Positions 1 through 35,263 of a stretch of 35,263 nucleotides of DNA are shown piece by piece. Numbering within the stretch: position 1 is the first letter of the stretch; every line of letters starts with the position of its first letter. The translations under genes were made by a program, and so were the position numbers. Under the pieces are notes generated by a model. That model saw only the letters and a list, made by a program, of their open reading frames with translations, was not told where the DNA came from and searched no databases. Source of the DNA: Bacteroidales bacterium (lineage in GTDB: Bacteria > Bacteroidota > Bacteroidia > Bacteroidales > UBA932); the NCBI GenBank assembly GCA_017454905.1, contig JAFTCB010000016.1, forward strand, positions 1-35,263, written 5' to 3'.

Positions 1-30
1 AGGCGACAATCACAGATGCCAGGATAAATA

Positions 31-61
31 ATATCGCGAAAATAGACTATCTTCGCGATAT
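31..61. terminator. Inverted repeat downstream of the beta-propeller gene
   Basis: Perfect 10-bp arms (31-40 and 52-61, ATATCGCGAA / TTCGCGATAT) with an 11-nt loop. A second small hairpin AGGAC/GTCCT lies at 79-94. Both lie 3' of the minus-strand lipoprotein gene that ends at 134, so they could end its transcript, but no long U-tract follows. The rest of 1-133 holds no gene I can recognise. Confidence 0.4.
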
Positions 62-135
62 CATCGTAAACCGATATCAGGACTTCTTTGTCCTAACTAC
101 TTATTGTTCAACATCGGTAAACTTATATCAGGACT
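62..135. repeat. Imperfect direct repeat of about 23 bp
   Basis: Copies at 62-84 and 112-135 differ by one inserted base and two substitutions and share the exact core ATATCAGGACT (74-84 and 125-135). The second copy begins at the stop codon of the beta-propeller gene when read on its coding strand, so the repeat is 3' flanking sequence. It may be the scar of a duplicated or lost paralogue. Confidence 0.6.
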
Positions 136-1306
136 AGACAAAGTGGACGGCTACCATCTGCCAGGTGTAGGAAGGGAATGGAAGGATCCCCTGTTCGACC
201 AGATAGCGGACCAGGGCGTCCCGCTCGAAGATGCCGTTGCCCTTGTCTTGCTCAGCGAAGGGCGGAATTCCGAAATAGAAGGTCTCCCCGTCCGTGGCCA
301 GGAGACGGGTCATGATGATCTGCGGCCAAAGGATGGTCTGGGACCCGTTTGCCTTGCTGAGCAGGCACCAGGTGGACCCTCTGGCGCCGAAGAGGGAGAA
401 GCAGATCCGTTTCGGGGTCATGTGGACATTGCTCACCAGTTTGTAATAGTCGCTGTCCATGATGTCTTCGAACCTGTCCCAGGGATCACCCCCTCCCTGC
501 AGGGCGTAGCCCTGCGGCAGGTACTTGGGCCCCAGGTCGAAGGAGAGGACTTCGCGGATCCGGCCATCCTCGAAGACGGGGCAGGATGCGTAGGAGGATT
601 CCGGGACCAGGATGTAACGGCCGGGGGAGATCTCCGTGACGGCGCGCAGCATCGAGAAAGGAATGTTGAAATCGGTCAGCAGGAGCTGGCGGCTGGTCAC
701 GGCACCGGTCTTGTCGTAGGACCACAGACACCAGGCGGGATTCTCCGGGTCGATCGAGGACCCGGGAGCATCGAACCCGGTGAAATACAAAGCGAAACCG
801 CCATCCTGCAGCGGGATGATCCCGGTCGGTGTCGATGGCATTTCCGCCGGGACGGTCTGTCCGAGGAATTCGCCCGTCGCGGCGCTGTAGCGCAGGACGC
901 CGCCGCCCCGGTAGGAGGTCATGCAGAGCACCTCTGAGTCGGAGACATCCAGGCAGAAGTCCTCGACGGCCAGGTATTCGCCGGGGCCGCGACCCGACCG
1001 GCCGATCTGCCGGAGTTCCTTGCCGTCGCGGCTGAGGCGCCATACGGCGCTGCCGTTCAGGAAATAGAAGGCGTCCTGGCGGAGGAGCGTCTTGAACGGC
1101 GGCACGGCGAAGTCTTGCGCTCCGTCCGTGGGGCAGAGCGTGGCGCTGGCAATATACGGCGTCAGGTCCTCGACCGTACGGGCCTTGGCCATCGGGGCGA
1201 TCACACGGTCCGGGACCATGTCTCCCGCCGTTTTCGGGGCTTGGTGGCAAGCCGTCAGCAGCCCCAGGACCGTCAGTACGGCCCATCTGGTGTAGTGTAT
1301 GTGCAT
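134..1306 (-). CDS. 6-bladed beta-propeller lipoprotein
   Basis: A 390-residue predicted lipoprotein. The N-terminus has a short hydrophobic signal ending in the lipobox LLTAC, so the mature protein should be lipid-anchored at Cys20, in the periplasm or on the outer membrane. The body carries the hallmark GRSGRGPGEY (about residues 102-111) of the Bacteroidetes 6-bladed beta-propeller family (BF3-type, DUF4934-like) and the YxxxL/YIL strand pattern of propeller blades. Family members are common in gut Bacteroidales; their ligands are mostly unknown. The start 11 bp after the MotA/ExbB-like gene indicates an operon. No enzymatic motif is seen, so I assign fold and location only. Confidence 0.8.
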   Translation of the reverse strand: MHIHYTRWAVLTVLGLLTACHQAPKTAGDMVPDRVIAPMAKARTVEDLTPYIASATLCPTDGAQDFAVPPFKTLLRQDAFYFLNGSAVWRLSRDGKELRQIGRSGRGPGEYLAVEDFCLDVSDSEVLCMTSYRGGGVLRYSAATGEFLGQTVPAEMPSTPTGIIPLQDGGFALYFTGFDAPGSSIDPENPAWCLWSYDKTGAVTSRQLLLTDFNIPFSMLRAVTEISPGRYILVPESSYASCPVFEDGRIREVLSFDLGPKYLPQGYALQGGGDPWDRFEDIMDSDYYKLVSNVHMTPKRICFSLFGARGSTWCLLSKANGSQTILWPQIIMTRLLATDGETFYFGIPPFAEQDKGNGIFERDALVRYLVEQGILPFPSYTWQMVAVHFV

Positions 1307-1317
1307 ATCTTCCGGAG

Positions 1318-1716
1318 TTAGACCCTGGGTTTATGGATGATCCTGATAATCAGCGAAACCAAGTAGATCAGCAGGCCGTAGATGATCGGGATCGTGCAGC
1401 ATTGCAGGCCGCCGAACAAAACGCCGGGACTGATTGCGCCAGCGGTCTGCCCCAAGGTGTCAAAGGCATTGTACAAGCCGAACAGCACGGAGAGGATGGC
1501 CACGACCGGAGCGGCAAGCCCGATCTCCTTGACCCAGCGGGGGGCCTTCCAGGCCGCAAGGAGCAGCGCAACCAGCAGGATGGTGAGCAGGCTCATCCAG
1601 AAAGGGCCGCCCTGGGAGAAGAGGTCCGGGAGGGTCGCCCCTTGGGGCTTGGCAGCCTGGAGTGCTTCGGGCGGGGTTTCAAACTGAAGTGGCAGGAGGG
1701 TTTTCATGATCATCAT
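1318..1716 (-). CDS. Small MotA/TolQ/ExbB-like membrane protein
   Basis: A 132-residue membrane protein with about three hydrophobic helices (near residues 37-56, 65-84 and 100-126). The C-terminal half, with GLYNAFDTLGQ, a conserved Gly-Leu turn and a final long helix, resembles the pore-forming region of the MotA/TolQ/ExbB proton-channel family. It lacks the long cytoplasmic part of full ExbB (over 200 residues), so it is a short variant like those seen in Bacteroides. No ExbD/TolR partner lies nearby, so energy coupling is unproven. Three in-frame ATGs (1716, 1713, 1707) compete as start. A -7 box lies at 1739-1746, and the gene is probably co-transcribed with the beta-propeller lipoprotein downstream. 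Confidence 0.6.
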   Translation of the reverse strand: MMIMKTLLPLQFETPPEALQAAKPQGATLPDLFSQGGPFWMSLLTILLVALLLAAWKAPRWVKEIGLAAPVVAILSVLFGLYNAFDTLGQTAGAISPGVLFGGLQCCTIPIIYGLLIYLVSLIIRIIHKPRV

Positions 1717-1738
1717 TTATATAGGGACTCAACTGATA

Positions 1739-1746
1739 CAAAGGTA
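1739..1746 (-). promoter_or_regulatory. -7 box of the MotA-like / beta-propeller operon
   Basis: TACCTTTG on the minus strand matches the Bacteroidetes consensus TAnnTTTG exactly, 22 nt before the ATG at 1716. No clear -33 TTTG is seen. Confidence 0.6.
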
Positions 1747-1777
1747 CATATACTGACTGTAAAATGAAAGGTCGAAT

Positions 1778-1813
1778 CCCCCTGTCGGCCGGTGAAAACC
1801 CCCTGTCGGCCGG
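1778..1813. promoter_or_regulatory. Two-copy direct repeat, candidate LytTR operator
   Basis: CCCCCTGTCGGCCGG occurs at 1778-1792 and exactly again at 1799-1813, a period of 21 bp (two helical turns). It sits in the divergent promoter region between the MotA-like operon and the LytTR regulator gene. LytTR domains typically bind pairs of direct repeats spaced about two turns apart. The motif itself is not the known LytTR consensus. Confidence 0.55.
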
Positions 1814-1844
1814 CCGGCGTATGGGAAGGGTGGCGAAAATTCCT

Positions 1845-1852
1845 TATTTTTG
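1845..1852 (+). promoter_or_regulatory. -7 box of the LytTR gene
   Basis: TATTTTTG matches TAnnTTTG exactly and ends 7 nt before the ATG at 1860, so the transcript is probably leaderless or nearly so. No -33 element is evident. Confidence 0.6.
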
Positions 1853-1859
1853 CCCTGTC

Positions 1860-2579
1860 ATGAAGAAAGCGCTCTGCCAGACCGGATACTATGCCGTCGC
1901 CGTTGCCCTGGTGGCGGTGATCCTGCTGAGTTTCGGCTACCGCTTCGGTGAAGCCCTGTTTGTCGGGACCATGTTCTTGCCCGGAGCCCTGGCGGCCCGG
2001 TGGCTCTATCCGAAGATTGCTTTCACGCATCGTTGGGAAGGAATCCGGGACGGCTTGTTCGTGACGGCCGGCCTGCTGGTCGGAGAGATCCTGCTGGTGA
2101 TTCTGGCCCACTGTTTCATCAGACGTTTCCGGACGGGGCCCCATGTCCTCTACGTACCGGACGTCGCGGATGCGCTGCTCAATCCGGTATTCCTAGCCCT
2201 GATCCTGCTGGTCCTTGTGGCCGGGGACATCTGGCTGTCGCGCCGACTGGAGCGGAAATACCCGGCCGCCGAGCAGCCGATCCGCTTCGTCTCCGACCGG
2301 CACGAGGTCTCGCTCCGTCCCTCGGAGATCCGCTACGTGGAGTCCAACGACGACGAAGTCTGGGTCCACGCCACGGAGGGCCGGAGCTACCGCAACAAGA
2401 CCGGCATCTCCCAGTGGGAAGCGCTGCTGGGGAAAGGTTTCCTGCGGATCCACCGGGCCTATCTGGTCAACCGGGCTTTCATCACGGAGTACACTGCAGA
2501 GACCGTGACGCTGGCAGACACCACCCTGCCCGTGTCGCGTAAGTATCGCGAGCGCGTGCGCAGCCTGGCAGGAATGTAA
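1860..2579 (+). CDS. Membrane-anchored LytTR-family DNA-binding regulator
   Basis: A 239-residue protein with about four transmembrane helices in the first 130 residues, followed by a C-terminal LytTR domain (about residues 140-239). LytTR hallmarks are visible: the RYVESNDDEVWVH strand region, FLRIHRAYLVNRAFI and LPVSRKYRERV. There is no receiver domain, so control would come through the membrane part rather than phosphorylation. I chose the ATG at 1860 over an upstream in-frame ATG at 1764 because the -7 box lies between them and the upstream residues look non-coding. A 21-bp-period direct repeat lies just upstream. Its targets may be itself and the divergent MotA-like/propeller operon. Confidence 0.88.
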   Translation: MKKALCQTGYYAVAVALVAVILLSFGYRFGEALFVGTMFLPGALAARWLYPKIAFTHRWEGIRDGLFVTAGLLVGEILLVILAHCFIRRFRTGPHVLYVPDVADALLNPVFLALILLVLVAGDIWLSRRLERKYPAAEQPIRFVSDRHEVSLRPSEIRYVESNDDEVWVHATEGRSYRNKTGISQWEALLGKGFLRIHRAYLVNRAFITEYTAETVTLADTTLPVSRKYRERVRSLAGM

Positions 2580-2619
2580 ATTTCCCTTCCGGAACGGGAC
2601 AATTTCCGTGAGAAATATT

Positions 2620-2627
2620 TATCTTCG
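2620..2627 (+). promoter_or_regulatory. Probable -7 box of the DUF2271 gene
   Basis: TATCTTCG differs from TAnnTTTG at one base and lies 24 nt before the ATG at 2652. Confidence 0.4.
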
Positions 2628-2651
2628 CTTGAACCAATAATTAGCTGCAAG

Positions 2652-3230
2652 ATGACAAAAGTCCTATCCTTCCTGATGGCCTGCGCCGCCGCAGTGCTGA
2701 TGGCCTCCTGTGCGCCCAAGCCGGGCAGCCTGGAGATCTCTTTCAACTATACCAAGCAGGCCGGTCCCGGCTCCAACCAGTATGCCGTCTGGATCGAGAA
2801 TGCCGAGGGCCAGGTCGTCAAGACCCTCTTCGTGACCGAGTTCGCCGCCAAGGGACGCAGCCGCGACGGCTCCAAGCCGCAGCGCGGCTACACCTACCGT
2901 ACCTCCTGCGTGCCGACCTGGGTCAAGCACGTGGGTGCAGACAACCTGACGGACGAGCAGATGGACGCCTTCACCGGCGCCACGCCGGCCGAGAGCGGCG
3001 TCCAGACCTTCACCTGGGACTTCACCGACCAGGCGGGAGCGCCGGTCGCCAAGGGGACCTACCGCTTCTATGTGGAAGCCACTTATAACGGCGCCAGCGT
3101 CGTGACGCACACCGGCACGGTCGCCTACGGCGCAGCCGCGGCGGACCTCCCGGTCGAGGTCTCCTACACCGCCGCCTCGGAAGACCGCAAGGGCATGATC
3201 TCCGAGGTCCGCGTCCGGAAAATGAAATAA
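2652..3230 (+). CDS. DUF2271 lipoprotein
   Basis: A 192-residue predicted lipoprotein: signal peptide followed by the lipobox LMASC (Cys20). The mature part has the order of motifs typical of DUF2271: SLEISFNYT, NQYAVWIENAEGQVVKTLFV, a central TPAESG, then a strand ending in GTYRFYVEATYNG. It is predicted to form a beta-sandwich in the periplasm. DUF2271 genes are often found near flavin- or FMN-dependent redox genes (ApbE-like) in Bacteroidetes, but no such gene is next to it here. It stands alone between the LytTR gene and a convergent aldolase gene. Molecular role unknown. Confidence 0.8.
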   Translation: MTKVLSFLMACAAAVLMASCAPKPGSLEISFNYTKQAGPGSNQYAVWIENAEGQVVKTLFVTEFAAKGRSRDGSKPQRGYTYRTSCVPTWVKHVGADNLTDEQMDAFTGATPAESGVQTFTWDFTDQAGAPVAKGTYRFYVEATYNGASVVTHTGTVAYGAAAADLPVEVSYTAASEDRKGMISEVRVRKMK

Positions 3231-3258
3231 AACCGGCGCACAATTGATAATCAGCGAT

Positions 3259-3302
3259 TTACGAATTAACCTTCGGAGAAATCTCCGAAGGTTAATTCGT
3301 AA
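3259..3302. terminator. Perfect 21-bp inverted repeat between convergent genes
   Basis: Arms 3259-3279 and 3282-3302 are perfectly complementary with a 2-nt centre. The element lies between the ends of the DUF2271 gene (plus) and the aldolase gene (minus), so a bidirectional terminator is the simplest reading. The stem is unusually long and its outer half is AT-rich, giving U residues in both directions. Confidence 0.6.
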
Positions 3303-3324
3303 GTGATTGATTGTCAGATTCGCC

Positions 3325-3392
3325 GGTCAAGCCGGGAATGACGGGAGGTCAAGCCGGCGAAAGACGGGAGGTCAGACCAGCGAGTGACGGGA
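3325..3392. repeat. Three-copy tandem array of a REP-like unit
   Basis: Three units of 22, 23 and 23 bp (3325-3346, 3347-3369, 3370-3392) each begin GGTCA and end GACGGGA. The first unit, GGTCAAGCCGGGAATGAC, is the same element found singly at 11909, 14440 and 23021. The array ends 17 bp before the 3' end of the aldolase gene. Confidence 0.65.
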
Positions 3393-3409
3393 CGCGGGGC
3401 CGGCGGGTG

Positions 3410-4714
3410 CTACTCCCCGACGTGGAAGGCGACGCGGAGGTCTTCGACTTCCTTATCGGTGATCGGATGGAGTTTGCCGACCGGCGTGGCGAGGATCAGC
3501 GACTTGGCAGCGAACTCGGCGACTTCGAGGCGGTCGAAAGCGTTGATCAGGCTGTCGGAGGCCACGACCACAGAGTCATTGGCAAGCATCGCGCAGGGAC
3601 GGTTCTTGAAGACCTCGGCGACCTTGCCCGGATCGGTGACATGGGCGCCGAAGGGGAATTTCGGAACATCCTGCAAGAAAATCCAACTCTCCGGAATGGT
3701 CCGGACATTGAATTCCGCTTCCGTGGTGCAATAACCCATCAGGGACGGGCACTGCGTAAGGATGATCGCATTGACCTTGGGATTGCGGCGGTAGATCTCG
3801 TAGTGGAGTGCCGTAGCGTGGCTCGGGGTCTTGCCGGCCTCGGCCATACCGTCCTTGATCTGGACGAGGTCCTCCTCGTCAATGTCCCAGCGCTGCACAC
3901 CCGGAGGCGTGATCACGAAATCATTGCCGCGCCAGCGCATCGAGACAGTACCGTAGGAACTGCTCATCAGCTTCTGGTTGCAGGCGCGACGCACCATCCG
4001 CACGATCTCGGATCGCAGAGCGCGCTCGTCGGACGGATGTTCCACATTCATGAAGTGCTGGTAGTCGCCCACCAGATGATTCTCATGGAAGAGCAGCTCC
4101 TCCTCGGTGAGGTAGTGCGGCTCGCCCAGGGTCTTGGCATTGAGAATCGTGCGGGCGCAGAGTTCGAGGGTCTCGAAACGCTGGTAAGCGTCGGCGATGT
4201 CCTCGCCGCAGAGCACCACACCGTGATTCTCCATGATCACGGCCTTGTAGTCCGGATTCTTCTTGAACTCGCCGGCGATCTTCTCGCCCAGGGCGGCGCT
4301 GCCCGGCACGTCATAGGGAGCAAAACCGATGGGGCCGCAGACATTGCGGGCCTGCGGAAGGATGCTCGTATCCGGAATCTGATGCACGATGCTGAAGGTC
4401 ACGAGTCCCGGAGGATGCGCGTGGATCACGGAATGCATCTTGGGGCGGATCTTGTAGATCGCTTTGTGGAAGGGGTACTCGGAGGACGGGCGGTGCGGGC
4501 CGACGATGGTGCCGTCCGCCTTGACGCACATGATGTCCTTGGCGGTGAGGGAACCCTTGTCGATACCGGCCGGGGTGATCCACATATCGCCATTCTCATC
4601 CATGATGGAGAGGTTGCCGCCGGAGGTCGTCGTGAGACCGCTGCGGTAGATCCGGCCGATGATCAGCGCAAGCTGTTCCGCCGGGTGCATCAATTTTGTG
4701 TTAAGTTGTTTCAT
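3410..4714 (-). CDS. Tandem class II aldolase/adducin-family protein
   Basis: A 434-residue protein with two aldolase-II domains. Domain 1 (about residues 10-210) looks competent: TTTSGGNLS phosphate-binding loop, PSSEYPFHK with the acidic residue that matches the catalytic Glu of fuculose-1-phosphate aldolase (about E79), HAHPP with two zinc-binding histidines (about H98 and H100), and ENHGVV with the third. Domain 2 (about 230-434) keeps the fold signature but has TQCPS in place of HAH and ANDSVV in place of NHG, so it should not bind zinc. The family cleaves or forms sugar 1-phosphates, or epimerises pentose phosphates; the substrate cannot be read here. The start at 4714 is preferred to 4747 because a -7 box at 4735-4742 lies between. 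Confidence 0.82.
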   Translation of the reverse strand: MKQLNTKLMHPAEQLALIIGRIYRSGLTTTSGGNLSIMDENGDMWITPAGIDKGSLTAKDIMCVKADGTIVGPHRPSSEYPFHKAIYKIRPKMHSVIHAHPPGLVTFSIVHQIPDTSILPQARNVCGPIGFAPYDVPGSAALGEKIAGEFKKNPDYKAVIMENHGVVLCGEDIADAYQRFETLELCARTILNAKTLGEPHYLTEEELLFHENHLVGDYQHFMNVEHPSDERALRSEIVRMVRRACNQKLMSSSYGTVSMRWRGNDFVITPPGVQRWDIDEEDLVQIKDGMAEAGKTPSHATALHYEIYRRNPKVNAIILTQCPSLMGYCTTEAEFNVRTIPESWIFLQDVPKFPFGAHVTDPGKVAEVFKNRPCAMLANDSVVVASDSLINAFDRLEVAEFAAKSLILATPVGKLHPITDKEVEDLRVAFHVGE

Positions 4715-4734
4715 ATCGCTTGTGTTTCCGTGTG

Positions 4735-4742
4735 CAAAGGTA
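4735..4742 (-). promoter_or_regulatory. -7 box of the aldolase gene
   Basis: TACCTTTG on the minus strand, an exact TAnnTTTG match, 20 nt upstream of the ATG at 4714. It lies in the 55-bp gap after lplA, so the aldolase can be expressed apart from the upstream operon. Confidence 0.55.
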
Positions 4743-4769
4743 AGCAATCTTGGCCAAAAAGGCGAAATA

Positions 4770-5726
4770 TTAAACGCCGAATATCAGTGCCAGCAACTCC
4801 GGCGTCCCGACGCCGTCGAAATAACGGGACGGATCCGCCTGCGCCAGGACGCCCTGCAGGACGCTGCGCTCGAAACGCAGGCCCGCCAGGCGCTCCGCCA
4901 GTTCCGAGGCCGGCAGGCCGCCGAGGAAATCTCCCCCGAACTCCACCGCCGCCAGGATACCGTGATCCAGGGAAATCCGGACCTCGACCGTCCCGCAGGC
5001 CAGGCGGCCGCTGCGGACCAGGTCCGCGGCCTTCGACTGGCCGTATATCCACTCCCAGGTGGAGAATTTTCCGTCGGAAATGCGCTGCACGGCGGCACGC
5101 CGCTCTTCCCCGAAGGGAAGCTCCCCGTCGCCGGCCGAAAGGATTTCCTGCAGGGCATCCTGCAGGCCGTCCAGGGAGGAGAACTGCGGCAGGAAGTCCT
5201 TGAGATTCGCCACGCGGCTCTTGACGGATGCGATCCCCTTGGCCTCCAGCTTGGAGCCGGGGACATCCAGCACATGCGTGAGCGTGTCCAGGTCCACGTC
5301 GTACATCAGCGTCCCGTGGACGATCTGCCGGTCATGCCAGACGCGGCGGGCATAGCCTGAAACCTTGCGGCCCTGCACGTAGATATCGTTGCGGCCCGTC
5401 AGCTCCGCCGGCACGCCGAGCAGGCGCAGCGCGTCCGCCACCGGCTGCGGCGTTACCTCCTTCCCGATCAAGGTATAATTTAGGTTCTGCAGATCGTGAT
5501 AGACGGCACCGCCGCCCGTCACCCGGCGCGCCAGGCGGATGCCATGCGCCTCCAGATAGCCCAGGTTGACCTCGCTGTACGCGTTCTGGTTGAGCCCGAT
5601 GATGACCGAAGGGCGGTTGCGCCACAGATAGAAATAGTTGTCGTCCGACAAATACTGCTCCAGGCAGTACTCGTCGAACGACATATTATACCAGGGGTCG
5701 GTCGAAGGGTTTTTCAGGAACCGCAT
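4770..5726 (-). CDS. lplA: Lipoate--protein ligase A
   Basis: A 318-residue cytoplasmic enzyme that activates lipoate with ATP and attaches it to lipoyl domains of 2-oxoacid dehydrogenases or glycine cleavage H protein. Family motifs: NPSTDPWYNMSFDEY at the start, RNRPSVIIGLNQN, ARRVTGGGAVYHDLQNLNYT with the lipoate-binding GGGAVYHD, and KVSGYARRVWHDRQIVHGTL with the substrate-binding Lys and His. Length fits the two-domain LplA. The ATG at 5726 is chosen because the family's N-terminal MRFLKNP begins there and GGAGGGG lies about 8 nt upstream; the in-frame sequence further upstream belongs to the SIS gene. It follows the SIS gene by 16 bp. Confidence 0.9.
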   Translation of the reverse strand: MRFLKNPSTDPWYNMSFDEYCLEQYLSDDNYFYLWRNRPSVIIGLNQNAYSEVNLGYLEAHGIRLARRVTGGGAVYHDLQNLNYTLIGKEVTPQPVADALRLLGVPAELTGRNDIYVQGRKVSGYARRVWHDRQIVHGTLMYDVDLDTLTHVLDVPGSKLEAKGIASVKSRVANLKDFLPQFSSLDGLQDALQEILSAGDGELPFGEERRAAVQRISDGKFSTWEWIYGQSKAADLVRSGRLACGTVEVRISLDHGILAAVEFGGDFLGGLPASELAERLAGLRFERSVLQGVLAQADPSRYFDGVGTPELLALIFGV

Positions 5727-5742
5727 GCGCTCGCCCCTCCGA

Positions 5743-6753
5743 CTACATCTCGTTGCCGACCTTGCGGGCGCGCTCCGGCTTGTCGAGGTTGATGCCGTCG
5801 CTGGAAGCCACCTCCACGAGGATGTTCCAACCTGCGCACAGATAGACATACGGCTGCATCAGGCCGGCATCCGGGACGATGATCGTCCGCTCGAACGGGG
5901 TCTCCTTGGTGTCGATCGCGACCACGTGCACACCGGCGCCCTTGAAGACGGTCTGGAACTTCTCGTACTCGGCCGGGATCGGGTTGACCAGGAACACGAT
6001 GTCGCCTTCCTGCATCACTTCCTCGATACCGTGGACGGCGTAAGTGCCCTCCAGGAAATCGCTCTTGCGGCGGGTAATCTCGTTGGTCTTGAGGGTCAGC
6101 TCCTCGGCCACGCCGTCGTTATAGCCGCTGAAATAGATCGTATGGGCACCCTTGACCCACTCCACGATCTCGGCGGGGATCTTCTGGGTCAGCGCGGTCT
6201 CCAGCTGGGCCGGGAGATCCTTCAGGGCCGGCTTCATGTCCTTGCCGGCGAGATGCCAGAAGATGGATTCGCAGAACAGACCCTGCTCGATCACGCTCTT
6301 GGTGGCGGCGACCGCCTCCTCCCAACCGCAGCCGAGCACATGGCCGTCCACGCAGGCCTGGCGGATCGGCGTGTCCGGATTGGCGCTCAGGGCGAAGGTA
6401 TCCTTGTGGCCCGCGGCCTGCAGTTTCCTGGCCAGCATCAGGGCCTCCTTGGTACGGCCCGAGTTGGAGTCGATCAGCACGGTGTAGTGGCTCAGGTCAT
6501 ACTGGCCGGCCTGATGCGACCCGTCGATCTGCACGTTCACGTCGAGACCCATCGTCATCGCGACGCGACGGCTGTTCTTGGCCGGGAGCAGGCGGGAAGA
6601 GCCCTCGCCGGAGAACAGGATCTTACCGGTCTTGCGGACGGAGTCCGCGACAAACTTGGAGCAATCAGGATCGAACTTCGCCACGGTAGGGACGGTTCCC
6701 ATCATCTCCTGCACCAGATAGTACTGGGCATACTTGCTTTCATTCAGATTCAT
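5743..6753 (-). CDS. SIS-domain phosphosugar isomerase-like protein
   Basis: A 336-residue protein with two SIS domains, arranged like the isomerase half of glucosamine-6-phosphate synthase and like AgaS/FrlB deaminases. Visible: ILFSGEGSSR and the SNSGRTKEAL phosphosugar-binding loop in the first domain, FSGYNDGVAEE and a second loop in the other, and a C-terminal DKPERARKVGNEM that matches the GlmS-type end ending in a conserved lysine region. There is no glutaminase domain. The family isomerises or deaminates aldose/ketose or amino-sugar phosphates; the exact substrate is unknown. The gene is 16 bp from DUF4954 upstream and 16 bp from lplA downstream, so the three form one operon. Confidence 0.8.
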   Translation of the reverse strand: MNLNESKYAQYYLVQEMMGTVPTVAKFDPDCSKFVADSVRKTGKILFSGEGSSRLLPAKNSRRVAMTMGLDVNVQIDGSHQAGQYDLSHYTVLIDSNSGRTKEALMLARKLQAAGHKDTFALSANPDTPIRQACVDGHVLGCGWEEAVAATKSVIEQGLFCESIFWHLAGKDMKPALKDLPAQLETALTQKIPAEIVEWVKGAHTIYFSGYNDGVAEELTLKTNEITRRKSDFLEGTYAVHGIEEVMQEGDIVFLVNPIPAEYEKFQTVFKGAGVHVVAIDTKETPFERTIIVPDAGLMQPYVYLCAGWNILVEVASSDGINLDKPERARKVGNEM

Positions 6754-6769
6754 AGTAATTTTTTGTCAA

Positions 6770-8974
6770 TTAAATACGCAGACGCAACTCCTCGAGGCGC
6801 TTCAGGTTGGTCTCGGTCTCCGAACGGATCTGCCGGACGAAGCTGTTCTCTTCCAGCGGTCCGATCGCGGCGGTCATCTCCTCGGCATTGCGGTAGGTGG
6901 CCTGACGGAAAGGATTCTCGTAATCTTTCTTCCGGGTCTGGTAGACCTGGTCGCAGATGTAACGCTGGATACGCTCTTCCTCGCGGATGACCTGACTCCA
7001 GGCCGCGGCGTCCAAATGGTCGAGCCCCATCAAATCGCACAGCGAGAGATAGGCATGACGCAATTTGTCGACGGGATAGCGCCTCCAGATGTCATTGTAC
7101 CGCTTGTGGATGTCCTTCCAGGACGCCAGTTTCCCGCTCCGGATATCGGCGCGGAGACGGTCGAACTCGGTCTCCGTCATCAGCTGGCCTCCCAGGTTGA
7201 TCCACTCGCGCTGACGGCGGCTCTTGAGAAATGCAGACAGGGAGGTGAAAGTCTCTCCGGGATTGGCTTCCAGGTATTCCATCGCGTTGGTCATGGCATA
7301 ATGCACGAGCATATCGCCATACGCGTGATACGCACGCCAGGGCCTGCGGATGAGGACTTTCCTTGAACTCTTCTCCATGCCTTCGCCGAAAATCTCAAGG
7401 GCGTCAACGGTCTTGGAGTCTCCGTCGAGCAATTCGCGGCCCTTAGCCCGCAGCTGCTCTTCTTTGAGGTTGTCGAAGGGAATATTCTCGTTCCGGTACC
7501 ACGCCTTGGCCGTCCAGAGTTCCAGCAGCGCGCGGGCCTGGATGACCTCCTCCATGCTGTCGGGGGCGAAGGTATCGAATTCGATGTTCTGGGTCTTGGT
7601 GATCCGCTTGTCGCGGGTCTTGTATTTCCAATTGTTGCGCGCCAGCGCATACATGTTGTGGCTCCACCAGAAGGCCGGAGCGACTTCCAGCCGGTCCTCT
7701 TTGGCATTGTTGCTCAGCAGCGAGAACGGGAGGGGGATGTTCAGTTCGGCCGGATAGTCGGCTTTGGCGAGCAGGGTGTAGCTGGCGAATTTGCTGGAAT
7801 GCTTGATGCTCGAGCACAGGCCCGGCCAGAAACCACGGCCCGCCACGACCTCGTTGTCGTTGGTGCGGCTGTTGTGGTTGGAACCGATGGTGGCGCCGGC
7901 CGCCATGTTACTCTGTCCCTTGACGCACGCGGCGATCAGGAAGGAGTTGTTGTGGTGCTGCTCGTGCGCCGGGAAGATGAGGTTGTGGAGCACCTCGCAG
8001 CAGGAAATGGTGCTGTTGTCCCCGAGGACGGAGTTGATCAGGCGCGCGCCGAACTTGAGGGCGCTGTTGTTGCCGATGACGAAGCGGATGGCCGTGCAGG
8101 AATAGAAGACACGGCTGCCGTATCCCATGATGCCGTTGACCATGATGACGTTTTCGCCGATCTGGGACGGCTCCTTCTCGGAGGAATTGATGGTGATGTT
8201 CTTGAGCTTGCTGGCGCCTTTGATGTAGCAGGCGGGGCCGATCTTGGCATCCTTCAGGATGGAGGAATTCTTGATCACGCAGCCCTCGCCGACCGTCCCG
8301 TAATAGCCGCGGTGGCTGTCCACCGAAGCCTGGGTCATCTCCCGGAGCCGCTCCTGGAGCGGGGCGTCGTCGATGTATTTGGCCCACATATAAGCGTCGG
8401 CCGTGGTCATCCCGTCGAAAGGATACACCGCCCGGCACCCGGTCTCGTTCATCACTTCGATCGTCACGCGGACGCTCTCCGGCTCGCCGTCCTTGACGAT
8501 GCCGTTGCCGAACTTGGAGTGGTCCGTGGTGCACATTTCCTCGATGTTGAACAGCATGCAGCGGTCGCCGATGATGTAGTGGCTGAGGTAGTGCACGTCG
8601 TGGATGGCGCAATCGTCTCCGATGTCGCAGGAGTGGATCGAGGAGTTGGTGATGCCGATGGGCAGGCGCAGGTCATGGAACTGGAGGCCGTTCTCGCTGA
8701 CGCGCCCGATGCGCACGGTACCGTAGAACTTGTTGTTCTTGAGCATCTGGGGACGGAACTCGTCGGTGACGAAGATGGTGTCCCAGCTGGAAGCCGTGTT
8801 GTCATTCTTGACCAGGCGCTCGATCTCGTCGCTGGTGAGGTGCCGCCAACCGCCGCGCGGCTTGCGGACCTGGCGGTTGCGAAGATAATATTTATCCTTC
8901 CCTTCGGGAAGATACACCGGGTCGATCCAACCGTTGATGAGCTTTTCAGGAGGCAGAACGGTAACTTTTTCCAT
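6770..8974 (-). CDS. DUF4954 family left-handed beta-helix protein
   Basis: A 734-residue protein that matches the DUF4954 family as I recall it, with an extra C-terminal helical region (about 540-734). Residues about 100-420 carry many imperfect hexapeptide turns (for example SSIHSCDIGDDCAIHD, VGEGCVIKNSSILKDAKIG and IGENVIMVNG) typical of the left-handed beta-helix of acyl- and nucleotidyl-transferase-like proteins. Family function is undescribed. There is no signal peptide, so it is probably cytoplasmic. It is the first gene of an operon with a SIS isomerase-like gene and lplA and has the best promoter of the area. A sugar-modifying or sugar-sensing role is inference from fold and neighbours only. 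Confidence 0.8.
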   Translation of the reverse strand: MEKVTVLPPEKLINGWIDPVYLPEGKDKYYLRNRQVRKPRGGWRHLTSDEIERLVKNDNTASSWDTIFVTDEFRPQMLKNNKFYGTVRIGRVSENGLQFHDLRLPIGITNSSIHSCDIGDDCAIHDVHYLSHYIIGDRCMLFNIEEMCTTDHSKFGNGIVKDGEPESVRVTIEVMNETGCRAVYPFDGMTTADAYMWAKYIDDAPLQERLREMTQASVDSHRGYYGTVGEGCVIKNSSILKDAKIGPACYIKGASKLKNITINSSEKEPSQIGENVIMVNGIMGYGSRVFYSCTAIRFVIGNNSALKFGARLINSVLGDNSTISCCEVLHNLIFPAHEQHHNNSFLIAACVKGQSNMAAGATIGSNHNSRTNDNEVVAGRGFWPGLCSSIKHSSKFASYTLLAKADYPAELNIPLPFSLLSNNAKEDRLEVAPAFWWSHNMYALARNNWKYKTRDKRITKTQNIEFDTFAPDSMEEVIQARALLELWTAKAWYRNENIPFDNLKEEQLRAKGRELLDGDSKTVDALEIFGEGMEKSSRKVLIRRPWRAYHAYGDMLVHYAMTNAMEYLEANPGETFTSLSAFLKSRRQREWINLGGQLMTETEFDRLRADIRSGKLASWKDIHKRYNDIWRRYPVDKLRHAYLSLCDLMGLDHLDAAAWSQVIREEERIQRYICDQVYQTRKKDYENPFRQATYRNAEEMTAAIGPLEENSFVRQIRSETETNLKRLEELRLRI

Positions 8975-9000
8975 ATGCGGGGAGATTTCGTTTAATCCTT

Positions 9001-9031
9001 CAAATTTACGGATTCCCGCTTTTTTCTCAAA
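9001..9031 (-). promoter_or_regulatory. Promoter of the DUF4954 operon
   Basis: On the minus strand TTTG (9028-9031) and TAAATTTG (9001-9008) are separated by 19 bp, a full match to the Bacteroidetes housekeeping promoter. The -7 box lies 26 nt before the ATG at 8974. Confidence 0.75.
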
Positions 9032-9059
9032 TAGTTACCCCGCAAAAAATGAAAAAAAA

Positions 9060-9644
9060 CTACTGCTCCCGTCCGCCGCAAAGCGCCTGCACCTGCGGGA
9101 CCAGGTAGCGTTTCAGTTCCGGAAAGACCGGAAGGTGCCGCCCGGGATAGTCCACCCGGCGTCCCGGATAGTGCCTGGAGAACTCGGGGCCGCAATGCAC
9201 CATCTCGTCGGCATCCGCGAACATCCCGGTCGTCAGGGCGATCTCCTCCGGACCGAGGTCATCGAATTCGACGCGCTCCAGCGCCTCGTAGCCGGCACAG
9301 ATCTCCTCCGTCACGAAGAAACTCTCCGCGCCGTCCCGGCGGGGGGAAAGGTACTTCACCTCCCCGATCATCGTGCGGAGCAGCCGGGAGACATGGAAAT
9401 CCGGATTAACCAGGATCTTGCGGCGGCCGCGCAGCTTCTGGGCCCAGAAGCCGCCGAGCGAGAGCCCGACCACCAGGTCGGGGTCGCACTCGGCGCACAC
9501 GCGCTCGAGGAGCGCGAGCGCGGCCGCCGGCTCGATCGGCACGTCCGGGGCAATCACCTCGCAGGGCTTCAGCAGGATCCGCAGCGAATCCGCCATCTTG
9601 TAGGCGCCCGACGACGCCAGACCGTGGATGAACAGCACTTTCAT
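9060..9644 (-). CDS. YqiA-like alpha/beta-hydrolase (esterase)
   Basis: A 194-residue alpha/beta-hydrolase of the YqiA/YcfP (UPF0227) type. It opens with MKVLFIHGLASSG (oxyanion-hole HG motif), has the nucleophile elbow GLSLGG (catalytic Ser), a late acidic residue in TGMFADADEMV and a final histidine in PGRHLPVF, completing Ser-Asp-His. E. coli YqiA hydrolyses short acyl esters; the natural substrate is not known. No signal peptide. The ATG at 9644 is chosen over an upstream start at 9701 because it is the family N-terminus and a -7 box lies just upstream. The gene stands alone between the cyclophilin terminator and the DUF4954 promoter. Confidence 0.82.
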   Translation of the reverse strand: MKVLFIHGLASSGAYKMADSLRILLKPCEVIAPDVPIEPAAALALLERVCAECDPDLVVGLSLGGFWAQKLRGRRKILVNPDFHVSRLLRTMIGEVKYLSPRRDGAESFFVTEEICAGYEALERVEFDDLGPEEIALTTGMFADADEMVHCGPEFSRHYPGRRVDYPGRHLPVFPELKRYLVPQVQALCGGREQ

Positions 9645-9649
9645 GAACG

Positions 9650-9657
9650 CAAAGATA
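9650..9657 (-). promoter_or_regulatory. -7 box of the YqiA-like gene
   Basis: TATCTTTG on the minus strand, exact consensus, ending only 5 nt before the ATG at 9644. The mRNA is probably leaderless. No -33 TTTG at normal spacing; the cyclophilin terminator hairpin occupies that place. Confidence 0.6.
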
Positions 9658-9665
9658 CAAAATAA

Positions 9666-9696
9666 TGGTGGTCTCGCCATCCCGGCGAGACCACCA
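9666..9696 (-). terminator. Hairpin downstream of the cyclophilin gene
   Basis: Perfect 13-bp arms (9666-9678 and 9684-9696) with a 5-nt loop, followed on the minus strand by ATTATTTTG. It ends the flippase-cyclophilin transcript and abuts the promoter of the next gene. Between it and the cyclophilin stop lies an AT-rich stretch with a tiny plus-strand reading frame at 9723-9752. Confidence 0.6.
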
Positions 9697-9773
9697 CGCA
9701 ATTCTAACCTAAAATTAAACCTATGAAAAAACTATTCGGTTTAATTCAGTAGCAAGTTCTGTGCCAGCGGGGC

Positions 9774-10454
9774 TTATTCCGCCAGTTTAATCGTCACGAT
9801 TTTCACATCCTGCACCGGGCAGTCGCGGTTGTCCACCTGCACGGATGCGATCTTGTCGATCACGTCCAGGCCCTCGATGGTCTCGCCGAACACGGTGTAG
9901 TCGCCGTCCAGCTGGGAGCAGGCGCGCTCGTCCTGCACCAGATAGAACTGGGAACCGGAAGACTCCTTGTAGGGGTTGACGGCGTCGCCGCGGCGGGCGG
10001 CGGCCAGCGCACCCTTCTTGTGGGTGTACTCCGGCACGAACTCAGCCGGGACCGTATAGTCCGGACCGCCCGTACCGAAACGGGACTTATTGGCGGCATC
10101 CTTGGTCAGCGGGTCACCGCCCTGGATCATGAAGCCGTTGATGACACGGTGGAAGAGCATCCCGTCATAGTATTTCTCCAGGGCGAGTTTCTCGAAATTC
10201 TCACGGTGTTTCGGGGTCTTGGCGTAGAGCTTGACCTTAATGACACCCATCGAAGTGATGATGTCGAAGACCGGTTCTTCCGGCAGTTTGGCGATTTTGT
10301 CCATGGTTCTTTGCGTTTGTTCCGCTGCGGCAACAGAGTCGGCGGCGGCCTTTGTCGCCTGCTCGGCGGCTTTCTTCGCGGCATTGTTGCCGCATCCGGC
10401 CAGGAGCGCCGCGGCGCCGAGGCAGCAGAGGGAGATTGTCAGGAAATGTTTCAT
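9774..10454 (-). CDS. Lipoprotein peptidyl-prolyl isomerase, cyclophilin type
   Basis: A 226-residue cyclophilin that catalyses cis-trans isomerisation of Xaa-Pro bonds. A signal peptide ends in the lipobox LLAGC (Cys21), followed by a charged Ala/Lys/Glu-rich linker (to about residue 60), so it is a membrane-anchored envelope enzyme. The cyclophilin core shows FHRVINGFMIQGGDP with the catalytic Arg and the FMIQGG motif, GALAAARRGD in place of the usual GxLsMAn, SGSQFYLVQD and TVFGETIEGLDVIDKIA. Its ATG overlaps the TGA of the flippase gene in the four bases ATGA, so translation of the two is coupled. Confidence 0.92.
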   Translation of the reverse strand: MKHFLTISLCCLGAAALLAGCGNNAAKKAAEQATKAAADSVAAAEQTQRTMDKIAKLPEEPVFDIITSMGVIKVKLYAKTPKHRENFEKLALEKYYDGMLFHRVINGFMIQGGDPLTKDAANKSRFGTGGPDYTVPAEFVPEYTHKKGALAAARRGDAVNPYKESSGSQFYLVQDERACSQLDGDYTVFGETIEGLDVIDKIASVQVDNRDCPVQDVKIVTIKLAE

Positions 10455-11902
10455 ATTGCTTTTGATGATTTGATTTCGCGCCAGGCGATCAGGGCGTACA
10501 CGCCGAGCAGCACCGTCCCGGCCGCCAGCTGCACCCAGACGGGCAGCGTATGCAGCCAGAAGGCATGCAGGGCAAACATGGCCCCTGCGATCAGGACGAA
10601 CTTGCCGATCGCAGGCAGGTCATAGGGGATGGGGTAACGCTTCTGCCCGAGGAACCAGCTGAGCAGCATCGACACGCCGTAGCCTGCAAATCCGCCCCAG
10701 GCGCAGGCCCAGTAGCCGATCTTCGGCACGAACAGCACGTTCACCCCCACCATCACCGCCACGCCAATGGCGCTGATGATGGCGCCCCACCAGTTCTGGT
10801 CCGTGAGTTTGTACCAGAAGGAAAGGTTGAAATACACGCCCATGAAGATCTCCGCCATCATCACGACCGGGATGACCCCGATGCCCTCGCGGTAACCCGC
10901 ACCCACGAAACGCTGCAGCACGGGCATGTAGAAGACCACCGCCAGGAAGGCCAGCAGGGTGAAGATGATGAAGTATTTGGTCCCGTCCGCCAGCGTGGCG
11001 GGGGAATTGTGGTCCTTGTTGTCCGCGAAGACGATGGGCTCGTAGGCATAGCGGAAGGCCTGCGTCAGCAGGGACATGATCATCGCGATCTTCACGCAGG
11101 CACCGTAGATGCCCAGCTGCACCATCCCCTCCTCGCCCGGCATCAGCTTCGGCAGGAGGATCTTGTCGGCCACCTGGTTGAGCACGCCCACGAGGCTCAA
11201 CAGCAGCAACGGCCAGGAATAGCCGAGCATCTGCCGCGCCAGGGCCTTGTCGAAGCCGTAGGCGATCCCGCGGATCTCCGGGATGAAAAGCAGCGAGACC
11301 AGCGTCGTACAGATCAGGTTTGCCACGAAGATCAAGCCCACCCCGTAGCTGAACTGCTCGTAGAGGCCCCGCAGCGCGGGAATGTCCGCCATCACCAGGA
11401 AGATGAACAGGTTGAGCAGGATACTCGGAATGATGAAGGCGAATTTCAGCGCGACGAAGCGCAGCGGCCGGCGCTGCTGCCGCAAGCGGCTGAACATGAT
11501 GGCCTGGAAGGCATCCTGTGCCGTGATCAGCGCAAAGATGGCGACGTACTCCGGATGGGCCTCATAGCCCATCGAACGGGAGATCGGATGCAGGAACAGG
11601 AAGACCACGGCCAGGAAACCGAGCCCCACGCCGCCCACCATCCGCAGGGCGTTGCTGTAGACCATCTTGTCATCCAGCATCGTCTTGCTGCCGAAGCGGA
11701 ACAGGGTCGTCTCCATCCCGAAGGTCAGCAGCGCCAGGAACAGCGCCGTATAGGCGTACAGGTTCGTCACGATCCCGTAGCCGCCGCTCTCCGCCGCAAT
11801 CTTGTAGGTATAGAGCGGCACCAGCAGGTAGTTCAGGAACCTGCCCACGATACTGACCAGCCCGTACAGGGCGGTATCCTTCGCCAGACTCTTCAGATTC
11901 AT
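10451..11902 (-). CDS. Polysaccharide/lipid flippase (MATE/MOP superfamily)
   Basis: A 483-residue integral membrane protein with about 14 predicted helices, of the Wzx/MurJ-like oligosaccharidyl-lipid flippase class. The N-terminus KDTALYGLVSIVGRFLNYLLVPLY is typical of these exporters, with conserved Gly/Arg in the first helix and repeated TFGMETTLFRF and Gly-Tyr-Gly features. The family moves lipid-linked sugars across the inner membrane. No glycosyltransferases lie next to it, so the cargo is unknown. The ATG at 11902 is preferred; the upstream in-frame stretch to 11932 translates a REP-like palindrome. It overlaps the cyclophilin gene by 4 bp. Confidence 0.85.
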   Translation of the reverse strand: MNLKSLAKDTALYGLVSIVGRFLNYLLVPLYTYKIAAESGGYGIVTNLYAYTALFLALLTFGMETTLFRFGSKTMLDDKMVYSNALRMVGGVGLGFLAVVFLFLHPISRSMGYEAHPEYVAIFALITAQDAFQAIMFSRLRQQRRPLRFVALKFAFIIPSILLNLFIFLVMADIPALRGLYEQFSYGVGLIFVANLICTTLVSLLFIPEIRGIAYGFDKALARQMLGYSWPLLLLSLVGVLNQVADKILLPKLMPGEEGMVQLGIYGACVKIAMIMSLLTQAFRYAYEPIVFADNKDHNSPATLADGTKYFIIFTLLAFLAVVFYMPVLQRFVGAGYREGIGVIPVVMMAEIFMGVYFNLSFWYKLTDQNWWGAIISAIGVAVMVGVNVLFVPKIGYWACAWGGFAGYGVSMLLSWFLGQKRYPIPYDLPAIGKFVLIAGAMFALHAFWLHTLPVWVQLAAGTVLLGVYALIAWREIKSSKAI

Positions 11903-11908
11903 ACTTTT

Positions 11909-11933
11909 GTCATGTCCGGCTTGACCGGGCATC
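11909..11933. repeat. REP-like palindrome in the flippase leader
   Basis: On the minus strand a CCGG-TCAAG-CCGG core with flanks ending in ATGAC, the same element as at 3325, 14440 and 23021. It is in the 5' untranslated region, 7 nt before the flippase ATG. Confidence 0.55.
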
Positions 11934-11942
11934 TCTAAAATA

Positions 11943-11950
11943 CAAAGATA
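11943..11950 (-). promoter_or_regulatory. -7 box of the flippase-cyclophilin operon
   Basis: TATCTTTG on the minus strand, exact consensus, about 40 nt before the ATG at 11902. It overlaps the U-tract of the terminator immediately upstream. Confidence 0.55.
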
Positions 11951-11952
11951 AC

Positions 11953-11974
11953 AAAAAAACCGGCCGAAGCCGGT
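11953..11974 (-). terminator. Intrinsic terminator of the small lipoprotein gene
   Basis: Stem ACCGGC/GCCGGT (11959-11964 and 11969-11974) with loop CGAA on the plus strand, followed on the minus strand by seven T residues (11953-11959). A textbook rho-independent terminator 28 bp after the stop of the gene at 12003. Confidence 0.8.
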
Positions 11975-12002
11975 ATTTTCGTTATCGAGGAGCAGAGACT
12001 GG

Positions 12003-12350
12003 TTACGGGTACTTCACCTCAGTCTCCCGGCCTTGTTGTACTTGAGCCGCCCGCCACGAGCTTTCTGAGGCATAAAAGAAAAGATAATAATCCCCCGCAT
12101 TTAGCGTAAAGGAGACCGTAGTTTGTCCAGCCCGGAATGTATGTTCCTCGATTCTGGCTCTGTACGGTATCTGACTCGGATTCTCACTTACATAAGGATA
12201 AACCCAAACGCTGATCTCTTGACTTGGGACATTATTAAGTTGGACGGTAAGGGTCCCCGTGCCATCCGGCAGCTTCGAACAACTGCAAAGCAAAAGCCCG
12301 GCGACAACACACAATACCATCCAACTCCTTTTTCTAATCATTTCTTTCAT
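12003..12350 (-). CDS. Small hypothetical lipoprotein
   Basis: A 115-residue predicted lipoprotein. The signal peptide ends in the lipobox LLLCSC (Cys24 when started at 12350; an ATG at 12341 is also possible). The mature domain of about 90 residues has alternating strands (GTLTVQLNNV, ISVWVYPYV, TTVSFTLNAGDYYLFFYA) and looks like a small Ig-like or carboxypeptidase-regulatory-like sandwich. I recognise no named family. It has its own promoter about 113 nt upstream and its own terminator, so it is monocistronic. Base composition is visibly more AT-rich than the neighbours. Confidence 0.7.
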   Translation of the reverse strand: MKEMIRKRSWMVLCVVAGLLLCSCSKLPDGTGTLTVQLNNVPSQEISVWVYPYVSENPSQIPYRARIEEHTFRAGQTTVSFTLNAGDYYLFFYASESSWRAAQVQQGRETEVKYP

Positions 12351-12462
12351 TTGTATGATATTTATTTACTCTTTTCTTTAATTCCGCGTCTGGCAACTGG
12401 CCTCTTCCGCCAACCAGGTAATCCTGTAATTTGAATGTTTTTTAAAATGTTTAATTGTTTGA

Positions 12463-12470
12463 CAAAGATA
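12463..12470 (-). promoter_or_regulatory. -7 box upstream of the small lipoprotein gene
   Basis: TATCTTTG on the minus strand, exact consensus. It leaves an untranslated leader of about 110 nt before the ATG at 12350, with no ATG inside it. The surrounding spacer 12351-12617 is AT-rich and shows no other gene. Confidence 0.5.
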
Positions 12471-12617
12471 CGGTCAGCGTTCCGAGTGACATCTGACGCA
12501 AGGGCTATCTACCTGCTCCCTAAAAATGGTTGGCTATCAATTAGTTATTTTTGTTCTTTTTATTTCAGAGGAAAAGAAAATCTTACGAATGGTTCTCGGC
12601 GGATCTTTCCGGCCACG

Positions 12618-14288
12618 CTAGCGGAACCATTCCAGATAGCGGGACTTCCTCGGTGAGGATGATTTTGAGATTTCCGACTTTATCCGGTGTTTGCGTGCAT
12701 AGAGTGCATCAATATCAACTCCCATCAGCACACTGATAGTCTGCATGTCCAATCCGGCAAATACATAGCCTACCAAGTAATAGGCTGGCTGACGCATCTT
12801 CGGATAATCTGCCCGGAAGTCGGACATGATGTTATCCAAATGCTTGTTTAATAATTGCTCGAACACCTCGTGGTCCCCGCCCCTGCCGGTAAAGTCCCAA
12901 ATGATCCGGTCCAGGCGGCGCAGAACAATCCGGTCTGAAGCATGGTTCTTGTCCAATAGTCCCTCCTCATAGTCCGCACAGATTTTGCCAAGTGTACTGA
13001 AATAATCGTGAAAAAGACGATTCAGTTGTTGCTTCAGCACCGTCTGCCCCTCTCCCGCATTGGCCAACTGGCGGTTGACAGCCTCTATCGTCTGCTGGAG
13101 CCGGGCATTGTCCCTTTGTTGCCGTCGGATTCTCTGCCGGGAGAAGGCGATAAGCATACCAACAACAAGACAAAAGAGAAGAATGACACCCCAAAGAATT
13201 TGTGTCCGCCGGCGGGTTTCGTGTTGTGACACAAGGGCGTGATATTCAAAAAACTCTTTTTGAGCCGCCAACGTTGAATGGTTAAGTTTAATTCTTACCA
13301 ACGAATCTTGATAGGCAACGACCGCTTGATAATCATCCAGGGCCTCTTTGTAGTGATTCGCGTCAGCCTCAACAAGACTTTCCCAGAATAATACTCTTTT
13401 GTCTTCCGGGAATATGTCTTCAAGTTGCCGGAAAAGCGATCTCGCCCTATCTCCTCCTCTATTTCTAGACAGACAGAAAGCATATGCGGCCCAATGATTG
13501 GCAGAGGGCAGCATCCCGGCTTTGGCAAGAGATTCCTGAAACAAATCAATGGCATTCTCAGCATTGGAAGAACTTCCCCGCACTAATGCCAAGGCATAAT
13601 CAGCACGGATTTGCGCTTCATATTCTTCCAAACCTCCCGGAAAAGATAATAGTTGAATATAAATAGGAAATGCCTTTTCCCACATCTGCTGATCTACGAG
13701 AGTGAGCGCTTTCTTATACAACGTCTTCTTGGCCAACACCGAATCCGGCACCTGCAGGAAAGCCTCATACGCCCGGTCCAGATAGGGGAACGATTCGCTC
13801 TCCTGGTAGGTCGCAGCGTAAGTATCAGCGATTGCCTGGTTGACGAAACCGATGTATTTATTATCTGTCGCTCGATCCGTGAGCGCCAGTGCTTCCGTGT
13901 AAGTTACGATCGCCTCTTGATACTCTCCGGCATTATATTGGAGCCGCCCAAGGTAATACAGCGTCTTAAGCTTCTCGTCAGGAGTTCCACGGCGTTCGTA
14001 ATACGACACGGCCGGAGCGAGGATGCTGTCGGTCTGGAGGTCGATATAGCACTTGTCCAGCGCCATCGAATGGAGCAATGCCATTCTGGCGCGAAGGGGA
14101 CGACCGCAGACGGCCGTGCTGTCCAGCGCCCGGAGCACCATCAGGGCGCTGTCCGGACGCTCGTTGATGTAGGTCTCCACATCATCAAGTGCCGCTACGG
14201 TGCGGCTGCGCAGCCCGGACCCGCAGGATACGAGCAGCATAGCCAGGCACAATGATAAACCGACTCTCCAGAAAGATATCCTCTCCAT
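12618..14288 (-). CDS. TPR lipoprotein-like membrane protein with C-terminal HTH-like region
   Basis: A 556-residue protein. An N-terminal signal ends in LLVSC (lipobox-like). Residues about 30-350 are helical repeats of TPR type (for example LKTLYYLGRLQYNAGEYQEAI and a following KYIGFVNQAIADTY). One strong transmembrane helix (TQILWGVILLFCLVVGMLIA, about 366-385) is followed by a basic coiled coil and a C-terminal cytoplasmic region ending in an HTH-like segment (DMQTISVLMGVDIDALYARK). This TPR-TM-HTH design occurs in Bacteroidetes regulators of unknown target. Having both a possible lipid anchor and a TM helix is unusual. The ATG at 14288 is chosen for the signal peptide; the upstream in-frame sequence to 14408 is palindromic spacer. 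Base composition is more AT-rich than most of the window. Confidence 0.75.
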   Translation of the reverse strand: MERISFWRVGLSLCLAMLLVSCGSGLRSRTVAALDDVETYINERPDSALMVLRALDSTAVCGRPLRARMALLHSMALDKCYIDLQTDSILAPAVSYYERRGTPDEKLKTLYYLGRLQYNAGEYQEAIVTYTEALALTDRATDNKYIGFVNQAIADTYAATYQESESFPYLDRAYEAFLQVPDSVLAKKTLYKKALTLVDQQMWEKAFPIYIQLLSFPGGLEEYEAQIRADYALALVRGSSSNAENAIDLFQESLAKAGMLPSANHWAAYAFCLSRNRGGDRARSLFRQLEDIFPEDKRVLFWESLVEADANHYKEALDDYQAVVAYQDSLVRIKLNHSTLAAQKEFFEYHALVSQHETRRRTQILWGVILLFCLVVGMLIAFSRQRIRRQQRDNARLQQTIEAVNRQLANAGEGQTVLKQQLNRLFHDYFSTLGKICADYEEGLLDKNHASDRIVLRRLDRIIWDFTGRGGDHEVFEQLLNKHLDNIMSDFRADYPKMRQPAYYLVGYVFAGLDMQTISVLMGVDIDALYARKHRIKSEISKSSSPRKSRYLEWFR

Positions 14289-14296
14289 AGCGGATA

Positions 14297-14304
14297 CAAA
14301 GATA
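14297..14304 (-). promoter_or_regulatory. -7 box of the TPR gene
   Basis: TATCTTTG on the minus strand, exact consensus, 8 nt before the ATG at 14288; probably leaderless or near-leaderless. No -33 TTTG. Confidence 0.6.
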
Positions 14305-14340
14305 AAACAGTTTTTTATTTCAGGAGTAAATCCAGCGGAC

Positions 14341-14429
14341 TGCGCCCCGCGTCCAATCCGTGGGCCCGCAGGGAGCGGAAATGGGGGTAAAATGCGCCCC
14401 GCATCCATCCATTTGGGACGCGGGGCGCA
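14341..14429. repeat. Compound repeat: two direct and one inverted copy of a GC-rich 14-mer
   Basis: TGCGCCCCGCGTCC lies at 14341-14354, a one-mismatch direct copy at 14393-14406, and its exact reverse complement at 14416-14429. Copy three can pair with either of the other two, so two mutually exclusive hairpins are possible. The block lies downstream of tsf on the minus strand. Confidence 0.6.
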
Positions 14430-14439
14430 CTTGGGGTAA

Positions 14440-14471
14440 GATTCGCCGGTCGGAGCCGGCGAATGACGGGG
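14440..14471. repeat. REP-like palindrome downstream of tsf
   Basis: ATTCGCCGG (14441-14449) and CCGGCGAAT (14456-14464) form a perfect 9-bp stem with a 6-nt loop, followed by GACGGGG. It is a member of the palindrome family also seen at 3325, 11909 and 23021 and directly follows the tsf stop codon, so it may protect or end the tsf transcript. Confidence 0.6.
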
Positions 14472-14473
14472 AA

Positions 14474-15469
14474 TTAGTCGTTGAGGGAGAAGCGCTTGAA
14501 GGCGACGATCTTCGCATCCTTGTCGGCGGCGGCGAGTGCCTGGGCGACGGTCTTCTTGTCGTCGGCCATCTGGTACTCCTGCTCGGTCAGGGTGTTCTCC
14601 TTGAGGAACTTCTGGACACGGCCGTTGGCGATGTTCTCGATCATCTGGGCCGGGAGGTTCGCAGCCTTCTCGGCGCCGACGGTCTTGATGATCTCACGGG
14701 CCTTGTCAGCCTGCTCAGGAGTGATCCAACCCTTGGCGGTGTTGGACTCGATATGATCCTCGCTGTCCACGTGGGCAGGATTGATGCCGGCCTTCTTGAG
14801 GGCGGCGTCAACGGCCTTCTGGACCTGCTCTTCCTTGGTCTTCTCGATGGCGACCTTCTTCTCGTTCTCAAGCACCTCGGCCGGGCAGTCGTCCGGGGAG
14901 ATGGAGACGGGGTTCATGGATGCGACCTGCATCACGATACCCTTGGCGAGTTCTTCGGGAACTTCCTTGTTGAAACCCACGAGGGCGCCGAGCTTGCCGT
15001 TCAGCGTGTGGATGTACTGGGCCACGAAAGGAGCCTCCACGATCGCATAGTAAGCAAGGACATGCTTCTCACCGGTCTTGCCGGTCTGGGCCTCGACTGC
15101 CTCGGCCACGGTGTAGCCGTCAGCCATCTTGCAGGCCTTCAGGCCTTCGAGGTCGGCAGGGCAGTTGGCGATGGCCACGTCGGCGATCGCGTTGGCGAGA
15201 TCCTGGAAATCAGCGTTGCGGGAGACGAAGTCCGTCTCGCAGCCGAGGCAGACGAGGATCGCCTTGCCACCGGCCATGCGGGCCTTCACAGCACCTTCGG
15301 AAGTCTCGCGGTCAGCGCGCTTGGCGGCCACGAGCTTGCCCTTCTCGCGGATGATACCGATGGCCTTGTTGAAGTCGCCTTCGGCTTCCTCGAGCGCCTT
15401 CTTGCAGTCCATCATGCCCGCGGAAGTCATCTTCCGGAGTTTCATTACATCTGCAGCAGTAATTGCCAT
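14474..15469 (-). CDS. tsf: Translation elongation factor Ts
   Basis: A 331-residue EF-Ts, the guanine-nucleotide exchange factor that regenerates EF-Tu-GTP. The N-terminal UBA-like module (AADVMKLRKMTSAGMMDCKKALEEAEGD) and the core signature with CLGCETDFVSRN (the TDFV motif contacts EF-Tu) are clear. Length is normal for Bacteroidetes, which have a longer core than E. coli (283 residues). It follows rpsB after a 63-bp spacer holding a short palindrome. It ends the rplM-rpsI-rpsB-tsf series; palindromic repeats follow the stop. Confidence 0.95.
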   Translation of the reverse strand: MAITAADVMKLRKMTSAGMMDCKKALEEAEGDFNKAIGIIREKGKLVAAKRADRETSEGAVKARMAGGKAILVCLGCETDFVSRNADFQDLANAIADVAIANCPADLEGLKACKMADGYTVAEAVEAQTGKTGEKHVLAYYAIVEAPFVAQYIHTLNGKLGALVGFNKEVPEELAKGIVMQVASMNPVSISPDDCPAEVLENEKKVAIEKTKEEQVQKAVDAALKKAGINPAHVDSEDHIESNTAKGWITPEQADKAREIIKTVGAEKAANLPAQMIENIANGRVQKFLKENTLTEQEYQMADDKKTVAQALAAADKDAKIVAFKRFSLND

Positions 15470-15490
15470 AACTTTCTCGTTTTAAATATG

Positions 15491-15510
15491 TCCCGGGCCG
15501 GAGCCCGGGA
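15491..15510. repeat. GC-rich palindrome in the rpsB-tsf spacer
   Basis: TCCCGGGC (15491-15498) and GCCCGGGA (15503-15510) form a perfect 8-bp stem with a 4-nt loop. There is no U-tract after it on the minus strand, so it is more likely an mRNA-processing or attenuating hairpin than a full terminator; it resembles the other spacer palindromes. Confidence 0.5.
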
Positions 15511-15532
15511 TAATCGGTTTATAATGGAACGG

Positions 15533-16342
15533 TTATTCGGCCTCTTCGGCCTTGTCTTCGGCATCCTTGCCGCCCTTGCGGGCGCGGAGCTTGCGGGCTG
15601 CGGGCTTGGCGCCCTCTTCCACCACCTCTTCGGCGACCTCCTTGTCCTTCTCGAGCTTGCGCTCGTCAAGGCCTTCCTGGATAGCAGCACAGAGGATGTT
15701 CATGATGCACTCGATGGACTTCGTCGCGTCGTCGTTGGCCGGTATCACATAATCAATCGGGGTGGGATCGCAACAAGTATCAACCATTGCGAATACCGGG
15801 ATGTTGAGACGGTTGGCTTCTTTGACTGCGTTGGCCTCTTTCTGCACGTCGATGACGAACAGTGCGGACGGAAGGCGGCTCATGTCGCGGATGGAGCCGA
15901 GGTTCTTCTCGAGTTTGGCTCTCTGGCGGTCGACCTGGAGGCGCTCACGCTTGGCGAGCTTCTCGAAGGTGCCGTCCTCTTTCATCTTGTCGATGGTGGA
16001 CATCTTCTTGACGGCCTTGCGGATGGTCGGGAAGTTGGTCAGCATACCGCCGGCCCAGCGCTCCGTGATGGAGGGCATGTTGACCGCGGTGGCCTTCTCC
16101 TTGACGAGATCCTTGGCCTGCTTCTTGGTGGCGACGAAGAGGATCTTGCGGCCGGACTTGGCCAGCTGCTTCATCTCCTCGGCAGCCTCATCGATCTTGC
16201 CGATGGTCTTGTGCAGGTCGATGATGTGGATTCCGTTCTTCTGGTCGAAGATATACGGAGCCATCTTGGGGTTCCACTTGCGGGCCAGGTGGCCGAAGTG
16301 AACGCCTGCATCAAGCAATTCCTGGAAATTTGTACGTGACAT
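15533..16342 (-). CDS. rpsB: 30S ribosomal protein S2
   Basis: A 269-residue S2. Family motifs: the N-terminal FQELLDAGVHFGHLARKWNP, FVATKKQAKDLV, ERWAGGMLTNFPTIRKAV and the DVQKEANAVKEANRLNIP stretch with VDTCCDPTPIDYVIPANDD. The C-terminus has a charged Glu/Lys/Ala-rich tail of about 40 residues. In Bacteroidetes S2 and neighbouring small-subunit proteins lie near the 3' end of 16S rRNA. It is preceded by a 178-bp spacer with three strong hairpins, which suggests control separate from rpsI, and followed by tsf. Confidence 0.96.
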   Translation of the reverse strand: MSRTNFQELLDAGVHFGHLARKWNPKMAPYIFDQKNGIHIIDLHKTIGKIDEAAEEMKQLAKSGRKILFVATKKQAKDLVKEKATAVNMPSITERWAGGMLTNFPTIRKAVKKMSTIDKMKEDGTFEKLAKRERLQVDRQRAKLEKNLGSIRDMSRLPSALFVIDVQKEANAVKEANRLNIPVFAMVDTCCDPTPIDYVIPANDDATKSIECIMNILCAAIQEGLDERKLEKDKEVAEEVVEEGAKPAARKLRARKGGKDAEDKAEEAE

Positions 16343-16375
16343 TTTGTTTGTCTGTGTTTTGTTTTTTGCTAAACT

Positions 16376-16500
16376 GTCCCCTTGCGGGGTCTCTTTTCTT
16401 CAAGGCGGAGTAGCGGAAGATCCGGTCTCCGGCCTTTTCCGCAGCGTGGCAACTTCCCATCTCGACCCTCACGGGCACCGGAAGTTTAGAACCACGGCTG
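16376..16500 (-). promoter_or_regulatory. Structured leader before rpsB (candidate ribosomal-protein leader)
   Basis: Three stem-loops lie in the spacer. Farthest from rpsB: 16445-16449 pairs with 16492-16496 (CGTGG/CCACG), inside it 16453-16457 with 16480-16484 (CTTCC/GGAAG), inside that 16466-16468 with 16473-16475. Middle: 16413-16418 with 16437-16442 (GCGGAA/TTCCGC) enclosing CCGG/CCGG. Nearest: 16378-16381 with 16386-16389. No -7 box is seen between rpsI and these stems, so the leader is probably intercistronic. Feedback by S2 is inference. Confidence 0.5.
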
Positions 16501-16520
16501 TACCGTAAAACGGGCAGTAA

Positions 16521-16910
16521 CTAACGTTTACTGAACTGGAAGCGGCGGCGTGCACCCGGCTGACCCGGCTTCTTGCGCTCGACCTCGCGTGCATCGCGGG
16601 TGAGGAAACCGGCGGCCTTGAGCGCAGAACGGTAAGCTTCACGGTCCAGCTCGCTGAGGGCGCGTGCGATACCGAGACGGATGGCCTCAGCCTGACCTTT
16701 GGTGCCACCACCGACGATGGTGACCTTCACGTCAAACTGACCCTGCGTAGCGGTAACTTCGAACGGCTGGTTCACGATGTAGCGGAGGGACTCGAGAGCG
16801 AAGTAGTTCTCGAGGGGACGTCCGTTGACCGTGACATTGCCTGCACCGGGAGTGAGATAAACGCGAGCGACGGCTGCTTTACGTCTTCCAAGGGCGTGTG
16901 TTTGTTCCAT
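16521..16910 (-). CDS. rpsI: 30S ribosomal protein S9
   Basis: A 129-residue S9. Visible family features are [27 protein letters not shown], the [19 protein letters not shown] core and the basic tail ending [13 protein letters not shown], whose last residues reach the P-site tRNA. It begins 9 bp after the rplM stop, the conserved L13-S9 pair. Normal length. Confidence 0.97.
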
Positions 16911-16919
16911 TTGCTCTGT

Positions 16920-17372
16920 TTAAATTTCGTCCAACTTGATAACTTGAGGGTTCTGGGCCTGATGCGGATGCTCCGGACCTGCATAAACGAACAGGTTGCC
17001 GAGGAGGTCAGCACCAAGACGGGTCTTGGGGAGCATACCCTTCACTGCTCTCCTGACGAGTTCGGCGGGCCGCTTCTCGAGGATCTCCTTCGGGGTCGTG
17101 AACCGCTGTCCGCCGGGATATCCGGTGTAGCGGGTGTAGACCCGGTCGGTCATCTTCTTGCCGCTGAGGGCGACTTTCTCCGCATTGACGACGATGACGT
17201 TGTCACCGCAGTCCACGTGCGGGGTATAACCCGGCTTGGTCTTGCCACGGAGGACAAGCGCCACGCGGGAAGCGAGACGACCAAGTGCGAGATCAGTCGC
17301 GTCAATGACGACCCACTTCTTGTCTACTGTCGCTTTGTTAAGCGAAACAGTTTTGTAGCTTTGTGTGTCCAC
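16920..17372 (-). CDS. rplM: 50S ribosomal protein L13
   Basis: A 150-residue L13 with the expected KWVVIDATDLALGRLASRVA, a YTPHVDCGDNVIVVNAEKV strand and YTRYTGYPGGQR. The family N-terminus MDTQSYKTVS is read from a GTG start at 17372; no ATG fits. Pairs with rpsI downstream (9 bp). A complete promoter lies upstream, and a hairpin with a U-rich tail lies between the promoter and the gene. Confidence 0.96.
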   Translation of the reverse strand: MDTQSYKTVSLNKATVDKKWVVIDATDLALGRLASRVALVLRGKTKPGYTPHVDCGDNVIVVNAEKVALSGKKMTDRVYTRYTGYPGGQRFTTPKEILEKRPAELVRRAVKGMLPKTRLGADLLGNLFVYAGPEHPHQAQNPQVIKLDEI

Positions 17373-17394
17373 TGTCTTGATCTTTAATTAGTTA

Positions 17395-17430
17395 ATAAAA
17401 ATTGCGATCCCTACACAAAATAGGGACCGC
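17395..17430 (-). terminator. Hairpin with U-rich tail: sdhC terminator and/or rplM attenuator
   Basis: On the minus strand a 10-bp stem with one G-U pair (17421-17430 with 17404-17413) and a 7-nt loop is followed by AATTTTTATT. It ends sdhC transcripts, but it also lies downstream of the rplM -7 box (17430-17437), so most of it is within the rplM leader too. Confidence 0.6.
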
Positions 17431-17461
17431 AAAGGTAGGAATTTTATTCTGAAAAAACAAA
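17430..17461 (-). promoter_or_regulatory. Promoter of rplM-rpsI(-rpsB-tsf)
   Basis: TTTG (17458-17461) and TACCTTTG (17430-17437) on the minus strand are 20 bp apart, a complete Bacteroidetes consensus. The leader to the GTG at 17372 is about 55 nt. Confidence 0.75.
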
Positions 17462-17466
17462 CAGGA

Positions 17467-18204
17467 CTACAGCGTGGCGCCCCAGCCCCAGTTGGCCTGC
17501 CAGAAAGCGTTGACCGCGGTGGCGACGAACATGAGGACGATCAGGGTGGCGACGATCACGCCGATCACCTTGACGCGCTTGAACCAGGTCTTGCCATTCC
17601 AGCCGACGGTCTGGAACATGCTCCAGAAGCCGTGCACGAGGTGGAACCACAGCGCGCAGAACCACAGAAGGTAGATGGCGAGGATCCACCAGTTGCCGAA
17701 GGTCGTAACCAGCAGATAGTACGGGTTGTTCTCGAAAGTACCGATGCCGAACATCTCCGGGAGCTGCATCTTGGCCCAGAAGTGGGTCAGGTGGAAGAAC
17801 AGCACGCCGAGGATCACGATGCCGAGCACGAGCATGTTCTTGGCGGACCAGGAATCGACGGCAGCCTTGCTGGCCACTTCGTAACGCTTCCAGCCGCCGC
17901 GGGCCTTGATATTCTCATAGGTCAGCCAGCAACCGTAGATGATGTGGACCAGGAAACCGAGCGCGAGGATCGGGACCATGATGTCGATGACGGGCGTGGA
18001 CATGAAGTCGCAGCCGAGTTTGAACAGGCCGTCGCCCTTGCTGAACAAGGCCTCATCGGCAGCGGCGAGGCCGAACTTGCCGGTGAACGAGTCGATGACG
18101 GAGAAGAAATTGATCGTCCCGTGGAGGAGGAGGAAAATGATCAGGAAGGCTCCACTCACCGCCTGGATGAATTTCTTGCCGATAGAAGAGTTGAATATAA
18201 ACAT
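17467..18204 (-). CDS. sdhC: Succinate dehydrogenase/fumarate reductase cytochrome b subunit
   Basis: A 245-residue membrane protein of the b558 family (five helices, di-heme) that anchors the SdhA/SdhB or FrdA/FrdB catalytic subunits and passes electrons to or from the quinone pool. Likely heme-ligand histidines sit in LLLHGTINF, GFLVHIIYG, FFHLTHFW and LWFHLVHGFW. Length is usual for the family. It is followed not by the A and B subunit genes, as in most Bacteroidetes, but by the rplM promoter, so it is a solitary gene with its own promoter (18234-18241) and terminator. The catalytic subunits must be encoded elsewhere. Confidence 0.88.
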   Translation of the reverse strand: MFIFNSSIGKKFIQAVSGAFLIIFLLLHGTINFFSVIDSFTGKFGLAAADEALFSKGDGLFKLGCDFMSTPVIDIMVPILALGFLVHIIYGCWLTYENIKARGGWKRYEVASKAAVDSWSAKNMLVLGIVILGVLFFHLTHFWAKMQLPEMFGIGTFENNPYYLLVTTFGNWWILAIYLLWFCALWFHLVHGFWSMFQTVGWNGKTWFKRVKVIGVIVATLIVLMFVATAVNAFWQANWGWGATL

Positions 18205-18233
18205 CGTGTTTGGATTTATTCCGGTCTAGACTG

Positions 18234-18241
18234 CAAATATA
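18234..18241 (-). promoter_or_regulatory. -7 box of sdhC
   Basis: TATATTTG on the minus strand, exact consensus, 29 nt before the ATG at 18204. It lies 9 bp from the -33 element of the divergent pyrH promoter. Confidence 0.6.
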
Positions 18242-18250
18242 GCCCGAATC

Positions 18251-18281
18251 TTGCAAGTTTCATAATTTTCCAATAAATTTG
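18251..18281 (+). promoter_or_regulatory. Promoter of pyrH-frr
   Basis: TTG (18251-18253) and TAAATTTG (18274-18281) are 20 bp apart. The -7 box lies 21 nt before the pyrH ATG at 18303 and overlaps an in-frame TTG that could be mistaken for a start. Confidence 0.7.
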
Positions 18282-18302
18282 TTTTCCACAAAGAAAACAC
18301 CT

Positions 18303-19001
18303 ATGAGAGTACTGCTGAAGCTTAGCGGAGAGAGCCTGGGCGGCCCCGCAGGCAAAGGGATTGACGAGAAATACCTCGTCCGCTACGCCCGGGAGATCGT
18401 GGACGCCGTCAAAGCCGGCCACCAGGTAGCCATCGTCAACGGAGGCGGCAATTTCTTCCGCGGCCTGCAGGGCGTCGGCAAGGGATTCGACCGCATCACC
18501 GGAGACCGGATGGGCATGCTCGCCACCGTGATGAACGCGCTCGCGATCGCCGGTGCCATCCGCAGCCTCGGCGTGGAGGCGGAGGTGTTCACCGCCACCC
18601 CGATGCAGCCCGTAGCCCACTATTATAGAAAAGAAGATGCCGTGGCCGTGCTTGAGCGCGGCGGCGTGGCCCTGATTGCCGGCGGCACCGGCAACCCCTT
18701 CTTCACCACCGACTCCGGAGCGGCCCTGCGCGCCCTCGAGATCGGGGCGGACGCCCTCCTGAAGGGCACCCGTGTGGATGGCGTCTATACCGCCGACCCG
18801 GAGAAGGATCCCACCGCCACCCGCTACGAAGAACTGACCTTCGAGAAAGCGCTTGCCGACAAGCTCAAGGTGATGGACCTGACCGCCTACGCCCTCTGCG
18901 AGCAGGGTCCCGTGCCCATCATCGTCTTCAATGTCGAGCAGGACGGCAACCTCACCCGCCTGCTTAACGGCGAGAAGATCGGCACCGTGGTGCACGCATA
19001 A
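18303..19001 (+). CDS. pyrH: UMP kinase
   Basis: A 232-residue bacterial UMP kinase (amino-acid-kinase fold) that makes UDP from UMP and ATP in pyrimidine nucleotide synthesis. Motifs: VLLKLSGESL at the N-terminus (phosphate-binding Lys), VNGGGNFFRG, DRMGMLATVMNALA, GTGNPFFTTDSGAALRALE and LLKGTRVDGVYTADP. I chose the ATG at 18303, which starts MRVLLKLSGE; the in-frame TTG at 18279 lies inside the -7 box. The gene precedes frr by 30 bp, a conserved pair. Confidence 0.95.
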   Translation: MRVLLKLSGESLGGPAGKGIDEKYLVRYAREIVDAVKAGHQVAIVNGGGNFFRGLQGVGKGFDRITGDRMGMLATVMNALAIAGAIRSLGVEAEVFTATPMQPVAHYYRKEDAVAVLERGGVALIAGGTGNPFFTTDSGAALRALEIGADALLKGTRVDGVYTADPEKDPTATRYEELTFEKALADKLKVMDLTAYALCEQGPVPIIVFNVEQDGNLTRLLNGEKIGTVVHA

Positions 19002-19031
19002 GACAGACAATAACCAAGTACGAACGAAGAT

Positions 19032-19601
19032 ATGTTGACAGACAGAGCCAAGGAAATCCTGGACCAGACCGGTTCCAAGATGCAGGAAGCCCTCAACTTC
19101 CTCGAAGAAGACCTCAAGACCTACCGTGTCGGCAAGGCCAATCCCGCCATATTCAACGGCGTGACCGTCGACTACTACGGCACCCCCACCCCGCTTCACC
19201 AGGTCGCCTCCATCTCCGCGCCGGATGTCAAGACCCTCGCGCTGCAGCCCTGGGAGAAGAACCTCATCCCCAAGATCGAGAAGGCGATCATGGATGCCAA
19301 CCTCGGCCTCACCCCGCAGAACAACGGCGAAGTCATCCGCTGCACCGTCCCGGCCCTCACCGAAGAGCGCCGCAAGGACCTGATCAAGAAGGCCAAGGCC
19401 GCCGGCGAGAACACCAAGGTCGTGGTGCGCAACGCCCGCCGCGACGGCATCGAGATCCTCAAGAAAGCCCAGAAGAACGAAGGCATGTCCGAGGATACCG
19501 AGAAGGAAGCCGAAGCCGAGGTGCAGAAGATCACCGACAAGAACGTCAAGCACGTCGACGAGATCGTCGCCGCCAAGGAGAAAGAAATCATGACCGTATA
19601 G
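19032..19601 (+). CDS. frr: Ribosome recycling factor
   Basis: A 189-residue RRF that, with EF-G, splits post-termination ribosomes. Clear features are TYRVGKANPAIFNGVTVDYYG, TPLHQVASISAPD, LTEERRKDLIKKAKAAGENTKV and the C-terminal helix DKNVKHVDEIVAAKEKEI. Full length (family about 185). Upstream pyrH, downstream an exported unknown 5 bp away. Confidence 0.96.
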   Translation: MLTDRAKEILDQTGSKMQEALNFLEEDLKTYRVGKANPAIFNGVTVDYYGTPTPLHQVASISAPDVKTLALQPWEKNLIPKIEKAIMDANLGLTPQNNGEVIRCTVPALTEERRKDLIKKAKAAGENTKVVVRNARRDGIEILKKAQKNEGMSEDTEKEAEAEVQKITDKNVKHVDEIVAAKEKEIMTV

Positions 19602-19606
19602 CCACC

Positions 19607-20770
19607 ATGTCAGCAAAACGGATTCTCACCCTTGCTGCCGCCTGCATCCTGTTGCCGGCGGCAGTTTTCGCCCAGACGGAGCAAGAATGCGAGTTCTTCC
19701 GCATCCGCCTGGAGACCCTGCTGGACGACTTCTACGATGACACGAAGATCGACCAGTTCGCCTTCACAGACGTGGACGGGGACGGACACACCGACCTGGT
19801 CCTGGCCAGCAACGACCTGCGCCGCACCACGGTTTACTCTTCCGCCCGGGAGGACAGCTCCCAGCGGCCCCTGGCCCTCACCCAGGAGATGGCGGCCAGG
19901 CTCAAGGACACGGACCAGACTTTCTATCAGCCGGTGTGCTATCTCCGGCAGAGCCTCGGCGAAGACGGGGAAGACCACCTGACCCGGCTTGCGCCCCGCT
20001 TCATCTGGAACGCCGGCTGGTCGGACGACTACACGACCAACTACTTCTCCTACTCCACCAGCACCGAGGAGCTGGAGTCGGACACGCAGCGGGACCAGTA
20101 CGACCGCCTGGTCTTCAAGAACCACGTGGGCAAGGTGCATCATACGGGCGTGGACATGCCCGAAAACGAGAACTATGAGGCAAGCCCCGTCTGGGTCCTG
20201 GACAACCCGGAAGACATCAAGACGATGTTCCGCGGCTACAAGGGCGGAGAAGCGGCCCCGCTCCTCTTCAAGGCCGGTTTTGAGCAGGACATCAACCTGC
20301 TGAAATTCTCCCGATGGAAGGCCCCCGAACCCGTCAAGACGGTGGGAGATGACATCAAAGACATCATCCTCTCCTACTACCGCGGCGAGAAGATCGCCGG
20401 CATCCGCTATGTCGCGGACTGTACGGACAACGAGCGCATCTGGTACCGGGTCGTCTTCACGCCCCGCAGCCGCATCGGCCACTATGCCCTCGTCTGCATC
20501 GCGGAAGGGTCCGTGGCCTCCGTCTGGGACGAATACGACGACCTGGATGAATTCGGCGCCGGCCCCTCCGACGTCTGGTACGGCGGCTCCCTGAAGGAAT
20601 TCTGGGGCTGGAAGGGCATCGAATTCATGGCCATGTGGGGCTCCCCCGCCGGCCTGGAGATCGCCGTCCGCTGGCACTCGATGGAGGGCACCCACTACAG
20701 CATCCTCCGCGAATACGGCGCCAAGATGGAAATCGTCCGCGACGGCTACGAGTACGTCATGGCCTACTGA
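19607..20770 (+). CDS. Exported protein of unknown function with a DxDGDG loop
   Basis: A 387-residue protein with an N-terminal signal peptide ending in AAVFAQ, no lipobox cysteine, so it is probably periplasmic. Near residues 48-62 the stretch AFTDVDGDGHTDLVLAS is a typical FG-GAP/VCBS-type or EF-hand-like calcium loop. The rest is rich in Trp, Tyr and acidic residues (YGGSLKEFWGWKGIEF) and matches no family I can name. The start is 5 bp after frr, so it is co-transcribed with pyrH-frr although it does not look like a translation gene. A two-tier hairpin follows. Confidence 0.75.
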   Translation: MSAKRILTLAAACILLPAAVFAQTEQECEFFRIRLETLLDDFYDDTKIDQFAFTDVDGDGHTDLVLASNDLRRTTVYSSAREDSSQRPLALTQEMAARLKDTDQTFYQPVCYLRQSLGEDGEDHLTRLAPRFIWNAGWSDDYTTNYFSYSTSTEELESDTQRDQYDRLVFKNHVGKVHHTGVDMPENENYEASPVWVLDNPEDIKTMFRGYKGGEAAPLLFKAGFEQDINLLKFSRWKAPEPVKTVGDDIKDIILSYYRGEKIAGIRYVADCTDNERIWYRVVFTPRSRIGHYALVCIAEGSVASVWDEYDDLDEFGAGPSDVWYGGSLKEFWGWKGIEFMAMWGSPAGLEIAVRWHSMEGTHYSILREYGAKMEIVRDGYEYVMAY

Positions 20771-20808
20771 TCCCGGGTAAAGCACCCGGATCCCCTGTAC
20801 AAACAAAG

Positions 20809-20849
20809 GAGGATGACTAATAAGTCCGCAGGACTTTGAGGTCATCCTC
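20809..20849. terminator. Bidirectional terminator between convergent genes
   Basis: GAGGATGAC (20809-20817) pairs with GTCATCCTC (20841-20849), and inside it AAGTCC (20822-20827) pairs with GGACTT (20831-20836). T/A-rich flanks follow on both sides. It separates the plus-strand unknown from the minus-strand lpxK. Confidence 0.75.
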
Positions 20850-20871
20850 TTATTATTAAACAAATACCGTT

Positions 20872-21996
20872 TCAGATCCCGGCGATCAGCTCCGCGAAGG
20901 TCTCCCGCTCTTCCTCCGTGAGGAAGTCCACGGTGATCGGGACCTGCAGCAGACGCTCCTTGACGGAGGCGGGCATGGCGCTGAAGTCCAGCAGGCGCTG
21001 GGCGTCCTTTTCCGTGGTGAGCACGGCGGCGGTCGGTTCGCGCTTGACCGCATCCTGGATGCGGTTGATATCGTTCCACGCGAAGCGGTGATGGTCCCGG
21101 AAGGAGAAGCGCCTGATGAGCTTGTAGGTGTCGGACAGATGCGCACGGAGCGGGCCGTCCCCAGCGATGCCGGTCACCAGGATGGCCTTTTTGGCATAGG
21201 TATAGCGGAGTTCAGCGGCGGGATACACGCCCTCCGGCTGCCCGTAGTGGATGGTCGTGAAGAGGACCAGCTGGCGGCGGCCCCTGGGGTTCATCGCATC
21301 GCAACTGGAGGGCAGATAGTCGGAGAATCCCGCTTCCTGGACGAATTTCGCTTTCGAGAGGTCGTCCAGCTCCGCCGGGCATTTGGTGACGATCACGGCA
21401 TCCGCGTCGAAGATACGCTCCGGCAGGTCGCGCAGGCGCCCCAGCGGCAGGAGCATGTCCTTGTGGACAGGGCGATTCCAGTCCACGAGCACCACGGTGC
21501 GGGTCGCCTTGAGTTTGCGGTACTGGAAGGCATCGTCCAGGACGATGTACTCGGCGGCCGGAAACTCCCGGTTCCAGCATTTGCGGGCCACCTTGGCGTC
21601 ATTCAGCTTGGCAGGATGCACCAGCAGGTCGCATCCCTCGACCCGGTCCTTGTCCACCGCAACGGTCACCGCCGGGAATTTCTTCTTGATCTGGAGCGGT
21701 TCGTCGCCGAACACTGTGGCCGTGCCGTCCGCCATCACCTGCTGGAAGCCGCGGCTGTCGCGCTTGTAGCCCAGGGAGAGGACGGCAAGCTGCTTGCCGG
21801 CCCAGGTCTCGCTCTGCTGCAGCATGCGGAGCACCATCTCCACGTGCGGGGTCTTGCCCGTGCCGCCGGCGGTCACGTTGCCGATGCAGAGCGTCGGCAC
21901 CTCCGCCGCGTTCTGCCTGCGCCCCGGCCGGGAATAACGGCGGTCACGCAGCTTGAGGACCAGATAATAAGGGAAAAGGAGGATCTTGTCAATCAT
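20872..21996 (-). CDS. lpxK: Tetraacyldisaccharide 4'-kinase
   Basis: A 374-residue inner-membrane-associated kinase that phosphorylates the 4' position of the lipid A disaccharide precursor. The N-terminus has a hydrophobic anchor (ILLFPYYLVLKL), then the Walker A variant GNVTAGGTGKTPHVE, followed by SLGYKRDSRGF, the AEYIVLDDAFQYRKL Walker B region and the C-terminal TTEKDAQRL motif. Size fits Bacteroidetes LpxK. ATG at 21996 gives the family N-terminus; the upstream TTG at 22008 is less likely. It overlaps the 3' end of dusB by 8 bp, so the two are translated together. Confidence 0.92.
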   Translation of the reverse strand: MIDKILLFPYYLVLKLRDRRYSRPGRRQNAAEVPTLCIGNVTAGGTGKTPHVEMVLRMLQQSETWAGKQLAVLSLGYKRDSRGFQQVMADGTATVFGDEPLQIKKKFPAVTVAVDKDRVEGCDLLVHPAKLNDAKVARKCWNREFPAAEYIVLDDAFQYRKLKATRTVVLVDWNRPVHKDMLLPLGRLRDLPERIFDADAVIVTKCPAELDDLSKAKFVQEAGFSDYLPSSCDAMNPRGRRQLVLFTTIHYGQPEGVYPAAELRYTYAKKAILVTGIAGDGPLRAHLSDTYKLIRRFSFRDHHRFAWNDINRIQDAVKREPTAAVLTTEKDAQRLLDFSAMPASVKERLLQVPITVDFLTEEERETFAELIAGI

Positions 21997-22984
21997 ATTG
22001 CTGTTCAATGGAATCGAGGATGTCCCGGAGCTCCTCCAGGTCGAGGGTCGTCACCATCCGCATGCGGGTCTGCTTGAAGTCGGGCAAGCCCTTGAAATAG
22101 CAGGACAGGTGGCGGCGCATCTCGTAGATGCCGCGCGGCTCTCCCTTGAAAGCGAGTGAAAGGGCCAGGTGCCTGCGGGAGAGCGCCACCTTCTCGGCGA
22201 CGCTCAGCGGTGGCATCTCCTCGCCGTGCTCCAGGTAGTATTTGATCTCCCGGAAGATCCACGGATGGCCGAAGGTCGCCCGGCCGATCATGATGCCGTC
22301 CACGCCATAGCGGTCGAAAGCCTGTTTCGCCGACGGGCCGTCCGTGATGTCGCCGTTGCCGATGATGGGGATATGCATCCGGGGGTTGGCCTTGACAGCG
22401 CCGATCAGGCTCCAGTCCGCCTCGCCCTTGTACATCTGGCAGCGGGTACGGCCGTGGATGGTCAGGGCCTGGATGCCCACGTCCTGCAGGCGTTCCGCCA
22501 GTTCGACGATGATCTTGGAATTGTCGTCCCAGCCCAGCCGGGTCTTGACCGTCACCGGCTTGCCGACGGCTTCGACGACAGCCTTGGTGATGGCTACCAT
22601 CTTGTCCGGCTCGCGCATCATCCCGGAACCGGCCCCGCGCCCGGCGATCTTGCTTACTGGACAGCCGAAATTGATGTCGATGACATCGGCTCCGTGGCCG
22701 CCGGCGATTTTCGCCGCCTGGTCGGCCATCCGCGCCGCTTCCACCATGGACTCGGGGATGTGGCCATATATCTGGATCCCCACGGGGGCTTCTTCTTCGA
22801 GCGTCCGCATCTTGGCGATGGTCTTGGTGACATCCCGGACCAGCCCGTCGGAATTGACGAATTCCGTATAGACCATGTCGGCCCCCTGTTCGCGGCAGAG
22901 CACGCGGAACGAGAGGTCAGTCACGTCCTCCATCGGAGCCAGCAGCAGCGGGCGTTCGCCTAAATCCAGGGATCCTATCTTCAT
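21989..22984 (-). CDS. dusB: tRNA-dihydrouridine synthase
   Basis: A 331-residue FMN-dependent enzyme that reduces uridine to dihydrouridine in tRNA D-loops. Motifs of the DusB group: LLLAPMEDVTDLSFR, DINFGCPVSKIAGRGAGS with the catalytic Cys, PVTVKTRLGWDD, ALTIHGRTRCQMYKG, IIGNGDI and GIMIGRATFGHPWIF. I chose the ATG at 22984, which begins MKIGSL; the -7 box ends 6 nt before it, so the mRNA is probably leaderless. It overlaps lpxK by 8 bp and is divergent from the aminopeptidase gene. Confidence 0.92.
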   Translation of the reverse strand: MKIGSLDLGERPLLLAPMEDVTDLSFRVLCREQGADMVYTEFVNSDGLVRDVTKTIAKMRTLEEEAPVGIQIYGHIPESMVEAARMADQAAKIAGGHGADVIDINFGCPVSKIAGRGAGSGMMREPDKMVAITKAVVEAVGKPVTVKTRLGWDDNSKIIVELAERLQDVGIQALTIHGRTRCQMYKGEADWSLIGAVKANPRMHIPIIGNGDITDGPSAKQAFDRYGVDGIMIGRATFGHPWIFREIKYYLEHGEEMPPLSVAEKVALSRRHLALSLAFKGEPRGIYEMRRHLSCYFKGLPDFKQTRMRMVTTLDLEELRDILDSIEQQYD

Positions 22985-22990
22985 CAACTG

Positions 22991-23019
22991 CAAAAATAAT
23001 AATTATATTTGTAAACAAA
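22991..23019 (-). promoter_or_regulatory. Promoter of dusB-lpxK
   Basis: TATTTTTG (22991-22998) on the minus strand with TTTG (23016-23019) 17 bp upstream. The -7 box ends 6 nt before the dusB ATG. It overlaps the divergent aminopeptidase promoter. Confidence 0.6.
23004..23011 (+). promoter_or_regulatory. -7 box of the aminopeptidase operon
   Basis: TATATTTG, exact consensus, 46 nt before the ATG at 23058. It lies only 5 bp from the dusB -7 box on the other strand and inside that promoter's spacer, so the two cannot be occupied at once. Confidence 0.6.
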
Positions 23020-23020
23020 G

Positions 23021-23041
23021 ATTCCGGGTCAAGCCCGGAAT
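23021..23041. repeat. REP-like palindrome in the aminopeptidase leader
   Basis: ATTCCGGG (23021-23028) and CCCGGAAT (23034-23041) with loop TCAAG, followed by GAC. It forms a hairpin in the 5' untranslated region, 16 nt before the ATG at 23058. Confidence 0.65.
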
Positions 23042-23057
23042 GACAAAGAAGACAGCA

Positions 23058-24812
23058 ATGCCTGAAAGAATCGAGATGCTGCGCGCCCTGATGCGCGCCA
23101 AGGGCTGGGACGCCGTGGTGGTCCTCGGCTCGGATCCCCATTGCAGCGAGTACCCCGCGGAACGCTGGAAACAGGTCGAATGGCTCTCCGGCTTCACCGG
23201 CGAGGCCGGCGACCTGGTCGTCACCCTCGACCATGCGGGTCTCTGGACAGACACGCGCTATTTCATCCAGGCGAAGCAGCAGCTCGCCCACACGGGCGTC
23301 GAACTGCACAAGATGCGCGTCCCGGAGCAGATTCCCATCCCGGAATGGCTCGGAATGGCACTCGGGGACGACGCGCTGATTGCCGTGGACGGCCTGTGCG
23401 CCGGGGCGGATTTCACGAAATCCCTGCCCGGCACCGTGATCAGCGTGCCGGATCTGCTCAGCCGCTTCTGGACGGACCGGCCGGCGATCCCGCAGACCCC
23501 CGTCGTCACCGTGGACCCCGGCGAGAGCCGCGGGCAGAAACTCGCCTGGATCCGCCGCTTCCTGGAGAAGAACGACTGCGACGGCATCCTGCTCACCGCC
23601 CTGGACGAGATCGCCTGGATGCTCAACGTGCGCGCCTCGGACATCGAGTACAACCCGCTGGTGATCAGCTATCTGCTTATCACCCGGGAGGATGTCGTCT
23701 GGTATGTGCTCAAGCAGGAGGTCGAAGACCCCGACTCCCGGGGCACATTCGAGCTCCTCGCCACCGAAGGCATACGCCTGCTGCCTTACGAGGACGTGGG
23801 CCTGCTGGCCTCCGAGTTCCAGGGGCGCCTGTATGTCGACGTCTCCACCCTCAACTACCAGCTCTACGACAACCTGACGGCCGCCGGCATCCCCCTGGAA
23901 GAGGGCATCAGCCCGGTCGGCGCACGCAAGGCGGTCAAGAACGGGGAGGAAATCGCCGGCATGCGCAAGGCGCACCTGCAGGACGGCATCGCCATGGAGC
24001 GCTTCCTGTACTGGCTGGAGAAATCGGTCGAAGCCGGCCGGGAGATCACCGAATGGGACGCCGCCGTCAAGTTGGGACAGCTCCGCGCCGACCAGCCGGA
24101 CTACCTCGGCGACAGTTTCGAAACCATCTCCGCCTATGGTCCGGGGGCGGCTCTTCCACACTATGTCACCCCGCACTACCACGCCCCGGTAATCCGCGAC
24201 GAAGGGCTCTACCTGTGCGACTCCGGCGGGCAATACAACTGCGGCACCACGGACATCACCCGCACGGTCCCGATGGGGCGCTGCAGCGCCCTGGAATGCG
24301 AAGACTACACGCTCGTGCTCAAGGGGCACATCGCCCTGGCCATGGCCGTATTCCCCGAAGGGACCCCCGGCTGCCGGCTGGATGTCCTTTCGCGCGAGCC
24401 GCTCTGGCGATGCAAACGCAACTTCGGGCACGGCACGGGACACGGCGTCGGCTGGTACCTCGGCGTGCACGAGGGGCCGCAGGACATCCGGCAGAACCTC
24501 AACCCCGTCCCCTTCCAGGCCGGGATGATCACCTCCGACGAACCCGGCATCTACCGGGAAGGCCTGTATGGCGTGCGGCACGAGAACCTGTTGCTCTGCA
24601 CGGGCGCCGGCGAGACCGAGTTCGGCCGCTGGCTCTGCTTCGAGACGCTGACGCTCTGCCACTTCGACACCGGGATCCTGGTCCGGGACCTGCTCAGCCG
24701 CGAGGAAACCGACTGGCTGAACGCCTACCACGAGCGCGTGTACCGCACGCTCTCCCCGCACCTGCCGCCGGAGATCGCCGCGTGGCTGCGCGGCAAGACG
24801 CAAGCGATATAA
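23058..24812 (+). CDS. Aminopeptidase P family protein (M24B, three-domain)
   Basis: A 584-residue metallopeptidase that removes N-terminal residues before proline. It has two creatinase-like N-terminal domains (about 1-300) and a C-terminal pita-bread domain. Metal ligands: Asp in LYLCDSGGQY, Asp in TTDITRTV, His in GHGTGHGVGWYLGVHEGP, Glu in SDEPGIYREG and Glu in CFETLTLCHFD; the HYVTPH and VHEGP histidines match the M24B proton-relay residues. It resembles the three-domain eukaryotic-type enzyme more than E. coli PepP (441 residues). No signal peptide. It is first in an operon with a histidine kinase 12 bp downstream. The ATG at 23058 is chosen because it begins the domain, after the palindrome. 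Confidence 0.92.
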   Translation: MPERIEMLRALMRAKGWDAVVVLGSDPHCSEYPAERWKQVEWLSGFTGEAGDLVVTLDHAGLWTDTRYFIQAKQQLAHTGVELHKMRVPEQIPIPEWLGMALGDDALIAVDGLCAGADFTKSLPGTVISVPDLLSRFWTDRPAIPQTPVVTVDPGESRGQKLAWIRRFLEKNDCDGILLTALDEIAWMLNVRASDIEYNPLVISYLLITREDVVWYVLKQEVEDPDSRGTFELLATEGIRLLPYEDVGLLASEFQGRLYVDVSTLNYQLYDNLTAAGIPLEEGISPVGARKAVKNGEEIAGMRKAHLQDGIAMERFLYWLEKSVEAGREITEWDAAVKLGQLRADQPDYLGDSFETISAYGPGAALPHYVTPHYHAPVIRDEGLYLCDSGGQYNCGTTDITRTVPMGRCSALECEDYTLVLKGHIALAMAVFPEGTPGCRLDVLSREPLWRCKRNFGHGTGHGVGWYLGVHEGPQDIRQNLNPVPFQAGMITSDEPGIYREGLYGVRHENLLLCTGAGETEFGRWLCFETLTLCHFDTGILVRDLLSREETDWLNAYHERVYRTLSPHLPPEIAAWLRGKTQAI

Positions 24813-24824
24813 GAATTGTAGACC

Positions 24825-26759
24825 ATGTTGAAACGAATCCTGCTCACCACGCTCCTCCTCCTGTCCGCCCGCCCGGGCCTCAACGCCCAGAACAACGCCT
24901 ACGGGATCGATGACGAATGCTATCAGCACATGATGGCCGCCGACCGGCTGATCGGCAAGGACGGCTTCGAGGAGCAGAACGAAGCGCTGCTCCAGGCCGC
25001 ACTCAAGAAAGGGGACAAGAAAGCCCGGAACCTGTACTACGTCGAGCAACTGCGCAACCTGACCGCCCGGCCCGGAACGGATGACCTGCAGGTCCTCGCG
25101 GCCCACGAGCTGCTGAAGCAAATGTCCCGGGAATTGGGCTACGAGCAGTATTTCTACCAGTCCTACCAGACCACCAAGAACTACTTCTTCAACAAAGACC
25201 AGCGGATCAAGTCGATGGAACTGATCCAGGAGATGCAGCGCACGGCCGCCGCCGAAGGCAGCGAATACGGCATGTGGGTCTCCGAGAAAGAGCTGGCCTC
25301 CTTCTACCAGATCTTCGGGGCGGGACAACTCACACGGGATCACCTGCGGAAGCTGATCCGGATCCATGAGACGTCCGAAAACCCGACGATCCGCCGGCAG
25401 AGCATCTGCCAGTCCTATCTGGACTACGCAGCCACGTTCTCTCCGGATCTCGACTCCGTCAAGTTCTTCGTGGACAAGGCCTGGGCGGCGGCCCGCAGCA
25501 CCACGGATACCATCCGCTGCAATCGTGACTACGCCAAGATCGCCGCCATCGCCGGCAACGCAGCCGCCTACCGCCGCTACCGGGACGCCTGCCTGAGCTC
25601 CGGGAATCCGGCGGCCATCGGGCGCTACACCCCGCCCATGTTCGAGGCGATCGACGCGCTTTTCTCCGGGACTTATGTCCGGGAGGCGAGGACCGCCAAC
25701 AAGCTTCCTGCCGAAAACGCCCGGATTATCGGAAGCGTGGCAGAAAGCCAGGGCCGCTTCGACATCGCCGGAGACATCAAGGATTACTGTCTGAACGTCC
25801 GGGAGAACGACATGGGAAAGATGCTGGACATGAACCTCTCCGAAATGGATGCCCGCTACGGCAATGACTTGCTCGAGGCCAGCCTGGCCGAGAAATCACG
25901 GCAGGTGGAGCGGACCACGCGCTGGATCATGGTGCTGGTGGCGGTACTTCTGCTGGCCGGGCTGCTGTTCTTCTATTTCCGCTTCCGCACCCAGCAGAAG
26001 GCCCTGGAGAAGGATGAGAAAATGATCGCCGACTTGCAGGCCGCCAACGAAAAGGCCCGCATCGCCGACGAGACCAAGACCCGCTTCCTGCAGAACATGA
26101 CCCACGAATTGCGTACGCCGCTCAACGCGATTACCGGTTTTTCGCAGCTCCTGGCCCTGCCGGACGGGACTTTCCCGCCCGAGGAGAAAAACGAGTTCTC
26201 CCAGCACATCCTCAACAACACCTCGATGCTGACAATGCTCCTGGACGACATCATCCAGTCCTCCGCGATGGATGCCGGCGGCTACAAGGTCAACATCGGC
26301 GACGCCGAGTGCGAGAGCATCTGCCATTTGGCGCTCAAGAGCGTGGAGCACCGCCTGCAGCCGGGCGTACAACTGGAATTCTGCCCTGCGATGGCGCTTC
26401 CGTTCCACTTCCAAACCGACCCCCTGCGCGTCCAGCAGCTGCTCACCAACATGCTCACCAATGCCTGCAAGCACACCCGGGAAGGGGAGATTCGGCTGGG
26501 TTGTTCGCTGGATGAGGCGGCGGACAAGATCCGCTTCAGCATCGAGGACACGGGGCCCGGCATCCCGGCCGACCAGGCGGAGCGCATCTTCGAGCGCTTC
26601 GTCAAGCTGAACGAATTCGTCCAGGGGACCGGACTGGGGCTGAGCATCTGCCGCGAGATCGCCGGCAAGCTGGACGGCCGCGTCTGGCTCGATACTTCCT
26701 ATACCGGCGGCGCCCGTTTCCTGCTCGAACTCCCCTTGCATAGTCATTCCCAGCAATAA
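24825..26759 (+). CDS. Membrane sensor histidine kinase with helical periplasmic domain
   Basis: A 644-residue kinase. Signal peptide (to about residue 22, ending LNAQ), a helical TPR-like sensor region (about 25-360), one transmembrane helix (WIMVLVAVLLLAGLLFFYF, about 366-384), a coiled coil, then HisKA with the phosphoacceptor in MTHELRTPLNAI (His427) and HATPase_c with N box (NMLTNACKHT), G1 (DTGPGIP), F (FERFVKLNEF) and G2 (GTGLGLSI). There is no receiver domain and no response-regulator gene nearby, so its partner is elsewhere. It sits 12 bp after the aminopeptidase and 5 bp before a lipoprotein gene, an operon whose lipoproteins might serve its sensing domain (inference). Confidence 0.92.
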   Translation: MLKRILLTTLLLLSARPGLNAQNNAYGIDDECYQHMMAADRLIGKDGFEEQNEALLQAALKKGDKKARNLYYVEQLRNLTARPGTDDLQVLAAHELLKQMSRELGYEQYFYQSYQTTKNYFFNKDQRIKSMELIQEMQRTAAAEGSEYGMWVSEKELASFYQIFGAGQLTRDHLRKLIRIHETSENPTIRRQSICQSYLDYAATFSPDLDSVKFFVDKAWAAARSTTDTIRCNRDYAKIAAIAGNAAAYRRYRDACLSSGNPAAIGRYTPPMFEAIDALFSGTYVREARTANKLPAENARIIGSVAESQGRFDIAGDIKDYCLNVRENDMGKMLDMNLSEMDARYGNDLLEASLAEKSRQVERTTRWIMVLVAVLLLAGLLFFYFRFRTQQKALEKDEKMIADLQAANEKARIADETKTRFLQNMTHELRTPLNAITGFSQLLALPDGTFPPEEKNEFSQHILNNTSMLTMLLDDIIQSSAMDAGGYKVNIGDAECESICHLALKSVEHRLQPGVQLEFCPAMALPFHFQTDPLRVQQLLTNMLTNACKHTREGEIRLGCSLDEAADKIRFSIEDTGPGIPADQAERIFERFVKLNEFVQGTGLGLSICREIAGKLDGRVWLDTSYTGGARFLLELPLHSHSQQ

Positions 26760-26764
26760 TCCCC

Positions 26765-27274
26765 ATGAAAATCCTCTTGACTTTATCGCTTATGCTACCT
26801 CTCTTCGGCTGCCTCCAGATGGGGACCCGCGCCCGCGGCAACAACGAGAAGCCTGACGGGGCCGTTATCTCTTATAAATACCAGCGCGTCATCACCATGA
26901 TCCACCCGACCACTTGGTACGAGGTGACGCGCGATGCCGCCGGGACGGTCCGCATCGCCTGGTCGGCGAACTGCGAACCGGACATCACGGTCATCCGGGG
27001 ACCGGAGGATTTCTTCGACCAGGTCGGCGAGATCTGCCGGGAATACAAACTGCACAGGCTGAAGCAGAGCTACGTGCCACGCATGAAGGTGCTGGACGGT
27101 TATATGTGGAACGCCAGCATCCGTTTCGAAAAAGGCTCGATCTACACAGGCGGGAGCAATGCCCAGCCGCCCGAAAAGCTCCGGGAAGGCCTCAATGCCA
27201 TCAACAGCTACATCCAGTCCATCATCGATACCTCCACCGAAGCTGACGTCCTCGAACGCAGCCGGCACGAATAA
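26765..27274 (+). CDS. Hypothetical lipoprotein
   Basis: A 169-residue predicted lipoprotein, lipobox LPLFGC (Cys16). The mature part has strands (AVISYKYQRVITM, WYEVTRDAAGTVRIAW), a helix-rich middle (FFDQVGEICREYKLHRLKQSY) and a glycine-containing strand (ASIRFEKGSIYTGG) before a last helix. I do not recognise the family. It lies 5 bp after the histidine kinase and 15 bp before another lipoprotein gene with a related layout, all in one operon. Confidence 0.72.
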   Translation: MKILLTLSLMLPLFGCLQMGTRARGNNEKPDGAVISYKYQRVITMIHPTTWYEVTRDAAGTVRIAWSANCEPDITVIRGPEDFFDQVGEICREYKLHRLKQSYVPRMKVLDGYMWNASIRFEKGSIYTGGSNAQPPEKLREGLNAINSYIQSIIDTSTEADVLERSRHE

Positions 27275-27289
27275 AATATCCCATTGCCC

Positions 27290-27856
27290 ATGAAAAGAAT
27301 TCTATGGCTTACCTTATCGGTCCTGCTTGCCCTTGCGGCTTGCACCCGCCAGAACCCGGATTCCGGACTGGAAGAGGAAGGGGATGATTACATCACCCTC
27401 CACTACGTGAAATGGGCCCGCCAACCGGTCACCTGCCGCCTGGGCGGCGCGGAAGAAAGCGCTCCTGCAGGATTCTCCGCCCCGACCGCCGACCAGTTAA
27501 AGAAACTCATCAGCGTCTACAGCAAATATTATGGCAGCTATAAAGGCATCAAGGGCGTCCTTTTCAGCGCCAGGGACATTAACGGTTTCGTGCCCGCCAT
27601 CGTCGCGGACGACGGCCGGGTCCACGATGCCGACTACAACCGGTACACCTTCACCGACGAGCACCTGGCCCATGCGGTTTTCCTCCCGGTCAATGACGGC
27701 TGGGATGGTTACTACTGGGGCAATTGCGACGGCATCCACTACAACTACATGCATTTCAGCATGATCGAGATGAAGACCGGCAGCGTCGTTTTCGGCGGCG
27801 GCACCGGCGCCCGGTTGTTCACCCTCGAAGGCGGCATGCTTCCCGTGAAGGACTGA
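27290..27856 (+). CDS. Hypothetical lipoprotein
   Basis: A 188-residue predicted lipoprotein, lipobox LALAAC (Cys18), followed by a short acidic linker (GLEEEGDD). The C-terminal half is rich in Tyr, Trp and Gly (DGWDGYYWGNCDGIHYNYMHF) and ends with strands. No family recognised. ATG at 27290 is preferred to an in-frame TTG 6 bp upstream. It is the last gene of the aminopeptidase-kinase operon. Confidence 0.7.
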   Translation: MKRILWLTLSVLLALAACTRQNPDSGLEEEGDDYITLHYVKWARQPVTCRLGGAEESAPAGFSAPTADQLKKLISVYSKYYGSYKGIKGVLFSARDINGFVPAIVADDGRVHDADYNRYTFTDEHLAHAVFLPVNDGWDGYYWGNCDGIHYNYMHFSMIEMKTGSVVFGGGTGARLFTLEGGMLPVKD

Positions 27857-27889
27857 ACGATCACGCCAAACAGGAAAACGAAAAACCCA

Positions 27890-27914
27890 TCTGCGCATTG
27901 CAGACAGTTTTTTT
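27890..27914 (+). terminator. Terminator after the kinase-lipoprotein operon
   Basis: TCTGC (27890-27894) pairs with GCAGA (27900-27904); CAG and seven T residues follow (27908-27914). An A-run before the stem lets it work also on the minus strand, after the tRNA gene. Confidence 0.6.
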
Positions 27915-27916
27915 CG

Positions 27917-28001
27917 TGCCCCAAGCGGGAATCGAACCCGCACGGCTTTAAAGGCCACTGGATTTTGAGTCCAGCGCGTCTACCAATTCCGCCATCAGGG
28001 C
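27917..28001 (-). tRNA. tRNA-Leu (anticodon CAA)
   Basis: An 85-nt tRNA. Acceptor stem GCCCTGA pairs with TTGGGGC (two G-U pairs), anticodon arm CTGGA-CTCAAAA-TCCAG gives anticodon CAA (reads UUG), a variable arm typical of type II tRNAs follows, and the T arm GCGGG-TTCGATT-CCCGC is canonical. CCA is not encoded. Confidence 0.97.
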
Positions 28002-28012
28002 ATTGGGGTTTG

Positions 28013-28043
28013 CAAAGGTATTCAAAAAACGCGATTTATCAAA
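28013..28043 (-). promoter_or_regulatory. Promoter of tRNA-Leu
   Basis: TTTG (28040-28043) and TACCTTTG (28013-28020) on the minus strand are 19 bp apart, a full consensus, 11 nt before the tRNA 5' end. Confidence 0.75.
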
Positions 28044-28052
28044 TTTTTGGTG

Positions 28053-28060
28053 TATCTTCG
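28053..28060 (+). promoter_or_regulatory. Probable -7 box of aroB
   Basis: TATCTTCG (one mismatch to TAnnTTTG) ends 7 nt before the ATG at 28068, suggesting a leaderless mRNA. It is divergent from the tRNA-Leu promoter. No -33 element. Confidence 0.45.
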
Positions 28061-28067
28061 CTTTCGT

Positions 28068-29021
28068 ATGGAGAAGAAAAGCATCTATGTCATCTACGAC
28101 CGGAATGTAGAGGCTTTCGCGCTGAAACTCGCCGAAGGACGCCCCGCCCTGGCCATCACCGCGGACGAAGAACACAAGACGATGGATACCGTCCTGGAGA
28201 TCTGCCGCTGGCTGCTTGCACAGGGCGCGAACCGGGACGCGATCGTCTGGGCCGTGGGCGGCGGCGTGACCACCGACATGGCCGGATTCGCCGCCAGCAT
28301 CTACAAGCGCGGGATCCGCTATGCCAACTACCCCACCACCCTGCTCAGCCAGGTGGATGCCGGCGTAGGCGGCAAGACGGGAGTCAACCTGGACGGCTTC
28401 AAGAACATGATCGGCGTGACGAAATTCCCGATCTACACCCGCATCCTTCCGGAAGTCCTGCAGACCCTGCCCCCGCGCGAACTCCGCTCCGGCGCGGCCG
28501 AGATGCTCAAGACCTTCATCATCGAAAACAAGAACGGCCACTACGAGAAGGCCGTCAAGGTCCTCTCCGAGCCGGAGATCGATTTCGCGGCGCTCGCGCC
28601 CCTGATCGAGGCCGCCGCCGACGTCAAGCGCAAGATCGTGGAGCTGGACCCCTATGAGGAGAACCTCCGCCGCACCCTCAACCTGGGCCACACCTACGCC
28701 CATGCCATCGAATGGTACCAGCACACCCACGACGCGGACGATCCGCTGACGCACGGCGAGGCCGTCGCCGTCGGCATCGTACAGGCCGCCCTGCTCTCCG
28801 AGCGCCTGGGCCTCTGCAAGGAAGGCCTTGCGGAGCAGCTCCGCCGCGACCTGCACGCCTGCGGTCTCCCGACGGAGCTACCCTGCCCGCAGGAAGCCCT
28901 GGAGGACGCCCTCTGGAAAGACAAGAAAGCCGAAAAAGGCATCATCCACTTTGTCCTGATCAAGAAGATCGGCAAGGTGATAATCAAAGACCTGGATGAT
29001 TTGCACCAGCCTACAGAATAA
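28068..29021 (+). CDS. aroB: 3-dehydroquinate synthase
   Basis: A 317-residue enzyme that turns DAHP into 3-dehydroquinate, step two of the shikimate pathway. NAD-binding GGGVTTDMAGFAAS, substrate loop QVDAGVGGKTGVNLDGFKN, zinc ligands Glu in SGAAEMLK, His in LNLGHTYAHAIE and His in LTHGEAVAVG are all present, so it should be active. It is some 30-40 residues shorter than usual AroB (about 350-360), mainly at the N-terminus. Its last 26 bp overlap the next gene, the aroD-aroA fusion. Confidence 0.92.
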   Translation: MEKKSIYVIYDRNVEAFALKLAEGRPALAITADEEHKTMDTVLEICRWLLAQGANRDAIVWAVGGGVTTDMAGFAASIYKRGIRYANYPTTLLSQVDAGVGGKTGVNLDGFKNMIGVTKFPIYTRILPEVLQTLPPRELRSGAAEMLKTFIIENKNGHYEKAVKVLSEPEIDFAALAPLIEAAADVKRKIVELDPYEENLRRTLNLGHTYAHAIEWYQHTHDADDPLTHGEAVAVGIVQAALLSERLGLCKEGLAEQLRRDLHACGLPTELPCPQEALEDALWKDKKAEKGIIHFVLIKKIGKVIIKDLDDLHQPTE

Positions 29022-30975
29022 GACCTTCGAGCAGATCCTCGAGATCCTCGAAGACCCCGCGGTCGAGATGGCGGAGATCCGCCTGGACCGCTGCCCCCTC
29101 ACGGACGAACAGATCGAAGAACTCTTCAGCGATTCCGACACGCCGCTCATCGCGACCTGCCGCATCGCGGAATCCGCCTCGGCCCGGGAAGCGGAGCGGC
29201 GGCTGCGCATCGCCATCGAGGCGGGCGCCCGCTTCGCCGACCTGGAGATCGAGGCCCCCGTGCAGATGAGCAAGGATTTCCAGCGGCTCTGCCGCAAAAA
29301 CGGCACCGAGATCATCCGTTCCTGGCACAATTTCGAGGACACGCCGGGCACCGAAGTCCTGCAGATGGCCCTGGCCCGCTGCTTCCGCTATGGAGCGGAC
29401 ATCGCCAAAATCGTGACGAGCTGCCGCGACGAAGCGGATGCCGCTCAGATCGAATCCCTCTATGCCTGCGTACTGGAGGGCGTGGATTCCCTGCAGGGCC
29501 GGCTGGTGGCCTTCGGCATGGGCGAAGCCGGCCGGCAGACCCGCATCGAATGCCTGCGGCGCGGCGCCCCCTTCACCTACGCCGCCCTCACGGCACAAGA
29601 GGCGACCGCCCCCGGACAATGGTCCACGGCAGAGATGCACGCCGCCATTTACGGCGACCGCCGGGCCTACCGGGCAGCCGGTCGGCAGATGCCCGCCTCC
29701 AAGAGTTTCGCGCAGCGCGCCATCCTCGCCGCCGCCCTCGCGGAAGGGAGTTCGCACCTGCGGGGTTACAGTCCCTGCGGCGACTCCGAAGCCGCCCTGC
29801 GCGTTGCGGAAGCCCTCGGCGCCAAGGTCGTCAAAGAAGGCTCCGACCTGACCATCACCGGCATCGGCGCCCGCTGCCGCCAGCTGACGCTGGACCGGCT
29901 GGACACGGGCGAATCCGGACTGCTGACACGCCTGTGCGTCCCGGTGCTCGCCGCCGTCGGGCCGGGAGACTTTACCGTGGAAGGCCACGGGACGCTGCTG
30001 CAGCGCCCGCTGGGCGGCGCCGCGGACATCATGGCCGCCTTCGGCGTGCTGCTCGGCAACACCGGCAGCCGCGAGGGCAAGGAGATCTACGTCCCGCTCA
30101 GCGTCAAGGGGCACCTGATCCCGGGCACGGCCGATGTGCCGGGCAAGGGCGGCTCGCAGCTCATTTCCGGCCTGCTGATGGCCCTGCCGCTCTGCGACAA
30201 GGATTCCCAGCTGCACGTCAGCGACCCCAAGAGCATTCCCTACATGTACATCACGCTCGATGTGCTGCGCCACTTCGGCATCCAGACGCGCAGCGAGATG
30301 GAAGGCGACGCACAGCTGCTGGAAGCCGAGGACTGGTCTTCCTGCACCGGCATCAGCTTCAAGGTACGCGGCCGGCAGCACTACCGCTCCGCGGATTTCG
30401 CCATCGAAGGCGACTGGAGCGCCGCCGCCAACCTGCTTGTGGCGGGGGCCGTGTTCGGCTCCGCCGAGCTCGTCGGGATGGACACCAAATCGCTGCAGGC
30501 CGACCTGACCATCATCGACATCCTGGTCGAAGCCGGTGCGGTCGTCTCCCAGCTGGAGGAGGGCACGGTCTGCGTCCGGAAAGCCCCGCTGGAAGCCTTC
30601 CACCAGGACCTCAACAACGCCCCGGACCTCTTCCCCATCGTGGCCGTGCTGGCCGCGTTCTGCGCCGGGGAATCCCGCATCGGCGGTGTCGGCAGGCTTG
30701 CCGCCAAGGAGTCCAACCGGGCGGAGGCCATCCTGCAAATGCTGCAGCAGATGGGGGTGGAAGCCGGTATCCAGGGCGACGAGCTCGTCGTCTTCGGAGA
30801 ATCCCTCACCGCCCGCCTGCTCAACGGACGCCTGCTCAAAGGCGGCGAATACACTTCGCGCCACGACCACCGCATGGTCATGGCGCTCAAAGTGGCCTCC
30901 CTGGGAACAGAAAGCCCCATCGTCATCGACGATGAGGCTTGCGTCGGGAAATCCTTCCCGGGGTTCAGGCTTTAA
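28996..30975 (+). CDS. Fused 3-dehydroquinate dehydratase (type I) and EPSP synthase
   Basis: A 659-residue bifunctional shikimate-pathway protein. Residues about 1-220 are type I AroD: AEIRLDRCPL, catalytic His111 in SWHNFEDTP, Schiff-base Lys138 in ADIAKIVTS (spacing 27, as in E. coli H143/K170) and TYAALTAQEATAPGQW. Residues about 225-659 are AroA: PASKSFAQRAI, GESGLLTR in place of the usual NAGT motif, PGKGGSQLISGLL, EGDWSAAANLL, DLFPIVAVLAA, RLAAKESNRAEAI and HDHRMVMALKVA. Shikimate dehydrogenase, the step between, and shikimate kinase are absent from the fusion. The start overlaps aroB by 26 bp in another frame. The two enzymes normally sit in separate proteins in bacteria. Confidence 0.9.
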   Translation: MICTSLQNKTFEQILEILEDPAVEMAEIRLDRCPLTDEQIEELFSDSDTPLIATCRIAESASAREAERRLRIAIEAGARFADLEIEAPVQMSKDFQRLCRKNGTEIIRSWHNFEDTPGTEVLQMALARCFRYGADIAKIVTSCRDEADAAQIESLYACVLEGVDSLQGRLVAFGMGEAGRQTRIECLRRGAPFTYAALTAQEATAPGQWSTAEMHAAIYGDRRAYRAAGRQMPASKSFAQRAILAAALAEGSSHLRGYSPCGDSEAALRVAEALGAKVVKEGSDLTITGIGARCRQLTLDRLDTGESGLLTRLCVPVLAAVGPGDFTVEGHGTLLQRPLGGAADIMAAFGVLLGNTGSREGKEIYVPLSVKGHLIPGTADVPGKGGSQLISGLLMALPLCDKDSQLHVSDPKSIPYMYITLDVLRHFGIQTRSEMEGDAQLLEAEDWSSCTGISFKVRGRQHYRSADFAIEGDWSAAANLLVAGAVFGSAELVGMDTKSLQADLTIIDILVEAGAVVSQLEEGTVCVRKAPLEAFHQDLNNAPDLFPIVAVLAAFCAGESRIGGVGRLAAKESNRAEAILQMLQQMGVEAGIQGDELVVFGESLTARLLNGRLLKGGEYTSRHDHRMVMALKVASLGTESPIVIDDEACVGKSFPGFRL

Positions 30976-30981
30976 TTTTCG

Positions 30982-30997
30982 GTCGGCTGACGCCGAC
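30982..30997. terminator. Small hairpin between convergent aroDA and rplQ
   Basis: GTCGGC (30982-30987) pairs with GCCGAC (30992-30997), loop TGAC. Only 43 bp separate the two convergent genes. A/T-rich flanks but no clean U-tract, so a weak bidirectional terminator. Confidence 0.45.
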
Positions 30998-31018
30998 TTC
31001 AATACGCTCAAACTACCG

Positions 31019-31504
31019 CTACTCAGCAGCAGTCTCAGCTGCAGGAGCTTCGGCTACCGGAGCTTCCGGGGCAGCCTCAGCCTTCTTGGCGCGGCTGCGG
31101 CGGGTGTTCTTCTTGGCGGCCTTGGGAGCTGCGGCGAGGGCGGCCTCGTTGAAGTCCACCAGCTCGATCAGCGCCATCTCGGCGGCATCACCCTGGCGGA
31201 AACCGGTGTGGAGCACACGGGTGTATCCGCCCGGACGGTCAGCGACCTTCGGAGCGATGGTGCGGAAAAGCTCGGAGACGGCATTCTTGTCCTTGAGGTA
31301 GCTGAACACAACGCGGCGGTTGTGGGTGGTATCCTCCTTGGACTTGGTGATCAGCGGCTCGACATAGCTCTTCAGGGCCTTGGCCTTCGCCACGGTCGTG
31401 TTGATCCGCTTGTGCATGATCAGGGAACAAGCCATGTTGGCGAGGAGCGCCTTGCGGTGACCGCTCTGACGACCAAGATGATTGATAGCTTTATTGTGTC
31501 TCAT
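31019..31504 (-). CDS. rplQ: 50S ribosomal protein L17
   Basis: A 161-residue L17 with the family start [20 protein letters not shown], then [24 protein letters not shown], and [24 protein letters not shown]. The last 45 residues or so are a Lys/Ala/Glu-rich tail, longer than in E. coli (127) but usual for Bacteroidetes. It starts 3 bp after rpoA, the end of the alpha operon. Confidence 0.96.
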
Positions 31505-31507
31505 CTT

Positions 31508-32515
31508 TTATACGTTCTTTTTCTTGGGTTCGATATTATACTTGGTAACGTCCATTCCGAACGAAAGCTTCATCTTCTCGACCAGGAGATCGATCTCGTT
31601 GAGCGACTTGCGGCCGAAGTTGCGGAACTTCATCAACTCGGGACGGGAATAGGACACGAGGTCGGCGAACGTGTCGATGTCAGCTGCCTTGAGGCAGTTG
31701 AAGGCACGCACGGACAGGCCTACATCCGAAAGCTTGGTCAGGAGGAGGTGACGCATGTGCAGCGACTCCTCGTCCAGCTCCTTGCTGTCGATCTCCACGG
31801 TGCTCTCCAGCGACATCTTCTTGTCGTCGGTGAACAGCTTGAAGTGGTAGATCAGGATGTTGGCAGCCTCATGCAGGGCGGAGTTCGGGGAAATGGAACC
31901 GTCCGTCACAATCTCGAGGTTGAGTTTTTCGTAATCCGTCTTCTGCTCGACACGCCAGTTCTCCACGCTCCAGTTGACCTTGCGGATCGGGGTGTAGATC
32001 GCATCGACCGGAATGGTTCCGATCGGCGTGTTCTCGTCGCGAAGCTCCTCGGCAGGCACGAAACCGCGACCCTTCGTGATGGTGATCGCGATCTCGAGCT
32101 TGACGGAAGGCTCAAGCGAGCAGATGTGCAATTCGGGATTCAACACCATAAAAGAAGACAATCCTTTGGAGATATCTTCTGCCGTAAACTCCTGCTTGCC
32201 GCTGATGACGATGTTTGCCGTCTCAGTATCCACGGTCTCGACCATCCGGCGGAAACGCACCTGCTTGAGGTTCAGGATGATGTCCTGCATCCCCTCGATG
32301 ACGCCGGGGATGGTCTGGAACTCCTGGTCCACACCGGAGATCTTGATCTGACTGATAGCAAACCCCTCCAAAGAGGCCAGCAAGATGCGACGAAGAGCGT
32401 TTCCGATCGTCTGGCCGTAACCCGGCTCGAGAGGCCGGAATTCGAAACGGCCGACAGTGTCGGTGCTTTCGAGCATAATCACCTTGTCCGGTTTTTGAAA
32501 TGCTAAGATTGCCAT
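31508..32515 (-). CDS. rpoA: DNA-directed RNA polymerase subunit alpha
   Basis: A 335-residue alpha subunit. The N-terminal dimerisation domain ([31 protein letters not shown] region, about 1-235) and the C-terminal domain ([31 protein letters not shown] and [15 protein letters not shown], with the DNA-contacting Arg and Asn-Phe-Gly-Arg) are both intact. Lies between rpsD (19 bp) and rplQ (3 bp). Confidence 0.97.
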
Positions 32516-32534
32516 ATTGTTGTGGTGTTAAATT

Positions 32535-33137
32535 TTATTTGGAGTAGAGGTCGACGATCAGCTGCTCGTTGATGTTCTCAGGGATCTCAGCACGGGCAGG
32601 AACGTTGAGGAACTTGCCGCTGAGGGTCTTGGTGTCGAAATCCAGCCAGGAATACTTGGTCACGGAGGCCACGCTGTTCTGGATCACCTCGAGGCTCTTG
32701 GAGCGCTCACGGACGGCCACGGTGTCGCCGGCTTTCACCTGGGTGGAAGGGATGCTGCACACATTGCCGTTGAGGGTGATGTGGTGGTGGGACACAAGCT
32801 GGCGGGCGGCTGCACGGGTAGGAGCGATGCCCATACGGTACACGATGTTGTCCAGACGGGACTCCAGGAGGAAGAGGAGGTTCTCACCCTTCTGGCCGGA
32901 CATGCGGGAGGCCTTGTCGTAGGTGTTGTGGAACTGGCGCTCGAGCACACCATACATGTACTTGACCTTCTGCTTCTCTTTCAGCTGGGTCGCATATTCC
33001 TTGGACTTCTTGCGCTTCGCAGCGAGACCATGCTGTCCCGGAGGATAGTTGCGCTTCTCAAAATACTTGTCGGATCCGAAAATCGGTTCGCCGAACTTAC
33101 GGGCGATCTTGGTGCTGGGACCTGTATATCTTGCCAT
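32535..33137 (-). CDS. rpsD: 30S ribosomal protein S4
   Basis: A 200-residue S4, primary 16S rRNA binder and assembly initiator. [46 protein letters not shown] (start of the S4 RNA-binding domain) and [21 protein letters not shown] are diagnostic. There are no zinc-binding cysteines at the N-terminus (C-minus form). Lies between rpsK and rpoA. Confidence 0.96.
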
Positions 33138-33155
33138 AGTAGTCTTGCTTTAAAA

Positions 33156-33542
33156 TTAAACTTTACGACGGCCTTTAGGACGGCACCCGTTGTGGGGCAT
33201 CGGGGTGACATCAACGATCTCGGTCACGATGATACCGGCATTGTTGATGGTACGGATGGCGGACTCACGGCCTGCACCCGGACCCTTGACATAGCACTTC
33301 ACCCTGCGGAGACCTGCGTCGAAAGCCGTCTTGGCGGCATCCTCGGCGGCCATCTGGGCAGCGTACGGGGTGTTCTTCTTGGAGCCTCTGAAACCGCACT
33401 TGCCTGCGGAACCCCAGCTGATCACCTGACCCTGGGCGTTGGTCAGAGACACGATGACGTTGTTGAAGGTCGATGAAATATGGGCTTCGCCATAAGCTTC
33501 AACCTTGACAACCCTCTTGGATGTTGTAGTTTTCTTTGCCAT
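33156..33542 (-). CDS. rpsK: 30S ribosomal protein S11
   Basis: A 128-residue S11 of the 30S platform. Key parts: [54 protein letters not shown] and the end [18 protein letters not shown]. The PMPHNGCRP segment contains the Asn-Gly that becomes isoaspartate in some bacteria. Between rpsM and rpsD. Confidence 0.97.
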
Positions 33543-33555
33543 AATTCATCTGGTT

Positions 33556-33933
33556 TTACTTGGTCGCCTTCTTCTTGTTGGCAACGGTCTTCTTGCGGCC
33601 CTTGCGGGTACGGGCGTTGTTCTTGGTGCTCTGGCCGCGGACAGGGAGTCCGAGACGATGGCGGATTCCGCGATAGCAACCGATATCCATGAGGCGCTTG
33701 ATGTCCATCTGGACGGAGGAGCGGAGCTCGCCCTCGATCTTGTACTCCTCGTTGATCTCGGTACGGATCTTGGCGATCTGGTCGTCATTCCAGTCGCCCA
33801 CTTTGATGGTGGGATCGATCCCGCACTTCTCGAGGATGCGCTTCGCAGAAGAGCGGCCGATACCGAAGATATAGGTCAGGCCTATTTCTCCCTGTTTGTT
33901 GTTGGGTAAATCTACACCGGCGATTCTAGCCAT
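33556..33933 (-). CDS. rpsM: 30S ribosomal protein S13
   Basis: A 125-residue S13 of the 30S head, contacting L5 and the P-site t[37 protein letters not shown] and [22 protein letters not shown] are typical, with a basic tail [15 protein letters not shown]. Follows rpmJ and begins the S13-S11-S4-alpha-L17 series. Confidence 0.97.
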
Positions 33934-33965
33934 AATTATACTTTACTTAATTTGTTACTGATTGA

Positions 33966-34082
33966 TTATCCTTGGCGCATCTTGAACTTGGGGTTCTTCT
34001 TGCAGATGACATACAGACGGCCTTTGCGTCTGACGATCTTGCAATCCTCGCTGCGCTTCTTGATGGATGTCTTGACTTTCAT
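33966..34082 (-). CDS. rpmJ: 50S ribosomal protein L36
   Basis: A 38-residue L36 reading [20 protein letters not shown] then [18 protein letters not shown]. It is between infA and rpsM, the usual place. Of the four zinc ligands of the classic CxxC...C...H ribbon only two cysteines remain (Cys14 and Cys27; Ser11 and a Lys replace the others), so zinc binding is probably lost, as in other Bacteroidetes. Confidence 0.93.
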
Positions 34083-34095
34083 ATCTATGAGTTTT

Positions 34096-34314
34096 TTATT
34101 TGTATCTGAAAGATATTCTGCCTTTGGTTAAATCGTAGGGTGAAATTTCAACGCGCACTTTGTCGCCCAGAAGAATATGGATAAAGTTCATGCGCATCTT
34201 GCCCGAAATGTTGCAGAGCAGGACGTGACCATTCTCAAGCTCGACTTTGAACATCGCGTTCGGAAGGGTCTCGATGACCTTCCCATCTTGTTCTATTGCT
34301 ACTTGTTTTGACAT
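34096..34314 (-). CDS. infA: Translation initiation factor IF-1
   Basis: A 72-residue OB-fold factor that binds the 30S A site during initiation. [30 protein letters not shown], then [37 protein letters not shown] match IF-1 end to end. Starts 13 bp after map; A/T-rich start context without Shine-Dalgarno, as usual in this phylum. Confidence 0.97.
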
Positions 34315-34327
34315 TAAAAATTACACT

Positions 34328-35107
34328 TTAAAATTTAATCTTGCCATCTTTCTCGATAAAATCGAAGGTTGAGAGCTGCTCGGCACGGCCTTTCCGGACA
34401 ACAATCGTAAGCTCATAGTGAGCCGAGTTCTTGTGGTCGGCGGTGTGGACGGCCCATCCGTTTCTGTCCAGATAGACGGCCTTCCCGCCGGCGTTGATCA
34501 TCGGCTCGATGCACAGGACCATTCCGTCCACCAGGTGGGTGCCGCGTCCCGGCCGCCCGTAATTGGGCACGCCCGGATTCTCGTGCATCTCCCGGCCGAT
34601 CCCGTGTCCTTCAAGTTCACGGACGACGGAAAAACCGAATGATTCAGCATACGATTGCACCGCGTATCCGATATCTCCGATCCGCGCACCTGCTACAGCC
34701 GCTGCGATGCCTCTGTAGAGCGATTCCTTCGTCACGTCCAGGAGCTTGCGGGTCTCCGCTGACACCTCCCCGACCGGGAAGGTGTAGCAGGAGTCGCCGT
34801 TGTAGCCCTTGTAGAGCGTACCGATGTCCGCGCTGACGATGTCGCCCTCCTTGAGGACATAGTCGGACGGGAACCCGTGGACCACGACATCGTTGACCGA
34901 GGCACAGATGGCTGCAGGGAAACCTTCAAAACCGAGGAAGCTGGGGATCGCTCCGTTGTCGCGGATAAAAGTCTCGGCTACCTTATTCAACGTTTTCGTT
35001 GTCACACCAGGGGCAACCGCTTTACCGACTTCGGCCAATGTCTTCGATACGATGATGGCATTCTCGCGAAGCAGTTCGATCTCTTCTTCAGTCTTGGGCT
35101 TGATCAC
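34328..35107 (-). CDS. map: Methionine aminopeptidase, type I
   Basis: A 259-residue enzyme that removes the initiator Met. Metal ligands: Asp in VSADIGT and in GYNGDSCYTF, His in GHGIGREMHE, Glu in LCIEPM and in AHYELTIVV. AICASVNDVVVHG carries the substrate-side His. It begins with a GTG at 35107 (MIKPKTEEEIELL) preceded by GAAAGG. It lies 23 bp after secY and 13 bp before infA, the standard secY-map-infA order. Confidence 0.95.
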   Translation of the reverse strand: MIKPKTEEEIELLRENAIIVSKTLAEVGKAVAPGVTTKTLNKVAETFIRDNGAIPSFLGFEGFPAAICASVNDVVVHGFPSDYVLKEGDIVSADIGTLYKGYNGDSCYTFPVGEVSAETRKLLDVTKESLYRGIAAAVAGARIGDIGYAVQSYAESFGFSVVRELEGHGIGREMHENPGVPNYGRPGRGTHLVDGMVLCIEPMINAGGKAVYLDRNGWAVHTADHKNSAHYELTIVVRKGRAEQLSTFDFIEKDGKIKF

Positions 35108-35130
35108 AACCTTTCAATTTATTCAAAGAA

Positions 35131-35263
35131 CTACATACCTGAGCGCCCGCTGAGGCGGCCGGTCTTCATCAGGCCGTCGTAGTGGCGCATCAGCAAATAA
35201 CTTTCCACCTGCTGGAGCGTATCGAGGACCACACCCACAAGGATCAACAGGGAAGTACCGCCG
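35131..35263 (-). CDS. secY: Protein translocase subunit SecY, C-terminal end (partial)
   Basis: The window cuts the gene; only the last 44 codons are visible. They translate to [20 protein letters not shown] followed by a basic tail with [16 protein letters not shown] and a TAG stop. This is the last transmembrane helix and cytoplasmic tail of SecY, the channel subunit of the Sec translocon. It precedes map in the ribosomal-protein supercluster. Confidence 0.93.

Follow-up and report, generated by a model that had tools for sequence, protein, structure and literature searches.

What does the large DUF4954 protein encoded in this Bacteroidales genome do, and do the enzymes encoded beside it work on the same compound? 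The window is the whole stretch of DNA analysed, 35,263 nucleotides of a genome (G000; 2.4 Mb, 82% complete) that has one match to PF16314, the DUF4954 family. Four genes, all on the minus strand, make up the locus: DUF4954 (6770..8974; 734 aa, a PF16314 member of the "long" subfamily), a SIS gene (5743..6753; 336 aa, with PF01380 as the sole Pfam family found), lplA for lipoate-protein ligase (4770..5726; TIGR00545), and a tandem class II aldolase/adducin gene (3410..4714; 434 aa, with two PF00596 stretches). Gaps of 16 bp separate DUF4954 from SIS (6754-6769) and SIS from lplA (5727-5742). A pattern search placed a Bacteroidota-type promoter, TTTG-N19-TAAATTTG, before DUF4954 (9001..9031, minus strand); the pattern TTTGN{17,23}TANNTTTG has 5 matches in the window versus 0.09 expected. 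A second pattern search gave the aldolase its own -7 box, TACCTTTG (4735..4742, minus strand), from a pattern with 17 matches in the window versus 5.4 expected. With the full promoter pattern, no -33 box was found for the aldolase. Coordinates and promoter patterns agree with the sequence-only reading of this layout, in which three genes spaced by 16 bp follow one promoter and the aldolase has a -7 box of its own.

No function is described for PF16314 (DUF4954) or PF20683 (DUF6819) in the literature found, as judged by title or the start of the abstract. We suggest, tentatively and at close to an even chance, that DUF4954 acts as a glucosamine-phosphate N-acetyltransferase, taking the place of GlmU's second activity or doubling it. 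Like the second domain of GlmU, it would acetylate glucosamine-6-phosphate (GlcN-6-P) or glucosamine-1-phosphate (GlcN-1-P). The beta-helix would take acetyl-CoA, a Glu-His pair would be the base and the conserved Asn would handle the sugar. In about half of the loci surveyed, the gene stands beside one for a producer or consumer of GlcN-6-P: GlmS in genomes such as those of Chitinophaga, NagB elsewhere and, in the window, the putative deaminase/isomerase SIS. We infer the use of acetyl-CoA, the substrate and the direction of the SIS reaction; the basis of this reading is sequence-derived, and comprises gene pairs, exchange of NagB and SIS, conserved residues, a beta-helix model and the distribution against GlmU. 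If it is correct, a family without a described function would become an enzyme of a central pathway, and a missing step would be filled in many genome annotations.

Glucosamine-6-phosphate enzymes beside DUF4954

We surveyed 149 other DUF4954 loci. These comprise 69 loci (L032-L100) from searches of the order and the phylum and 80 named loci (L101-L180), the best-scoring of at least 564 confirmed relatives, a choice that favours relatives of the window. From the first set, matches below cut-off were excluded, as were a weak match in G401, a 3 kb contig in G079 and a second piece found in G252. The loci, fetched with flanks that vary from 0 to 9 kb, were searched by tblastn with the window proteins and with NagB and GlmS taken from the loci. 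A gene counted as a neighbour if it was on the same strand and no more than 520 bp away.

GlmS, NagB or SIS is encoded beside DUF4954 in 81 of the 149 loci (69 plus the best 80 of at least 564), and in 70 of 138 after clustering at 90% identity (the best 80 of at least 564 included). Among the other 68 loci, one of these genes occurs elsewhere in the flanks in 5. Long DUF4954 loci (n = 107) have GlmS upstream in 34 cases, SIS downstream in 22, NagB downstream in 14 and none of these in 37; classic loci (n = 42) have NagB in 9, GlmS in 2 and none in 31. NagB and SIS share one slot downstream of DUF4954. For the named loci (the best 80 of at least 564), a GlcN-6-P neighbour is present in Bacteroidota (46/60), Planctomycetota (5/9), Calditrichota (1/1) and Pseudomonadota (1/1), and in none of those from Spirochaetota (0/7) or others (0/2). 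PMC6953169 places DUF4954 of Treponema pallidum beside a prolipoprotein diacylglyceryl transferase gene. At two of the loci surveyed (L033, L039), the surroundings of DUF4954 include what look by eye like rml and UDP-sugar dehydrogenase genes.

The combination that recurs is that of DUF4954 and a GlcN-6-P enzyme, not that of DUF4954 and an aldolase. The sequence-only reading had inferred that the isomerase, the aldolase and the beta-helix protein could act on one sugar phosphate, with conserved adjacency as the check. Adjacency holds up for DUF4954 and SIS (22/149 loci) and fails for the aldolase (1/149; both counts with the best 80 of at least 564). Most likely, the DUF4954-SIS pair acts on one sugar phosphate, and the shared compound is most likely GlcN-6-P.

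The SIS protein scores 31.3 bits against PF01380 (cut-off 25). Its weak NCBIfam matches include GlmS, NagB-II and GlmD, and its scores fall well short of the cut-offs for GlmS and NagB-II (e.g., 32.1 bits against the NagB-II model NF046059, cut-off 430). By sequence, the best solved chain is 8eol (E 9e-5), named glucosamine-6-phosphate deaminase / GlmS-like. Of ten GlmS positions examined, eight are kept in 23/23 aligned SIS proteins: S303, S347, S349, T352, E481, E488, H504 and K603 (E. coli GlmS numbering), which we take to include phosphate-binding Ser/Thr residues and the catalytic Glu488, His504 and Lys603. The protein shares these isomerase-site residues with the isomerase domain of GlmS. 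It is set apart from GlmS and the SIS-type deaminases (NagB-II, GlmD) by its sub-cut-off score; it also has Asn for Gln348 (23/23), Arg599 is not conserved, and there is no glutaminase domain (Pfam; 336 aa, PF01380 only). A separate full GlmS is also encoded in the genome (G000:C42:10804-12642). The simplest reading is that SIS is a putative GlcN-6-P deaminase/isomerase in isofunctional exchange with NagB, because NagB fills the same slot in related genomes. Its reaction may run towards either fructose-6-phosphate or GlcN-6-P.

Distribution of DUF4954 against GlmU

Peptidoglycan and lipid A both depend on UDP-GlcNAc, yet the Bacteroidota GlmU was not found in 30 of the 118 genomes of the order. 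This alternative GlmU (TIGR03991) is above cut-off in 88 of the 118. DUF4954 is present in 40 of the 118, and its distribution is uneven: 28 of the 30 genomes without TIGR03991 GlmU versus 12 of the 88 with it (Fisher p 1.8e-15, kinship ignored). Of the two exceptions that have neither, one (G089) encodes a GlmU-like protein that adjoins GlmS and whose acetyltransferase half matches GlmU, and the other (G086) is a 1.2 Mb genome. In genomes without a detected GlmU, including that of the window, DUF4954 would perform the acetylation needed to make UDP-GlcNAc. If so, the origin of UDP-GlcNAc in GlmU-less bacteria becomes directly testable. Tannerella forsythia is stated in PMC5790795 to lack glmS and glmU.

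A GlmS tree was built from 39 genomes (chosen by DUF4954 status, all with GlmS); on it, the presence of GlmU changes at least 11 times and that of DUF4954 9 times. The tree offers 6 independent pairs with a difference in GlmU; DUF4954 differs the opposite way in 2-4 of them and the same way in none, and these are too few for significance. The phylum sample (n = 392) has DUF4954 over cut-off in 9/34 genomes without TIGR03991 versus 24/358 with it (p 0.0008), a trend in the same direction as in the order but weaker. Canonical GlmU was over cut-off in 0 of 60 genomes picked by DUF4954 status. Genomes with both DUF4954 and GlmU, and the 25 of 392 in the phylum sample with neither DUF4954 nor TIGR03991 GlmU, count against the acetyltransferase reading.

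The alternative GlmU of 20 DUF4954-positive genomes has its active-site His intact. We took sites of this protein that are invariant in DUF4954-negative genomes and scored them in DUF4954-positive genomes. Retention is 0.92 in both the acetyltransferase and the nucleotidyltransferase half in the order, and 0.72 and 0.60, respectively, in the other orders of the class. Decay specific to the acetyltransferase half is thus rejected, as this half is kept equally well or better. The intact His and the missing decay both count against the acetyltransferase reading. At the His+18 site, Asp is found in 19/20 DUF4954-negative and 2/20 DUF4954-positive genes (kinship uncorrected).

In DUF4954-positive Phycisphaerae (G513-G515), GlmU matches stop at or before model residue 317. 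A control with 150 Phycisphaerae genomes has no GlmU match past residue 361 among the matches listed, whether DUF4954 is present or absent. Because the shortening is seen with or without DUF4954 (among the matches listed), we consider it a class-wide trait, do not use it as support, and place it among the points against the acetyltransferase reading.

The uridylyltransferase for the last step was not found in GlmU-less genomes, which also counts against the acetyltransferase reading; candidate nucleotidyltransferases occur both with and without GlmU, and none could be assigned to the step. A eukaryote-type route ending in UAP1 was rejected, with PF01704 above cut-off in just 2/62 genomes. That a MurU-like nucleotidyltransferase, named by eye (G000:C42:113918-114694), converts GlcNAc-1-P to UDP-GlcNAc is only a guess.

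Fold and conserved residues of DUF4954

The window protein scores 208.8 bits against PF16314 (cut-off 26.2) and its C-terminus scores 26.3 bits against PF20683 (DUF6819; cut-off 23.5). Besides these, the Pfam scan gave two weak hexapeptide-type matches below cut-off and no uridylyltransferase domain. Zero NCBIfam families were matched at E 0.001, the GlmU models TIGR01173 and TIGR03991 included. In the structure model, about residues 43-430 form a left-handed beta-helix, followed by a helical C-terminal domain (residues 428-734; 6773..7693, minus strand). A fold search returned 19 GlmU rows at the top, with QdtC and YdcK within 1 Z unit; in structural alignment QdtC ties with GlmU, and LpxD and LpxA come next. 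Model and search both bear out the earlier description of an acyltransferase-type left-handed beta-helix. That GlmU does not stand out in the fold comparison is a further point against the acetyltransferase reading.

Long DUF4954 proteins are about 705-765 aa, with two shorter members, and are 46-66% identical to the window protein. Classic proteins are mostly about 660 aa and 25-30% identical to it; the two subfamilies align across 623 columns (hhalign). Within a genus, one form seems to stand in for the other, because G008, from the genus of the window, has a classic-kind match only and G000 has the long kind only.

Alignment to GlmU suggests an acetyltransferase active-site stretch at 7907..8044 (minus strand). 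Here R311 (8042-8044), E327 (7994-7996), H341 (7952-7954) and N356 (7907-7909) are matched to GlmU R333, E349, H363 and N377, respectively, residues whose roles in GlmU we assume. E327, H341 and N356 are identical in 70/70 aligned DUF4954 sequences, and R311 in 51/51 long-type sequences. Classic proteins have the Glu, His and Asn at exact GlmU spacing, and share with GlmU Glu(-14), His(0), Asn(+14), Gly(+16), Gly(+18) and Asn(+23). In long proteins the Glu and His are at exact GlmU spacing and the Asn is one residue further. In PMC3146400, two residues of E. coli GlmU, Asn377 and Tyr366, are treated as GlcN-1-P contacts.

The acetyltransferase domain of GlmU (TIGR01173; TIGR03991) and DUF4954 are both left-handed beta-helices and have gene links to GlcN-6-P enzymes in common. 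Unlike GlmU, DUF4954 is about 660-735 aa, has a helical C-terminal domain, and has no uridylyltransferase domain that we could find. The likeliest role of DUF4954 is to work like the GlmU acetyltransferase domain without being a member of the GlmU family; we place it outside that family because no uridylyltransferase domain and no family-model score were found. GNA1 is the eukaryotic GlcN-6-P N-acetyltransferase and has a GNAT fold. DUF4954, a beta-helix, would carry out the same step if GlcN-6-P is its substrate. It is possible, although we lean somewhat against it, that DUF4954 forms a class of its own, so far undescribed, among glucosamine-phosphate N-acetyltransferases, next to GlmU and GNA1. 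It would then acetylate on the way to UDP-GlcNAc in bacteria without a GlmU acetyltransferase (many Bacteroidales and some Planctomycetota and Spirochaetota), encoded together with the enzyme that controls how much GlcN-6-P is available, and its helical domain may couple the two.

The helical domain is without a confident match or relative among the solved structures searched, and as a conserved domain it could be an interaction surface. The main rival explanation, which we consider unlikely, builds on this: DUF4954 would be a regulator of the GlcN-6-P node, with a beta-helix that binds UDP-GlcNAc or GlcN-6-P and a C-terminal domain that controls GlmS, NagB or SIS. It would fit the placement of DUF4954 beside a synthesis enzyme (GlmS) as well as the usual breakdown enzymes (NagB, SIS), and its presence in many genomes alongside an alternative GlmU that has kept the active-site His. 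However, invariant Glu, His and Asn at GlmU spacing (in classic proteins) exceed the needs of a sensor, and genomes without GlmU are enriched in DUF4954.

Less probable still is that DUF4954 is an acyltransferase of envelope polysaccharide or lipid A synthesis whose substrate is a different amino sugar or a sugar nucleotide, and that its GlcN-6-P neighbours supply the precursor. QdtC, the protein that ties with GlmU ahead of LpxD and LpxA, is a sugar-nucleotide N-acetyltransferase, and L033 and L039, with their rml and UDP-sugar dehydrogenase genes (by eye), would suit such a role. The recurring neighbours, however, are GlcN-6-P enzymes and do not belong to a single polysaccharide pathway, and the residue spacing is as in GlmU (compared with GlmU alone).

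The aldolase and LplA

It is very improbable that DUF4954, SIS and the tandem aldolase jointly act on one undescribed sugar phosphate, a proposal largely refuted by the neighbourhood survey: the genes adjoin in the window and likewise in L101, its closest relative, but that relative, 97% identical in the aldolase (tblastn), is the only one of the 149 other loci (69 plus the best 80 of at least 564) with a window-type aldolase, and the aldolase has a separate promoter element. The aldolase is probably a separate unit.

Its two PF00596 stretches score 229 bits (Pfam; cut-off 22.2). The first domain retains the motifs HAH (residue 98) and ENHG (residue 162), presumably zinc ligands. The second has LTQC (319) and LAND (377) at apparently matching places (matched by eye), and looks like a degenerate copy because these replace the zinc-ligand motifs. 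The two-domain class II aldolase of the sequence-only reading is confirmed as to its two family stretches, with zinc motifs in the first domain only. At L094 the opposite strand encodes a class II aldolase that is distantly related (28% identity, tblastn).

LplA scores 323.3 bits against TIGR00545 (cut-off 280). It lies near DUF4954 at just 2 of the 149 loci (69 plus the best 80 of at least 564), those of the two closest relatives (L101, L159), which fits its earlier description as a bystander. LplA is probably a local neighbour that is functionally unrelated. Its start is likely the ATG at 5726; the TIGR00545 match begins at residue 42 of the longer open reading frame.

Alternative GlmU and amino-sugar supply

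The alternative GlmU of the Bacteroidota type (TIGR03991; genes L206-L245) differs with DUF4954 status at the position 18 residues past the acetyltransferase His. In DUF4954-negative genomes, 19 of 20 genes have Asp there; in DUF4954-positive genomes, 18 of 20 have Gly or Asn, counts that are uncorrected for kinship. This difference may mark a change of substrate.

GlmS over the cut-off was not identified in seven of the 60 genomes compared (G101, G082, G105, G098, G114, G102 and G056), all of which are DUF4954-positive. Given this absence, glucosamine-6-phosphate may be formed by NagB acting in reverse, or amino sugars may be imported.

DUF4954 in other lineages

Five Planctomycetota loci (L118, L125, L137, L138 and L141) among the best 80 of 564 DUF4954 relatives carry the DUF4954-SIS pair. 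Their identity to the window protein is 58-63%, and their occurrence in Planctomycetota suggests that the pair has moved from one phylum to another. In a sample of 150 genomes of the Phycisphaerae class, none of the GlmU matches listed covers the acetyltransferase His, and long DUF4954 is present in only 31. On the basis of these matches and counts, a further acetyltransferase probably exists in Phycisphaerae.

Tandem aldolase and a dehydroquinase-EPSP synthase fusion in the window

Domain 2 of the tandem aldolase (3410-4714, minus strand) seemingly lacks the zinc-ligand motifs of domain 1, as matched by eye, and is thus probably non-catalytic. Positions 3260-3392, which separate the aldolase from the DUF2271 gene, contain a long inverted repeat (about 3260-3302, identified by eye), followed by three copies of a 23-bp tandem repeat (3325-3392). 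Elsewhere, type I 3-dehydroquinase (residues 3-217) and EPSP synthase (residues 232-657) are fused in a single protein (28996-30975, plus strand).
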